Source: Anaerolineales bacterium
Lineage (GTDB): Bacteria; Chloroflexota; Anaerolineae; Anaerolineales; UBA11579
Length of the DNA stretch: 64,000 bases
Assembly (NCBI GenBank): GCA_016932165.1
Contig: JAFGDK010000034.1
Location: forward strand, 1 to 64,000
Direction: 5' to 3'
Made by a program: the position numbers and the translations under genes. Positions 1 to 64,000 of the stretch are shown one piece after another (positions within the stretch are counted from its first letter, which is position 1; every line of letters begins with the position of its first letter). The notes under the pieces are model-generated. The model saw nothing but the letters and a program-made list of their open reading frames with translations. It was not told the DNA's origin and did not search any database.

Positions 1-1
1 C

Positions 2-61
2 GGCTTCCACAAAGCCAGCCTGCTGTTTGTCTACCCGCTTGAAACTTTCAAGAACAAATAA
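2..61 (+). CDS. C-terminal 19 aa of a CDS truncated by the window edge (GFHKASLLFVYPLETFKNK*)
   Basis: Open frame from the window start to TAA at 59-61, followed by a strong terminator hairpin at 148-177. Confidence 0.5.
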   Translation, partial: GFHKASLLFVYPLETFKNK

Positions 62-147
62 AAAAGTGTAACCTTTTGTAACCTTTTCGTACCTTGACAT
101 TTTTATCAGGGCATTTAGCACCTGCTGATCAAGCTGTACATACAAAA

Positions 148-177
148 AAACGCACTGAAAATCACCTCAGTGCGTTT
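148..177. terminator. Bidirectional intrinsic terminator
   Basis: 11-bp perfect stem AAACGCACTGA / TCAGTGCGTTT, 8-nt loop, A-tract on the left and T-rich right arm, between convergent genes. Confidence 0.8.
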
Positions 178-206
178 CATTCAAACGACTTAACACGATT
201 CGATAA

Positions 207-842
207 TCAAACACCTTCCAGTATCGCCCTTGCTGGGGCGCCATCCACCCCACCAATTTTGATCGGCAGGCAGTAAAGCGTATAACGCCCCTGCGCCACC
301 TCAGACAAATCCAACCCTTCCACGATGATCACGCCTGCCCCAAGCAGAATTTGATGGGTAGGGGTCACATCGGTAAAGGGAGCGATCCCAAGGTAATCGA
401 CCCCCACCAATTTGACCCCGCGTTTAATCAGCAGTGCTGCTGCCTCTGCATCGAGAGCCACATAATTCTCATCAAAGGTTGTATCGCCATTTGCCCAGCG
501 CTGCGAGTTGCGGGTTTTAAACAAAACGCGCTTGGTGCGCGGGGGAATGGTTGAGTTCTCAATGATCTCTTTTGTGATCAGATCAATCTCATCCGGGATA
601 TGCAGCACATAGGCGCGCCCGGTGAGCAGATCGATATCCATGTGTTCAACAGTTTTGCCGCCGTCGATGAAATGATAGGGAGCATCCACATGCGTGCCGG
701 TATGAACCCCCATCCGGATTTGTGAGACATTGGCCTCACTACCTTCTGAGATCAAGGCCACCTGGTCTATCTCCACCCTGGGATCACCAGGCCAAACAAC
801 CAGGTCCCTTGAGATTGTCAAGGTAATATCGTAGGTTCGCAT
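207..842 (-). CDS. Cyclase family protein (kynurenine formamidase-like)
   Basis: Motif HTGTHVDAPYHF near the N-terminus plus GVDYLGIAP, typical of the cyclase/KynB-like family. Confidence 0.85.
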   Translation of the reverse strand: MRTYDITLTISRDLVVWPGDPRVEIDQVALISEGSEANVSQIRMGVHTGTHVDAPYHFIDGGKTVEHMDIDLLTGRAYVLHIPDEIDLITKEIIENSTIPPRTKRVLFKTRNSQRWANGDTTFDENYVALDAEAAALLIKRGVKLVGVDYLGIAPFTDVTPTHQILLGAGVIIVEGLDLSEVAQGRYTLYCLPIKIGGVDGAPARAILEGV

Positions 843-994
843 AAGCAGGTGTATATCCTCTTAGTGCAGGTGGTGTAACTCGTGGTATTTGCCAGTATAT
901 AGCAGGCCCCATAATTGCGCAAACCAGGATGATTGTGAATTTCAGGAATTTTGTTGGGGTTGGATATGCGGATAAGCCGGGTTTTGCTTCCTTC

Positions 995-1924
995 TTATCT
1001 TCTACGCAGACTCTCCCTGGCCAATTTCCCCCACCTTTGACCTTTTAAATAATCCAGAGTGTTGTTGAAACGCACTGGGAGCAACCCGAAATGCCGGCTG
1101 ACGGAATCAATCTCGCAGGTGCGGTCATTTGCCAGGTAATCCAGCCAATAGACTGAGTGGGGGAAGTTCGGATAGAGATATTCCAAGATGACTGCCACCA
1201 TACGCAATGTAGAGGGACGCAAGTTCACCAAGGTGCGATTCATTCCGGTGGTCTGCATGACTGCTTCAACAACCTCACGGATAGAGAGAAATTCCGGTCC
1301 CCCGACCTCAATGGTCTGGCTGTTCAATTCATCATTATCCAGCAGCCAGGTCAGAGCAGTGACTAGGTCTTCCACCCAGACAGGCTGCAGCATGGCATTC
1401 CCTGGTGCGGGCAAGAAAAACAGGAAAGGATAAACGGCAATTAACTTGGCCAGCGCAGTTGTAAAATGATCGTTTTCCCCATAGACCAACCCGGTGCGGA
1501 TGATGGTATAAGCCAACCCGCTTTTTCGGATATATTCCTCAACGATTCCCTTGACCTTCATAACCGTATAGGCAGATGCCCGATCAGCGCCGATATGACT
1601 GAGATAGATGATCCGGGAAACACCGGCCTCGGTTGCAGCCTGGATCACAGACTGGATACCCTCAATTTCCACCCCCAGGTCAGCGCTGACACCCTGCCAT
1701 TCCAGGCCGACAAGATGGTAGATTGTGTCTATATCTACCATCGCAGTCCGCAGGCTGGGAAAATCCTCAATTGTACTGAGGGCTGCTTCTACCGCGAGTC
1801 CTTTTGGCAAACCCGGACTGTCCTCTGAAGGACGAATGAGGGCACGTACCGGCTGTCCATCTGCCAGCAGCTGGCGGATAAGTGCCTGTCCAATGAAGCC
1901 GGTCGCGCCGGTGACCAAGATCAT
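995..1924 (-). CDS. NAD(P)-binding, NDUFA9-like/atypical SDR protein
   Basis: N-terminal MILVTGATGFIGQAL Rossmann motif. The internal ATG at 1924 fits the family better than the ORF-track start. Confidence 0.85.
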   Translation of the reverse strand: MILVTGATGFIGQALIRQLLADGQPVRALIRPSEDSPGLPKGLAVEAALSTIEDFPSLRTAMVDIDTIYHLVGLEWQGVSADLGVEIEGIQSVIQAATEAGVSRIIYLSHIGADRASAYTVMKVKGIVEEYIRKSGLAYTIIRTGLVYGENDHFTTALAKLIAVYPFLFFLPAPGNAMLQPVWVEDLVTALTWLLDNDELNSQTIEVGGPEFLSIREVVEAVMQTTGMNRTLVNLRPSTLRMVAVILEYLYPNFPHSVYWLDYLANDRTCEIDSVSRHFGLLPVRFNNTLDYLKGQRWGKLARESLRRR

Positions 1925-2071
1925 ACCGCATATTGTACCCAATCCTGACAATTTTAGCGGGGTGATTTAGGTCAGCGGGATTGGCAAACCAGAAGCTAAG
2001 GATTTGAACAGCCTGTAGAGAACACTGGGGAAAAGGAGAGTTTTCAACCACTCCTCAGAAGGGAAAAGAAA

Positions 2072-2098
2072 AGGCCGATCTGGGTTCCAGATCGGCCT
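2072..2098 (-). terminator. Intrinsic terminator downstream of lgt
   Basis: 12-bp perfect stem AGGCCGATCTGG/CCAGATCGGCCT, 3-nt loop, followed on the minus strand by TTTCTTTTCCC. Confidence 0.8.
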
Positions 2099-2102
2099 CA
2101 GA

Positions 2103-2999
2103 CTAGGAAGCACTAGTTTTGGATTTCCACTTTTTATCCTTATGGGCGTATTTCTCCGGTCCAGGGCTCATGAATGGCAGCCTGATCTTCTCAAAGCGCA
2201 CCAGGAGCAGGAAAGCGCCAGCCAAAGCCATGATGGTCGCAACCAGGCGGGAATAGCTCAGGTCAGTACCGGGGATCCGGGGCTGGTCGGGACGGAAGAA
2301 CTCCAACCACACACGCCCGAGACCCTCAAGCAGCAACCACATATAAAAAGCTGCCCCTGGTTTGATCTTGGGGCCAAACCTGCGCACGAGCCAGATGATC
2401 AATACTGCTGCGAGGATGTTCCAGACACTCTCATAGAAGAAAGTCGGGTGGAAGCGGGTGGTTTCAACCGGATAGGCAGCCAGGTCATTCCAGGGAGCGA
2501 TCCGGTTCTCGGCGGCGATTTTTACGCCCCATGGGAGATCGGTTGGCGGGCCGTACAGTTCCTGGTTAATGAAATTAGCCACCCTTCCCAATGCCTGAGA
2601 GAGTAACAGCACTGGGGCCAGCGCGTCGAGCAGCATCCAGAAATCAAACTTGCGGCGGTGGGCATACCACCAGGCTGTCAGAATACCAAACAGCACCGCA
2701 CCGTAGATATGCAGCCCGCCTTCGGTGGTGCGGAAAATCCGGGCCGGGTCATCAGTGTAATAGGTGCTTCCGCCAGCAATATCATTGACCACGTACCAGG
2801 CTCTTGCGCCAATGATCCCTGCCGGCACCACCCAGATGATCAGATCCCAAATAAAATCTGAGTGACCACCGCGCTTCTTCACCTCGCGCTCTGCCAGAAA
2901 CGTGCCCAGCATCACCGCGATGGCGATGATCACCCCATACCAATGGATTGCCACCTGGCGTCCAAAAAGATTAAACGAGACAATTACCGGATCAATCAA
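2103..2999 (-). CDS. lgt: Prolipoprotein diacylglyceryl transferase
   Basis: Lgt motifs: IHWYGVIIA, ALGRVANFINQELYGPPTDLPWG, FHPTFFYESVWN; multiple TM segments. Confidence 0.95.
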   Translation of the reverse strand: MIDPVIVSFNLFGRQVAIHWYGVIIAIAVMLGTFLAEREVKKRGGHSDFIWDLIIWVVPAGIIGARAWYVVNDIAGGSTYYTDDPARIFRTTEGGLHIYGAVLFGILTAWWYAHRRKFDFWMLLDALAPVLLLSQALGRVANFINQELYGPPTDLPWGVKIAAENRIAPWNDLAAYPVETTRFHPTFFYESVWNILAAVLIIWLVRRFGPKIKPGAAFYMWLLLEGLGRVWLEFFRPDQPRIPGTDLSYSRLVATIMALAGAFLLLVRFEKIRLPFMSPGPEKYAHKDKKWKSKTSAS

Positions 3000-3035
3000 A
3001 ACCTACCTCCTGTTTCCTGCAATATTCGTAATATT

Positions 3036-4274
3036 CTAATCGATTTCTCGTGATTTTTTACTCAATTCTGCCATCAGCTCTTCGGTTCGCGGGTCGAAGT
3101 CAAAACGGGTGAAAATATCAGAAAACTTGCTTAGTACCGGCTCCGGCTGGTATCCCATCCGGATCAGAGAATATTTATGCTTGCTCACATAGCTGCGCGC
3201 TTCTTCAACAGCCACCGCCAGTTTATTCTCGAAGGCTGGTGTCATCGGGATCTCAAAGTGCTTGTAAATCAGCCGGGTACTCACATCCAGGTGTTCGACA
3301 AGCTGGCGGTATTTCATGATCAAATATTCGCTATTAGCCAAACCTTCCAAGGATTCAAGGGTATCTGCATACCAGCCGTAAGTCAGCTCAAGCAGCATCT
3401 CCTTGAAGGGATATGGCTCCAGCGTATCGTTGAAATAATTCCAGATAAACGAGAAAAAGCTGGTCTTGGAGGCCAGCATATCCACCGGATTGCGCACCAG
3501 ATAAATAAACTTGGCATCCGGGAAATACTCCCGCAAGGCTAGCACCTTGGAGCTGAACGCTGGGTTTTTGGCGATATACCGCTTTCCACCGTGATAATAA
3601 ACATGCTTTTGCACCATCTTCTTGTAGAAGATCATTGCCCGGCGCTTCTCTTTCTCAGACACCTCTCCGTCAAAATGCAGGTATGGCGAGAGCAGATCCA
3701 TGAAGGGGAAGGGAAACATCAGAAATGACGATGTCCAGTTATGGAGCAAGATCCCTTCATCCTCATCCACTTCCTGCAGCGCCACCCGGTGCATAGGGAT
3801 GCTGTTGAGGTTTTTTGCCTCGATACGGTGAACAAGTTTGTTAAGTGCCCCACGGAATAGCACTCGGTCCACATTCCCGGCGGCTTTCCAGAATACCCGC
3901 TGGGTGATGGAAGGGGCGATATAGATCTCGATCGTTCTCATTGCCGTCAGGTGTTCTTCATCTTTCACCAGCAAACGCTGCAGCAGGGTGGATCCCGAGC
4001 GGAAGTTGCCGATGATGAATATCGGCGCTTTGACCTCCTGCATCCGGTAGCCGGGGAAAAAGATTTCGTCCAACCCAAACCCAATCCAGGTGAACAGGTT
4101 GTGAACCGGGATAATAATAAACCAGAAGATCAGCGATTTAATTCGTTTGGGGGTCAGGCGTGCATGGGTGCCCTTGGCCTTGAAAAGTGACCAGTAGAGC
4201 AACTTGAAGAACAGTCGGAAGTTGTAACGCATCGTCAATCGCCAGGGCAAAAGTGCCAAACGGAAATATAACAT
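3036..4274 (-). CDS. Sulfotransferase family protein
   Basis: PAPS 5'-phosphosulfate loop-like IFIIGNFRSGSTLLQRLL and FIYLVRNPVDMLASK. Confidence 0.85.
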   Translation of the reverse strand: MLYFRLALLPWRLTMRYNFRLFFKLLYWSLFKAKGTHARLTPKRIKSLIFWFIIIPVHNLFTWIGFGLDEIFFPGYRMQEVKAPIFIIGNFRSGSTLLQRLLVKDEEHLTAMRTIEIYIAPSITQRVFWKAAGNVDRVLFRGALNKLVHRIEAKNLNSIPMHRVALQEVDEDEGILLHNWTSSFLMFPFPFMDLLSPYLHFDGEVSEKEKRRAMIFYKKMVQKHVYYHGGKRYIAKNPAFSSKVLALREYFPDAKFIYLVRNPVDMLASKTSFFSFIWNYFNDTLEPYPFKEMLLELTYGWYADTLESLEGLANSEYLIMKYRQLVEHLDVSTRLIYKHFEIPMTPAFENKLAVAVEEARSYVSKHKYSLIRMGYQPEPVLSKFSDIFTRFDFDPRTEELMAELSKKSREID

Positions 4275-4389
4275 ATAGTTGTATAGTTTGGCAGTTTTAG
4301 TTGGATAAATTGATAGATTAGCGGCTGCCGCGATATACTAGGGGATATCTAAATTATCAAACGACCAAATTTAAGAAACTATCAAACTG

Positions 4390-6123
4390 ATGATTAATAA
4401 CCGAGAACTGGCCAATACCTTCACCCTGATCGCCGATCTCCTCGAGATCAAAGGCGAGAATTTTTATAAGACCAACGCCTACCGAAAAGCAGCTGAAAAC
4501 CTGCTGGAACTTTCCCAGGAGGCGCATCAAATCTGGGAAGATGGGGAACTGCAATCTATCCCCGGAGTAGGCAAAGCAATTGCCGATAAGATTGACGAAC
4601 TGCTCCGCACCGGCGAGTTGGAGTTCCTCAACCGCCTCACAGCTGAGGTGCCTGCCAGCTTGGCAGAGATGGTCAAGATCCCTGACCTAGGACCCAAAAA
4701 GGTCAAGCTCTTCTGGGATGAACTGGGCATCACCACCGTTGAGGAGCTGGCAGAAGCCGCCAAAGCTGGCAAGCTGGCAGACCTCCCCGGGATGGGAGAA
4801 AAATCCCAGGCGCGTGTACTGGCTGGGATCGAAGCGCTGGGCCGCCGCCAGACTGGGCGCATCCCGCTGGGAGATGCGTGGGGTTTTGGCCAATCCCAAT
4901 TGATGTTTTTGCGCGCCCTCCCCGGGGTGGCTGCTGCCGAAATGGCGGGCAGCCTGCGCCGCATGCGTGACACCATTGGGGATCTGGATATCCTTGTAGC
5001 CGCAGAAGATTCCGAACCGGTGATGGAAGCTTTCTCCAGCCAGCCGAATATCAGCCACATTGAAGGGCGCGGCCCCACCAAGACCAGCGTGGAGTTTTCC
5101 AACGGCCTTCGGGCACAGGTTTGGGTACACCCACCACAGCGATTTGGCACCGCCCTGCAGTATGCCACCGGCTCCAAAGATCACAATGTCAGAGTGCGAG
5201 AACAGGCTCTTAAAAAAGGGTTCTCACTTTCTGAGCATGCCCTCACCAGGGAGGACGGCACTGAGCTGCTCTGTGCCAGTGAGGAAGAGGTCTACCAGGC
5301 GGTCGGTCTGCCCTTCATCCCGCCAGAACTGCGAGAGGATCGTGGTGAAGTTCAAGCCGGGTTAGCTGGAACCCTGCCAAGATTGATCAAGGTGGCAAAT
5401 ATCCTCTCCGATTTGCACACCCACTCCACCTGGAGCGACGGGCGCGGCAGCATCCGGGAGATGGCAGAAGCCGCCATTGCACGCGGGCGCAAAATGCTGG
5501 CCGTCACCGACCACAGCCAGAGCCTGGGGATCGGCAATGGGCTTTCAATTGAACGTTTGATGGCCCAAAAAGAGGAAATCAACCAGCTGCGGCAAGAATT
5601 CCAGGGTCAGATCACCCTGCTGCATGGGACCGAGATGGAGATTAAGGCAGACGGCACTCTGGATTATCCCGACGAGATACTCGCCCAACTGGATATCGTG
5701 GTCGCTTCACTGCACGTTGCGATGCGCCAGCCGCGGGAGCAGGTCACCGAACGCATGCTCACCGCCATCCGCAACCCGCATGTGGACATCATCGGCCACC
5801 CCACCAACCGCCTGATCCCCGACCGGGCTGGAGCAGACCTGGATATGGAGGTGATCTTTCAGGCCGCAGCAGAACACGGCACTGCCCTGGAGATCAACGC
5901 CAACCCCCAGCGCCTGGACCTGAACGACATCCACGCCCGCCGGGCAATCGAACTCGGCGTTTTGCTGGCGGTCGACACTGACGCCCACGCCCCAGAACAT
6001 TTCGATTTCCTTCCTTTCGGAGTAGCCACCGCCCGCCGAGCCTGGGCCGCGAAGGAAAATGTGATTAACACCTGGCCGGTAGAGAAGCTGTTGGGGTGGC
6101 TGGAAAATCGGCCCCATCCCTGA
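4390..6123 (+). CDS. polX: DNA polymerase/3'-5' exonuclease PolX (HhH + Pol beta + PHP)
   Basis: HhH (IPGVGKAIADKI), nucleotidyltransferase GSLRRMRDTIGDLDILV, PHP motifs DLHTHSTWSDG, VTDHSQ, DTDAHAPE. Confidence 0.95.
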   Translation: MINNRELANTFTLIADLLEIKGENFYKTNAYRKAAENLLELSQEAHQIWEDGELQSIPGVGKAIADKIDELLRTGELEFLNRLTAEVPASLAEMVKIPDLGPKKVKLFWDELGITTVEELAEAAKAGKLADLPGMGEKSQARVLAGIEALGRRQTGRIPLGDAWGFGQSQLMFLRALPGVAAAEMAGSLRRMRDTIGDLDILVAAEDSEPVMEAFSSQPNISHIEGRGPTKTSVEFSNGLRAQVWVHPPQRFGTALQYATGSKDHNVRVREQALKKGFSLSEHALTREDGTELLCASEEEVYQAVGLPFIPPELREDRGEVQAGLAGTLPRLIKVANILSDLHTHSTWSDGRGSIREMAEAAIARGRKMLAVTDHSQSLGIGNGLSIERLMAQKEEINQLRQEFQGQITLLHGTEMEIKADGTLDYPDEILAQLDIVVASLHVAMRQPREQVTERMLTAIRNPHVDIIGHPTNRLIPDRAGADLDMEVIFQAAAEHGTALEINANPQRLDLNDIHARRAIELGVLLAVDTDAHAPEHFDFLPFGVATARRAWAAKENVINTWPVEKLLGWLENRPHP

Positions 6124-6197
6124 AAACGCAAGCATATCCGTGACTTTCTTTATTCTAAGTGAATGGATCTGCAGAAGTATAGAGTGAGGAACCATTG

Positions 6198-7187
6198 ATG
6201 ATAAAAACGATATCACACCGAGAACGGATGAAAACTTGCCTGGCGGGAGAGCAGCCTGACCGCCCTCCGGTCGCCATGTGGCGGCATTTCCCGGTCGATG
6301 ACCAGCGCGGGGACACTTTGGCCGCCGCCCAACTCCACTTCCAACGCACCTATGACTGGGACCTGCTCAAGGTCACTCCTGCAAGCGGCTACTTTGTGTA
6401 TGACTGGGGCGTGGAAGACGCCTGGAACGGACATCCGCACGGCACCCGTGATTATACGAAGAGAGTTGTCCAATCCCCGGAAGACTGGAAACGGCTGGAT
6501 CCCCTCTCCCCCCACAATGGGCACCTGCAAGAAATGCTCTCTGGTCTTAGCCAGATCATTGAAGCAGTCGGCGATGATACACCGGTGATTTTCACCGTTT
6601 TCAACCCGCTCTCCCAGCTCAAGAAGCTGGTCGGGGATCAAAACCTGGAGGATCATCTCACCAATTATCCCGATGAAGTCACCCGGGCTCTGGAAATGAT
6701 TACAGAGTGCACCAAGGATTTCGTCTTGGCAGTCATCCAGACCGGCGCAGACGGCATCTTCTATGCCGTCCAGCATGCCCGCCCTGCTTTGATGAGCCGT
6801 GAGGAGTACATCCGCTGGGGGCGCACCTACGATATCCCGGTCCTTCAAGCTGCCGCCGATGGCTGGCTGAATCTGCTCCACCTGCACGGAAATGATGTCT
6901 ATTTCGATCAATTTGTCGATTACCCAGTCCAGGTGATCAACTGGCACGATCAGGAAACCGAACCGGATCTAAAAACTGGACAAGCGGCATTCCAGGGCGT
7001 AGTCTGCGGCGGCATCCGTCAGGAGGCCGCGCTCAATCTGGGTACAGCGGAAGATGTGCGCCGGGAGGCGCTTGCCGCAATTGAGGCCACCAGCGGGAAG
7101 CGGTTCATTTTAGGGACGGGCTGTGTCGCCCCGACAACCACGCCGCATGGCAATCTGATTGCGGCGCGGGGGGCGGTAGAGGGATAA
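6198..7187 (+). CDS. Uroporphyrinogen decarboxylase (URO-D) family protein
   Basis: SHRERMKTCLAGEQPDRPPVAMWRHFP N-terminus and C-terminal LGTGCVAPTTTPHGNLIAA typical of the URO-D superfamily. Confidence 0.85.
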   Translation: MIKTISHRERMKTCLAGEQPDRPPVAMWRHFPVDDQRGDTLAAAQLHFQRTYDWDLLKVTPASGYFVYDWGVEDAWNGHPHGTRDYTKRVVQSPEDWKRLDPLSPHNGHLQEMLSGLSQIIEAVGDDTPVIFTVFNPLSQLKKLVGDQNLEDHLTNYPDEVTRALEMITECTKDFVLAVIQTGADGIFYAVQHARPALMSREEYIRWGRTYDIPVLQAAADGWLNLLHLHGNDVYFDQFVDYPVQVINWHDQETEPDLKTGQAAFQGVVCGGIRQEAALNLGTAEDVRREALAAIEATSGKRFILGTGCVAPTTTPHGNLIAARGAVEG

Positions 7188-7242
7188 ACAACCTCTGGAA
7201 AAACCAGCTCACCCCATGTAAAATTATGTCAAGTTTGCATCG

Positions 7243-7264
7243 AATAACCCCGATCGGGGTTATT
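7243..7264. promoter_or_regulatory. 22-bp perfect palindrome AATAACCCCGATCGGGGTTATT (operator or terminator)
   Basis: Exact self-complementarity; intergenic between the URO-D gene and the GNAT-like gene starting at 7334. Confidence 0.55.
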
Positions 7265-7333
7265 GATTATTGGGCGCAAATACCGCCGCCTGGTTTTTTT
7301 CTGCACCAATACATACGAGGAGCGAGGATTTTC

Positions 7334-8470
7334 ATGGTTACAGTAGAAATGATTGATACCAGCGACCGCAAGCAGGTAAAAAGGTTCATCGATATCCAGT
7401 ACAAACTATATCAACACTGCCCTCAATGGGTGCCCCCCATTCTCATTGACCGGCGGGTGCAGCTAAACAAGAACAAACACCCCTTCTACGAACACTCAGA
7501 TGCAGATTTCTTCATCGCCGTAAAAGACGGTGAAGATGTCGGCTGCATCGCGGCGCTAGTGAACAATCCCTACAATCAATACCAGAACAAGAAACAGGCT
7601 TCATTCTATCTATTCGATACCATCGACGATCAGGAGGTAGCTGATGCCCTGTTTGAAGCTGTGTTCAACTGGGCCAGGCAGCGCGGGCTGAACCAGGTGG
7701 TTGGGCCTAAAGGATTCGGCCCATTGGACGGTTACGGCATCCAGACGGAAGGCTTTGAGCACCGCCAGATGATGACCATGATGCACTACAACTACGATTA
7801 TTATCCTGTCATGATGGAAAAGTTAGGATTTCGCAAAGAAGTAGATTTCCTCTCCTGCTATTTCGACATCAGCAAGGTGAATGAGCTCTTCCCCGAGCGC
7901 ATCCACCGCATCGCCGAGCGGGTCCAGAAGCGCGGCACGCTCAAGGTCAAGCAATTCAAAAGCAAAAAGGAGTTGGCCGCCTGGGGGCAGCGGATCGGCG
8001 AAGCCTACAACAATGCCTTTGTCAACAATTGGGAATACTACCCGCTCTCCAAACGGGAGATCGATTTCGTAGTCGAGAATATTCTCGTGATTGCTGACCC
8101 AAAACTTTTCAAGATCATCACCCACGAGGAGGAGGTAGTTGGTTTTTTGTTCTCCTTCAAAGATATCTCCAAAGCCTTGCAGCGCAACAAAGGCCATATG
8201 TTCCCCTTTGGTTTTTTGCATATCCTTTGGGAACTTCGCAGAACAGAATGGATCTCCTTTAACGGCACCGGTATCCTGCCCAAATACCAGGGGATCGGCG
8301 GAAACGCCCTGATGTACTCTGAGATGGCGAAATCAATGAATCAATATCCCTTCAAACATGGTGACCTGCCACAGGTGGCAGAGACCACCAAGGAAATGCG
8401 CGCCGATCTGGAAAACCTGGGTGGGGTTCCTTATAAAAATCACAGAGTATATATCATTGATATCCCCTGA
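7334..8470 (+). CDS. GNAT-like acyltransferase, paralog A
   Basis: C-terminal acetyltransferase core GTGILPKYQGIGGNALMYSEM; alignable with paralogs at 8557 and 18068. RBS GAGGAGCGAGG upstream of ATG 7334. Confidence 0.8.
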   Translation: MVTVEMIDTSDRKQVKRFIDIQYKLYQHCPQWVPPILIDRRVQLNKNKHPFYEHSDADFFIAVKDGEDVGCIAALVNNPYNQYQNKKQASFYLFDTIDDQEVADALFEAVFNWARQRGLNQVVGPKGFGPLDGYGIQTEGFEHRQMMTMMHYNYDYYPVMMEKLGFRKEVDFLSCYFDISKVNELFPERIHRIAERVQKRGTLKVKQFKSKKELAAWGQRIGEAYNNAFVNNWEYYPLSKREIDFVVENILVIADPKLFKIITHEEEVVGFLFSFKDISKALQRNKGHMFPFGFLHILWELRRTEWISFNGTGILPKYQGIGGNALMYSEMAKSMNQYPFKHGDLPQVAETTKEMRADLENLGGVPYKNHRVYIIDIP

Positions 8471-8556
8471 TGCATCGCGTCAAGGATTCCATTAGAGAAT
8501 AAAAATCATCTGGTGTCAGCTGCCAATCCCTATGATCAGCATTTTTCGGAGAAACA

Positions 8557-9690
8557 ATGCAACTTAGACAAATCGATCTGGAGTCACGACAGGATGTGCA
8601 CAAGTTCATCATCTTCCCCTTCAAACTCTACCAGGGATGCAATCAATGGGTCCCCCCATTGATTGCCAATGAGAAAAAAAAGCTTAACCCGGCAGAGCAC
8701 CCCTTCTACCAGCACTCCACCTGTGAATTTTACGTGGCAGAAGACCAGCGCGGAAAAGTGCTGGGACGGATCGCCTTGCAGCACAACACCCGTCACAACG
8801 AGCAGCTTGGGCTGAATGCTGGGATCATCAGCTTCTTTGAGGTGGTTGATGACCAGGCAGCTGCCAACCTGTTGTTTGAGAAGGCAGAGGCCTGGGCGCG
8901 AGCCAAAGGATTCAACACTCTGGAGGGTCCTAAGGGGCTGCTGAATACTGAATCCGGAGGTGTGCTGATTGAGGGATTTGAGCATTCCCCTGCGATGAAT
9001 GTGCCTTATAACTATGATTACTACCAGAAATTCTATGAGGATTTCGGCTTCACCAAGAAGCGGGACAGCCTGTCGGGTTACATTGATGTCACCAAGGTAG
9101 AAGTGCCCGACCGTGTCCGGCGGATTGCCGAGAAAGTAATGGAAAAACGCGGTTACTGGATCAAGCGATTTGAGACCAAGGATGAGATGCGCGCCATGGT
9201 CGATCAAGCCCAGACAGTCCTGAATGAATCTTTCAGAGATGGGGTTTCTTTTGTGGAAATGACAGACGCAGAATTTGCTATGGCTGCTGATGAATTGATC
9301 TCGATTGCTGACCCCAAACTGATTAAGGTGGTGATGAAGGGAGACAAGATCATCGGCTACTTGTTTGCCTATCACGATCTAAGAGAAGGATTAAAACGCG
9401 CCCGCGGCCGGTTTTTCCCCTTCGGCTGGTGGCACCTGATGCAGGCACAAAAAAACACCGATTGGGTCAACGTCAATGGCGTCGGTGTTCTGCCTGAATA
9501 CCAGGGAAGAGGAGCCAATGCGGTCATGTACGTGGCCTTGGGGGATACGATCAAAGGAGAATATGGCCAGTTCAGGCACGCTGATACAGTCTTTATCGGC
9601 GAGGAAAACCACAAAAGCTTCTCAGATAACATCACTATGGGCGTGACCTGGTACAAACGCCACCGCATGTATGAGAAGACATTGGACTAA
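8557..9690 (+). CDS. GNAT-like acyltransferase, paralog B
   Basis: VNGVGVLPEYQGRGANAVMY; shared KLYQ..QWVPPLI..KKLNP.EHPFYQHS N-terminus. Confidence 0.8.
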   Translation: MQLRQIDLESRQDVHKFIIFPFKLYQGCNQWVPPLIANEKKKLNPAEHPFYQHSTCEFYVAEDQRGKVLGRIALQHNTRHNEQLGLNAGIISFFEVVDDQAAANLLFEKAEAWARAKGFNTLEGPKGLLNTESGGVLIEGFEHSPAMNVPYNYDYYQKFYEDFGFTKKRDSLSGYIDVTKVEVPDRVRRIAEKVMEKRGYWIKRFETKDEMRAMVDQAQTVLNESFRDGVSFVEMTDAEFAMAADELISIADPKLIKVVMKGDKIIGYLFAYHDLREGLKRARGRFFPFGWWHLMQAQKNTDWVNVNGVGVLPEYQGRGANAVMYVALGDTIKGEYGQFRHADTVFIGEENHKSFSDNITMGVTWYKRHRMYEKTLD

Positions 9691-9693
9691 CCT

Positions 9694-11115
9694 ATGACAA
9701 CCATAAACTCAGAAAAGCTCAGCCGCAAGACCAAATTGCTCTACGGCGCTGGTGATTTTGGTTTCAGCCTCACCGACACCGTCATTGGCGTGCTGTATGC
9801 CATTTTTCTCACCGATGTGATCGGCATCCCGGCCCGATATGCCGCTGGCGTTTTTCTCGTCGGCCGCATCTGGGATTTTATCAACGATCCGCTGATGGGC
9901 TATATCTCCGACCGCACCCGCACCCGCTGGGGGCGCAGGCGCCCTTTCCTGCTCTTTGGTTTCATCCCCTTTGCCATCGCCTACTCTCTCCTGTGGATCA
10001 ATTACACCGATTGGAGCTTCTTTGCCAGCGTTCAGAATTCAATCGCCGGGATGACCAAAGGCGGTTCCGCAGATGCCTTTGGCATCACTGGCCTGATCTT
10101 TTTTGCCGCAGCGTATATCGTCTACGAAACCCTGGCAACCCTCGTCTACATGCCGTACTTCGCCCTGACACCAGAACTTACCCTGGACTATGATGAACGC
10201 ACCGACCTGACCAGTTACCGCATGTTCTTCTCAATCTTTGCCGGGCTGATCGGTTTTGTAGTCCCCTTTATGCTGATCGACAGCACCACGCCAGAAAATG
10301 CGCCTACCGTGCTGGTCATCGGGATTGTATTTGGGGTTGCATCGGCGCTGCCCCTGCTGTTGACCTTCTTCGGCACCAAAGAGCGGGAAGAATTCGTTCA
10401 CCTACAGCAGCAGAGCCTGATCAGCTCATTAAAAGCTGCCTTTCGCAATAAAATTTTCGTTTTCACCATGTTCATCTTCCTCTTCACCTGGGCAGCGCTC
10501 AACCTGGTGCAGTCCATGTTGTTGTATTTTGTGAAATACCGTTTGGGAATGGAAGCCAATTTCGATCTGATCGCCGGGACAGTATTTGTTACCGCCATGC
10601 TCACCCTCCCCATTTGGGAGCGGCTCTCCCGAAAGTTTGACAAACGCCGCGCTTACATCTTCGGGATGGTCTTCCTCTCAACTGTGCTGGTCGTGCTGGC
10701 TTTCATCAATCCTGAATCCAGCCTGTGGATCATTATTTTGTTCGCCTTCCTGGCTGGGATTGGGGTTGCCGCGGTGCACGTGCTTCCCTGGTCAATGATC
10801 CCCGATGCTGTGGAGGTGGATGAACTTGAAACCGGCAGCCGCCACGAGGGCATGTACTACAGTCTGGTGACCCTACTGCGCAAAATTGCCACTGCCATCG
10901 CCCTGCCTTCGATGTTGTGGATCCTGGATGGCAGCGGATTTGTCTCCAATGCTGCTGTCCAAACCCCTTCTGCCACCAAAGCGATCATTGGGTTGACCGG
11001 ACCGGGTCCAGCCATGTTCATGCTGGCCGGGATCCTTTTTGCGGCGTTTTACCCCCTCAGCCGCACAGACCATGCAGATATCCGGGCTAAGCTGGCGGCT
11101 GCAAAGGCAGATTAA
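9694..11115 (+). CDS. MFS transporter, GPH (glycoside-pentoside-hexuronide) type
   Basis: GAGDFGFSLTDTVIGVLYAIFLTDVIGI...DFINDPLMGYISDRTRTRWGRRRPFLLFG; about 12 hydrophobic segments. Confidence 0.9.
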   Translation: MTTINSEKLSRKTKLLYGAGDFGFSLTDTVIGVLYAIFLTDVIGIPARYAAGVFLVGRIWDFINDPLMGYISDRTRTRWGRRRPFLLFGFIPFAIAYSLLWINYTDWSFFASVQNSIAGMTKGGSADAFGITGLIFFAAAYIVYETLATLVYMPYFALTPELTLDYDERTDLTSYRMFFSIFAGLIGFVVPFMLIDSTTPENAPTVLVIGIVFGVASALPLLLTFFGTKEREEFVHLQQQSLISSLKAAFRNKIFVFTMFIFLFTWAALNLVQSMLLYFVKYRLGMEANFDLIAGTVFVTAMLTLPIWERLSRKFDKRRAYIFGMVFLSTVLVVLAFINPESSLWIIILFAFLAGIGVAAVHVLPWSMIPDAVEVDELETGSRHEGMYYSLVTLLRKIATAIALPSMLWILDGSGFVSNAAVQTPSATKAIIGLTGPGPAMFMLAGILFAAFYPLSRTDHADIRAKLAAAKAD

Positions 11116-11134
11116 TTTCCTGCTTGCTTAAATC

Positions 11135-11171
11135 AAAACAGGGAGCGGCTCATTACCGGACTCCCTGTTTT
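11135..11171. terminator. Bidirectional intrinsic terminator
   Basis: Stem AAAACAGGGAG/CTCCCTGTTTT between convergent genes. Confidence 0.75.
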
Positions 11172-11187
11172 TGAACAGCCGTTTTTC

Positions 11188-12288
11188 TTAGATACCTGTC
11201 GCAACCATCTGCATGAACGTCTCGGTTACCTGGGGATCAAAGTGCTTCCCCTGCTGGTTTTGAATATAATCAACCACTTGCGGGCGGGGGAACTTCTTTC
11301 GATACGGGCGGTCTACCAGCATGGCATCCCACACATCCACGATCGAGAAAATCCGTGCCGAGAGCGGAATTGCTTCACCTCTCAAGCCGTTTGGATAGCC
11401 GCTGCCATCCCACTTTTCATGATGCGAAGACGGAATCTCCATGACTTCATCCGGTATTTCAAATTCCTTGAGCAAATCCTTCACAATCCGTGGATGAAGC
11501 CTCATAATCTTCCATTCAGACTCAGACAATGCGCCTGGTTTCAGGAGAATCTCGTCGGGGATCACGATCTTGCCAATATCGTGCAACAGCGCGCCGCGGC
11601 GGAAATTTTTCAGTCGTTCCCCGCTAAATCCCAGCCTCTGTGCCAGTTTGACCGCCAGGTCGGCGACCCGCCTGGTATGTTCTTTGGTTTCCTTATCCCG
11701 CTTATCCAGCAAGTTCACCCAACTGTCCACGATCTCATCCAGCGCTTCTTCATTGGTAGATGCATTCACCAATTCTGTAATACTATCGTGGAATTGGGGT
11801 GAGGATAAGCTCCGGTTGATCAACAGACCAGCTGAATTGGCCTCTTTCAGTTTTCTGAAGAACATCAGCCAGTAGCCGCTGGTTGCCAGGAAGTCATTCA
11901 CCCGGTAGATTCGCAAATACTGGTAACCTGACTGGTTGAGTAAGGTCTGCATTCGGGGATAACGTACCACTTCCTTCTGCAGCCTGAGTACGTTGCCATT
12001 GAATTTTAACCGGTCATTCGATATTCGCTTTGAAAACCTGGCAATTTCAACCTCAGTGGAAGGAATAATCGGCGGGAAACCCACTGCCGATGAGACATAA
12101 TAAGAATCGGGCGGACGTGAAAAAACCACCATGCCCCCATCCACATGCAGGTTGCGCAACAGGGCTAGATGATAGTTATCCGAGAATGCCACACTGGCAA
12201 ACGGTAGCGGGATCGATTCGATGAACGATTCCTTGGATTCTATTATCTTTGCCCCATTGGTTAAAGCCTGCTGTGATGGAAGTGTCAT
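11188..12288 (-). CDS. HD-GYP domain protein (putative c-di-GMP phosphodiesterase) with a divergent N-terminal sensor region
   Basis: HTRRVADLAVKLAQRLG, ALLHDIGKIVIPDEIL, HHEKWDGSGYPNGLRGEAIPLSARI. Confidence 0.92.
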   Translation of the reverse strand: MTLPSQQALTNGAKIIESKESFIESIPLPFASVAFSDNYHLALLRNLHVDGGMVVFSRPPDSYYVSSAVGFPPIIPSTEVEIARFSKRISNDRLKFNGNVLRLQKEVVRYPRMQTLLNQSGYQYLRIYRVNDFLATSGYWLMFFRKLKEANSAGLLINRSLSSPQFHDSITELVNASTNEEALDEIVDSWVNLLDKRDKETKEHTRRVADLAVKLAQRLGFSGERLKNFRRGALLHDIGKIVIPDEILLKPGALSESEWKIMRLHPRIVKDLLKEFEIPDEVMEIPSSHHEKWDGSGYPNGLRGEAIPLSARIFSIVDVWDAMLVDRPYRKKFPRPQVVDYIQNQQGKHFDPQVTETFMQMVATGI

Positions 12289-12315
12289 GTGGTTCCCCTT
12301 TAGTTATGCGAATGG

Positions 12316-12543
12316 TTAGATCGCCTGGTCTATAATTCTGTACAATCCCTGAATAAATTGACCGACGTTCTTAGCCCGGATATTCATCACTTCTTGCTGA
12401 ATAATCTCCGGCAGCGGATATTCCTGAATCTTCTGTGACCGCTTCCCATTCAAAACGCCTGCTTTGAACTCTTCATCGATCAACGCACGTGTAGCTATGG
12501 CGTTGAGGTGCGCTTTTGAAATTCCGTAAGTCTGGGCTTGCAT
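12316..12543 (-). CDS. Small 75-aa protein resembling Os1348-type/NHLP-clan short proteins
   Basis: Pattern RALIDEEFKAGVL...YPLPEIIQQEVMNI.AKNVGQFIQGLYRII matches the remembered family signature (A..D.EF...L....L..Y.L...E...L..I.A....F...L). SD AGGAGG lies inside the preceding ORF. Confidence 0.6.
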   Translation of the reverse strand: MQAQTYGISKAHLNAIATRALIDEEFKAGVLNGKRSQKIQEYPLPEIIQQEVMNIRAKNVGQFIQGLYRIIDQAI

Positions 12544-12544
12544 A

Positions 12545-12694
12545 TTACCCTCCTATTCCACCTGGGATCGGGCCGGCCAGGACTTCACTGCCAAACAGTA
12601 AGCTTGATGCCAGCACCAATGCCATGAACGCAAACTTAATGATGGTGGTGAGTTTTCCAGAAACGGCCAGCTCTTTCACTTTTGCGATTAACAT
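12545..12694 (-). CDS. Unannotated 49-aa putative secreted peptide precursor: MLIAKVKELAVSGKLTTIIKFAFMALVLASSLLFGSEVLAGPIPGGIGG
   Basis: ATG with SD AAGGAG 9 nt upstream; basic N-region, hydrophobic core, VLA|G signal-peptidase-like site; TAA separated by 1 nt from the ATG of the next gene. Confidence 0.7.
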   Translation of the reverse strand: MLIAKVKELAVSGKLTTIIKFAFMALVLASSLLFGSEVLAGPIPGGIGG

Positions 12695-12736
12695 GTTCTT
12701 TTGCTCCTTAGGAATTTTCTTAAATTGTATGGATCA

Positions 12737-12760
12737 GTTATGAACAAAGTTCTGAACAAA
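12737..12760. repeat. Tandem 12-bp direct repeat GTTATGAACAAA-GTTCTGAACAAA upstream of the peptide operon
   Basis: 11/12 identical adjacent copies 43-66 bp upstream of the 49-aa ORF start. Confidence 0.55.
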
Positions 12761-12852
12761 ATTGGGTATTAAAGCCTCCTTTCACTCAAAAACTGTCAGA
12801 CCTTGCATTTTTGTAAGGTGCTGGTGCGCATTTTGTCCCTTAAATAGAAACC

Positions 12853-12877
12853 GGGCTGGCGATTTAGCTACCAGCCC
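12853..12877. terminator. Probable terminator hairpin
   Basis: 7-bp stem GGGCTGG/CCAGCCC with an 11-nt loop, downstream of the 12937-13809 gene; weak T-tract. Confidence 0.45.
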
Positions 12878-12936
12878 CCCTCTTCTATCCCATTGGAAGC
12901 AAAGATTTGATGCTTAGTCTATGTTGTTATTTTGCT

Positions 12937-13809
12937 TCAAGGATCGAAGCTGGATGCGTCTTGCGGTAATGTTTGGATCAACCGGACAAACTCCGTGACA
13001 CGGGCGTCATCCTGATGTGGGTATCGATAGCCAAAATGACGGGCAACGTCCTGCGCAGTGTCACGGAACAACTCCCCCATAGTATATAATGTTTTCCAGA
13101 AATTTCCAGAAACTGGCAACGAAAATACCTCTTTAATCATCCCCCAAAGGTCACGATCGAATTTATCCTCATAAAAACGCCCCAATTTACCGGGAGATTG
13201 CTCAAAATTCGTCTGTGCACCAAAATACCAGTTCAGCATTTTCAACAATTCACCCTTCATTAGATTCTGAAAATACCAAGGATAGATCACCTCTCCCCGC
13301 CATAATCCTTTGGCCACATACGGCATCAGCCACCAGAATTCATTGCAGCAGTGTCTAAATTGAATCTCTGTAGGAGGCATCGGCCAGTAACCTCGGTCAT
13401 TGGGAATTGGCTTTTCTTTAATCCGGTTATCTTTATCCAGCAGCACCAAGCTGAGAGTGTCGGAGCGAATGTTTTTTTCCAGATCCCTTGATAAGCAGAA
13501 TGTCAGGTCAATCCGGTTGCCATCGGTGAACTGCATCAGGTATGCATATCTGTCAGGATTATCTGAGAAAGAATCCCCCATCTCGTCTGGCAGCTGAAAT
13601 ATGATTGTTTCGCCAAAATATTCAAATACTGAGTAATTATGGATGTAAGGCTGGACCTCATCTACATAATAGACGACATCATAATCCTGGAAGATATCCG
13701 GCAATAGATTAGGATTTACCCTGGACCCGTTCAATACCACGGCCCTGATGTTGTCATCCTCCGAGGCATATTTCAGGATCAGATCAATCATCTCATCTTC
13801 TGTACGCAT
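12937..13809 (-). CDS. Aminoglycoside 6-adenylyltransferase (ANT(6)/AadE)-like protein
   Basis: MRTEDEMIDLILKYASEDDNIRAVVLNGSRVNPNLLPDIFQDYDVVYYV is typical of the ANT(6) family. Confidence 0.85.
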   Translation of the reverse strand: MRTEDEMIDLILKYASEDDNIRAVVLNGSRVNPNLLPDIFQDYDVVYYVDEVQPYIHNYSVFEYFGETIIFQLPDEMGDSFSDNPDRYAYLMQFTDGNRIDLTFCLSRDLEKNIRSDTLSLVLLDKDNRIKEKPIPNDRGYWPMPPTEIQFRHCCNEFWWLMPYVAKGLWRGEVIYPWYFQNLMKGELLKMLNWYFGAQTNFEQSPGKLGRFYEDKFDRDLWGMIKEVFSLPVSGNFWKTLYTMGELFRDTAQDVARHFGYRYPHQDDARVTEFVRLIQTLPQDASSFDP

Positions 13810-13834
13810 CGCCAGGAATCCTCGAACCACAAAT

Positions 13835-16800
13835 TCAATCTAAAGATTTGTAATATTTTTTCAAGGAATCATCAGGCTCAATCGCCATCTCTTCCTTTAG
13901 AATTCCCTTGTATTTCTTATAATGCTTCCGGGCAGCAGTCTTATCCCCCAGGGCTGCCAGGCACTGCATAATCCTCAAATGATAATCATCCTGATATGGA
14001 TCATATTCAATCGCCCGTTGATAGATTTCAAGAGCCGTCTGAAGATTGCGCTTCTCAAAATAGTCTTCGCCCATCTCACCCAGAATCTGTCGGAAACGGT
14101 TCTGGAGTTCAAATCGGCGATCATCTGCCCAGGGCATGTCAATATCCTCAAGGTAATCCGACTGATATAATTCCAAAATCCGGCGCATGGCCGTCCGGCG
14201 CTCAACTGCTGAATCTGATTTATCTAATCCCTCCAGCAGTTCTTGCACTTCTGCCACGTCAAAGTAGATCTGAGCATCTGGTGAAAATTGATATTCACCA
14301 TCCTCAAAGACAATGATGTTCTTACTGCCCAACGCCTTTCGCACACGCCACAAGGTGGCATGGAAATTACTATTAATCTTGGCTTGAGAAAAGTCAGGCC
14401 AGAAAGCAAGTGCAATTTCATCCTTGGTGACCCGTTTCCGGTCGAGAATGAAATAAAACAACGCCCTCGCCCCAACTGAACTCCAAGCCCTGTGCGGCAG
14501 GTTTCTACCATTCAAGCGTATCTGCCCATGGTTCAGACCAAACACATTCAAAATAACAGCCTCTTCTTCCTCTTCCCGCTTATCAGAAATCAGCTCCTCG
14601 AGAGTGGGCAGTGACTGCTTCGCCCGTTCCAGAATCGAAACCACCTGAGGAGATTCGTCTTCTTTGAGAACTGGGCCCACCAGTTTCATATTATTCCGCA
14701 CCGCATTAACTAAAAACTGGTCATAGCCCAGAGATGCGGCCAACTCTAATGCTTCATGAATGTGCCTCCTGGCAAGATCATCAGTCCCCTCAATCAGATT
14801 CAGGATCGCATAATAAAAATTCAGCTCCACGTTCTCCTGAGAGAGCGGTTTGCTTCCATTGCCATTTGCCAGTAAAGATTCAAATGTCTTTCGGGCCAAT
14901 CGGTTCTGCCCCATGGCAAGATACAATTTTGCAAACCTCAACTGATAAGCTGGATTTTCAATGTCCTGCTTTTGAATCCGGGCTAGCTCACGGATATAGT
15001 ACATCGCGGTGTTAAAATCCTGCCTGTTGATCTCCACCTCGACCAAGCCGGAGTAGGCATCTGCAATTGCGCCGTATTCTTCCAGTTTTTCGGCTTGCTG
15101 GCGGGCATTCTGATAGATGTCTTCCGCCTGCTTCCATTCCCCGATTTCACGCAGCAGGTCTGCCTGTCCATTGTTGATATACGCTTTTAACCGGTTCAGA
15201 TTGTTATATTTCGCCACCTCAAGGGCCTGCAAATAATGCGCCCAGGCATCTGCGTATTTACCCATTAAGTAGTTCAGATAAGCAAAATTGTTATGACCGG
15301 TAGCCAGATCATTGAAATTAGTTCTCATTCGCCGGGCAATATCCAGCGCTTCACGATAGCTGATTTGCGCTTCAAATATATTGCCAGCATCCAGAGCAAT
15401 ATATCCGATATCTGCCAGGGTCATGACCAGCTCGTGAGCCTGGCGCGCCTGAAAATCTTCATCCAGCATCTCCCGCAAAGCCCTTGCCGCTCTCTTCAAG
15501 CTGTCGAGCGCCGCGTCAGGATCCCCCAGATAATACGAGGTCATTCCCTTCAATCGTTCGGCTTGATACCAGTAATACCGGTCCAAATGGTATTCATCCA
15601 CCTTCTTTTGAACCGCCTGTGCCCACCGGGCAGCTTCATCGTACTTGCCGGTAAACCGCAGCACCATTCCGCGGCTGACCATGAGATTACAGTGGGTATT
15701 GTGATCCTCTCGCTTGATTAAAATTTCCTCAGCGGTGTCCATCAAAGTCATCGCCTGATCAAACTCGCTCAGGGTGACCTTGTATTTTGCCAGATTCAAC
15801 AACAGATCAGGTGCATTGGAGATCAGTGAAGGCGAATCCTTTATATCGCTGTACCACTGATCCAACACTTTTGCCTGGCCTGAGAGATACATTTCGCGTG
15901 AAACTTGATCCACCAGGGAGACAGCCTGCTGTTTTTCATCCGCCAGGAAGTAATGCGTGATCGACTTTACCAGCTGCCCTTCTTGCCTATACCAATCTGC
16001 AATTTTGCTATGCAGATCAGACAGCCGCTCAGGATAAGCACCTTCCAGGCTGCCTTGCAAGAATTCTGAAAATAATTGGTGGTAGCGGTAGTGAGTTTCA
16101 ACGCTGCTTTCTGAAGAAGAAGACAGGAATAAATTCAACTCTTCCAATTGTTTAATCACATCTTTGGCGTTCTTAATCCTCAGCAGATGATTGGCCATCG
16201 GGATCGAAAACTCATCCACAAGACTCGTGGCATACAGGAAATTGATTAAATGCTCCGGCAGCGAATGAATGACCTCGTCTGCCAGGTAGGTGTACACATG
16301 CTGGCGCGCTCCCAAGATCTTTGGGATCTCAACAGAAAGATTCTCAGATCGTAATGCCAGCAAAATTGCCACGATCCAGCCTTCCGCCTGTTCCAAAATC
16401 TGCGTAGACTGCTCCGCGGTGAGTTGGATATGGTAATACCTCCAGCACAGCTCGATAATCTCATCCTGCCGGAACTTGAGATCATCCTCACTGATAATGG
16501 CCAACTGTTCCTGCACATACAGCAAAGCGGTGGGGATACCATACACATTCCGCGATCCGATCATGATCCGCAATTGGTCGGGGAGGTAATTAATTAACGC
16601 CTCCACAAAATCGGTGATCTCAGGTTCAACAGAAACCAGATGGTAATCATCCAGCACCAGAATGCTGAAATCCTGCAGCGTCTCCTCCAGCTGGTTGACC
16701 AGCCGGTAAGCCAATTCCTGTGGGGATGGCAGTCCTTCTTCGAGCGATAAAGCCAGATCATTCCCAAATTCAGGATGATGCAGCTTAAAGGATTGGATCA

Positions 16801-17038
16801 CATTTTCATAAAAAGTCGCCAGATTTGTATCATCGGTTGTGATCCGGAACCAGTAAACAACCGCGTCAATATCATCAGCAAAGTCCACCAGCAGAGTGGT
16901 CTTTCCATATCCCGCCGGCGCGCATACAAACAACACCTTTCGGTGAATGTTGTTGTGCAGCATATCCAGCAGCCGGGTACGATGGAGAGTTCTTGGCTGT
17001 CTACGTGGCGGAACTAATTTTACATTCGGGGAAAGCAT
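13835..17038 (-). CDS. MalT-like STAND ATPase/TPR transcriptional regulator with C-terminal winged helix + BTAD
   Basis: Walker A APAGYGKTTLLVDFA, Walker B ILVLDDYHLV, TPR-like middle, C-terminal wHTH followed by BTAD-like region (DVAEVQELLEGL...YQSDYLEDIDMPWADDRR). Confidence 0.9.
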   Translation of the reverse strand: MLSPNVKLVPPRRQPRTLHRTRLLDMLHNNIHRKVLFVCAPAGYGKTTLLVDFADDIDAVVYWFRITTDDTNLATFYENVIQSFKLHHPEFGNDLALSLEEGLPSPQELAYRLVNQLEETLQDFSILVLDDYHLVSVEPEITDFVEALINYLPDQLRIMIGSRNVYGIPTALLYVQEQLAIISEDDLKFRQDEIIELCWRYYHIQLTAEQSTQILEQAEGWIVAILLALRSENLSVEIPKILGARQHVYTYLADEVIHSLPEHLINFLYATSLVDEFSIPMANHLLRIKNAKDVIKQLEELNLFLSSSSESSVETHYRYHQLFSEFLQGSLEGAYPERLSDLHSKIADWYRQEGQLVKSITHYFLADEKQQAVSLVDQVSREMYLSGQAKVLDQWYSDIKDSPSLISNAPDLLLNLAKYKVTLSEFDQAMTLMDTAEEILIKREDHNTHCNLMVSRGMVLRFTGKYDEAARWAQAVQKKVDEYHLDRYYWYQAERLKGMTSYYLGDPDAALDSLKRAARALREMLDEDFQARQAHELVMTLADIGYIALDAGNIFEAQISYREALDIARRMRTNFNDLATGHNNFAYLNYLMGKYADAWAHYLQALEVAKYNNLNRLKAYINNGQADLLREIGEWKQAEDIYQNARQQAEKLEEYGAIADAYSGLVEVEINRQDFNTAMYYIRELARIQKQDIENPAYQLRFAKLYLAMGQNRLARKTFESLLANGNGSKPLSQENVELNFYYAILNLIEGTDDLARRHIHEALELAASLGYDQFLVNAVRNNMKLVGPVLKEDESPQVVSILERAKQSLPTLEELISDKREEEEEAVILNVFGLNHGQIRLNGRNLPHRAWSSVGARALFYFILDRKRVTKDEIALAFWPDFSQAKINSNFHATLWRVRKALGSKNIIVFEDGEYQFSPDAQIYFDVAEVQELLEGLDKSDSAVERRTAMRRILELYQSDYLEDIDMPWADDRRFELQNRFRQILGEMGEDYFEKRNLQTALEIYQRAIEYDPYQDDYHLRIMQCLAALGDKTAARKHYKKYKGILKEEMAIEPDDSLKKYYKSLD

Positions 17039-17094
17039 AACCTTGCCTTTCCAGGCAGTACCAAAATTGCACGATCAAAAATCCAACGGGTTCA

Positions 17095-17128
17095 GTTGTG
17101 AACGAATAGCTAACTTATTATAAACAAA
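17095..17128. repeat. Two imperfect copies of GTTATGAACAAA (GTTGTGAACGAA, ATTATAAACAAA) 22 bp apart upstream of the MalT/BTAD gene
   Basis: Each 10/12 matches to the first repeat at 12737-12748; 57-90 bp upstream of the regulator start. Confidence 0.4.
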
Positions 17129-17155
17129 GTTTAGCAATCATGCGGAGAAGTAGGA

Positions 17156-18043
17156 CTAAAATCCCACAACCAATCTTTTCCTGCGATGATGCTGCCATCC
17201 TTCCGCCGCAAATAGGATCAGCGCCAGCCAGATGATACAGAACCCAACCAACCTTTGCGCTGAAAGCGGCTCATCGAAGACCAGCACGCCGATCAAGAAT
17301 TGCAGAGTGGGTGCAAGATATTGAAGGATTCCTACCAATGACAAAGGAATAGACTGCGCCGCGGCTGCAAACATCAACAACGGGATGGTAGTGACCACTC
17401 CTGCCCCGGCCATCAACAGATCGGAGACCGGGCCGGAATGCAGAAAAGCGCCATCTCCGCGCATCTGGGTGAAGACCAGCCAGGCAAGTGCTGGCAGGAA
17501 GAGGATCCCCGTTTCCAGCGCCATCCCCTGTACCGGACCAAGTGGGGTAATCTTCTTAAGCAGGCCATAGGTCCCGAAGGTGAACGCCAGGGTGAGGGCG
17601 ATCCAGGGCAGGGCCCCGTACAACACTGTAAGATAGATCACGCCCGCCCCGGCCATCCCGACCGGCACCCACTGCCAGGTGCGCAGCCTTTCCTTGAGAA
17701 AAACCACCCCCAGGGTGACGCTCACCAGCGGGTTGATGAAATAACCCAGACTGGCATCCACAATGAAACCAGCGTTCACCGCCCAGACATACACCAACCA
17801 GTTGACCCCGATCAGCGAGGCGATCAGAAGAAATGTCCAGCGAAGTTTGGGGGAGGCGGTATGGTGACGGAATTTATCCCAGCGCCGGGTGACTGTCATG
17901 ACCACCAACATCATGATGAAGGACCAAACAATCCGGTGGGCGACCAATTCCAATGCAGGCACGTGCTGGAGCCATTTCCAGTAGATCGGGAAGAGTCCCC
18001 AAATGCCATAGGCGCCAATCCCAAGCCAGATACCGCGTTTCAT
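17156..18043 (-). CDS. rarD: EamA-family transporter RarD
   Basis: MKRGIWLGIGAYGIWGLFPIYWKWLQHVPALELVAHRIVWSF; LGYFINPLVSVTLGVVFLKERL. Confidence 0.9.
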   Translation of the reverse strand: MKRGIWLGIGAYGIWGLFPIYWKWLQHVPALELVAHRIVWSFIMMLVVMTVTRRWDKFRHHTASPKLRWTFLLIASLIGVNWLVYVWAVNAGFIVDASLGYFINPLVSVTLGVVFLKERLRTWQWVPVGMAGAGVIYLTVLYGALPWIALTLAFTFGTYGLLKKITPLGPVQGMALETGILFLPALAWLVFTQMRGDGAFLHSGPVSDLLMAGAGVVTTIPLLMFAAAAQSIPLSLVGILQYLAPTLQFLIGVLVFDEPLSAQRLVGFCIIWLALILFAAEGWQHHRRKRLVVGF

Positions 18044-18067
18044 CGCCTCTCCTGCCGCAAAACGCGG

Positions 18068-19192
18068 TTAGAGTTTCTTCCTGTACACCCGGTGAGTTTT
18101 GACCCACTCAGCCCCAAAGGTCAGCTGGTCGTTGATCGAGCGGGAATTTTCAGTGCCCACCTGTACCAGGTCGGCGTGCCAGTATTGGGAGTCTGTGACC
18201 ACACGGGCCAGTTCAGTGTACATCACCGCATTGGCGCCGCGCCCCTGATACTCTGGCAAAATCCCCACCCCATTAAGGATCACCCAGTCGGTGGTCTTAT
18301 AAGCCCGCAGGATATGAACCCAGCCAAATGGGAACAGGCTCCCATTCGCCTTCTGCAACCCGCCGGAGATATCCGGGTAGGCAAATACAAAGCCAACGAC
18401 CTCATCTTCCTTCATCACCAGGGTGATCAATCCCGGGTCGGCGATCTGAATCAATTCCTCCGCCATCCAGGCAAATTCCTCATCGGTCATCGGGTAGTAG
18501 CCGGGAATCTCGACAAACGCCCGGCGGTGCAGGTCTCCAATGGCGGCGACAATCCCGCGCAGCTCCTGCTTGGACTTGAAATGCCGGGCATAGAATCCGC
18601 TGCGCTCCGCCATCCGCTTCGATATCTTCAATACCCGTTCGGGGACATTGCCCTCCGCTTTGCGGTGGATGTGCCCGGAGAGGGTATCCCGATACGGCTG
18701 GTAACCAGAGTCCTTGATATACTGATCGTAATAGGGATAGTTGTAAGTCACATCCAGGGCGGCACGCAGATCGAACCCATCAACGAGCACACCGCCAGCG
18801 AAGGCACCCAGCAAGCCCTTGGGGCCGTAGATCGTATCCAGCCCGCGGGCAGCAGCCCATTCGTCCACCTGGCGGAAGATCATCCGGGAGGCTTCAATGT
18901 TCTCAGCAACATCAAAATAGCCGATGAAGGCCGCTTTCTCCTTCTGGTAGCTGTTATAGGCGGTGTTCTCCATCACGCAGATGCGCGCCAGCACCTCACC
19001 CCGAACCTCGACGATAAAGAAGTCCGCTTCAGAATGCTTAAAGAAGGGGTGTTTGGTCTTATCCAGCAGTTTGCGCTGCCCGGCTTTGAGCATCGGCACG
19101 TAATAAGGATGGTTCTTGTACAGCTTGTACGGGAAATCAACAAAGCGGTTCACATCGTCTTTGTCGGTGGTATCGATCAGGTGGGTTTTCAT
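18068..19192 (-). CDS. GNAT-like acyltransferase, paralog C
   Basis: VDFPYKLYKNHPYYVPML...KHPFFKHSEADFFIVE...NGVGILPEYQGRGANAVMY; same family as 7334 and 8557. Confidence 0.8.
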   Translation of the reverse strand: MKTHLIDTTDKDDVNRFVDFPYKLYKNHPYYVPMLKAGQRKLLDKTKHPFFKHSEADFFIVEVRGEVLARICVMENTAYNSYQKEKAAFIGYFDVAENIEASRMIFRQVDEWAAARGLDTIYGPKGLLGAFAGGVLVDGFDLRAALDVTYNYPYYDQYIKDSGYQPYRDTLSGHIHRKAEGNVPERVLKISKRMAERSGFYARHFKSKQELRGIVAAIGDLHRRAFVEIPGYYPMTDEEFAWMAEELIQIADPGLITLVMKEDEVVGFVFAYPDISGGLQKANGSLFPFGWVHILRAYKTTDWVILNGVGILPEYQGRGANAVMYTELARVVTDSQYWHADLVQVGTENSRSINDQLTFGAEWVKTHRVYRKKL

Positions 19193-19353
19193 AGCGGTAT
19201 TATATCGCGGGGACAACGAAGGCACCTAGTATTCAGTCACTACATTGGCACCGATTGATCAGGCAACGAGGGATGAGGAATTTCCTTTCAATTCTAACTA
19301 ATAAATCGTTTCAAGCAACCAATAAAATGGTTTTTTCACGATTATCTGGGATA

Positions 19354-19372
19354 GAATAGGCTTAACCTATTC
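19354..19372. promoter_or_regulatory. Inverted repeat GAATAGG-CTTAA-CCTATTC just upstream of an MFS gene
   Basis: 7-bp perfect arms, 5-nt spacer, 14 nt before the ATG at 19387. Confidence 0.4.
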
Positions 19373-19386
19373 ACACTGGAGACCCC

Positions 19387-20592
19387 ATGAGCAAACCATT
19401 TAAACTCTACGCTTACCGGTGGGTGGTATTAGCTGTTTTCATGTTCATCAACCTGACGATCCAGATTTTGTGGATCTCGTATGCCCCAGTCACCGGGGAT
19501 GCGGCACGATTTTTCGGAGTAACCGACCTTCAGATCGGGCTGCTCTCAATGGTCTTCATGATCGCCTTCATCCCGCTTTCGATCCCTGCTTCTTGGATCA
19601 TCGATACATTCGGATACAAACTCGCTGTGGGTATCGGCGCGGTTTTGATGGGTGTCTTCGGCTTGCTGCGCGGCTTTGCAGGGGCAAACTACTCCCTGGT
19701 GCTGTGGAGCACCGTCGGGGTCGCCGCGGCGCAGCCATTCCTGCTGAATGCCTGGACCACCATCCCGGCCAAATGGTTCCCGCCAGAAGGACGGGCCACT
19801 GCAGTTGGGTTGGTGACCCTGGCCAACCTGATCGGCACCGCCCTGGGGATGGTGCTGACGCCCGTCCTGGTAGAGAGCCTGTCCATCTCCGCAGTGCAGT
19901 TGGTCTTCGGCGCGGTCGCCGCCTTCTCATCCGTGCTGTTCCTGATCCTGGCGCGTGAAAAACCAGCCACACCCCCATGTGAGGAGGGTGCGCAAACCCG
20001 GGCACTGATGCTGGACGGCTTGAAGCACGCCCTGACGATCAAACCCTTCTGGCTGTACCTGCTGGTCTCTTTCATCGGACTGGGGATCTTCAACGGGATC
20101 ACCACCTGGGTGGAGATCATCATCCGCCCGCGCGGGTTCACCCCCGGGGATGCCGGCACACTGGGGGCGCTGATGATCGTGGGTGGGTTAATCGGCGCGG
20201 TGCTGCTGCCGGCACTGTCTGACAAAGCCGGAAAACGGCAGCTTTTCCTCACGATCGCCTTCCTCGGTGCGATCCCTGGTTTGATTGGGATCACCTTTGC
20301 GACATCGCCGCTGCTCCTGTTTGGCTCTGCGGCGGTCATGGGGTTCTTCTTGGTGAGCGCCATGCCGGTCGGGATGCAGTACGCCGCTGAGATCACCCGC
20401 CCGACCCCGGAAGGCACATCCAACGGGCTGATCCAGTTGTTTGGACAGGGAGCGGTGATTTTTGTGTACATCATGGAAGCGATGAAGAGCAGCGACGGTT
20501 CCTTCACCCCCTCCCTGATCCTCGCAACCGCTCTGCTGGTACTGAGCGCACTGATCACCACCCAATTGAAAGATCCGGAGAGAATAGCTTAA
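19387..20592 (+). CDS. MFS transporter
   Basis: About 12 hydrophobic segments; YAPVTGDAARFFGVTDLQIGLLSMVFMIAFIPLSIPASWIIDTFGYK. Confidence 0.88.
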   Translation: MSKPFKLYAYRWVVLAVFMFINLTIQILWISYAPVTGDAARFFGVTDLQIGLLSMVFMIAFIPLSIPASWIIDTFGYKLAVGIGAVLMGVFGLLRGFAGANYSLVLWSTVGVAAAQPFLLNAWTTIPAKWFPPEGRATAVGLVTLANLIGTALGMVLTPVLVESLSISAVQLVFGAVAAFSSVLFLILAREKPATPPCEEGAQTRALMLDGLKHALTIKPFWLYLLVSFIGLGIFNGITTWVEIIIRPRGFTPGDAGTLGALMIVGGLIGAVLLPALSDKAGKRQLFLTIAFLGAIPGLIGITFATSPLLLFGSAAVMGFFLVSAMPVGMQYAAEITRPTPEGTSNGLIQLFGQGAVIFVYIMEAMKSSDGSFTPSLILATALLVLSALITTQLKDPERIA

Positions 20593-20852
20593 TTTGCCAC
20601 GGTTCACCCCATGAGCTGCGCAAGTTGGATATGTTTAATAATCTGCTGAAACTAAAGTTGGTAATAAGCCGAAAATTGCTATCGCGTTTGTGCGTCAAAC
20701 TTCATGTTTCGCAAGATTTTCACCAGCAAGGGAAAAAGGGTAAATTAATTGCCCTCTGAGTAACTAACTTATTGTTACCTCATCGCTTGCCATTCCTAGC
20801 AAGAGTTTTATGAAATCATAGGTAAACTGAGAATATTATGCTAATATGAAAT

Positions 20853-20893
20853 AACGCACTTACGAGATGCTCCCCTCATCTCAACAGTGCGTT
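20853..20893. terminator. Intrinsic terminator
   Basis: Nested stem AACGCACT...GAGATG/CATCTC...AGTGCGTT followed by TTT. Confidence 0.65.
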
Positions 20894-21068
20894 TTTACGA
20901 GCTTATTCTGCAGAATTCCCAATACTCTTCACCTGCAATACACCTAACAAGAGGGTAAGTTGAGCTAACTGATCTGTTAATAGATATGAGCCTGTTATTT
21001 GCTATCATGATGACACAAAATCGCTTAGTCCTCATTCCGATTCATTCCTACCGGCTAAGCACCCCCTG

Positions 21069-21104
21069 CCCCACGGATTCGCCCAAAATCTGTGGGGTGT
21101 TTTT
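21069..21104 (+). terminator. Intrinsic terminator
   Basis: 11-bp stem CCCCACGGATT/AATCTGTGGGG (one G-U) then TGTTTTTT. Confidence 0.7.
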
Positions 21105-21166
21105 TACAGTTCCTGGAAAGGCTGGTCATCAGGAGGCATTTTTCCACAAATCCCACCATTCTCGAT

Positions 21167-21443
21167 TTAAGTTTGCTGTTCCGTGAACCGGCTCACATAC
21201 AGGTTGTGGTAAAAGCCTTTTTTATCCATCAGCTAGAGATGGTTACCTTGCCCCACAATTTTCCCTTCATTGATCACCAGCACCTGATCGGCATCCCGGA
21301 TCGTGCTCAACGTTGGGCGATCACAAAGCTGGTTCGCCCCTCACCTATTTCGATTGCACTGCCGCAAATATCACAAAACTGGTTGAGCAGGTTAATCATC
21401 GTAGGTTTTCCGGCATCACTCACCCACACACTTATCTCCCTAA
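21167..21443 (-). pseudogene. Remnant of an ABC exporter ATP-binding domain (internal deletion, frameshift, in-frame stop)
   Basis: Minus strand reads LREISVWVSDAGKPTMINLLNQFCDI...GRTSFVIAQR(fs)LSTIRDADQVLVINEGKIVGQGNHL*LMDKKGFYHNLYVSRFTEQQT*. Confidence 0.8.
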
Positions 21444-21495
21444 GCGCCTAATCACAAAGAGACGAATCTCTATCTTCCTGTATAATTATTTTAAG

Positions 21496-22482
21496 ATGCC
21501 TACCAATTTGCCCCCCGAATATTTTGCGGTTGAGGAGAAATACAAAGCCGCTCAGACGCCTGAGGAGCAGATTGAACTGCTCGAAGAGCTGATCTCCACC
21601 ATCCCCAAACACAAGGGCACAGACCATCTGCGCGCCGATCTGCGCCGCCGGCTCTCCAGGATGAAAGAGAAAAGCCAGGCGCAGAAGAAAAGCGGCAAGG
21701 GTTCGGTTTCCCCTTACATCATCGACAAAGAAGGCGGCGGGCAGGTCGCCCTGATTGGCTATGCGAATGTGGGCAAATCTACCCTGGTGGCTGAACTGAC
21801 CAATGCTGACCCGGAGGTTTCCCCTCACCCCTATACCACCTGGCAGCCCACCCCGGGGATGATGGCGATCGGCAATGTTCAGGTCCAGGTGATTGATACC
21901 CCGCCTGTCGATAGAGAATTTGTGGAACCGGAGTTCTTCGTCATGCTCCGCCGGGCAGATATGATCCTGCTAATGGTCGATCTGGAAGCGGACGCCCTCA
22001 CCCAGATGGAAGAAACCATCAAGCTGTTGATTGAGAACCGGATTGTGCCTTTACACCTGAAGGACAAATACGAACTACCAGGCAACAGATATATCCCCCT
22101 GCTTGTACTGGGAAATAAGTACGATGACGAATCTACCGATGAGAACTACCACATCTTCTGCGAGCTGATGGATGACGAGACCCCCTGCCTGCCGATTTCA
22201 GCCCTGACCAAACGCAACATCGACGTGATGAAGCAGCGCATTTACGATACTTTAGGGATCATGCGCATCTACTCCAAATCGCCTGGCAAGGAACCAGACC
22301 TGACCGCCCCCTTTGTAATCCACAAAGGCGCCACAATAGAGGATTTCGCCCTCCAGCTTCACCGGGACTTCTATGATAATTTTAAATCCGCCAGGGTCTG
22401 GGGCAGCTCTGATTTTGACGGCCAGATGGTCAGCCGTGAGTATGTGCTCCATGATGAAGATGTGGTCGAGTTGAAGATCTAA
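21496..22482 (+). CDS. DRG/Obg-related GTPase with C-terminal TGS domain
   Basis: G1 ALIGYANVGKSTLVAELT, G3 VIDTPP, G4-like VLGNKYD, TGS-like C-terminus (FVIHKGATIEDFALQLHRDF...REYVLHDEDVVELKI). Confidence 0.88.
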   Translation: MPTNLPPEYFAVEEKYKAAQTPEEQIELLEELISTIPKHKGTDHLRADLRRRLSRMKEKSQAQKKSGKGSVSPYIIDKEGGGQVALIGYANVGKSTLVAELTNADPEVSPHPYTTWQPTPGMMAIGNVQVQVIDTPPVDREFVEPEFFVMLRRADMILLMVDLEADALTQMEETIKLLIENRIVPLHLKDKYELPGNRYIPLLVLGNKYDDESTDENYHIFCELMDDETPCLPISALTKRNIDVMKQRIYDTLGIMRIYSKSPGKEPDLTAPFVIHKGATIEDFALQLHRDFYDNFKSARVWGSSDFDGQMVSREYVLHDEDVVELKI

Positions 22483-22523
22483 CAGTAGTCAATTGGCAGT
22501 AACTGGAAGGTGGAAGGAAATTT

Positions 22524-23183
22524 ATGTCTATATATCACAAGTTATCCAGCCCTCAAGGAAGGCGGGATGAAGAACCAAATAAGGAATTAGCGAGGCAACT
22601 CATTCAGGAACGGAATATTGACGGAATCGCTGAGATTGCACGCGGATTGTGGCATGAGGAAGGGGCCGTTCGCGCCGACTGTATCGCTGTGCTTGAGGAG
22701 ATTGGACAGATCGAACCGACCCTGATCACAGATTATGTGGACGATTTCATCAAACTGCTGGAGAGCAAACAAAACCGCCTGGTATGGCAGGCGATGATCA
22801 ATCTGGCGTTGATTGCTGAGTTGAGACCAGTGGAGATGTTTGACGCCCTGGAAACGATCAAAAAGGCGGTCGAAACCGGGTCGGTAATCACCATCGATAA
22901 CGGGATCAAGGTGCTGTCACGAGTAGCAAACGCCAATCACGAGTATCACAATGAAATAATGCCTTACCTGCTGGAAAAACTACGGACTTGCCGTCCAAAG
23001 AGTGTCCCCCAATATGCCGAGAGCATCCAGATCGCCCTCACGCCGGAGATCGAACCCGAATTCCTGGAGATTCTGACCTCGTGGCTGCCAGAATTATCTC
23101 CCGCCCAACAAAAACGGGTCAAAAAACTGTTCAAATCACCGCTTAGGCTACAAGCTGATAAGCCCACGAATGTGTCCCTTTAA
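22524..23183 (+). CDS. HEAT-repeat-like helical protein
   Basis: Repeating helical pattern (IAEIARGLWHEEGAVRADCIAVLEEIGQIEP..., LVWQAMINLALIAELRP); no specific family assigned. Confidence 0.65.
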   Translation: MSIYHKLSSPQGRRDEEPNKELARQLIQERNIDGIAEIARGLWHEEGAVRADCIAVLEEIGQIEPTLITDYVDDFIKLLESKQNRLVWQAMINLALIAELRPVEMFDALETIKKAVETGSVITIDNGIKVLSRVANANHEYHNEIMPYLLEKLRTCRPKSVPQYAESIQIALTPEIEPEFLEILTSWLPELSPAQQKRVKKLFKSPLRLQADKPTNVSL

Positions 23184-23286
23184 TTTGGTCTAGCAGGGCG
23201 CCCTGACTAAACCTACAAAGCTAATCGTTTTCATCCGACTATCCTCTTGAAGATTCTTTTTCTCTAACTAGAGAATTTTAGTACCT

Positions 23287-23376
23287 TCAAGTGGGACCAT
23301 TTCTTGGTCCGGAGAGTACCAGGTAGAGGATTACCATCAGTACCATCCCAAGTAATATTGCAGTGAAATTGTCCAT
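23287..23376 (-). CDS. Unannotated 29-aa single-TM small protein MDNFTAILLGMVLMVILYLVLSGPRNGPT
   Basis: SD GAGGAGG 5 nt upstream of ATG; one continuous hydrophobic segment; TGA stop. Confidence 0.5.
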   Translation of the reverse strand: MDNFTAILLGMVLMVILYLVLSGPRNGPT

Positions 23377-23449
23377 CTCATCCTCCTCTCTAGATTTGCT
23401 TCAGGATAGACGAAAACCACCCGCGAAAAAAGAGGGAAAGGCCAAAATT

Positions 23450-23473
23450 AAAAGGCCCTTCTCAGGGCCTTTT
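23450..23473. terminator. Bidirectional intrinsic terminator
   Basis: 10-bp perfect stem AAAAGGCCCT/AGGGCCTTTT. Confidence 0.75.
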
Positions 23474-23579
23474 GCCAGTTAAAATGCCGTCCTATTAAAG
23501 GATATTTTTTAAATTTTTAGCTGATTGTATCAAAATCGGGTTCTCCCCCTACTATGCTGTCAGCACAAAGACAATCGCG

Positions 23580-24206
23580 TTAGTCGTTATATAAATTTCC
23601 AGGCACCAGATAACCGCGTTCATACGCATTTGATACCAGGTTAGCTACATTTTTAGCCCCAAACTTGTTGAATAAAGAGGTTTTTATTCCCCTCACCCGC
23701 TTTCTGGTCCCAGAAAACCCCATAATTTCGGTAATTTCATCTTCTGTCAGACCCTGGCAAATATACTTTAGTACCCGCTCCTCCTCATCTGAAAGGGAGA
23801 CCGGTAATGGATCAGTACCGTAGTCCAGCGGAGGCATCAATGCTTCGCGGAAATACTTTTCAGCAGTCAGCAGGTTATCCAAGATCTTCTTGTTTACCAC
23901 AATATCACAGCCGGCATGTTTTAAACTGCTGATGCACTCAGGATACCGCGTCATACCCAGGATGCGGGTATCAGGTAACACCTTCAGCACATTGCGGACA
24001 AAGGTCGGCCCCACCGTTTTATCTCCATGGATATCCGCATCCACAATCAGCAAATCTGGCTTGAGTTGCTGGCATCTGCTTAAAGCCTCTCTTGGGGTGG
24101 AGAATTCTCCCACAAGGACAGCATCCGGTATATTAGAGATAATGCTCTTAATCCCTTCGATATCAAGAAAATCATCTTCGAAGATCACCACTCGTTTTAC
24201 ACTCAT
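23580..24206 (-). CDS. Two-component response regulator with LuxR-like C-terminus
   Basis: Receiver: VVIFEDDFLDIEGI, LLIVDADIHG; C-terminal DEEERVLKYICQGLTEDEIT HTH. ATGA overlap with the upstream kinase. Confidence 0.85.
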   Translation of the reverse strand: MSVKRVVIFEDDFLDIEGIKSIISNIPDAVLVGEFSTPREALSRCQQLKPDLLIVDADIHGDKTVGPTFVRNVLKVLPDTRILGMTRYPECISSLKHAGCDIVVNKKILDNLLTAEKYFREALMPPLDYGTDPLPVSLSDEEERVLKYICQGLTEDEITEIMGFSGTRKRVRGIKTSLFNKFGAKNVANLVSNAYERGYLVPGNLYND

Positions 24207-26518
24207 TTTGGCTCCCATAGAACTTCAATCCGGGTGCCCTCACTGGGCATAGAATTTATTACAAAACTAGCTGTTTTGCTGATCGAGTCAATCCCTTTTA
24301 TTTGTTTTTCCATATCTAACATCCCATAGCATTTTGCAGCTGCCTTCCGCTCCGGGATGGAGAAACCGACGCCATTATCGAAAATAGTCATTGTGTAAAT
24401 GGATCCATCCCCATCAAAGATCACCTCGGCCTGGCCATCTTGAATCTCATGAATACCTGAATGCCGCAGGATATTGATCAAGGCTTCTCTGCCTACATTG
24501 TAAAATGCAGCCCGAACAGGGAAGGGCAGACTGTCACGCACCCTCCCTGGATGGATGATTATCCGCCGGTATACATCCTCGAAAGGTGGAAACCCGGAGG
24601 ACATATAATCCAAGAAGGCAATCAGAGCAGGGATAAGCCCTTCGTTTTCCAAGGTCAGAATATCTCCCGGGTCAGCCAAAATACGATCCATTGTATTTGC
24701 GATATACCCTATCGCTGTGCGAATTTTTGTCACCTCATCCTGATGATTGTTATATTCCTCCAATACCCCACTGCGAATCATCCTGTCCATCGGATTGAGC
24801 ACACCACCCGCCATGATAGCTCTGATATTGTGGACTGATTGCTGTTGCCTGGCAATATAATTTTTCATCCGGATATTCTCAATCGTTTGAACAAACAAAT
24901 CGGCAAAGGCTTCGAACAGATGCTGTTGGAATAAGGGGAACCGGCTTTCTGAGGGCCAACCAAGTCGGTTTTCAACCTTCAGAGCGCCAATTATCCGGCC
25001 ATATGTATTCACCAATGGCGCAATCATTATCTGTTTGCTGACACGAGATTCGAGATGTTTAAGGTGACCAAGATAATTCCCTCTGAATGGGGAAATTCTG
25101 ATCTCGTTCGCTCCATAATTGATCACCTTCTGCCGGTAAACCGCATATCCTGTCAAACCAGTGCCAAATTGGCCGCTGATGATGCATTCATTGTTCGTAA
25201 ATGACTCTTCCGGTATCGCCGTGGATGCAACCAGGTGCATCACTTTTGGATTATCGTCCGTTTCCTGGTTGGGACGCACGAAAAACGCTGAACAGTCTTC
25301 TACGTTAAAAATATCAGCACAAATCTCCACAAGGTCTCTGGCGGCCACAAGATCATCATTCCAATCGGCCTTCAATGACGAAAGCTTCCTAGCCCAGGTG
25401 CGCATGATTGATTCCTGATTGTTTTGCTTGGCTGCCAGAGTCATTGCAGCCGGAGCAAGAGCGCTTTCGATCAAGGTTGCAGCCAATTCCTTGGCAAAAA
25501 GGTCAGCATTTTGCTTATCTTGATTATCGAAAGCATCAATTCTTGTAGAATCCAGGCTGAGCATCCCAAATATTTCCCGGGTAGAAGGGGAAATCAGGGG
25601 CGCGCCCATCCAGGTGCGGATATGGGCTGCGTGATATAGATCATCGCTGAACGGCGGGTATTTGGAAGTATCCACCACAATCACTTCTTTACTCTCAAGA
25701 ACTTTTCTGTTTGGAAATCGTGGATCGTCAACTGGAAATTCCACCCGATAGAGCTTTTCAGGTTCAGGAAAACCGATGCAGGCAACGATCTGCAACCTGT
25801 CCCGGTAGAGAAGCTGCAACGAGGCCGAATCAAAATCGATTAGGTCATTGTATTCCTCCATCTCCTGTTCGATTCGGAATTTCAACTCAGACGGTGAAAT
25901 GATCAAGGTTTCCTCTGGTTCTGGCAAGTGGCGCTGCATGCGGTAAAGCCAGGCGCTGGCGATAATGAAGATAGATCTTGGCACCCAGGTGCCTAAGAAA
26001 GACAGAAAATCTGGCCTTTCTGCCATCAACGCAATCGCGTTAAGCAGGCTGAATAGATATGCAACCACCACAATACCTGTTTGCCAGGATGCCTGCATCC
26101 GGGAATTGAAGTGCGCCACAGAGATGATTGGAATCAGATAGAGCAGATAAACTTCCGTCTTTAAATTGCCTGCAAAATAGACTACCAATGAGAGAATCAG
26201 GGTATCAATCATCCAGAGCAGGTTATGAAAAAAAACTCGATCAATGATCTCTGGATTTTCTCGCACAAAGAATATCGCTGCCGCTGCAACCATGAGGTAA
26301 ACTGCTTCTACCACAAACTGACCCAAAACTGTTACCTCGTAAAAACTGCGCTCCCGATTAAATGCCCATAACGAAATGAGCAGCGAAAACGCTGCAATAA
26401 GTCTGAATACAGCCAGCATATAAAAAAACCCATTACGGGAACGAATAGAATAGAGCAGCGATCTAAAAAACAGTCTCCTCCCCTTCTTCCGTTTATTTCT
26501 ATCTTTAAAATCACTCAT
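24203..26518 (-). CDS. GAF-containing sensor histidine kinase with N-terminal TM helices
   Basis: About 6 N-terminal hydrophobic segments, GAF-like regions, HATPase motifs NVGREALINILRHS and IFDNGVGFSIPERK. Confidence 0.8.
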   Translation of the reverse strand: MSDFKDRNKRKKGRRLFFRSLLYSIRSRNGFFYMLAVFRLIAAFSLLISLWAFNRERSFYEVTVLGQFVVEAVYLMVAAAAIFFVRENPEIIDRVFFHNLLWMIDTLILSLVVYFAGNLKTEVYLLYLIPIISVAHFNSRMQASWQTGIVVVAYLFSLLNAIALMAERPDFLSFLGTWVPRSIFIIASAWLYRMQRHLPEPEETLIISPSELKFRIEQEMEEYNDLIDFDSASLQLLYRDRLQIVACIGFPEPEKLYRVEFPVDDPRFPNRKVLESKEVIVVDTSKYPPFSDDLYHAAHIRTWMGAPLISPSTREIFGMLSLDSTRIDAFDNQDKQNADLFAKELAATLIESALAPAAMTLAAKQNNQESIMRTWARKLSSLKADWNDDLVAARDLVEICADIFNVEDCSAFFVRPNQETDDNPKVMHLVASTAIPEESFTNNECIISGQFGTGLTGYAVYRQKVINYGANEIRISPFRGNYLGHLKHLESRVSKQIMIAPLVNTYGRIIGALKVENRLGWPSESRFPLFQQHLFEAFADLFVQTIENIRMKNYIARQQQSVHNIRAIMAGGVLNPMDRMIRSGVLEEYNNHQDEVTKIRTAIGYIANTMDRILADPGDILTLENEGLIPALIAFLDYMSSGFPPFEDVYRRIIIHPGRVRDSLPFPVRAAFYNVGREALINILRHSGIHEIQDGQAEVIFDGDGSIYTMTIFDNGVGFSIPERKAAAKCYGMLDMEKQIKGIDSISKTASFVINSMPSEGTRIEVLWEPK

Positions 26519-26538
26519 ACAACCTCACAGGTATCATC

Positions 26539-26575
26539 ATCACTATAATTATAGTGATTTGACAGGTGAGAACAA
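26539..26575 (-). promoter_or_regulatory. Sigma70-like promoter TTGTTC-16-TATAAT whose -10 sits inside a 20-bp perfect palindrome ATCACTATAATTATAGTGAT
   Basis: Palindrome 26539-26558; -10 26548-26553; -35 26570-26575; directly upstream of the kinase/regulator operon. Confidence 0.6.
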
Positions 26576-26841
26576 GTACTTTTGGACATCCTGCTGGGCC
26601 TTTTGGCCAATAGAAAGCTCGATTGATGTGAATATTGTCATGAAAACCTTAAAAAATTGAGAGCGCACATCCATTTATGCAACCGTTTGCACCAGATTGC
26701 GGTAAAATAATGCTTACGGCAGCAACCTGGAGAAGGAAAGTCAGCATCTTCTTTCTAACCAGCTATTTGTCCTGCTATAATTGATTTAACATTCACCTCA
26801 CCATCAAGGACTTCACAATATTACGACAACAGGCCGGCAAG

Positions 26842-29800
26842 ATGCGCATACCTACCCCCCTATCTTCTACACCCAACGTGAACTTTGAGTTCCACATCTC
26901 TCGCGCTGTTCGAGAGCAATATGACTTCGACCAGTCAATATTCACCCTCAACGGGAATGTGATCCTGGCAGATTTTCAGGCTGCCCGAATTTTCACCCAG
27001 AAATTAAACAGCCTTCGCGAGAAGGGCCAGCCGGCCTTCATGGCCGGACAGGTCAACGCCATGGGGCTGATTGATGAGATCCTGCACCTCGTCCTTGGGT
27101 TGTATAAACAGCAAATAAAACCTGCTGTGATGGCCGAAGCGCTGGACTGGATCTACTCCCGCCTCGGTAAGCAAGCCGTAGACCAAGCCCTGGCTACCTT
27201 CTGTATCCAGTTTCCGGCACTTACCGTTTATCGGCGGGAACAGAGCGAAGAGCAATATTTCAATGCAGCCACAGACAGCATCCCCAACACCCAGATCATC
27301 CTGGAAGAAATGCTCATGCTCTGGCTGGCGAATGCCAACCCTGCTTTCAGGCCCTATGCCCTCCTGTTCGATGATACTGATCTTCAGGAGAATACAGTTT
27401 ATTCCCAGATCATCGAACAGCTGGACCAGTTCTTCAATTACCAGCCCACCTTTGGGCCGCATAACCAGCAGTTGATTGCCATGCTGCGCAGTCCGGCAAA
27501 AGCCTCCCCAGACTCGCTCATTGGCCAACTCGATTACATCCGCACCCATTGGAGCATTCTCATCGGTGAATTCCTCCACAAACTGCTTTCCAGCATGGAT
27601 TTGATCACCGAGGAAGAGATCGCCCGTTTCGGTATCGGGCCCGGCCCAGCAGAGGTCTACGACTTCCACGCCTGGGGACTGGGTGACGCACCAGAGCAGT
27701 TCAGCGAGGACAGCGACTGGATGCCCCGCCTGGTGCTACTGGCCAAAAACGCATATGTCTGGCTGGACCAGCTCTCCCGGCAGTATCAACGCCAGATTAC
27801 CCGCCTGGATCAGATTCCAGAAGAAGAACTCGATCGGCTTGCCAACCAGGGCATTTCTGGCCTGTGGTTGATCGGGCTGTGGCGGCGCTCAAATGCCTCC
27901 CGCCGGATCAAACAAATGATGGGCGACCCAGACGCTATTGCCTCAGCGTACTCGCTGGATGACTACCAGATCGCCGAAGAGCTTGGCGGCAGCCAGGCAA
28001 TTGACAACCTGCGCCAGCGCGCCATCCGCCGCGGGATCCGCCTGGGAGGCGACATGGTCCCCAACCACATGGCAATCGACTCACGGTGGGTGTTTGAACA
28101 TCCGCATTGGTTCCTCGGCTTGGATCATTCCCCCTTCCCCGGCTATTCCTTCAACGGTCCCAACCTCTCTGGACGGGAGGATATCGGCATCTACCTGGAA
28201 GATAAATACTACAACCGCAGCGATGCCGCTGTGGTCTTCAAACGCGTCAATTTCTGGACTGGTGAGGAACGCTACATCTACCACGGCAATGACGGCACCT
28301 CCATGCCATGGAACGACACTGCCCAACTCGACTTCACCAAACCCGAAGTGCGTGAAGGCGTCATCCAGACCATTTTGCACGTTGCCTGGCAGTTCCCGAT
28401 CATCCGCTTTGATGCTGCCATGACACTGGCAAAAAAGCACATCCAGCGGTTATGGTTCCCACTTCCCGGGAGCGGTGGGGCAATCCCCTCACGCGCTGGT
28501 CATGGGATGACTGCCGAGGAATTTGAAAGCGCCATCCCCAAGGAATTCTGGCGCGAAGTAGTAGACCGTGTAGCTCAAGAAGTCCCCGACACACTATTAC
28601 TGGCAGAGGCCTTCTGGATGATGGAAGGTTACTTTGTCCGCACTTTGGGTATGCACCGGGTGTACAACAGCGCCTTTATGCACATGCTGCGCGATGAGGA
28701 TAATGCCAAATACCGGGATCTGATCAAAAAGACCCTGGAATACAACCCCCAGATCCTGCGCCGCTACGTGAATTTTATGAATAACCCCGACGAAGAGACG
28801 GCGGTGGAGCAGTTTGGCAAGGGAGATAAATATTTCGGTATTGCCACCCTGATGGCCACCCTACCTGGGCTTCCAATGGTCGGTCACGGTCAGATCGAAG
28901 GCTACTCCGAAAAATACGGCATGGAATACAAACGAGCCAAATGGCAGGAGCAGCCTGATCACCACTTGGTGGAACGTCATGCCCGGCAGATCTTCCCCCT
29001 GTTTCACCAGCGGCGTCTGTTTGCCGGGGTGGAAAACTTCCTGCTCTATGATTTCTACTCCGCATCCGGCCATGTGAACGAAGATGTCTTTGCCTATTCC
29101 AACCAACTTGGCGACAGGCACAGCCTGGTGATCTACCATAACCGCTTTGGTGATACCCGCGGCTGGATCAAGACCTCGGCAGCCTACCTTGATCAGAGCA
29201 GTAGCGAGAAATCCCTCATCCAGCGCAATCTTGGCCAGGGGCTCAGCCTGCCCAACGATCCCAATGCCTATGTGATCTTCAGAAACCTGGTTACCGGCAA
29301 GGAATATATCCGCAACTGCGCAGAAGTGCATGAAGATGGAATTTTTATGGAACTCTTAGCCTACCAGACCTATGTCTTCCTGGACTTCAGGGTGGTGTTT
29401 GATTCCCCGGATGGCAGCTATAACCGGGTTAACGCCTATCTGGGCGGCCAGCCAGCAGACAGCGTGGAACTAGCCATGCAGGAGATGTTCCTCCAGGTGA
29501 TCCATAACCCCTACCGTGAGCTGGTAAATGCCGGCATGGTGCGCTATCTGGTCGCCTCTCGAAGAGACCTGGCAGACGAAAGACTGGATGATGTTCCCCT
29601 GGACCAGGTGGAGCAAAAAGGCGTTCACCTGCTCCGGGAAGCGGCTCGATTCCTCAATTCAACACCTGAGATTGACCCAATCGCGGCGCTGATGCGAACC
29701 CGAACGGGTTCAGTTCTGAACTTGCCGGTATTGGATGAAGACTATCCCTGGCCGCGCTCCGGAAAATACGCCGCCGTGGTCACTCGTATCCAGGAAAAGT

Positions 29801-30351
29801 TGGATCAGGATGTCTTCAACTGGACAGCTCTGCTGATTGCTGTACTGACCAATGCCCTTGGCGAGATTGCCAGTGATGAGAGCCGGACAGCCTCCGCTGC
29901 CGTTCAGGGGTGGATTGATGAATGGATGCTGCGCAACGTCATCAGGGAGACCTTTGAACAGCTCCCTGTCAGTCCCGCGGCTGCCAGTTATGGCGCTTCG
30001 CTTGTCGGTCTGTTGGCGGGTCAATTCGACTGGCCGAATCTCAAATCCAGCAAGGTAGGCAAACCACTCACCGTGATGACCGCCTGGCTGGCTGATCCAG
30101 CTATCCGTGATTTTTTACGAATCAACACCTTCAATGATGTGGAGTGGTTCAACCAGGAAGCAATACAAACCTGGCTTGACTGGATGACGATTCTGGGTGC
30201 GGTTAATATCCTATCTGATGAGAAAATCCCGAATGAAGAAGTGCCAAAACAACTGGTCCTAATCCATGATTGGATCTTGCGTATCGGAAAGGCGGTCAGT
30301 CAGGCGGATTATCAGGTTGAAAAACTTGTTAAGCATTTGAAAGGAAAATAA
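26842..30351 (+). CDS. Large GH13 (alpha-amylase superfamily) glycosidase, 1169 aa
   Basis: LGGDMVPNHMAIDS, PIIRFDAAMTLAKKHIQRLWFP (nucleophile Asp), LLLAEAFWMMEGYF (acid/base Glu). Confidence 0.88.
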   Translation: MRIPTPLSSTPNVNFEFHISRAVREQYDFDQSIFTLNGNVILADFQAARIFTQKLNSLREKGQPAFMAGQVNAMGLIDEILHLVLGLYKQQIKPAVMAEALDWIYSRLGKQAVDQALATFCIQFPALTVYRREQSEEQYFNAATDSIPNTQIILEEMLMLWLANANPAFRPYALLFDDTDLQENTVYSQIIEQLDQFFNYQPTFGPHNQQLIAMLRSPAKASPDSLIGQLDYIRTHWSILIGEFLHKLLSSMDLITEEEIARFGIGPGPAEVYDFHAWGLGDAPEQFSEDSDWMPRLVLLAKNAYVWLDQLSRQYQRQITRLDQIPEEELDRLANQGISGLWLIGLWRRSNASRRIKQMMGDPDAIASAYSLDDYQIAEELGGSQAIDNLRQRAIRRGIRLGGDMVPNHMAIDSRWVFEHPHWFLGLDHSPFPGYSFNGPNLSGREDIGIYLEDKYYNRSDAAVVFKRVNFWTGEERYIYHGNDGTSMPWNDTAQLDFTKPEVREGVIQTILHVAWQFPIIRFDAAMTLAKKHIQRLWFPLPGSGGAIPSRAGHGMTAEEFESAIPKEFWREVVDRVAQEVPDTLLLAEAFWMMEGYFVRTLGMHRVYNSAFMHMLRDEDNAKYRDLIKKTLEYNPQILRRYVNFMNNPDEETAVEQFGKGDKYFGIATLMATLPGLPMVGHGQIEGYSEKYGMEYKRAKWQEQPDHHLVERHARQIFPLFHQRRLFAGVENFLLYDFYSASGHVNEDVFAYSNQLGDRHSLVIYHNRFGDTRGWIKTSAAYLDQSSSEKSLIQRNLGQGLSLPNDPNAYVIFRNLVTGKEYIRNCAEVHEDGIFMELLAYQTYVFLDFRVVFDSPDGSYNRVNAYLGGQPADSVELAMQEMFLQVIHNPYRELVNAGMVRYLVASRRDLADERLDDVPLDQVEQKGVHLLREAARFLNSTPEIDPIAALMRTRTGSVLNLPVLDEDYPWPRSGKYAAVVTRIQEKLDQDVFNWTALLIAVLTNALGEIASDESRTASAAVQGWIDEWMLRNVIRETFEQLPVSPAAASYGASLVGLLAGQFDWPNLKSSKVGKPLTVMTAWLADPAIRDFLRINTFNDVEWFNQEAIQTWLDWMTILGAVNILSDEKIPNEEVPKQLVLIHDWILRIGKAVSQADYQVEKLVKHLKGK

Positions 30352-30352
30352 G

Positions 30353-31786
30353 ATGCCTGAAAAGATTAAAGTCCTCTTTCTGGCTGCTGAAGCAGCCCCG
30401 TTGGTTAAGGTAGGCGGTCTGGGCGAGGTCGCCGGAGCTCTGCCCCAAGCCCTGCGCAGCCTGTCTGAGAAACCCGATGTGCGCCTGGTGATTCCCAAAC
30501 ACAACCGGCTGGTCCTCGGCAGGCGCACAGCCAAACTGGTTGCAGAATTCAAGATCAAATACTTGCGCGGTGAGATAAACACCAAAGGTTATCAAACCAC
30601 CCTTAACAATACCCCTGTGTACCTGATCGATGGTGAACCGTTCAGCAAGGCAGCTCAAGTGTACAGCTCTGATGACCAGGCGGATGGTTTTAAATACGCT
30701 TACTTCTCCCTGGCCGCACTTGAATTGGCCAAACAACTCGACTGGATACCAGATGTACTTCATGCTCACGACTGGCATACCGCCCTGGCAGTGTACGCAC
30801 TCCGCACCACGCTTAAGGATGATCGATTTTTCACCGGCACCCGCACCCTGCTAACGATCCACAACCTGCCCTACCTCGGCACAGGTGCCGGACCGGCGAT
30901 CAAGGAGTTCGGCATCCCGGTGGCTGAAGGCTCTGCGCTTCCCTGGTGGGCGCAGGACATGCCTCTCCCAATGGGTTTACTCACCGCTGACAAGATCAAT
31001 ACCGTCTCTGAGGGCTATGCTGCCGAGATCCTGACCGAGTTGTACGGATCTGGCCTTGAGGAATTCCTCAACAGCCGGCAGAAACATCTCTCAGGCATCC
31101 TCAACGGGATCGATCTCAAATCCTGGGACCCAGCGACAGATAAAGCCCTTGAGTCAAACTATTCGGTAGACAACTTTGCCCCCCGCAAGGAGAACAAACC
31201 CACCCTGCTAAAAGAACTGGGGCTCCCCTCCAGGCCCAAAACGCCGCTCCTTGCCTTCATTGGAAGGATGGACCGCCAAAAAGGCATCGAGATCGCCCTC
31301 GAAGCCCTGCAGCAGATCCAGGATCTCGACTGGCAGGCTGTCTTTCTCGGCACCGGAGACCCTGAAATTGAACATAGGACTCGCACCCTGGCAGCAGAAC
31401 TCCCCGGCCGGGTGTGTGCCGCCATCCGTTTTGACGGCGATTTATCCCGGCGCATCCATGCCGGCGCTGATATCATGCTGATCCCCTCTCGATACGAACC
31501 CTGCGGCTTGGTGCAGATGTCAGCCATGCGCTACGGCTGCGTACCGCTGGCCCGGGCAACTGGCGGACTGCGGGACACGATTGTGGACCTGTCTGCAAAC
31601 AAGGCGGGAACCGGCTTCCTGTTCGAACACGAAAACCCGGCAGCCATGGTAGCGGCGCTTAAACGCGCCTTGGCTGCCTATGCAGACCGCCGGCGCTGGC
31701 CGCACCTCCAGATGCGCGGCATGAAGCAGGATTTCTCCTGGACACGCTCTGCCCAAAAATATCTGGATTTATACCGGTCCCTGTGA
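30353..31786 (+). CDS. glgA: Glycogen synthase (GT5)
   Basis: VLFLAAEAAPLVKVGGLGEVAGALPQAL, HAHDWHTAL, AFIGRMDRQKGIEI, PSRYEPCGLVQMSAMRYG. Confidence 0.93.
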   Translation: MPEKIKVLFLAAEAAPLVKVGGLGEVAGALPQALRSLSEKPDVRLVIPKHNRLVLGRRTAKLVAEFKIKYLRGEINTKGYQTTLNNTPVYLIDGEPFSKAAQVYSSDDQADGFKYAYFSLAALELAKQLDWIPDVLHAHDWHTALAVYALRTTLKDDRFFTGTRTLLTIHNLPYLGTGAGPAIKEFGIPVAEGSALPWWAQDMPLPMGLLTADKINTVSEGYAAEILTELYGSGLEEFLNSRQKHLSGILNGIDLKSWDPATDKALESNYSVDNFAPRKENKPTLLKELGLPSRPKTPLLAFIGRMDRQKGIEIALEALQQIQDLDWQAVFLGTGDPEIEHRTRTLAAELPGRVCAAIRFDGDLSRRIHAGADIMLIPSRYEPCGLVQMSAMRYGCVPLARATGGLRDTIVDLSANKAGTGFLFEHENPAAMVAALKRALAAYADRRRWPHLQMRGMKQDFSWTRSAQKYLDLYRSL

Positions 31787-31823
31787 CCTAGATCATCTCG
31801 AAATAAGGAGTTTCACCTCTAAC

Positions 31824-33320
31824 ATGAGTTATCCACGTTCATCTGGCGTCCTGCTCCATCCCACCAGCCTGCCTGGAAAATACGGAATCGGCGATATCGG
31901 CCCTCAAGCTTACCGCTGGATTGATTTTCTTGAAGCAACTGGCACAAAACTTTGGCAGACTCTGCCGCTCGGTCCAACGGGTTATGCCGACTCCCCTTAC
32001 CAATCCTTCTCTGCGATGGCCGGCAACCCTTATCTGATCAGCCCTGAGGGATTGTATCAAGACGGGCTGATCACCAAGAAAGCCATGGAGGCCCATCCCA
32101 CCTTTCCAACCGAAAAGGTGGACTACGGCACGTTAATCCCCTGGAAAGTGGATCTGTTGCAGCAGGCTTACCGCAAACACAAGAAAACCGGAAAACTGGC
32201 TGCCGAATTTGACGCCTATCAGGATGAGAATGCCGGTTGGCTGCCCGATTTTGTTCTCTTCATGGCCATGAAGCAAGCCCATCAGCTGCGCCCCTGGGTG
32301 GAATGGCCGGAAGCCCTACGCGACCGACAGCCCCAGGCAATAGTTGCCTTCCGAGACACTAATCGGGGTGGCATCATCGAGCAGCACGCTTTCGACCAGT
32401 TCCTCTTTTCCCGCCAGTGGACGGTGGTGAAAGAGTACGCCAACCAGAAGGGTATCCGCATCATTGGAGATATCCCGATTTACGTAGCCCACGACAGCTC
32501 GGATGTATGGGCCCGTCCGGAATTGTGGCATTTGGAAAAGGACGGGCAGCCCACTGTGGTGGCTGGTGTACCCCCAGATTACTTCTCCGAGACCGGACAG
32601 CTTTGGGGCAACCCGATCTACATTTGGCCGCTGCACGCCAAGGAAAACTATGCCTGGTGGAAGAAGCGCATCGAGAGTGTGCTTCAGCAGGTCGATATTA
32701 TCAGGTTGGACCACTTCCGCGGCTTTGCCGGCTATTGGGAAGTCCCTGGCTCAGAAAAGACGGCAATCAACGGGCGCTGGCTGCCCGGTCCTGGGGCATC
32801 AATCTTCAAAGCGCTAAAAGAGCACCTCGGCGCCCTCCCGCTGATTGCTGAAGATCTGGGCGTGATCACCCCCGATGTGGTTGCCCTGCGTGAGCAATTC
32901 AACCTGCCGGGGATGAAAATCTTCCAGTTTGGGCTGGAAGGCGGCAACGATGACCCCTTTGTACCCCATAACTTCGAGGAAAACTGCGTGGCATATACCG
33001 GTACCCACGATAACGACACCTCTGCCGGCTGGTACCAAAATGCCATCCCCGAGCACCAGTGGTTTGCGCGTTATTATCTCGGCCTGGACGAAAATCCCGA
33101 TCCAGGTCTTGTCGCCTGGCGGATGATCGAGAAGTTATGGGATTCGGCGGCCAATTTTACCCTGGCTCCCATGCAGGACTTCCTTGGCCTGGGCACACAA
33201 GCCCGGATGAACTACCCAGGCACCACTTCCGGCAACTGGCAGTGGCGCATGGGCGAGGAAGATCTCAGCGAGGAACTGACTGGGAAACTGACAGAGCTCA
33301 ACAGACGCACAAATCGATAA
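31824..33320 (+). CDS. malQ: 4-alpha-glucanotransferase (GH77)
   Basis: RSSGVLLHPTSLPGKYGIGDIG, IGDIPIYVAHDSSDVWA, RLDHFRGFAGYWEVP, YTGTHDNDTSAGWY, GTTSGNWQWRM. Confidence 0.96.
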   Translation: MSYPRSSGVLLHPTSLPGKYGIGDIGPQAYRWIDFLEATGTKLWQTLPLGPTGYADSPYQSFSAMAGNPYLISPEGLYQDGLITKKAMEAHPTFPTEKVDYGTLIPWKVDLLQQAYRKHKKTGKLAAEFDAYQDENAGWLPDFVLFMAMKQAHQLRPWVEWPEALRDRQPQAIVAFRDTNRGGIIEQHAFDQFLFSRQWTVVKEYANQKGIRIIGDIPIYVAHDSSDVWARPELWHLEKDGQPTVVAGVPPDYFSETGQLWGNPIYIWPLHAKENYAWWKKRIESVLQQVDIIRLDHFRGFAGYWEVPGSEKTAINGRWLPGPGASIFKALKEHLGALPLIAEDLGVITPDVVALREQFNLPGMKIFQFGLEGGNDDPFVPHNFEENCVAYTGTHDNDTSAGWYQNAIPEHQWFARYYLGLDENPDPGLVAWRMIEKLWDSAANFTLAPMQDFLGLGTQARMNYPGTTSGNWQWRMGEEDLSEELTGKLTELNRRTNR

Positions 33321-33401
33321 TATCCCATTCTAAAGGGTGGGTTCTCTATCTTAAACGATATCTACCTGCCTTGTTTTTTTATCAACCTTGGCGGGTCGAA
33401 T

Positions 33402-34322
33402 ATGGCGTTCAACAAAATGAGCTCGAATCTAAAGGGCATCAGCTTTCTTGTTCTAGCAGTGCTAGTGATCTCCTTCTAGAATATTGCCGTCAAATGGATC
33501 GGTGGCAATTATTCTGTCCTGGAAATCGTCGCGATTCGCAGCCTGGTTGCTTTGCCTTTTACCCTGGTTTTCTACCGCTATGAAGGCAGCCGTGGGCTGC
33601 CAAAAACGCAGCAGCCCCGGCTGGAAATCATTCGGGGGGTGTGCCTGTTCCTCTCATACACGGCCTATATGATGGGATTAGCCGCTCTGCCTCTGGCGGA
33701 TATCGAAGCGATCCGCTTTTCAGCCCCGCTGATGATCACTTTTCTATCCGTGGTGTTGTTGGGAGAAAAAGTGGGACCCAACCGCTGGCTGGCGTTGATC
33801 ATTGGCTTTCTGGGGGTGCTCTTGATCGTCAGGCCAGGTTCGACAGCCTTCAACCTGGGCTCCATTTTCATTTTGATATCCGTACTTTTCTATGCGCTGA
33901 CGGTGATCCTGACCCGCAAACTGCACTCCAACGACAGCAGTGCGACCATGGCTTACTTCAGCTCGCTGGTTTATCTGCTCGCATCTCTGTTACTGTCCCC
34001 GCTGCCTGTCATCGTTGGAGAAATCCCCGTTGCCCACCCCAGCATTGCTTTTCTGATCCGGGGCTGGAGCTTTCCAGGTTTGTTTGATATGTGGATCATG
34101 GCAGGGCTGGGGCTGATTTGGGCGGGTTGGATCTATTTTTTATCCCGCGCTTACAGCCTGGCGCAAGCCTCGGTTATCGCCCCGTTTGAATATATCTCAC
34201 TACCGATCAATATTATGTGGGGCTTCCTGATCTGGCAGGAGATCCCTACAGCGACGACACTGGCAGGCGCTTTTTTAACCTTATTCAGTGGGTTATATGT
34301 CTTGTATCGAGAGCGAAAGTGA
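33402..34322 (+). pseudogene. EamA/DMT-family transporter gene interrupted by in-frame TAG at 33477-33479
   Basis: MAFNKMSSNLKGISFLVLAVLVISF*NIAVKWIGGNYSVLEIVAIRSLVALPFTLVFYRYEG continues in one frame into the 33552 ORF. Confidence 0.8.
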
Positions 34323-34530
34323 TCGATCGCTGAAATAGATCAGAATAACATGTACAACTGGCTTTAACCCGTCTCTGTTTCTTCTCTTATCTGGATGTGC
34401 CCCCACCACTTTGGCAGGGAACTCATCACACACACCAGACGTTAAAAGATAAGAACAGTAATCCTGATTCCGGGTGCTGCCGCGCCCGGCCTATCCCAAA
34501 GACAGGAGTTTAAAACTCCGGGAGGATGCC

Positions 34531-35040
34531 ATGAAAAGGTTGGTTTTTGGTCTATTGTGTAGCCTGGTGGTGATCTGTGCTGCCTGCACCACCGCGCCAG
34601 AGGAGGCGATCCCTGCTTCACCAGAGATCGAAATGGTTCAGGTGATGATCTATTTTCAAGACGAGGCCAAATTTGCTGTCGGCACTGAACCCTACGAAGT
34701 AGGGGTGATCCGTGAATTCCATCCAGACGCTTTTATTCCCCGACTGGCGCTGCAAGCCTACTTCGATGGACCCACCCCGGAAGAGTACAACCAGGGGCTG
34801 CGAGCAGTTCTCAGTAATTGCACCGGTTTCTCAGATCTCCTCATTGAAGACAGTGTGGCGCATGTAACCCTGACCGGGCCGTGTAACTCCGGCGGCAGCA
34901 CCTATACCCTTGCCGGGCCGATCTTCCTGACGCTGAAGCAATTCGAAGAGATCGAGTATGTGAAATTGTATAACGCCGAAGGGAATACAGAGGAACCAGA
35001 AGGTCGGAGCGATTCAATACCCTTTGAATTAGAACCATGA
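34531..35040 (+). CDS. GerMN-domain lipoprotein
   Basis: Lipobox-like VICAAC; VQVMIYFQDEAKFAVGTEPYEVGVIRE...DGPTPEEYNQGLRAVL...ILTLKQFEEIEYVKLYN-type spore/germination-like domain. SD GGGAGG before ATG 34531. Confidence 0.75.
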   Translation: MKRLVFGLLCSLVVICAACTTAPEEAIPASPEIEMVQVMIYFQDEAKFAVGTEPYEVGVIREFHPDAFIPRLALQAYFDGPTPEEYNQGLRAVLSNCTGFSDLLIEDSVAHVTLTGPCNSGGSTYTLAGPIFLTLKQFEEIEYVKLYNAEGNTEEPEGRSDSIPFELEP

Positions 35041-35183
35041 GCAGATAAATCCCTGCCGAGACCCAGCTATGTGTTGGGGTATGCTGGCTGCAAGCGGATT
35101 GCTTTCGTCGCGTAAGGACTATTTATCATGGGGGCAGCCTTCTCTTCACCAAGGGGAGAGACGGCAAAACCGCTGGGATGGGA

Positions 35184-36920
35184 TTATCTCGCCCCGGTGC
35201 GGCCGAATTGGCGTTCTAACAGATCAATCGAGAGGTGGATCATCGTTGGGCGGCCGTGCGGGCAGGTACGCGGCGATTGGCAGGTTTCCAGGTCAGAAAG
35301 CAAGGTACGCTGCTCCTCTTGAGAAAGCACCTGCCCGGCCTTGACTGCCGCCCGCTTGCACACCCGGGCGATGATCTTGGCCTCAATCTGATCCTGCAAG
35401 GGAGCTTCGTCCTCCTCAAAATCCTCGATCACCACCCGCACAGCAGCCCCGGGGTCAACCCCGGAGAGCAGCACCGGAACACTGCGCACCTTGAAAGCAT
35501 TCGGACCAAAGACTTCAATCTCGAAACCCAGCCGTCCCATGAGAGGCAAATTTTCTTCCAGCAAGCGTGAGGCGCCGGGTTCCAGTTCCAGCGTTACCGG
35601 GTCGAGCAGGGTCTGCGAAGCAACCGACTGTTTGTGTTCCGCCATAAACTTTTCGAACAGGATGCGCTCATGGGCAGCATGTTGATCAATCAGGTAGAGA
35701 CCATCTGGTCCCTCGGCCACCAGGTATGCCGTCCCCACCTGCCCGATTAGGCGTAACAGGGGCACGTTCCCCGCTGGCAGCACAGGTTGATGCTTGTATT
35801 CAGGCATTACAGAGGCGGCTTCTATCTGGGTATCGGGCGCCATTTCAGGGGGCTGCCAACCATCACGTCGGGAGAAGGTTTGGGGTGGGGTCGGTGTCCA
35901 GCGCAGTTGGCCACCCATCGCCGGCACCGGAGAATGGGCTAGCAGCGCCCGCCTGACCGCACTCTGCACACCTTTGAAGAGTTCATCCCTGTCTGTGAAG
36001 CGCACTTCAGTCTTAGTCGGATGCACGTTAACATCTACCTTGTTGGGTGGCAGTTCAATAAACAGGGCTGCCAACGGGTAACGCCCGACCATCAGCATCG
36101 AATGGTATCCCTGGATCAGGGCGGTGGAGAGGGAGATATCCTGCACCCAGCGCCCGTTGATGAACAGCGTGATCCCCCGCCGGTTGGCGCGCGTCAGGCC
36201 AACCGGGGAAATGAAACCGAATACACGAAAATCCTCATAAACGGCATTCACCTCCAGCATCTGGCGGGCAATATCGGCGTTAAACAGCGAGGCCAGCACC
36301 TCGCGGCGGTTGCCGCTGCCTGTGGTTTGCAGAGCAGTGCGCCCTTCCTGAACAAGCAGGAAGCGCACCTGGGGATAAGCCAGGGCATACCGGGTGACGA
36401 AATCGTCGATCTGGCTGCGTTCGGTGGTATCAGTTTTGAGGAATTTGCGCCGGGCGGGTACATTGTAGAACAGGTCTTCCACCCGCACGACCGTCCCCGC
36501 AGGTGCACCGACTGGAACCGGGCCGCCCTCCATCTGGCCGCCCTCGACCAGCAGACGGGCACCCGCCTCCTCCTCTCGGATGCGGGAGGTGATCGAGAAG
36601 CGCGAGACCGAAGCGATCGAAGCCAGCGCTTCTCCCCGGAAGCCCAGGGTACGGATGTTGAAGAGATCTTCCGCGGAGGTCAGCTTGCTGGTGGCATGCC
36701 GGGCGAGGGCGATGGACAGCTGGTTGGCGGGGATGCCCTGACCGTTGTCCGCCACCTCGATCAGTTTCTGTCCGGCTCCCTCCACGGTGATGGTGATATG
36801 GTCGGCGCAGGCATCAAGCGCATTTTCAACCAGTTCCTTGACCACCGAAGCCGGGCGTTCGACCACCTCGCCAGCAGCGATCTGAGAGGCAACTTCATCT
36901 GGCAATATCTGGATTGGCAT
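35184..36920 (-). CDS. mutL: DNA mismatch repair protein MutL
   Basis: MPIQILPDEVASQIAAGEVVERPASVVKELVENALDA; TLGFRGEALASI; QDQIEAKIIARVCKRAAVKAGQ; CPHGRPT. Confidence 0.97.
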   Translation of the reverse strand: MPIQILPDEVASQIAAGEVVERPASVVKELVENALDACADHITITVEGAGQKLIEVADNGQGIPANQLSIALARHATSKLTSAEDLFNIRTLGFRGEALASIASVSRFSITSRIREEEAGARLLVEGGQMEGGPVPVGAPAGTVVRVEDLFYNVPARRKFLKTDTTERSQIDDFVTRYALAYPQVRFLLVQEGRTALQTTGSGNRREVLASLFNADIARQMLEVNAVYEDFRVFGFISPVGLTRANRRGITLFINGRWVQDISLSTALIQGYHSMLMVGRYPLAALFIELPPNKVDVNVHPTKTEVRFTDRDELFKGVQSAVRRALLAHSPVPAMGGQLRWTPTPPQTFSRRDGWQPPEMAPDTQIEAASVMPEYKHQPVLPAGNVPLLRLIGQVGTAYLVAEGPDGLYLIDQHAAHERILFEKFMAEHKQSVASQTLLDPVTLELEPGASRLLEENLPLMGRLGFEIEVFGPNAFKVRSVPVLLSGVDPGAAVRVVIEDFEEDEAPLQDQIEAKIIARVCKRAAVKAGQVLSQEEQRTLLSDLETCQSPRTCPHGRPTMIHLSIDLLERQFGRTGAR

Positions 36921-37184
36921 AGGAAAATCCTTGATTTTTCAACCCCATCCCTGAGAATGCCAAGCATTCTCTATCCCGTACGAAAGTTACAAATGAGATG
37001 GGTTGAATTCATTTTACCGTAGAACTCCACTTCCTACGTCCTACTACCTACTGGCAACTACCTTTCTGGCCTCAATATTGCATCCCCACTACCAAAAAGG
37101 CAGAAATTTCTGCTGAAATCTGCCCTTGCACCATGCTATAATCCTCCATGAAGAGACCCTCTTTTAGAAGAGAAAGACGAACTC

Positions 37185-39935
37185 ATGAAATCAATACTAA
37201 CCCAAATTACAACCTTATTGGTCCAGCCATCCGGCAGCATGGTCTATCACCTGGTGATCGCCTTCATTTTCATCAGTATTCTTCAGCCAGCGATGAGCTT
37301 CATCACCCCAAATGACAGCAGCAAAAGGCGAAACCGCCTCTTCACTGGTATCACACTGCTGATCGCCTCCCGGTTACTGGTATTCGCCTTCTCACTGGCT
37401 GCCATTCTGCAAAATGAGTTCCTTGCCGCCAGTCTCGGTGTGATTGAATTGGCTGTGCTGGCCTTCGACATCGTGGTTGTGGTCTGGTTATTTGCCTTTC
37501 CTGATGAGGACAAACGCGGTGATATCGGTCTGACCCTCTTCATCCTGGCCATCCTGCTGGGTGGTTTAGTAAGCACGATCTTCTGGGGTACGCGGGGCGA
37601 GATTGGCGCTCTAAATCAGAGCACACTCGGCGTCCTCTGGCAAGTCGTGACGATCGGCATCCTGATCATCGGGATCCTTTCGATCAATTCTGCCAATCCC
37701 CCTGCCCGTTTGCAGGGAGTCCTGATGCTGATTATCCTCTTGATCGGCGAAGCTCTCCAGTTGATCACCCCGGTGCCGGAAGGAGACTACTACCCCCTAT
37801 CCAGACTGGCCCACCTGGTTGCCTTCCCTCTGCTGGTGGGTATCCTACAAAACTACTTCCAGGCACCCGTTGCGGAGACCAGCCTAGAAGAAGATCAGAA
37901 AATCCTGCTTACCGATGAAGAAGTTCAACGGCAGACCGTGGAGGCTGTCATCGAGGCATTTGAACAGGAAGAAAAACGGGTTGACCCATCCTCAATTGTC
38001 ACTGCCCCGCTGGACGCCCTGGTAGATGTAGCCCCCAAGCTAAAACGCGATCCCGAAGCCTCAGCCAAGATGGCTCTTGACCTTCACATTTACCAGAATG
38101 GTCTCGCCCTTGCCTCTGCCAGCACACCTAAAGAGATCTGCCAATTATTCACACGGTTGACCTCACATGCACTGGTAGCAGACCTGTGTTTGCTCCTCAC
38201 CCCTCCAGATCAAAACTTCCAGGTGCACCTCATCTGCGGATACGACCTGATCGTCCAGGAAAGTTTGCAATCCACTTCATTCGACAGCAGTCTGATCCCG
38301 CGCTATGCGAATCTATTTGAAAACAAACGCCCTTTGCACGTGCTGGATAAAGGCAGTGAAAAGATGTATGATCTGGCCCGCGTCCTTCAGGTGCAAGAAA
38401 TCCACAATCTGCTAGCCCTGCCGGTCGTAAATCAAGAAGGTATCGTCATCGCTTCGGTCATGCTGCTCAGCCCTTATTCAAAACATGTCTGGAATGCGGA
38501 CGACCAGGAATATCTCAAAGCAGCATCAGAAACCATCAATGCTGTGCTGGCCAAAGCGCTTGCCCCACACCGGAACGAACGTGCATTCGATACCCTGAAC
38601 CAGGAGTTGGCGCTTTCCAATACCGATAAACAACGCCTCAACCAGGAAAAAGAGCAACTCGAAGCCAAGATTGCTGAACTGACAACCCAGATCGAAGCCA
38701 ATGCTGCCACTGGGACGGATGCACTCAACTGGCATCAGCAGAAAAGCGTTTTGGAGAAACACCTCCAAGCGCTGGAAGAAGAAAACGAAGATCTTAACAC
38801 TCGTTTTGAAGATTTGATCGAAAAGGCCAGGACTTTGTCTGAGGAACAGGCCAGGCTGATGGAAGAAAACGAAATCCTCATGCACCAATCCCAGACTTCG
38901 CAAGAAGTCCAGGCGCAGATTGATGCCATGGCCTACGCAAATCAGGAACTGGCAGAAAAGAACCAGGAATATAGATCCCAGAACGAAGAACTCACAATCC
39001 GCATAGCTGAATTGGTTGAGGAGAATAAAGCCCTCACCAGCAGCCTTGCTCACCTCGATGCAGTTTCAGCAGATCCTGGCAGCCAGGAAAACGAAGCCCT
39101 ACAGGCAGCCCTGGAACAGATCAGAGATTATGAAACCAGGCTGAATGAGGCCACTGAAACCTTGCAATCACTCATGGAATTCCGCAGCCGGTCAAATGGA
39201 GACCTGTTCCCGGAAGAACAGGCTGAAGTGATCGCCTCGATTTCCCAGGAACTTCGCCAGCCGCTTTCCTCGATCAGCGGATATACCGACTTGCTGATCT
39301 CGGAATCGGTAGGAATATTAGGCGCACTGCAAAAGAAATTCCTTGAGCGGGTCAAAGCCTCCACCGAGAGGATGCACCAGTTGATTGATGATCTCATTCA
39401 GGTCTCCACTCTTGACTCTGGAAAATACCTGTTCACGGTTCAGCCCATCGAGCTGGTAGAGATCATCGACACCGCCATTGATACCACCAGCGGCCAGTTC
39501 AGGGAGAAAGAAATCTCTCTGCGGGTGGATATTTTTCCCGATCTCCCTAAAATGCACACCGACAAAGATGCCCTGCAGCAAATTTTGCTCAATCTGATGC
39601 AAAATGCCGGTGCAGCCACACCGGTCAAGGGTGAAATCATGCTCAAAGCACAGATGTATGATAAAACCGAGGATGATGTCATCCTGCTCTCTGTCACCGA
39701 CACCGGCGGCGGGATCCCCAAACCAGAACTTCCCCGGGTGTTCTCCAGGCTCTACCGCGCGGATAACCCCTTGATTGAAGGGGTCGGCGATACCGGTGTT
39801 GGCCTCTCAATTGCCAAGACCCTGACAGAAGCCCTGGGCGGGCGAATTTGGGTAGAGAGTGAGGAAGGCACCGGATCAACCTTTAGTGTACTCCTTCCGG
39901 TTTCCTCACCCACCATCTCACCACTTGAAGGATAA
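37185..39935 (+). CDS. GAF/coiled-coil histidine kinase-like protein with Gln in place of the phospho-acceptor His
   Basis: TM N-terminus, GAF-like region, long coiled coil, HisKA-like SISQELRQPLSSISGYTDLL, HATPase ILLNLMQNAG, VTDTGGGIP, GDTGVGLSIAKTL. Confidence 0.88.
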   Translation: MKSILTQITTLLVQPSGSMVYHLVIAFIFISILQPAMSFITPNDSSKRRNRLFTGITLLIASRLLVFAFSLAAILQNEFLAASLGVIELAVLAFDIVVVVWLFAFPDEDKRGDIGLTLFILAILLGGLVSTIFWGTRGEIGALNQSTLGVLWQVVTIGILIIGILSINSANPPARLQGVLMLIILLIGEALQLITPVPEGDYYPLSRLAHLVAFPLLVGILQNYFQAPVAETSLEEDQKILLTDEEVQRQTVEAVIEAFEQEEKRVDPSSIVTAPLDALVDVAPKLKRDPEASAKMALDLHIYQNGLALASASTPKEICQLFTRLTSHALVADLCLLLTPPDQNFQVHLICGYDLIVQESLQSTSFDSSLIPRYANLFENKRPLHVLDKGSEKMYDLARVLQVQEIHNLLALPVVNQEGIVIASVMLLSPYSKHVWNADDQEYLKAASETINAVLAKALAPHRNERAFDTLNQELALSNTDKQRLNQEKEQLEAKIAELTTQIEANAATGTDALNWHQQKSVLEKHLQALEEENEDLNTRFEDLIEKARTLSEEQARLMEENEILMHQSQTSQEVQAQIDAMAYANQELAEKNQEYRSQNEELTIRIAELVEENKALTSSLAHLDAVSADPGSQENEALQAALEQIRDYETRLNEATETLQSLMEFRSRSNGDLFPEEQAEVIASISQELRQPLSSISGYTDLLISESVGILGALQKKFLERVKASTERMHQLIDDLIQVSTLDSGKYLFTVQPIELVEIIDTAIDTTSGQFREKEISLRVDIFPDLPKMHTDKDALQQILLNLMQNAGAATPVKGEIMLKAQMYDKTEDDVILLSVTDTGGGIPKPELPRVFSRLYRADNPLIEGVGDTGVGLSIAKTLTEALGGRIWVESEEGTGSTFSVLLPVSSPTISPLEG

Positions 39936-39939
39936 TTCG

Positions 39940-41205
39940 ATGAGGGATTCTGGAAAACTGACCGCCGGGGTGATTGCCGCATTCTCCTTATTGCTGGTTT
40001 TTGGCGCCCTTTTTACTGCCCTGGCTGAGACCGGATTCACTGCATTTGGTCCCACCAAAACCAATCTGCCAGATACACCCACATCAACATCTATTCTGCT
40101 GCCCACCAAAGAAGAACAGCCCCCCAGCATTCAGCCCACCGAAAAGATAGAAACCCCCAGCCCCTTGGAAGACACACAAGAGGCAACCAGCACAGATACC
40201 CCTGAGATTACTCAAACGGTCATCCCTACGGTGACACCTGACGACAGCATATGTACCAAACCCACCGGATGGGTCGATTACAAAATTCAATCGGGAGATA
40301 CCCTGTTCAGCATTTCTCTGCTGTTCCAGACCGATGTTGACACACTTATATATAGCAACTGCCTGACATCCAATCAGATCATCACCGGACAAATCCTGTG
40401 GGTCCCCAACAATCCCACCCTGACCCCCACCAAGACACCCAAACCGGCAGCCACCCAAACGCCTAAACCGGCAGATGAGTGCTACACGCTGACACTCTCT
40501 CACCTCGGCGAGGGCGCTGACGCCGTTGCAAACATCCCCAATTCTGATGGCTGCCCCACCGGGAAGTACAAGGCGGGCGAGATCATCACCCTGACAGCGT
40601 CTCCTGCCGCCGGTTGGGAAGTCGGCAGCTGGGTCGGCACGATCAATGACAGCTCAACCGCCGCCACCAATAAGGTTGAAATGCCGGCCAAAGATCATCT
40701 CGCAAAGCCCGTCTATGTCGGCATCTGCTACCCACTGTCCCTTTCAAGCGGTGATAATGGAGGCAACCCAATCCCGGATAAGAGCAAATCAACGGGCTGC
40801 AACACGGGGGAATATATTACTGGAGAAACAATCACCTTTACTGCTGACCCAGATCCCGGTTACACTGTGGACGCCTGGACCGGCACAGATGGAGGCACCA
40901 ACAAGCTGACCATGCCAGCCTCGGCTGCATCCGTTTCGGTGACCTACAAGCTCATCCCGCCTGTCTGCTTCGCACTCACGTTGAATCATACCGGTACCGG
41001 GGCAGACCCAACAGCATCCCCAACGAAATCTACAGGGTGCGCGGATGGTGAATTTACGGCTGGAGAAGCGATTACACTTACAGCCTCTGGCGGTACTGTA
41101 GTTAGCTGGACTGGCACCGATGATGACAATTCTACCTCTACTACCAATACCTGGACAATGTTGCCATCCCCGCATACCATCACCGTGAACTACACTACCC
41201 CTTGA
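39940..41205 (+). CDS. LysM domain protein with three C-terminal InlB/bacterial-Ig-like repeats
   Basis: LysM VDYKIQSGDTLFSISLLFQTDVDTLIYSNCLTSNQIITGQILWVP; three repeats beginning CYTLTL / CYPLSL / CFALTL. Confidence 0.85.
   Translation: MRDSGKLTAGVIAAFSLLLVFGALFTALAETGFTAFGPTKTNLPDTPTSTSILLPTKEEQPPSIQPTEKIETPSPLEDTQEATSTDTPEITQTVIPTVTPDDSICTKPTGWVDYKIQSGDTLFSISLLFQTDVDTLIYSNCLTSNQIITGQILWVPNNPTLTPTKTPKPAATQTPKPADECYTLTLSHLGEGADAVANIPNSDGCPTGKYKAGEIITLTASPAAGWEVGSWVGTINDSSTAATNKVEMPAKDHLAKPVYVGICYPLSLSSGDNGGNPIPDKSKSTGCNTGEYITGETITFTADPDPGYTVDAWTGTDGGTNKLTMPASAASVSVTYKLIPPVCFALTLNHTGTGADPTASPTKSTGCADGEFTAGEAITLTASGGTVVSWTGTDDDNSTSTTNTWTMLPSPHTITVNYTTP
40480..41202 (+). repeat. Three protein-level tandem repeats, each with two conserved Cys (C[YF].L.L ... 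GC..G.[YF]..GE.IT[LF]TA ... W.GT)
   Basis: Direct alignment of the translated repeats. Confidence 0.8.
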
Positions 41206-41230
41206 GTTGGTTTTCACCGCAGCCAACCGC

Positions 41231-42298
41231 ATGAATGTAAAAGCTCACACCCTACTGATTGCCCTATTAACAGGTTTGCTCCTGCTTCTTGTGAGCTGTG
41301 GCAGCGATATTCCTCTGCACACAAACCAGCTGATTCCCACACCTACTCCCTTGACCAAACTTTTGGCCGCCGACCTGAACAATCTCGGGTTGGAGAATGT
41401 ATTCATGCCAGTCGATCCAACCCCCACTCAGAACGGGCCGGTATTCCCCACCGCCACCCCAGACGGACGCCCCCCGACCGACTGGACCACTATCCTTCCT
41501 GAGAACAGCAATAACAGCAATCAGCCAGCCGAGCCATTGAAGCTGCCCCACAACCAGGTCAATTTCCTCCTCCTGGGTTCAGACCAGCGCCCCTACGAAG
41601 GCGGCTTCCGCACCGACGTGATCATGCTGGTCTCGATCAACACCGAATCCCAAACCGTGAATATGGTTTCCTTCCCGCGGGATTTATATGTTTACCTGCC
41701 CGGCCTGTATTCCGACCGGATCAACTCCGCCATGGCGCGCGGCGGTTTTGCCCTGCTGGCAGATACGCTGGAATATAACTTCGGCGTCAGGCCAGATTAT
41801 TACGGTTTGATCAACTTCTGGAGTTTTAAAAACCTGATCGATACCCTTGGTGGGATCAACGTACAGGTCGGGCGCACCCTTTCCGACCAGCGCACCGGAT
41901 ACGGCACCTATACGGTTTATCCGGGCTCGGTAAACATGAACGGAGAGACAACCCTGTGGTATGTCCGCTCCCGCTACACCACAAGCGACTTCGACCGGGC
42001 ACGCCGCCAACAGGAAGTCGTCACTGCCCTGGTGCGCCGCCTGCTCAGTTTTGACGTGGTGACCAAATTCCCCACCCTGTACAACCAGTTCCAGGGGATC
42101 ATTGAAACCAACCTGCCTCTGGCTGAGGTGACTCCCTTCCTGCCCCTGGCTGATGAATTGTTCAACGGCGATTATGGCACCTACGTGGTCGATGAAAGCC
42201 TGGTTACCCACTGGAGGACCCCGTCCGGATCTGCGGTGCTGCTCCCCAACCAGGAGGCGATTCAGACTTTGCTGGTCACTGCCCTGGGGGTGGAGTGA
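41231..42298 (+). CDS. LytR-CpsA-Psr (LCP) family lipoprotein
   Basis: VNFLLLGSDQRPYEGGFRTDVIMLVSINTESQTVNMVSFPRDLYVYLPG; YVRSRYTTSDFDRARRQQEVV; lipobox LLVSC. Confidence 0.92.
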   Translation: MNVKAHTLLIALLTGLLLLLVSCGSDIPLHTNQLIPTPTPLTKLLAADLNNLGLENVFMPVDPTPTQNGPVFPTATPDGRPPTDWTTILPENSNNSNQPAEPLKLPHNQVNFLLLGSDQRPYEGGFRTDVIMLVSINTESQTVNMVSFPRDLYVYLPGLYSDRINSAMARGGFALLADTLEYNFGVRPDYYGLINFWSFKNLIDTLGGINVQVGRTLSDQRTGYGTYTVYPGSVNMNGETTLWYVRSRYTTSDFDRARRQQEVVTALVRRLLSFDVVTKFPTLYNQFQGIIETNLPLAEVTPFLPLADELFNGDYGTYVVDESLVTHWRTPSGSAVLLPNQEAIQTLLVTALGVE

Positions 42299-42467
42299 TC
42301 GGGTTGGCTTGATATAATTGTTTGATAACCGGCTAGTCCTTAATCAACGGTCAGATAATCCAATAGTCAAGAGCAAAACGCAAAAAGGTTAGAGTATTCG
42401 ACCAACGACCGGACAACTATCTGCCAATTTTCTACCCAACAGCCCAATTCCCCATTATCATTAGAAT

Positions 42468-43889
42468 ATGCCCAAAACCCATTCGCGCCTGATCTTCTTC
42501 CTCAGCATGATCCTGGCCCTCTCGCTGGCATGCTCTCTCTCCGGGCGCGGCCAAAACCCCACCCTTGAGAATTTCCCCACCCCCAATCCGCTTTTCGGCA
42601 CACCTGACCCCAACCGCACCCCCAGCGGTCCAACCCCGACAGCCACGCTGACCCCAACTCCCTGGCCAACCCCCACCCCGGTGAACTGGCCTAAGCCTTA
42701 CTTCGGCACCCCCGGCCCGTTGATCACCCCAGTACCCGATCCCGCGCCCGTTCAGCACAACCCCGAGGATTTCAACGTGGTCCTCCTCGGCTCCGACCGG
42801 CGGGATGTGACCTTCGCCACCGATGTGATCCTGGTGGTCAGCTTCCAGCCGAAATACAACACCGTCACCCTGCTCTCCATTCCCCGCACCACGGTGGCCT
42901 ACATCCCTGGTTGGCAGATGGAAAAGGTCAACAAAGCCTACCAGCACGGCCAGGAGAGCTACTACCCCGGCCTGGGACCAGCGCTGGTCAAGGATACCCT
43001 GCTGTACAACTTCGGCATCGAGATTGATCGCTACATGCTGGTAGATTTCGGCCAGTTTGAGGAGATCATTAACTCCCTGGGCAGATTGGAGGTACCGGTG
43101 GTCTGCCCCTACACCGACTACCGGCTGATCGCCCCCCACCTGGACCCGGAAGACGCGGACAACTGGAGCCTATACACCGTCCCCAGCGGCGTGGTGGAGA
43201 TGGACGGCGAACTGGCCCTGTGGTACGCCCGTTCCCGGCTAAAATCCAACGATTTCGACCGCAACCGCCGCCAGCAGGAGATCATCCGGGCGATCTACAG
43301 CCAGGCGCTCCGCTTTGGCTGGATCAAGCAGATCCCCACCCTGTACGGCCAGCTTTCCAGTTCCGTGGTCACCGACTTCACCCTGTTTGATGCCCTTAAG
43401 CTTGCTCCACAAATCGCCTATCTAGATTCAGCCCACATCAGGAGCTACTACTTGGCAAATAATGTCCTCACCCGCTGGACGAACCCTTACGGCCAGGTGA
43501 TGCATGTCCCCAACCTCCCAGCCGTGTATGCCTTGGTAGCTGAAGCGATGGGCCCGCCTCCGGTGGAAGATGAACAGCGCCAGGAAGTGGTCGTGGAAGT
43601 TTGGAACGGCACCAGTACAGCCGATCTGGACCAGCTGGCCGCTGAAAGGCTCAATTACGCCGGTTACATCTCCCAGATTGGGGCAGCAGACCGTGCCGAT
43701 TATACCGAAACCCGCCTGTTCGACTTTCGCAGTGAGGATCACGGCCAGGCTGCAGAACTGCAAGCGCTTTTTGGCATCCAGCCAGAGTTTTTCGCCAGCG
43801 TCCCCGATGACAGCCTGCCCTACGATCTCCTTCTGATCCTCGGCGATGACTTTGATCCCTGCTTTGACCCGCGGGAACTGGAGAGGTGA
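42468..43889 (+). CDS. LCP family protein with LytR_C-like C-terminal domain
   Basis: FNVVLLGSDRRDVTFATDVILVVSF...LLSIPRTTVAYIPG; WYARSRLKSNDFDRNRRQQEII; C-terminal VVVEVWNGTSTADLDQLAAERLNYAGY. Confidence 0.92.
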   Translation: MPKTHSRLIFFLSMILALSLACSLSGRGQNPTLENFPTPNPLFGTPDPNRTPSGPTPTATLTPTPWPTPTPVNWPKPYFGTPGPLITPVPDPAPVQHNPEDFNVVLLGSDRRDVTFATDVILVVSFQPKYNTVTLLSIPRTTVAYIPGWQMEKVNKAYQHGQESYYPGLGPALVKDTLLYNFGIEIDRYMLVDFGQFEEIINSLGRLEVPVVCPYTDYRLIAPHLDPEDADNWSLYTVPSGVVEMDGELALWYARSRLKSNDFDRNRRQQEIIRAIYSQALRFGWIKQIPTLYGQLSSSVVTDFTLFDALKLAPQIAYLDSAHIRSYYLANNVLTRWTNPYGQVMHVPNLPAVYALVAEAMGPPPVEDEQRQEVVVEVWNGTSTADLDQLAAERLNYAGYISQIGAADRADYTETRLFDFRSEDHGQAAELQALFGIQPEFFASVPDDSLPYDLLLILGDDFDPCFDPRELER

Positions 43890-43906
43890 TCTCTCTCGAA
43901 CCTCTG

Positions 43907-44431
43907 TCAGGTAATTTGTTCGAGACTCCCCAAGATCACCCCCAACTCTTCATCAGACCTTTTATCCCCAATATGTCTATACATGATGTTTACGATATTC
44001 GTATCGTCTTCAATTTCCATCAGATATATTTCGGTACGCCAGTAGACATTGTTCGGATGGCGATAAATTGTTTTAACGCCTTCCCAAAAATTCGCTATCG
44101 TGATGTTTTCGATAATCATCTCTGGGAACGCCAACTTCTTATGTTTTAGATCAATCAGTTTATTTAGATAATCATCAAAAGACATGAAATATGCCTTTCT
44201 TTCTTTTGTTTGATATCCTGGCACATAAACTCTTAAGACTGTGATACACAACTTCGGATAGATAAAGACCGTTTTCCCGGATTCATTTTTGCCATACCTT
44301 TCCTTTTCCTCTTTGACCATAACTTGTTTTGAGTGCTTGGTCTGATGATAAATTTTGTATCTGGCATAAGAAGGGTATGAAAAGATAATCGGAAATTTCT
44401 CTGAGCGATAAGTATTGAATTCTGGTTCCAT
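43907..44431 (-). CDS. Hypothetical protein, 174 aa, low-GC island-like composition
   Basis: Complete ORF; FPIIFSYPSYARYKIY start reminiscent of PsbP-like domains (weak). Confidence 0.6.
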   Translation of the reverse strand: MEPEFNTYRSEKFPIIFSYPSYARYKIYHQTKHSKQVMVKEEKERYGKNESGKTVFIYPKLCITVLRVYVPGYQTKERKAYFMSFDDYLNKLIDLKHKKLAFPEMIIENITIANFWEGVKTIYRHPNNVYWRTEIYLMEIEDDTNIVNIMYRHIGDKRSDEELGVILGSLEQIT

Positions 44432-44642
44432 GATCAGCCACTCCCCAAAGGTTCAGATGTGGGCAAACCTGACCACAATTATTGGTACCCAACCATTGTA
44501 AACCAGAATAGATTTCTCTCCCGTTTGAGTTGCGCGAAATAATCCTTCCCTGTATAAATTGGCTATACGAAACTATATCGAGATTGCCGCGGGAGTGAAA
44601 TTCTGGAAAGATATGCTCCCTCGCAATCAAAAGACGAGGTGC

Positions 44643-45560
44643 ATGATGTCTGAATCTAAACCCGCCACCCTGATCAATGCCCAAACACCGCTCAGCCTGG
44701 CATTGACCAGCTGGAAATCCTATCTGGAAGACCAGGGAAGTTCCACCCACACGATAAAAGCCTTCCTGGGAGACCTTAACCTATTGGCTTCCTATCTCCC
44801 GCCTGATCAAAAGATCGGTTCAATATCCACCCGTGAGTTAAATAGCTTTCTGGACTGGATGCAGTTCCGGCGCGGAGTGCCGTGCAGCCCGAAAACACTT
44901 TCCCGCCGGATCACATCACTCAAATCTTTTTTCCGATGGCTGTCACAGTACGGCGCGATCCTGGTCAACCCAGCGGAGAAAGTGGTGCAGAAATCTGTCC
45001 GCAGCCCGCTGCCAGCCGTGATGACGCCGGATGAGATGCAAGCCGCCCTCAAAGCCGCTGATGCGCAACGGAACGCCGAAAAGCCCGACCTGCGCTACTA
45101 CGTTCTGCTCAAGCTCTTGCTGGATACCGGGATCAAAAAAGGTGAACTGCTCACCCTGACCACCCGGCATATTGACCTGGATACCCCCACCGGACCGATC
45201 CTATTTGTGCGCTATGCCAACCCCAAATACCGCTACAAGGAACGCAAGATCGATCTCACCGAGGAATGGATTGCCGCCTATCATCAATACGCCAGGGCAT
45301 ACGATCTGAGCGAAAAACTGTTCCCCTGGTCGCCGCGGCGGCTGGAATACCTGCTTCAGGATATTGGCGAGGAAATCCGCTTGGCGGAACAGCTATCCTT
45401 CCTGATGTGCCGCTGGACCTGCGCCCTGAATGATCTCAACAGCGGCATGGATCCCAACAAGATCCGCCAGAAGCTGGGCATCTCCGAGATCCAGTTCCGC
45501 GAGGTGCGGCTCAAGCTGCGCCGCCTGGCCGGTATGGCAGAAGAAGACAATGATTCATGA
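44643..45560 (+). CDS. Tyrosine recombinase-fold protein with degenerate catalytic residues
   Basis: N-terminal SAM-like core-binding domain (SLALTSWKSYLEDQGSSTHTIKAFLGDLNLLASYL); catalytic-domain alignment to XerD retains only part of the R-K-H-R-H-Y set. Confidence 0.8.
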   Translation: MMSESKPATLINAQTPLSLALTSWKSYLEDQGSSTHTIKAFLGDLNLLASYLPPDQKIGSISTRELNSFLDWMQFRRGVPCSPKTLSRRITSLKSFFRWLSQYGAILVNPAEKVVQKSVRSPLPAVMTPDEMQAALKAADAQRNAEKPDLRYYVLLKLLLDTGIKKGELLTLTTRHIDLDTPTGPILFVRYANPKYRYKERKIDLTEEWIAAYHQYARAYDLSEKLFPWSPRRLEYLLQDIGEEIRLAEQLSFLMCRWTCALNDLNSGMDPNKIRQKLGISEIQFREVRLKLRRLAGMAEEDNDS

Positions 45561-45706
45561 GTGGTGATTTGGGGAGATCGGATTGAGACAATTGAAAGTG
45601 GATCAACCCCAAGAATCTATGGGAAGATCTATTCTTACAAAAATTCTAATGCCACAGCAGGAAATATCTCCAAAGAAAGAATTCCTGATTGCACAACATG
45701 GAAAGA

Positions 45707-45729
45707 CCTGAGGGCATAAAGCCTTCAGG
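45707..45729 (+). terminator. Intrinsic terminator
   Basis: 9-bp stem CCTGAGGGC/GCCTTCAGG (one G-U), loop ATAAA, tail ATTTCCTTTT. Confidence 0.65.
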
Positions 45730-45795
45730 ATTTCCTTTTCCCAATAAACGATTTAGGGGTTGTTATCCTGATGGTTACCCATCATCACCCGATGC

Positions 45796-46551
45796 CTATA
45801 TACTCTTTGCCTGATTTTCCACCCACACATGCACCGCTTGACGGACAAACTCGGCGCCGCCCTCGCGGATACACTCATAGTTCACCGCAAAGCGCGGATC
45901 CTCCACCCACATATCCCCCAGGTTGCGCAGGAACTCTGGTTCGCAGGTATAGAAATTCTCATTCAGATAGGCAAAGTACTCGCCAACTTCGGTCTGCACA
46001 GTGGGGTCATCCGGTTTGAGGGAAGGATCGGTTCCCACCATCCGGAGGGTGATCTCCCCACCCTTCTGCTTGATGGCTTCTTTTTGCTCTTCCGTTAACC
46101 GCTTCCAGCGTCTCATCGATTGAACATACATGTCGGTATCGCCCCAGCGCTGGCGGGCTTCCTCATCATATTTAAATTCATCAAACCCTTCAAAATAATC
46201 TTTATCGTTCATGGTCCATTCTCCTTCAATGGCGGCTATCGTCTGGTCTACAGTCTCGATCAGGGTATTCAACTTGGCGACCTGGACTTCGAGCGCTTGG
46301 CGGTGCTGCTCCAATGCCTGGCGGAGGTCGAAATCCGGCCTGCTGAGGATCATCTCGATCTCCTTCAGAGGGACATCCAGCTCCCTGAAAAACAGGATCT
46401 GCTGTAACTGGAGCAAACTGCCCCGGTCGTAGTAACGATAGCCGTTGCCGCCGGTCTGGGGAGGGCTAAGCAGCCCGATCTGGTCATAATAGCGCAGCGT
46501 GCGGGTGGTCACACCTGCCAGATCAGCGATTTGTTTAATTGTGTATCTCAT
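45796..46551 (-). CDS. MerR family regulator with TipAS-like effector domain
   Basis: MRYTIKQIADLAGVTTRTLRYYDQIGLLSPPQTGGNGYRYYD; C-terminal EGFDEFKYDEEARQRWGDTDMY...W.RLTEEQKEAI as in TipAS. Confidence 0.92.
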   Translation of the reverse strand: MRYTIKQIADLAGVTTRTLRYYDQIGLLSPPQTGGNGYRYYDRGSLLQLQQILFFRELDVPLKEIEMILSRPDFDLRQALEQHRQALEVQVAKLNTLIETVDQTIAAIEGEWTMNDKDYFEGFDEFKYDEEARQRWGDTDMYVQSMRRWKRLTEEQKEAIKQKGGEITLRMVGTDPSLKPDDPTVQTEVGEYFAYLNENFYTCEPEFLRNLGDMWVEDPRFAVNYECIREGGAEFVRQAVHVWVENQAKSI

Positions 46552-46571
46552 CAAGGCACCTCAATGGCCAA

Positions 46572-46602
46572 ATTATAAACCTTTACGTTACGTCAATGTC
46601 AA
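46572..46602 (-). promoter_or_regulatory. MerR-type promoter TTGACA-19 bp-TATAAT with near-dyad ACCTTTACGT-T-ACGTCAATGT in the spacer
   Basis: -35 at 46597-46602, -10 at 46572-46577, spacer 46578-46596, dyad 46579-46599. Confidence 0.8.
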
Positions 46603-46762
46603 GGGCATATAGCCCCAAAAAATGAAAAATATGGCTGGATACAATTTTGTTGTACCATGTTGTTATAAAATCCATAAATCAGAACTTTTATATCAATCAA
46701 TGGTTAATCAATCATATCGTATGCCACAACCAATCAACTACACGGTGCTAAAATGAACGCTG

Positions 46763-48193
46763 ATGACTGAATCCAAACCCACGCAATTGTCGTTCTGGTT
46801 CAAGCTTGCCTTTGGCGCAGGCGAGTTCGGCCCTTCCTCGATTGGGATGATGCGCTCGCTGTTCTATGTGATCTACCTGACCGACACAGTGGGACTCGAC
46901 CCGCAGTTGGCTTCGCTTGGCGCCATGATCGGGCTGATCTGGGATTCGATCAACGACCCGCTGGTGGGGATGTTCTCAGATCGGGTGCAAACGCGTTGGG
47001 GACGGCGGCGGCCGTTCTTGCTGTTCTTCTCGATCCCATTCGGGATCACCTCAGTTTTGTTGTGGACAGCGCCGAACTGGGAAAGCGAGATCGCCCTGAC
47101 CGTGTATGTCACCGTGGCATTCATGCTGGTCGATACCTTCGGAACCCTGCTCTCGGTCCCTTATCTCTCGCTGATCCCGGACCTGACCCGGGATTATGAT
47201 GAACGCACCTCCCTGGCTGGTTTTAAGACAGCCTTTCAGTTGATCGGGTCACTTTCGGTAGTCATCGCTACACCAATGCTCGTTGACGCGGCGATCGAAG
47301 CCGGGTTTCCCTCAAGCCGTGGGGTAATTCAAACCGCAACCGTGTTAGGAGTACTCAGCGCATTGATGTTTCTGGTGGTCTTTTTCTCAGTCCGCGAGAG
47401 GCATACAATCCCCATAACTGAGGAGATGTCCATCCCCAAGATGCTCAAACTGGCCTGGCGTAATATCCCTTTCCGCTTTGTGGCTGGTATCTTCCTGCTC
47501 AACTGGACGATCCTCGACATGGTGGCGGTCGTCTTTCCCTTCTATCTGCTCTATTGGATTGCCGAGGGTGACATGCTGGTCAAGGCGCACCTCTTTGGGG
47601 TTGATCTAGCCCTCGAGTCTGCCTTCTTTGGCGCCTTGATGCTGGTGACGATGATTTCCGTGCCCTTTTGGATGTGGCTATCAAAACGGCGAAACAAGCA
47701 GCATGCCTATACTGCCGGGATGCTGGTCCTGGCATCTGTACTTCTGGCAATCTTCTTCGTCCAACCAGGTCAAATCGATTTGCTGCTGGTACTGGGAGCT
47801 CTGGCAGGCTTCGGCGTTGCCTCAGCCTATGTGCTGCCAGACGCCATGTTCCCGGATATTATCGAGTGGGATGAACTGCGCGCCCGGCAGCGTCAGGAAG
47901 GCATCTATTATGGTGCGCGCGCCTTCCTGCGCAAGCTCGCCACTGCTTTGGTAATCTTTTTTGTGTTACAGCTGTTGGGACTTTCCGGGTACCAGAACCC
48001 GCCCATAGACTCGACCTTCTACCAGCAGCCCGAGAGTGCTTTGCTCACTATCCGAATCCTGATTTCGGTGGTAGGCGGGGGATTGTTGCTGCTCTCTGCC
48101 CTGATTGCCTGGTTCAACCCCCTGACGAGAGAGAAGAACGCCCGGATTCAATCCCTGCTGGAACGCAGAAAAAACAAGTCTGGTGCGGAATGA
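46763..48193 (+). CDS. MFS transporter, GPH type
   Basis: FGAGEFGPSSIGMMRSLFYVIYLTDTVGLDP...DSINDPLVGMFSDRVQTRWGRRRPFLLF. Confidence 0.9.
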   Translation: MTESKPTQLSFWFKLAFGAGEFGPSSIGMMRSLFYVIYLTDTVGLDPQLASLGAMIGLIWDSINDPLVGMFSDRVQTRWGRRRPFLLFFSIPFGITSVLLWTAPNWESEIALTVYVTVAFMLVDTFGTLLSVPYLSLIPDLTRDYDERTSLAGFKTAFQLIGSLSVVIATPMLVDAAIEAGFPSSRGVIQTATVLGVLSALMFLVVFFSVRERHTIPITEEMSIPKMLKLAWRNIPFRFVAGIFLLNWTILDMVAVVFPFYLLYWIAEGDMLVKAHLFGVDLALESAFFGALMLVTMISVPFWMWLSKRRNKQHAYTAGMLVLASVLLAIFFVQPGQIDLLLVLGALAGFGVASAYVLPDAMFPDIIEWDELRARQRQEGIYYGARAFLRKLATALVIFFVLQLLGLSGYQNPPIDSTFYQQPESALLTIRILISVVGGGLLLLSALIAWFNPLTREKNARIQSLLERRKNKSGAE

Positions 48194-48214
48194 GCACACG
48201 CATGTCACCTGCCC

Positions 48215-48937
48215 CTAATTTCCCCATCCGAGTGAGCCGAGCAAAGCCGCCAGCAGCGGGGTAATCAAAGGTGCCACTAGCAGCGCCGGTAGCAGGTTCC
48301 CCACCCGGATTTTTTTAATCTCCAGCAAGCTGCTGATCGCCAGGGCTGCCAAAATCACCCCCCCGGCGGCTGTCATTTCAGTAACCATTGCTTCGGACAG
48401 GAATGCATCGGCTGTCCCGGCAAGAAGGGTAATCCCACCCTGGTAAACCAGCAGCGGAATGATCGAAAACAAGACACCCACCCCCAATGTGGACGCAAAT
48501 GCCATGGCGGCAAAAAAGTCCAGGATCGATTTGATCAGCAAAAGGGTAAAATCACCGCTCAGGCCGTCCTGGATCGAACCTAGGATCGCCATCGGACCGA
48601 TGATGAACAGCAGAGAGGCTGTCGTCATCCCGACCACAAAGTTGGTCTCGGTGCTGCCATCCCCTCTGGCAAATCGTTTCTCCATCAAGGCAGAGAACCG
48701 CACCAGCCCCTCCTCGATCTGCCACCACTCGCCGAGCAAACCGCCAACCAACATCGCCAGCAATACTGTAATTGGGTTTTGCGTACCAAGGAACATCTGG
48801 ATGCCGATCATAAAGGTAAACAGGCCCAAAATGGCCATCACAGTATGCTTGACCCGCTCCGGCAGGCGGTTGCCGAAAAACAGCCCAATCCCGCCGCCAA
48901 TCAGCACCAGAATGATGTTCACAATCGTACCTGTCAT
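48215..48937 (-). CDS. DUF554 membrane protein
   Basis: MTGTIVNIILVLIGGGIGLFFGNRLPERVKHTVMAILGLFTFMIGIQM, typical DUF554 N-terminus. Confidence 0.88.
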   Translation of the reverse strand: MTGTIVNIILVLIGGGIGLFFGNRLPERVKHTVMAILGLFTFMIGIQMFLGTQNPITVLLAMLVGGLLGEWWQIEEGLVRFSALMEKRFARGDGSTETNFVVGMTTASLLFIIGPMAILGSIQDGLSGDFTLLLIKSILDFFAAMAFASTLGVGVLFSIIPLLVYQGGITLLAGTADAFLSEAMVTEMTAAGGVILAALAISSLLEIKKIRVGNLLPALLVAPLITPLLAALLGSLGWGN

Positions 48938-49035
48938 CTCTACTCCATCTTCCCAATCACAAACTTCCGCAAATTATACTGGGCTTTGCGACGAATGACA
49001 AAAATCAGGCAGATTTATTGTAGAATAGAACCAGG

Positions 49036-49614
49036 ATGGATAAGAAAACCTCCCTCTGGCAGACGATACTTCTCAGCATCCTGGGGACCGCGATCCTGAT
49101 CGGCGCAGTGCTGCTCGCTAGCCGTCAGCCGAGAGGACAAACCATCACCCTCCCTGAAGCACCGCCTGAAGCCGGCATCACTGTGGATGTGGATGGCGCG
49201 GTAGCCCTTCCTGGTGTCTACGAACTGCCCGCCGGCAGTCGTGTCGAGGATGCAATCGAAGCCGCCGGCGGGTTGCTCAATGAGGCGTATTCAGAGTCAT
49301 TGAACATGGCTGCACCTCTCTCAGACGGAACCAAGGTGCTGGTTCCCCTCCGTCCACCCGCGGCTGGGATCAGCCAGGATGATATCACTGCCTCCGATAC
49401 CACCGCTTACGGTTCCGGTTTCCCGATTAATATCAACACAGCCGACAAGAACACCCTCACCGCTCTGCCGGGCATCGGCGAGACCAAAGCCCAGGCGATT
49501 ATTGACTACCGCAACGAAAACGGACCCTTTACTCACCCGGAGCAGCTGATGGAGGTAAGCGGCATCGGTGAGGCAACCTACCAAAAACTCAAAGATCTGA
49601 TCACAATTTATTGA
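49036..49614 (+). CDS. ComEA-like protein (SLBB + helix-hairpin-helix)
   Basis: ITVDVDGAVALPGVYELPAGSRVEDAIEAAGG; INTADKNTLTALPGIGETKAQAIIDYRNENGPF. Confidence 0.92.
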   Translation: MDKKTSLWQTILLSILGTAILIGAVLLASRQPRGQTITLPEAPPEAGITVDVDGAVALPGVYELPAGSRVEDAIEAAGGLLNEAYSESLNMAAPLSDGTKVLVPLRPPAAGISQDDITASDTTAYGSGFPININTADKNTLTALPGIGETKAQAIIDYRNENGPFTHPEQLMEVSGIGEATYQKLKDLITIY

Positions 49615-49674
49615 CATATCCACTACCTTTCCTGATTCTCAATATAGGAAGCAGTTATTTCATGGAGGGCAATT

Positions 49675-50454
49675 TTGAAACTTGATGTAAATTGGGATAA
49701 TTATCGAGCCCAGGTGAAGGAAGCTAACCTGAGTGAAGCGCTCAAAGATGCGCTGCTGGCATACCTGGACGAATTAGCCGCCTTGCCCTTACAACCCAAT
49801 ACCATTAACCCGGGCTATATGAGCCTATGCATCTGGTGGCTGGTGGATGAAGTCTGCGCGAAAGAAACCCCCGAAACGTTTTGCTGGGAGATCTATCTCG
49901 ACCTCTCCAAGAAGTGGGCTGCCGATCGAGGAGAAATAGGGCAAAATGCAGTTGCCGCCATCGAGGTTCTAACGCCTTTGCTGGCAGCCCACTTCAACAA
50001 TGACGACAGCATCATCACCCTGAAAGAAATCACCGGAAACACCGTTTACTACGTGCTGTTCCTGAGTGATACGCTCAGCGAGCCGAAGAAATATTACGTA
50101 GCCCCCAACGCTAACTCACTTGCTGAGGCAACTTTCTCAAAAAATGCCTGGTACCGGGCAATCTACGCCGGAAACGCCCTTGTAGGGTTTGTGATGCTCC
50201 ACATGGATAAAAAAGCAGGCAAGTACATGGTCTGGCGATTGATGATTGGAGAACCTTTCCACAGCCGTGGGTATGGGCGCAAAGCGATGGAAGCGGTGAT
50301 CGAATATGTGCGCGGCTTGCCGAACGCGCAGGAACTGACCCTCAGCTACGGACTGGGTCCCGGCAGCCCGGAAGGATTCTACAAGAAACTGGGCTTCATC
50401 CCTACCGGTGAGGAAGATTTCGGCGAGGTGTACGCCAGTCTCAGTCTTAAGTAG
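49675..50454 (+). CDS. GNAT family N-acetyltransferase (TTG start)
   Basis: YRAIYAGNALVGFVMLHM...WRLMIGEPFHSRGYGRKAMEAVIEYV; TTG start after SD GGAGGG. Confidence 0.85.
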   Translation: MKLDVNWDNYRAQVKEANLSEALKDALLAYLDELAALPLQPNTINPGYMSLCIWWLVDEVCAKETPETFCWEIYLDLSKKWAADRGEIGQNAVAAIEVLTPLLAAHFNNDDSIITLKEITGNTVYYVLFLSDTLSEPKKYYVAPNANSLAEATFSKNAWYRAIYAGNALVGFVMLHMDKKAGKYMVWRLMIGEPFHSRGYGRKAMEAVIEYVRGLPNAQELTLSYGLGPGSPEGFYKKLGFIPTGEEDFGEVYASLSLK

Positions 50455-50511
50455 AGATTACTTGGATCAATTTCTGCACTTTCCATTTTTAAAACTAACT
50501 GCTCTATTGAG

Positions 50512-50547
50512 GGGGGATAGATAGCCAACTGTAACAATCTATTCCCC
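50512..50547 (+). terminator. Probable intrinsic terminator
   Basis: 11-bp stem GGGGGATAGAT/ATCTATTCCCC (one G-U), followed by TAGTTAGCTTTT. Confidence 0.5.
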
Positions 50548-51096
50548 TAGTTAGCTTTTAATTCAATCCTTCAGGCCAAGCAGCTCTCTCCCTTGCACGC
50601 TCCCGGTTTATACCAGTAATATCTGGCAATTGGGTGCAATCAAATTCTCAAGAATCCAGTCACAATCGATCGTTGATCTGATTTTTTCCATCCAAATACC
50701 ACCCTTGTTTTCCTCAAACCCACCCCAGCCTCTACCGGGCGGGTTAATCGTGTGAGGAAGCGCTGCCTCCTCGCACTTCTGATCCCCTTCCCTGGCTTGC
50801 ATCAACCAAGACTGCCTTTCCCTACCTGTAGCTGGGGAAGCGGTCTGGAGATGGGGTTGAAACTTCTTTGCCATCAGTCAATATCATCAATAATTGATTA
50901 CACCCTGGGAACTTGTCCTCCGGCAGGTAACCAGAAACTCTGGTAAAATTTCAGGGTTATAGTATTTGTTGCTGCCCTCAACCCAACCAATGTCCGCAAT
51001 ATTACCGTTGTAGAGAAGTCTCACAACTAACAATCAAGTTGTGAATGAAATCAGCCTATTAAAAGGCATACTTATTAATAATTGATAGGAAGAAAT

Positions 51097-52158
51097 ATGA
51101 ACAACGAACAATCAGCAGATAAAAAACAATCTTTTTGGTCTACCCTTCCAGGCATCCTGACAACCCTTTCAGGTCTGGTTGTCGCCATTACAGGTTTGGT
51201 AACCGTCTTTATCAATCTGGATGCTCAGGGAAGCGCTGATATCCCCCCAACCAGGGTTGAGCAAACTACTGCGCCCACACAAGCCGTAGTGCTTCCAGAA
51301 CCAACTGTGACAGATGCACCAGAAGAGTCACCAACACCTACGCTTGAAATTATCCAGCCAACTACTCCTCCAACCCCAACTACCGCATTAGTGGTGCACT
51401 CCATAATCCCGGAAGAACCGGGAAACATTTCATGGTATCTGGATTCATCCTCACTGCTGTATGCCAATGAGGGCCGGGCTACTGCCGATGATTTCCTTAA
51501 TATGCCTTTCGAACGCCCCTTTACCTCCCAGGGAATGTCTTATGTCGGCTATGTGGATATTAACCGCGTGGAGATCAGTTCTCAAAAAACTTTCATTTAC
51601 GTTTCAATCGGCGTTGAGGAAACCCCTCCCCAGGGTGCAGAGGTTTACTACGGCGTGGAGTTGGATGTTGACATGGACGGGCGGGGGGACTGGCTGATCT
51701 ACGGCCTGGTTCCTCCAGACAGCGAGTGGACGGTTTCTGGCGTGCAGGTCTATGAAGATAGTGATGATAATGTCGGCGGTCCATCTCCGATTACATCCAA
51801 CAACGGTATCTCCTCCAATGGGTACGAGACCCGTTTGTTCGACTCAGGAGTAGGTGCCAATGATCCTGATTTGGCCTGGATCCGGCGTTCCCCGGAGAAA
51901 GGGAACCATATCCAGATCGCGTTTAAGCTTTCCTTGATTGATAACGCCAAAAGGTTCCTCTGGAGCGCCTGGACGGATGCCGGACCGAGAGAACCAGCCT
52001 GGTTTGATTACAATGATTACTTCACGCTTGAACAGGCCGGCTCCCCTATCCTGGATGCAAACGAATATCCGCTGAATGGGTTGGCTCTGGTGGATAATAC
52101 CTGCCGTTGGCCTTATGGCTTCAAAGCCAGCGGTGATGAGCCGGGGATTTGCCCCTGA
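51097..52158 (+). CDS. Membrane-anchored extracellular hypothetical protein with Pro/Thr-rich linker
   Basis: FWSTLPGILTTLSGLVVAITGLVTVFI anchor; TPTLEIIQPTTPPTPTT linker; globular C-terminus. Confidence 0.75.
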   Translation: MNNEQSADKKQSFWSTLPGILTTLSGLVVAITGLVTVFINLDAQGSADIPPTRVEQTTAPTQAVVLPEPTVTDAPEESPTPTLEIIQPTTPPTPTTALVVHSIIPEEPGNISWYLDSSSLLYANEGRATADDFLNMPFERPFTSQGMSYVGYVDINRVEISSQKTFIYVSIGVEETPPQGAEVYYGVELDVDMDGRGDWLIYGLVPPDSEWTVSGVQVYEDSDDNVGGPSPITSNNGISSNGYETRLFDSGVGANDPDLAWIRRSPEKGNHIQIAFKLSLIDNAKRFLWSAWTDAGPREPAWFDYNDYFTLEQAGSPILDANEYPLNGLALVDNTCRWPYGFKASGDEPGICP

Positions 52159-52334
52159 ACCTATCTAAAAGAATTCAACCGCTCAAACCAGGCGAAACAC
52201 TTCTAATATTCTCTTTTTTACATAGGAGACAAAGATCACCGCTTGAAACAACCCTGTTGATTCAACACCCTTCCCCCATCATGCCGAATCTGGGGTCTGT
52301 CATATTTAAATAAATCTTTCCTTATCGCGATGGC

Positions 52335-52904
52335 TCACCCATAGATCGACCCGTCCGGGAGCACATCTTCCGGGGCGATCGGATCTGCCAGCAAGCTGAA
52401 CTGCCAGGTGCAGTAACAGCCTTCGGGACGAATATCCGGGGGGCAGAAGATCACCTCGGTTTTGATCCGGGGGTCTATCGTGTGGGCAAAGAAGGCGTAT
52501 TCCACCATCCCAACCGATTTGCATGGGAAATCCGGCAGGCCTTTGCGCTCCCGGGCTACCTGTACCCGGCACTCTTTCATTTCGAACCTGAGCACATCCG
52601 GGGCAGAACGATAGATTTCTTGTTCATTGATCCGGGCATACAGCCGGTACCGCAAGGCTTGATCCAGAGCATCAATCCCGCCACCCGGTTGGAGGTTTAA
52701 ACGCCTCATGATCCGTTTCGCTTCCAATTGGGTAAAGATTTTCCAAGCCCGCTGGTCCATCTTAAGGGCGGCTTCCATACCAAATTCTTTCTCGACTGCT
52801 TGGAACCATAGGCCATCATGCGCCAGCCAGTTCTTGGCTGCGTCCTCCAACAGATCGACAAGGGTTTCCTTGTCCAACGCCAACAAGTTATCTCGCTCAG
52901 GCAT
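52335..52904 (-). CDS. DUF6125/L-2-amino-thiazoline-4-carboxylic acid hydrolase-like protein
   Basis: AKNWLAHDGLWFQAVEKEFGMEAALKMDQRAWKIFTQLEAKRIMRRL; SD GGAGCAGGGT before ATG 52904. Confidence 0.65.
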   Translation of the reverse strand: MPERDNLLALDKETLVDLLEDAAKNWLAHDGLWFQAVEKEFGMEAALKMDQRAWKIFTQLEAKRIMRRLNLQPGGGIDALDQALRYRLYARINEQEIYRSAPDVLRFEMKECRVQVARERKGLPDFPCKSVGMVEYAFFAHTIDPRIKTEVIFCPPDIRPEGCYCTWQFSLLADPIAPEDVLPDGSIYG

Positions 52905-53018
52905 ACCCTGCTCCTTTAATTCCATCTTCAATGAACTTATCCTGATTATACCCAATCATCTTAAAAGACCCTATCGATAAATCCTTGAGCAGCAAAACGG
53001 CCATCAAAACACCCCATA

Positions 53019-55262
53019 CTAATCGAGATCAAACCCAATCTCATCCAGATAGATCTTGCCATCCACCGGATCATCAAATACAAACCGAATCTGCTTGATT
53101 CCTGTCAGCGACAATGAAGGGTTTTCCTCTAGAAAATCTTGCAGAGGGATCCTATAACCCTGGAACACCGGCTCGCTTTCATTCTCATAATATTCTTCAT
53201 TCCACAACGCGATCCGGCTAATTTCCGCCGGGAACTGGGTTTGGAGCGGCAAAATCTGCGATAACCGGATCACGGCTCGCTCTCCATGCAAGTCAGTCAA
53301 TACCACACTGAAATCCAACCCGTGATCCACTTCATCTCCACTCCGCCCATCCGCCACAAGAAATACCAATTTACTTTTGGGCGAGAGCGGCCAGTCAAAG
53401 CTGGGTGGCAGTTCAATGGCATAATAGCCCTCTAAAGAACGCCAACCCAGGTAAGCGGCATGATTGTCCTGCCGGTTCCCGCTTCTGAAGCGCGGGGCTC
53501 TTTCGCTCCAGGTGGAAAGCCCAGCGGCCACCGCTCTTGCCCCGGGATATGAAAGCGTAACCGGATCAAGGTCATCCTCAAAATCCGCCACCAATTTAAC
53601 CCCGTAATCCTCATAGCGTGTAATGTATCCAGTCTGTGGCAGCCAGTTTCCAGCCGCGCGGTAATCTTCATACATTTCCCGATAGATCATTTGGTCGTGA
53701 AGCACAGATTCAAGGAAGCCGCTAATCAACACTTTTGCTGCCTGTTGCTGTTCTTCAGATGTCAACAGCGCTCTCCGGTTAAGGAAAACGCCTCGCACAC
53801 CGGGGTAATCTTGTGCTCCCCAGGTGGTGTTGAATTGGCTGTGATTGGCGCGGTAGAGGTACACCGCCGATTTGAATGCGCCACTTTCCGAATCTGCGAA
53901 AGAGGTTCGCTGGTACTGCCCAATCCCGTCAAAATAATACAGGTCTGCATCGTGGGATCCTTGCAGAACCAGATAGCTGGTGTCCACCAGCGGGTTGGGA
54001 TGGTCTGCCGGCAGCCACTGCTGGTCCACCGGTGCAATCGCCACCACTGCTTTGATCCCATAATCATACTCCCAGCGGATGTGGGCATTGTTGGGATAAC
54101 GGGATAGCTGGTTGAAAGTAGCTGCCAATGCTGCCGCTTCTCCCCCGCGGGAATGTCCGATCAAGGCAATCTTTTCAAGGTCAACCTGCTGGTAGAATGG
54201 CGATTCCGGGTCCAGGTGCCACCCCTCCCACACGGCAAGATGTTCCAGCAGCATCCAGGCACGTGCGTCATTCTCTCCACTGGATTTTCCTGGAATTCCT
54301 CCATTAAGAAAATTCTGGTCCACTGAGACAACAATAAATCCCCGGCTGGCAAGCAGTTCCCCCAGGTAGGCATAACCCGGATCTGAAAAATCAGCCAGGT
54401 TGTGATTGCCATGCACGATCAACACCAGCGGAAACGGCCCCATCCCCTGGGGATACCAGACGCGCCCATTTAGGGGAAAAGCGCTTTCATCAAAACCAAA
54501 GAAGAATTTGCGTAAGCGCCCGTTCCAATCGGAATAGGTCACATAAGGAGAAGCATCCACCGTCTCAGTTACCAGATCCACATCTGCGGCAAACTCTTCA
54601 CGTTGCCGATCGGTACCGCTGCCGTAGGTCAGATAGCCGACCGGATAAGCGCCGGGCAGCGAAGGATCGGGCCCGCTGATCTGCGGCTTTCCCAGCTTGA
54701 TCTCAACAGGTAATTTAGCCGCTTCACTGCCTGGAGAGAAAATATAATACCCCTCAACAGCCAGGATACCCACGCCGATGGCGGTAAATAATCCCAGCAT
54801 GATCTGCTTGCGCAAGGGCGCTGAACCCCATTCCCGGAGAATACCGGGAACTCCAATCCCGACCAGCACCGCCCCCAACACCAGCCCAAGATTGAAGAGC
54901 CAATGCAGCCAGGTGCGGTCTCCCCACACCTGCAGCCCGATCACCACCCCAGCGATGACAGCTGCCCACAGGATCAGCGGCAGCCTGAGCAGCATTCGCA
55001 GCAACCAGCTGCCCAACGCAAGTGCAAGCAAATAGGCAAGCGCCGCCAGTGCCGCCGGAATTACCAGATCTACCAGCAAGCCGTAACCACTGTGAGCATC
55101 CACACCATAGTAGCCTGCCAAAATCAAAACCAGCAAGCCCACGGTGACAGCCGGCCCGCTTACCCAGCCGGGAGACAGGCGCAACCCAGCCCACCAGCCA
55201 TCCCACCGGTCTAAGTTGAATGAGGTCTTGATCTTATTCCACAAATCAAACAGGTTCCGCAT
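53019..55262 (-). CDS. Multi-TM N-terminus fused to alpha/beta hydrolase
   Basis: N-terminal hydrophobic helices; FPLVLIVHGNHNL, nucleophile elbow IALIGHSRGGEAAA. Confidence 0.8.
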   Translation of the reverse strand: MRNLFDLWNKIKTSFNLDRWDGWWAGLRLSPGWVSGPAVTVGLLVLILAGYYGVDAHSGYGLLVDLVIPAALAALAYLLALALGSWLLRMLLRLPLILWAAVIAGVVIGLQVWGDRTWLHWLFNLGLVLGAVLVGIGVPGILREWGSAPLRKQIMLGLFTAIGVGILAVEGYYIFSPGSEAAKLPVEIKLGKPQISGPDPSLPGAYPVGYLTYGSGTDRQREEFAADVDLVTETVDASPYVTYSDWNGRLRKFFFGFDESAFPLNGRVWYPQGMGPFPLVLIVHGNHNLADFSDPGYAYLGELLASRGFIVVSVDQNFLNGGIPGKSSGENDARAWMLLEHLAVWEGWHLDPESPFYQQVDLEKIALIGHSRGGEAAALAATFNQLSRYPNNAHIRWEYDYGIKAVVAIAPVDQQWLPADHPNPLVDTSYLVLQGSHDADLYYFDGIGQYQRTSFADSESGAFKSAVYLYRANHSQFNTTWGAQDYPGVRGVFLNRRALLTSEEQQQAAKVLISGFLESVLHDQMIYREMYEDYRAAGNWLPQTGYITRYEDYGVKLVADFEDDLDPVTLSYPGARAVAAGLSTWSERAPRFRSGNRQDNHAAYLGWRSLEGYYAIELPPSFDWPLSPKSKLVFLVADGRSGDEVDHGLDFSVVLTDLHGERAVIRLSQILPLQTQFPAEISRIALWNEEYYENESEPVFQGYRIPLQDFLEENPSLSLTGIKQIRFVFDDPVDGKIYLDEIGFDLD

Positions 55263-55271
55263 TGTTGTTTA

Positions 55272-57026
55272 TTAGGGGGTGTAACCCGCCGGGATACCCA
55301 GGTTCCCCCAATCGCTGGCTGAATAAATCTGCCGCAAGAAACGATCCCGTTCTTCCCCCAGCAGGTAGAGCGGCTTAGAAAAGTCCTCAAAATAGATAGC
55401 GATGATCTCTGTGCTCAGGTGCCGACTATCGTAGATGGTATGCCGGGCGATGATTGCCCTTGAGGTATTCTCGCTGATCAACAACTGGTCAAAGAATAGA
55501 TTCCCCAAACCATACATCACCATGCTGTCGGAATAGAACGACAGCCCATGGGACTGGTGAGCCTGACTGCCGGAGACAATATCTGCCCCAGCATCAGCAG
55601 TGAATTGAAAATCTGCGATCATCTCAGGCGAGGGCCGGAATGAGTACACTTCTTGGTGCTGGAAGGTCATTATCACCAGGTAACCCTCAGCTTTCAACCG
55701 GGCGATCTCACTCGAAATAAGATCAAAATCGCAGTCCACCGCCCCCGGAAGCCCCCGCACGGATGAGGTATAGGAGCCGCCTTTGCCGTTGCAGCCAATG
55801 AAGGCGATCTTGTTGGCGTTGTGCTCCATGGTGATCGGCAGCCGCCCCTGTTCAGGTGTGCGGCCGCCGCCGTAATACTGCCAGCCTTCAGCATCGTATA
55901 AATCAAAAGTATGCAGGGTTGCCTCGGTTCCCCAATCATTGAAATGATCTCCGGTCAGTTCGACCACATCTGTGCCAATATCCTCCAACAGCTCCATGTA
56001 TTTATCTGCACTGCAAAATACCAAGCGATCATTGACAGGTTCTGGCGGTGGGCAGCTTTCTGCAAAAGGCACCTCATTGCTGATGTGGAGGATATCCGCT
56101 TCTCGCAGCATAGGTCCGATCTCACCGGATGGGTGCAATACACCTTTGTCTTCCATCTGGTAAGCGGTCGCCCGGACAAGCGCCGTAACCCCGGTCAGCA
56201 CCACGGTTGTTAATTTCCCTGCATCCCTGTTTAAAATCGACGGCAACTCCTCTGCCAGCGCAGAGGCCAGTTGGTCAACCAACTCAGCAGGTTCTCCATT
56301 CAGGCTTACCGGCACACTTAGCCGATAATTTGTGGGATCAAAATCCTTCCAAATCGGCGATTGACCATCCACCGCAATTACTTTCAGCTTGGGGGTCAAT
56401 TCCTCAAATGGCACCAAAGCCCAGGCTGGCGCATTCGCCCACACGGCAGATACCAATTGATCCTCAGCCACCACCCGGACAAAACTCCCTTTCGGTTCTC
56501 CCCAAAAACGTGAGAAAACCGTCCTGGTGCGTTCAGTCAGATACAGGTTGCCAGTCGCAAGATAACCTTCCACCTGTCCCTGCCAGGCCTGGATTAATTT
56601 TTCCGAATTGATCTCATCTGTCAGGGTAGGAAAAGGCGCTGCCAGGGCATACACCAATGCAGAGACCTGCTGCCCCTGAGAACCTGTGTCCAGAAGCAGA
56701 TCAGCCCGCCCTGGATCTGAAACTCTCTCAATGGCTGCCGGTACAACCACACCCTGCATGATCTCGTCGGGCAGATAAGGCGCTACCCACAGTTTGTACA
56801 GCGCATTTGGCTGAGTTTCCTCCGGGGCAGGGGTAACAACCGTTTCCTGCACGTTACTGATCGGCATCGTCGGCCAGACCACCTCAGGAGAAGGCGCCAG
56901 TGCCGTCAAAGCTGCCGGCAGGTCTATCGTCGGTGTCGGTGGCAGGAACCAGGTGGTTGGCGCACACGCTGACGCAACCACAACCGCAATCACTAACCAT
57001 AGACCTACACCAAGCCGTTGTTTCAC
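55272..57026 (-). CDS. CapA family (PGA_cap metallophosphatase-like) lipoprotein
   Basis: VVELTGDHFNDWGTEATLHTFDLYDAEGWQYYGGG; DFQFTADAGADIVSGSQAHQSHGLSFYSDSMVMYGLGNLFFDQ; lipobox VASAC. Confidence 0.85.
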   Translation of the reverse strand: MKQRLGVGLWLVIAVVVASACAPTTWFLPPTPTIDLPAALTALAPSPEVVWPTMPISNVQETVVTPAPEETQPNALYKLWVAPYLPDEIMQGVVVPAAIERVSDPGRADLLLDTGSQGQQVSALVYALAAPFPTLTDEINSEKLIQAWQGQVEGYLATGNLYLTERTRTVFSRFWGEPKGSFVRVVAEDQLVSAVWANAPAWALVPFEELTPKLKVIAVDGQSPIWKDFDPTNYRLSVPVSLNGEPAELVDQLASALAEELPSILNRDAGKLTTVVLTGVTALVRATAYQMEDKGVLHPSGEIGPMLREADILHISNEVPFAESCPPPEPVNDRLVFCSADKYMELLEDIGTDVVELTGDHFNDWGTEATLHTFDLYDAEGWQYYGGGRTPEQGRLPITMEHNANKIAFIGCNGKGGSYTSSVRGLPGAVDCDFDLISSEIARLKAEGYLVIMTFQHQEVYSFRPSPEMIADFQFTADAGADIVSGSQAHQSHGLSFYSDSMVMYGLGNLFFDQLLISENTSRAIIARHTIYDSRHLSTEIIAIYFEDFSKPLYLLGEERDRFLRQIYSASDWGNLGIPAGYTP

Positions 57027-58573
57027 AGATTGATCCCTAACAGATTTGCACGGCTGGCCACGGCTTCTTCAATTGCAGCCAAATATTTGTCAGCCATTTG
57101 CTGGAACTGGTTCAACCTGGCAATCATCTCAGCCGCTGGGGGATGCTCCGCAAGCCCACTTAGGTTGATTCGCACATTCATCCCCGCCCCGGTCAGGGCA
57201 GCCCGGGCCAATGCCGCTGCCGACCCGGCATCCGTGACTGCGTTTAGATTTCCATTTTCCGCCACCTGCTGAGCCAACCCCAGCACACCAACCGCATCCC
57301 CGGCTACCTCCAGCGGAACCCTGGCAGCCTGTAGCGTGGCTTCCCGAATCGCCTCGGCGCGCACTGATTTTTGGCTTTCGCTGTCCTTGGGCATCCGGTA
57401 GGCAGTCATGACAGATTCAAAAGCCTCAGCATCCTGAATGACAGCTTGTGCCAATTTTTCTTTTAGCAACTCTGCCTGGATGATAATTTCCTCCATCTGC
57501 GCATTAAAATCTTCATATTTTTTCTTGCCCAAGGTCAATCGTGCCACCATCACCACCAGGCTGGCTGCCATTGCGCCACTGTAAGCCGCCGCCGAACCTC
57601 CCCCAGGGGTGGGTGTATCTGCCGCCAGTTGATCCAAAAAACCAACTGCCTCCACGGTCTTTCCCTGACGGGCTGCCAGTTCCGCATTCATCTTGTATTC
57701 CAGGATCTGATCATCACAAAAGCCATCCAGCTGCAGATACCATACCGCGGCGTCAATCAAAGCTTGCTGAGGGATCAATCCGATCAGCTCACTGTGGGTA
57801 ATATTGGCGCCATAACGGGCAGCCTCTCGCCGGATCATCTCCACCACCCTGAAAACCGGCGTGTGCCGGAAGTTGGTCAGATTCATTGAGACCTGAGCCT
57901 TGCCGTCAACCAGCATACCCAATCCCTTGACATACCGCATCCCGCCAGAGCTGTGCCGGATCGCTTTGCCGATCTTTTTGGCTACATCTACATCTTCTGT
58001 ATCCAGGTACACATTGTAGGCCACCAGAAAGGCACGGGCGCCGATCACGGTCGCACCCGCTTTACCCATTTCGCTGGGGCCAAAATCTGGCTGCCGGTCG
58101 GGGTTGCTGCCGATCTCGGCCTTCAATCCTTCATATTCACCTTTACGCAGGGTTGCCAGGTTTTCCCGCTCCGGACGGGTGGCCGCCTGCTCATACAGGT
58201 AAACCGGGATATTCAGCTCTTCTCCCACCCTTTTGCCCAGGCGCTGGGCAATTGCTACGCAGTCGGCCATCGTTGCCCCAGAGATCGGAATAAAAGGCAC
58301 CACATCGGTTGCCCCAATGCGGGGATGCTCGCCTTCCTGTTCATCCATATCAATCAGCTCAGCGGCTTTGGCAATCGCCGCAAATGCCGCCTGTTCCACC
58401 CCCTCAATGCTCCCCACATAGGTAAGCACAGACCGGTTGTGATCCGGGTCTGAACTGTGATCCAGCAGAATCACCTCCGGGGTTCGCTTCACTGCTTCTA
58501 CAATCTGCGCCACCACTTCCGGCCGGCGTCCTTCAGCGAAATTGGGTACACATTCCACTAAGGTTTCAGGCAT
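57023..58573 (-). CDS. ftcD: Fused glutamate formimidoyltransferase/formimidoyltetrahydrofolate cyclodeaminase
   Basis: LVECVPNFAEGRRPEVV; RIGATDVVPFIPI; C-terminal FLDQLAADTPTPGGGSAAAYSGAMAASLVVMVARLT. Overlaps the downstream gene by 4 nt. Confidence 0.95.
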   Translation of the reverse strand: MPETLVECVPNFAEGRRPEVVAQIVEAVKRTPEVILLDHSSDPDHNRSVLTYVGSIEGVEQAAFAAIAKAAELIDMDEQEGEHPRIGATDVVPFIPISGATMADCVAIAQRLGKRVGEELNIPVYLYEQAATRPERENLATLRKGEYEGLKAEIGSNPDRQPDFGPSEMGKAGATVIGARAFLVAYNVYLDTEDVDVAKKIGKAIRHSSGGMRYVKGLGMLVDGKAQVSMNLTNFRHTPVFRVVEMIRREAARYGANITHSELIGLIPQQALIDAAVWYLQLDGFCDDQILEYKMNAELAARQGKTVEAVGFLDQLAADTPTPGGGSAAAYSGAMAASLVVMVARLTLGKKKYEDFNAQMEEIIIQAELLKEKLAQAVIQDAEAFESVMTAYRMPKDSESQKSVRAEAIREATLQAARVPLEVAGDAVGVLGLAQQVAENGNLNAVTDAGSAAALARAALTGAGMNVRINLSGLAEHPPAAEMIARLNQFQQMADKYLAAIEEAVASRANLLGINL

Positions 58574-58605
58574 AGGTCCTCCAATGGGGTGAATGATTCT
58601 GGAAT

Positions 58606-58636
58606 ATTATACTCTCAGTTGAGAGTAGTCTGTAAT
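58606..58636 (-). promoter_or_regulatory. Putative ftcD promoter ATTACA-19-TATAAT with dyad ACTCTCA-GT-TGAGAGT in the spacer
   Basis: -10 58606-58611; -35 58631-58636; inverted repeat 58611-58626; directly upstream of ftcD (start 58573). Confidence 0.5.
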
Positions 58637-58760
58637 CAGTAACCAGACTGCAAGAACTGCCCACTGACTACCGGCTACTAGCTACCGTATCTCAAACCAA
58701 AAACCAGATCACCGTCTGAGTGGTAAAATAGTCCCTTAGCATGTAGACTTACCGGTAGAT

Positions 58761-60338
58761 ATGAACAATCATTCCGCTGAAATCACCCCCATAGCCCGAC
58801 TCTTTTTACTGCTGATTGCCATCTTGATGGGTATCCTCGCCTGCAGTCTGCCGCGCACCACCATCGGAGACAGGAATGGTTCTATCCCCACCCTCAATAA
58901 CCACCAGGATGCAGCCGAATTCTTTCCCCGTCCCACCGAAGGTCCGTATGCCGATTTCAGTTTCTTGCCGGTGCTGAGGGAACCAGGTGAGCTTGTACCC
59001 ACCCCTACTCCAGACCCTGAGCGCACCCTGCCCCCCTTCCGCACCAGCTACGAAACCTATTACGTCCGTTATGCCGACACTTTGGGCACCATCGCCTTGC
59101 GGTACGGCATCTCGGTAGACACGATCATCGCCGAGAACGGGATCACAGACCCAAACCTGATTGCTGTTGGGCAAGCCTTGCGCATCCCGCCGCCTTCCCC
59201 AACAGATCCGGCGCCCGATCTGAAGTTGATCCCGGATTCTGAACTGGTCAACGGCCCCTACAACGCCAAAATCGACATCATTGACTATATCCGATCAAAA
59301 GGAGGATATCTCAACCAATACCAGGAAGAGATCAACGATATCCTCATGACCGGGCCTGAGATCGTGAAGATGGTGGCCGCCAACTACTCGGTCAACCCCA
59401 GGCTGCTGTTAGCCATTCTGGAATATCAAAGCGGCTGGTTAACCCGCCCGGAAGCGGAGATTAGCCAATTAATCTATCCCATGGGCTTGGAGGATGAATG
59501 GCGCAAAGGGTTGTATTACCAGTTGGCCTGGGCCGCCAATACGCTCAACAGCGGGTTTTACCGCTGGCGGGTCAACGCCCTGGCTGGCTACCCTACTGCG
59601 GACAGCAAACTGATCCCTGCCAGCCCGCGGATCAATGCCGGGACAGCCGCCCTGCATTATCTCTTTGCCCAGATTCAGACAGAAGAAATCTGGCGGCACA
59701 CAGTCTCAACAGATGGTTTCATTCAGACCTACATCCAGCTTTACGGCCACCCCTTTGATTGGAGCGTGGAGCCGCTGATACCTGCAAGTCTTGTCCAGCC
59801 TGAACTACAGCTTCCCTTTGAGCCTGGCGTGCGCTGGATCTTCACCGGAGGCCCGCATGGCGGATGGGACGGCGGTTCTGCCTGGTCCGCGGTCGACTTT
59901 GCACCGCCCAAAGAACAGCTTGGCTGCATCCAGAATGACCAGTGGGTCGTCGCCATGGCCGATGGGCTGATCGTGCGCACAGGTGACGGCGCAGTTGTCC
60001 AGGATCTGGATGGGGACGGCCACGAGGAGACTGGCTGGGTGCTGTTTTATATGCACATCGAGACCCGAGACCGTGTAGAAACCGGCACCTACCTCAAGGC
60101 GGGGGAACGCATCGGGCATGCTTCCTGCGAAGGCGGGGTCTCTACGGGCACCCATGTACACCTGGCAAGGCGGTATAATGGGGAATGGGTCGCCATCAAC
60201 AGCCGCATTCCGTTCGTAATGGACGGCTGGACCGTGGTCGATGACGGCATCTTATATGGTGGATATTTAGAGAAAAATGGGCACATCATTTACCCCTGTC
60301 AATGCAAAAATGAAGAAAACAAGATTGAACGACCGTAA
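58761..60338 (+). CDS. LysM + M23 (LasA-like) peptidase lipoprotein, copy 1
   Basis: Lipobox GILAC; LysM YYVRYADTLGTIALRYGISVDTIIAENGI; GGPHGGWDGGSAWSAVDFAP; GTHVHLARRYNGEW. Confidence 0.9.
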   Translation: MNNHSAEITPIARLFLLLIAILMGILACSLPRTTIGDRNGSIPTLNNHQDAAEFFPRPTEGPYADFSFLPVLREPGELVPTPTPDPERTLPPFRTSYETYYVRYADTLGTIALRYGISVDTIIAENGITDPNLIAVGQALRIPPPSPTDPAPDLKLIPDSELVNGPYNAKIDIIDYIRSKGGYLNQYQEEINDILMTGPEIVKMVAANYSVNPRLLLAILEYQSGWLTRPEAEISQLIYPMGLEDEWRKGLYYQLAWAANTLNSGFYRWRVNALAGYPTADSKLIPASPRINAGTAALHYLFAQIQTEEIWRHTVSTDGFIQTYIQLYGHPFDWSVEPLIPASLVQPELQLPFEPGVRWIFTGGPHGGWDGGSAWSAVDFAPPKEQLGCIQNDQWVVAMADGLIVRTGDGAVVQDLDGDGHEETGWVLFYMHIETRDRVETGTYLKAGERIGHASCEGGVSTGTHVHLARRYNGEWVAINSRIPFVMDGWTVVDDGILYGGYLEKNGHIIYPCQCKNEENKIERP

Positions 60339-61956
60339 CAGACTCATCCGCCACTATCTCCGCTTCATCGCAGTCACCGGAGTGCTAATTCTCACCTCGA
60401 TGGTCTGCCGGACCGGCTATATCACCCCCGCCAGCCTGACGGAGACAGCAGAATTCACACCCGCGGTGACCATCCTGCCAACGGTCCACTTCATCCGCCC
60501 AACGGAAACACAAACACCGCCTCCCACTCCGACTGCAACCCCCGATCCCCGCCTGGCAACAGCCACACCGGTTTTCAACACACCTACTCCCTCACCCACT
60601 CCACTGCCCACCTCCACACTGATTGCCGCCGATTCCCTGCCGATGCAGTATTTTGTCCAATCCGGAGAGACCCTGGCAGCCTTGGCCAACCGGTTTAGCG
60701 TCCACCCCTTTGAGATCGTCTCAGATAAAGAAATTCCCCAGGAGGGCTACATCCCCCCCGGCCAGATGATGATGATCCCCCAACGGTTGTTGCTGACCAC
60801 ACCCAATATCCATCTCCTCCCGGATAGTGAGGTGGTCTACTCCCCTTCGACAATAGACTTCATCACCGAGATCTATGTGAATACTTTAGGCGGTCATCTG
60901 AGTGAATACAACGAATATATGACCTACCACGGGTTCCAATCCGGTGCTGAGGTGGTTGAGATCACTGCTCTGAACCACTCGATCAACCCCAAGCTGCTGT
61001 TATCGCTGTTGGAATTCAACAGCCATTGGGTGTTGGGACACCCCGGTTCCTTCTCAGAAGAAGCCTATCCGATGGGTCACAATCAAATCAATGAAACTGT
61101 TCTCTCTGCACAGTTGAATTGGGCAGCAAAGGAGATCTCCATCGGCTATTATGGATGGCGCGCCGGCACATTAACTGAAATTAAATTCCTGGACGGCAGC
61201 ACCCTGCGTCTAGCACCGGATCTGAATGCGGGAACGGTAGGGCTGATGTATTATTTCGCCCAAATCATGCAAAAAAACGATTGGTTCAAAGCGATTGACC
61301 CAGACACTGGATTTCTCCAGCAGCACATTGCCATGTTTGGAGACCCAAAGGATAGAGCTGTGATCGTCGAACCTTTGCTGCCAGCCGGCCTTGAGCAGCC
61401 AGAAATGATCCTCCCCTTCCAGGAAGGGGATACATGGGCCTATTCCGGCGGGCCGCACGGTGCCTGGACAGTCGAAGGTCCGCAGGCTGCCATTGATTTT
61501 GCCCCCAGCAGCGTGGCAGGCGGCTGCGCTCCTTCCGAACTGTGGGCAGTGGCTACCGCAACCGGAATGGTGATCCGCAATCAGAGCGGTGTACTCATCC
61601 TCGACCTGGATGGGGACGGATATGAACAGACTGGATGGGTGATGTTCTACCTGCATCTCATTCCCCACCCCCGCCTTCAGGTCGGGGATTGGGTCACACA
61701 GGGAGACCTGATCGGCAAACCTTCCTGTGAAGGCGGTCGTGCCACCGGCACCCATATTCACATGGCGCGTAAATATAACGGTGAGTGGATACTGGCTGCC
61801 GGTCCGGTGCCGATGGTGCTCAGCGGCTGGACAGTTGTGGCAGGCGACGAGGTCTATCAAGGCGGCCTGACCAAAGGAGATCAAATCATCATCGCATCAG
61901 ATAAAGGGGCATTTACCTCCCGCGTGACGCGTCTCGTGGCTGCGCCGGATGGATAG
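60310..61956 (+). CDS. LysM + M23 (LasA-like) peptidase lipoprotein, copy 2
   Basis: YFVQSGETLAALANRFSVHPFEI; GGPHGAWTVEGPQAAIDFAP; GTHIHMARKYNGEW. ORF-track start is 60277; ATG 60310 (MKKTRLND) is more likely. Confidence 0.9.
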   Translation: MKKTRLNDRNRLIRHYLRFIAVTGVLILTSMVCRTGYITPASLTETAEFTPAVTILPTVHFIRPTETQTPPPTPTATPDPRLATATPVFNTPTPSPTPLPTSTLIAADSLPMQYFVQSGETLAALANRFSVHPFEIVSDKEIPQEGYIPPGQMMMIPQRLLLTTPNIHLLPDSEVVYSPSTIDFITEIYVNTLGGHLSEYNEYMTYHGFQSGAEVVEITALNHSINPKLLLSLLEFNSHWVLGHPGSFSEEAYPMGHNQINETVLSAQLNWAAKEISIGYYGWRAGTLTEIKFLDGSTLRLAPDLNAGTVGLMYYFAQIMQKNDWFKAIDPDTGFLQQHIAMFGDPKDRAVIVEPLLPAGLEQPEMILPFQEGDTWAYSGGPHGAWTVEGPQAAIDFAPSSVAGGCAPSELWAVATATGMVIRNQSGVLILDLDGDGYEQTGWVMFYLHLIPHPRLQVGDWVTQGDLIGKPSCEGGRATGTHIHMARKYNGEWILAAGPVPMVLSGWTVVAGDEVYQGGLTKGDQIIIASDKGAFTSRVTRLVAAPDG

Positions 61957-61962
61957 CAGGTC

Positions 61963-63486
61963 TTGATGAAGGTGAAAATTGTGCTGATCAGTTTCCTCCT
62001 GGCTCTGGTAGCAGGCTGTCGCCCCATCCCTGTGGTTGAATCACCCCCAGTTGATGAAATTCATCTCGCTCCTCCCGCCACCTCAACACTGCCAGGCCCC
62101 ACCCCCACCCCGCTGCCTGAGAGAACCACCTACCTGCCTGGCGAACTGGTTGAATATACAGCCCAGACGGGAGACACCCTCCCTGCCCTGGCTTCCCGTT
62201 TCAATACCACCGTTGAAGAAATCCTGGCGGCAAATCCAATCATCCCGCAGAGCGCCAGCACGATGCCTCCCGGTCTTCCCTTGCAAATCCCCATTTATTA
62301 CCGCAGCTTCTGGGGAACACCATTCAAGATCATCCCCGACAGCCTGTTTATAAATGGCCCGGCTGCTATTGACTTTGACACAATCTCTTTCGCCGGCGAT
62401 ACCCAAGGCTGGATCAATAATCACCGGGAATATGCCCTGGGCAGAGAACGATCCGGTCCAGAAATTATCAATCTGGTAGCCAAGAATTATTCGATCAGCC
62501 CGCGCTTGCTGCTGGCGGTTTCAGAATATCTGGCAAATGCCCTCAGCTATCCTGCTCTGCCTGAATCTTCCATTGATTATCCTCTCCGCTTCCGCAGCCC
62601 ATTGAGCAAGGGATATTACCGCCAGCTGCTTTGGGCCGCAAACCAGCTGAATATCGGCTATTATCAATGGCGCACCGGGGAATTGCTGGAGCTGGAACTA
62701 TCCGACGGCACCCTGGAACGACCGGATCCCTGGCAAAATGCGGCCACAGTCTCTTTGCAGCGCTTTTTCAGTCTGATTATGCCGGTGGAGCAATACCGCT
62801 ATGCAATCAGCCCGGAGGGATTTGCCAGCACCTGGCAAAAACTGTATGGAGACCCCTGGCAAGGAGACCAACCCCACATTCCTGGAAGTTTAGCCCAGCC
62901 AGGTTTTATCCTGCCTTACCCCGCCGGCGAGTCCTGGGCTTATACCGGTGGGCCGCACACCGCCTGGGGTAACGGTGCCCCTGCTGCCGCGATCGACTTT
63001 GCTCCCGCTGCAGACACCAGCGGCTGCTATGTCAGCAATGCCTGGACCACCGCCATGGCTGATGGGCTGGTCGCCCGCACTGAACCAGGTATTGTGATCC
63101 TTGACCTGGACAAAGATGGGGATGAGAGAACCGGCTGGGTGCTCTTTTATTTACATGTGGAAACGCGAGACCAGATCCCCGAAGGCAGCCTGGTCTCGGC
63201 AGGAGACCCGCTGGGGCACCCTTCCTGCGAGGGAGGGGAAGCTACAGGCACGCATGTGCATATTGCCCGCAAATACAACGGGGAATGGATTATCGCTGAC
63301 AGCGAGGTACCCTTTGTGATGGAAGGGTGGCGCGCCGTGGCTGGCGAACGCCTGTACGAAGGCTCACTGGTACGTTTTGAAAAAACCATCACCGCATGCG
63401 AATGTGCCACCCTGGATACAATCCTCACAGCTACCGGAAATGTGGATGGGCGGGTGGAGGATTTGATGCCGAGTCCCACCCCCTAA
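61963..63486 (+). CDS. LysM + M23 (LasA-like) peptidase lipoprotein, copy 3
   Basis: Lipobox LVAGC; YTAQTGDTLPALASRFNTTVEEILAANPI; GGPHTAWGNGAPAAAIDFAP; GTHVHIARKYNGEW. Confidence 0.9.
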   Translation: MMKVKIVLISFLLALVAGCRPIPVVESPPVDEIHLAPPATSTLPGPTPTPLPERTTYLPGELVEYTAQTGDTLPALASRFNTTVEEILAANPIIPQSASTMPPGLPLQIPIYYRSFWGTPFKIIPDSLFINGPAAIDFDTISFAGDTQGWINNHREYALGRERSGPEIINLVAKNYSISPRLLLAVSEYLANALSYPALPESSIDYPLRFRSPLSKGYYRQLLWAANQLNIGYYQWRTGELLELELSDGTLERPDPWQNAATVSLQRFFSLIMPVEQYRYAISPEGFASTWQKLYGDPWQGDQPHIPGSLAQPGFILPYPAGESWAYTGGPHTAWGNGAPAAAIDFAPAADTSGCYVSNAWTTAMADGLVARTEPGIVILDLDKDGDERTGWVLFYLHVETRDQIPEGSLVSAGDPLGHPSCEGGEATGTHVHIARKYNGEWIIADSEVPFVMEGWRAVAGERLYEGSLVRFEKTITACECATLDTILTATGNVDGRVEDLMPSPTP

Positions 63487-63678
63487 AACCGAGAATAAAA
63501 CCATTCTACAGCCCTTTCCCCTGAAGATTGTCTCAATTAAATGAGACTGGCAGGGTTGAAAGTCTGATCAGGTTGTGATCCCGTCGGGAGGCTGCTTCAG
63601 TCGGGGAGTGCGTCTATTTCACCGCAAAGACGCCTGGCTTTGGGGGATTAAAGACCTCAAGCAATTAAATCAAGAAAA

Positions 63679-63715
63679 GGTCAGGTTCTCGATAATTAAC
63701 AATCAGAACCTGACC
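63679..63715. terminator. 11-bp inverted repeat GGTCAGGTTCT/AGAACCTGACC: terminator of the OsmC gene or a REP-like element
   Basis: Perfect 11-bp arms, 15-nt loop; minus-strand tail TTTTCTTGATTT. Confidence 0.5.
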
Positions 63716-63753
63716 CTATGAAAAGTCTATAATCATTCTCTATGAGCTAAAAA

Positions 63754-64000
63754 CTACTCCGCCTCGATGATCGTGTACTTCAATTCGATCTCCACTGCCT
63801 TGCCGAGCATCGCCTGGGCCGGGCAGTAGCGTTCTTTCGAAAGTTGGATTGCCCGTTCCACCGCTTTGGGGTCAATATTCCGGCCAGTAACGATATACTC
63901 AACCACAGCTGTGTTCCATACTTTAGGGTGTTCATCCACTTTCTCGGTATGCACGCGGGTCTCAAAGGCAGATACATCCTGGCGCATCTTCTGCAAAATA
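63754..64000 (-). CDS. OsmC family protein, C-terminal part (gene continues past the window edge)
   Basis: HPKVWNTAVVEYIVTGRNIDPKAVERAIQLSKERYCPAQAMLGKAVEIELKYTI; frame open to the window end. Confidence 0.85.
   Translation of the reverse strand, partial: ILQKMRQDVSAFETRVHTEKVDEHPKVWNTAVVEYIVTGRNIDPKAVERAIQLSKERYCPAQAMLGKAVEIELKYTIIEAE

Follow-up and report, generated by a model that had tools for sequence, protein, structure and literature searches.

A 49-codon open reading frame (ORF) on the minus strand of the window, the 64,000-nucleotide stretch of Anaerolineales contig JAFGDK010000034.1 analyzed here, is a real, conserved gene whose occurrence goes beyond chance. Sequence comparisons suggest that its product is probably the precursor of a short peptide signal, secreted as part of a self-activating regulator circuit. 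The ORF translates as MLIAKVKELAVSGKLTTIIKFAFMALVLASSLLFGSEVLA followed by the tail GPIPGGIGG and runs from an ATG at 12694 to a TAA at 12547-12545, with 9 nt separating the AAGGAG from the start codon. A first-pass annotation had reported this position, start, and ribosome-binding motif, and re-reading the sequence reproduced them exactly; the Lys-bearing N-terminal part, the hydrophobic h-region (residues 21 to 35), and the V-L-A just before GPIPGGIGG that it described are likewise all present. The n-, h-, and c-regions were assigned by inspection and hydropathy, and the putative cleavage site follows from sequence rules. The peptide matches no model in Pfam or NCBIfam, and its gene is single-copy in its own genome. 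On the same strand, genes for a large regulator and an adenylyltransferase-like protein precede the propeptide gene, and genes for a 75-aa protein and an HD-GYP protein follow it (Table 1). The first-pass annotation mentioned neither the operator in the promoter nor the regulator gene upstream, and it did not recognize the 75-aa protein as a member of the Os1348 family.

Table 1. Features of the propeptide locus, in window coordinates
Feature	Position	Strand	Basis or remark
HD-GYP domain protein, probable c-di-GMP phosphodiesterase, same operon	11188..12288	-	Domain search
75-aa Os1348-family/NHLP-clan protein	12316..12543	-	Profile matches of homologues
49-aa propeptide gene	12545..12694	-	Signal-like residues 1-40, tail GPIPGGIGG residues 41-49
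Codons of predicted mature tail GPIPGGIGG	12548..12574	-	Predicted cleavage
Shine-Dalgarno AAGGAG of propeptide gene	12704..12709	-	Read from sequence
-10 element TACAAT	12724..12729	-	After repeat
Putative SARP-type operator, 12-bp direct repeat TTGTTCAGAACT TTGTTCATAACT	12736..12759	-	Upstream of peptide start
ANT(6)-like nucleotidyltransferase (aminoglycoside-adenylyltransferase-like)	12937..13830	-	Between regulator and peptide promoter
1067-aa STAND regulator	13835..17038	-	MalT-like ATPase, TPR superhelix, winged helix + BTAD (SARP)

Alignable relatives of the propeptide lie directly upstream of a homologue of the 75-aa protein in genomes G001, G002, G003, G009, and G012, with two propeptide genes in tandem in G003. 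The first-pass annotation had tied its case to the persistence of the ORF and its boundary wherever the 75-aa neighbor is kept; relatives retain both, the boundaries reading FAFA↓GPIPGGAGS, VMA↓GPSPGGIGG, YAD/GPSPGPVGG, and LAAA↓GPGTGAT. Most of the relatives' propeptides are 32 to 90 aa long (one has 109 aa), bracketing the 49 aa of the window copy. An automatic propeptide rule, which called for a ribosome site, a length of 25 to 130 aa, a hydrophobic 13-mer, and at least four Gly or Pro among the last 12 residues, was satisfied in 55 of 82 regulator-to-Os1348 intervals (at one of the 55, L130, by a different ORF, with the expected ORF also there) and in none on the opposite strand. Dinucleotide shuffles (n = 50) satisfied it in 0.68 intervals on average, with a maximum of 2. 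Most of the intervals that fail the rule hold other precursor forms, including repeat precursors that lack a hydrophobic segment (HPVGGGIGTGPGLS four times, NRPVGGGVGG five times) and precursors with tails ending CxxC (GAPICIMC). Once repeat-type and Cys-tail forms had been assigned by hand, about 70 intervals contained a precursor.

Some relatives carry three to seven tandem tails. At loci L081 to L092, mostly from genus g9, four or five tandem tails occur with the signal sequence absent, and the signal-less four-repeat products of g9 measure 63 to 66 aa. The tails of most clades are plain Gly/Pro sequences with no Ser, Thr, or Cys. At five loci (L111, L113, L117, L119, and L130), GAP..CxxC tails stand at the very C terminus and could form a small disulfide ring.

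Substitution patterns single out the tail. Pooled over 11 orthologous propeptide pairs, dN/dS is 0.24. Between tandem gene copies, the tail shows 18 synonymous differences per 78 sites versus 1 nonsynonymous difference per 177, and the N-terminal part shows 49.5 synonymous differences per 142 sites and 21.5 nonsynonymous per 373. Further, G001, a member of the same genus, encodes one precursor with seven (Y/F)GPIPGGVGG units whose codons vary. These comparisons indicate that the tail is the unit under selection, a pattern that fits a multi-copy ligand precursor.

The neighboring 75-aa protein belongs to a small-protein family recognized through its relatives. Of its 17 homologues, 13 are hits to NF038399, the Os1348 family model in the NHLP clan (best E value, 5.8e-8), and 7 to PF14407 (best, 9.3e-8), although the window copy alone falls below detection by both models. 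The protein is predicted to be all-helical, and at E < 0.001 a foldseek search with the model returned no similar structure from the PDB. The namesake of the family, Os1348, is a small protein that has been crystallised and linked to antibiotic activity in Pseudomonas (PMC7726476); a difference from the family is that the member described here is fixed in a SARP-propeptide module. Homologues are present in 34 of 61 close relatives (E ≤ 0.1), in about a third of the genomes sampled from the class (122 of 397; E ≤ 0.01), and in 44 of 399 genomes from a phylum-wide draw (E ≤ 1e-4). Perhaps the protein acts as a chaperone, an escort, or a second component. In one genome (G021, locus L081), the Os1348-like gene is present in duplicate.

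The conserved module consists of a STAND regulator, one or more propeptides of 30 to 110 aa, and an Os1348/NHLP-clan protein, often followed by HD-GYP or two-component proteins. Among the fetched loci, the regulator lies upstream on the same strand for 67 of 83 Os1348-like matches, with several of the rest at contig ends, and a small ORF is nearly always found between the two genes. The module is widespread in its class, Anaerolineae. Regulator and propeptide genes are adjacent in most relatives, and the window has one gene inserted. This ANT(6)-like gene was seen at this place in G000 and G001 only and does not belong to the conserved module; since its product scores 249.7 against an NCBIfam cut-off of 420, a drug-modifying function is not indicated. 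None of the other four BTAD loci of the window's own genome has such a peptide downstream. At long-gap loci within L102 to L152 (for example, L137), a DUF5317 membrane protein is encoded between the peptide and the Os1348-like gene and is a candidate exporter or processing factor.

The 1067-aa regulator, whose homologues span about 1044 to 1095 aa, is a candidate for both the receptor and the activator of the system. Domain searches matched TPR_12 and TPR_MalT, and an AlphaFold model (mean pLDDT, 88) contains a helical superhelix at about residues 410 to 810. Like MalT and the large SARP/LAL regulators, the protein combines a MalT-type N-terminal ATPase, similar to MalT (8bob) by both sequence and fold searches, with a SARP part similar to AfsR (8hvr) by sequence search; unlike them, it has the order STAND-TPR-winged helix-BTAD and a linked propeptide gene. 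The fold search also returned another STAND-TPR protein, 6mfv.

Upstream of the peptide genes, the spacing of short repeats points to SARP control. Direct repeats with a period of 11 or 12 bp occur in 53 of 75 peptide upstreams, compared with 13% of random windows from the same loci. Taken by spacing, 23 and 30 of the 75 upstreams score at 11 and 12 bp, respectively, where shuffles give about 1.5 each; other spacings score in 1 to 6 upstreams, with the exception of 23 bp, close to two periods, at which 10 do. A TANNNT (-10-like) element starts 8 to 9 bp past the repeat in 26 of the 53, against a background of about 1.6. In published SARP promoters, the repeats are spaced by 11 or 22 bp, and 8 bp separate the 3' repeat from the -10 element (PMC10936776; PMC5930380). 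The predicted peptide promoter fits this rule, the period in the window being 12 bp and transcription being predicted to start near 12717. Clades differ in the sequence of the repeat and share its spacing.

Divergence within the module is partly linked. Among 34 loci, divergence of the operator is best followed by that of the winged helix (partial r = 0.35, p = 0.002), and among 38 loci, divergence of the tail, delimited by eye for this test, is best followed by that of the TPR region (partial r = 0.31, p = 0.002); these correlations are modest, and residual links of tail with ATPase (r = 0.17) and of operator with TPR region (r = 0.21) mean that the separation is not clean. As a control, divergence of the Os1348-like protein follows the ATPase domain instead.

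In the circuit that we favor, the winged helix of the regulator would bind the tandem repeat upstream of the peptide gene and recruit RNA polymerase, driving the peptide, Os1348-like, and HD-GYP genes as one operon. The signal sequence would export the precursor, which would be cut to the approximately nine-residue Gly/Pro-rich GPIPGGIGG. The peptide may then re-enter the cell and bind the TPR superhelix, freeing the SARP domain from inhibition by the ATPase and TPR parts and closing a positive-feedback, quorum-type switch whose outputs would apparently include c-di-GMP turnover and further regulators. A peptide signal had already been proposed in the first-pass annotation, and it is the best reading of the gene, backed by the TPR regulator and its operator. 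The precursors of genus g9 have no signal sequence, so their export would need another route. Against the circuit stands the Os1348-like partner, for which known peptide-pheromone systems offer no equivalent.

AfsR, the best-studied relative of the regulator, also counts against the favored circuit: it responds to ATP and phosphorylation, and we know of no peptide ligand for it. The main rival to a secreted signal is modeled on this protein and its target AfsS in Streptomyces: the small product would be an intracellular or membrane-held relay of SARP activation, and the regulator would sense ATP, phosphorylation, or a metabolite. We consider this unlikely, if deserving of serious attention, and in evolution the two are not mutually exclusive. 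The wiring is the same, a large NOD/TPR SARP activating a small gene via two 11-bp direct repeats that overlap the -35 region (PMC10936776), and AfsS, with 63 aa and three 12-aa repeats (PMC2267785), resembles the signal-less tandem-repeat products of g9. In the module described here, however, the SARP domain is C-terminal rather than N-terminal as in AfsR, the repeat period is often 12 rather than 11 bp, and an Os1348-like gene follows. Most products here also have a hydrophobic, export-like segment and then a short Gly/Pro tail, constancy lies in the tails and not in the N-terminal parts, and the tails diverge in step with the regulator's TPR region, all of which argue for a secreted ligand over an internal relay.

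An antimicrobial or modified product (a RiPP or bacteriocin) under SARP control, made from the peptide alone or together with the Os1348-like protein, strikes us as improbable. RiPP precursors do occur within the NHLP clan, the link of Os1348 to antibiotic activity (PMC7726476) points the same way, and Streptomyces antibiotics are under SARP control. Yet no modification enzyme was found among the scanned neighbors, which comprise part of the ORFs across roughly 9 kb to one side of the locus and 18 kb to its other side, and no core peptide is fused to the NHLP-clan protein, which has its own gene; on these two counts the first-pass suggestion of a modified-peptide precursor is not supported. 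The plain tails of most clades, the identical tandem tails, and the co-divergence with the TPR region would also be unexpected for a bacteriocin. A structural or stress-related small membrane protein, with a Gly-rich end that has no signaling role and only incidental control by the regulator, earns slightly less credence again. The hydrophobic segment is the commonest feature of the products and cleavage is a prediction, but some tandem-tail precursors have no membrane segment, tails are found in seven copies in G001, and purifying selection is specific to the tail. As for a chance ORF, or one that serves only as a translational leader for the 75-aa gene, a single base separates the propeptide stop from the ATG of that gene (12543), and a GGAGGG precedes this start. 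From the GGAGGG the first-pass annotation had concluded that the two ORFs are translationally coupled. The features themselves stand and the arrangement is kept within the genus, but most relatives keep the peptide and lose the coupling, which was overrated. With conservation among relatives, the shuffles, and dN/dS all bearing out the ORF as a genuine gene, the chance or leader reading is very improbable and largely refuted by the conserved peptide sequence.

The favored peptide-signal reading recalls the RRNPP systems (Rap-Phr, NprR-NprX, PlcR-PapR, and AimR-AimP), in which a small propeptide gene likewise sits by the gene for a TPR regulator, the propeptide has an N-terminal export segment, with a putative counterpart here, and a short C-terminal tail, repeated in some precursors, and the TPR domain corresponds to the candidate peptide sensor here. 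RRNPP systems are defined by a propeptide of 10 to 100 aa with a Sec signal, a receptor of 250 to 500 aa with TPRs, and adjacent genes (PMC10075063). The 49-aa propeptide falls within this range, the receptor candidate bears TPRs, and the two genes are neighbors in most relatives; the Sec signal is represented by n-, h-, and c-regions read by eye and hydropathy and is lacking in g9, and the 1067-aa regulator far exceeds the receptor length. Unlike the helix-turn-helix regulators of RRNPP, it joins a STAND ATPase to a C-terminal SARP part, and the module belongs to Chloroflexota rather than Firmicutes and has a conserved NHLP-clan partner gene. Because of the receptor length and the different output domain, we do not file the module under RRNPP.

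Peptide quorum sensing has so far come mainly from Firmicutes. In the open-access literature searched, which leaves most subscription papers outside its scope, we found no earlier report of the regulator-propeptide pairing and none of peptide quorum sensing in Chloroflexota. In our judgment the chances are evenly balanced that the module represents a new class of peptide signaling, one that would unite STAND-TPR-SARP receptors, secreted Gly/Pro propeptides, an NHLP-clan partner, lineage-specific codes, and co-diverging operators, with AfsR-AfsS as an intracellular cousin. If so, TPR-based peptide signaling would also occur outside Firmicutes, coupled there to a DNA-binding output of unrelated type, and a candidate kind of ligand would be at hand for the large SARP/STAND regulators, few of which have an established natural stimulus. 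The system offers testable peptides, such as synthetic GPIPGGIGG, and predicted operators.

Operator matches elsewhere suggest what such regulators may control. As a looser pattern that omitted the -10 element gave several chance-like matches, for example inside coding genes, sites were kept only with a -10 element. The operator is nearly unique within a genome: five of six genomes of genus g55 contain exactly one match to operator plus -10 element, which lies at the peptide promoter, and the reversed pattern used as a control matches nowhere. G003 has more sites, before two GAF-HD-GYP proteins and one metallo-beta-lactamase-fold protein, and in genomes of family f53 (L261, L265, and L268), an operator with a -10 element precedes LuxR-type HTH or receiver genes. 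Taken with the HD-GYP gene of the window's own operon, these sites suggest c-di-GMP turnover and further regulators as the output. The window's own genome also contains a second operator (L249; C10:7098-7132, minus strand), identical to that of the window over 19 bases and accompanied by TACAAT. It precedes a 66-nt stretch with two hairpins, the second of them terminator-like (fold z, -3.1), possibly a small RNA under the regulator's control, or else simply the terminator that serves a converging lipoprotein gene.
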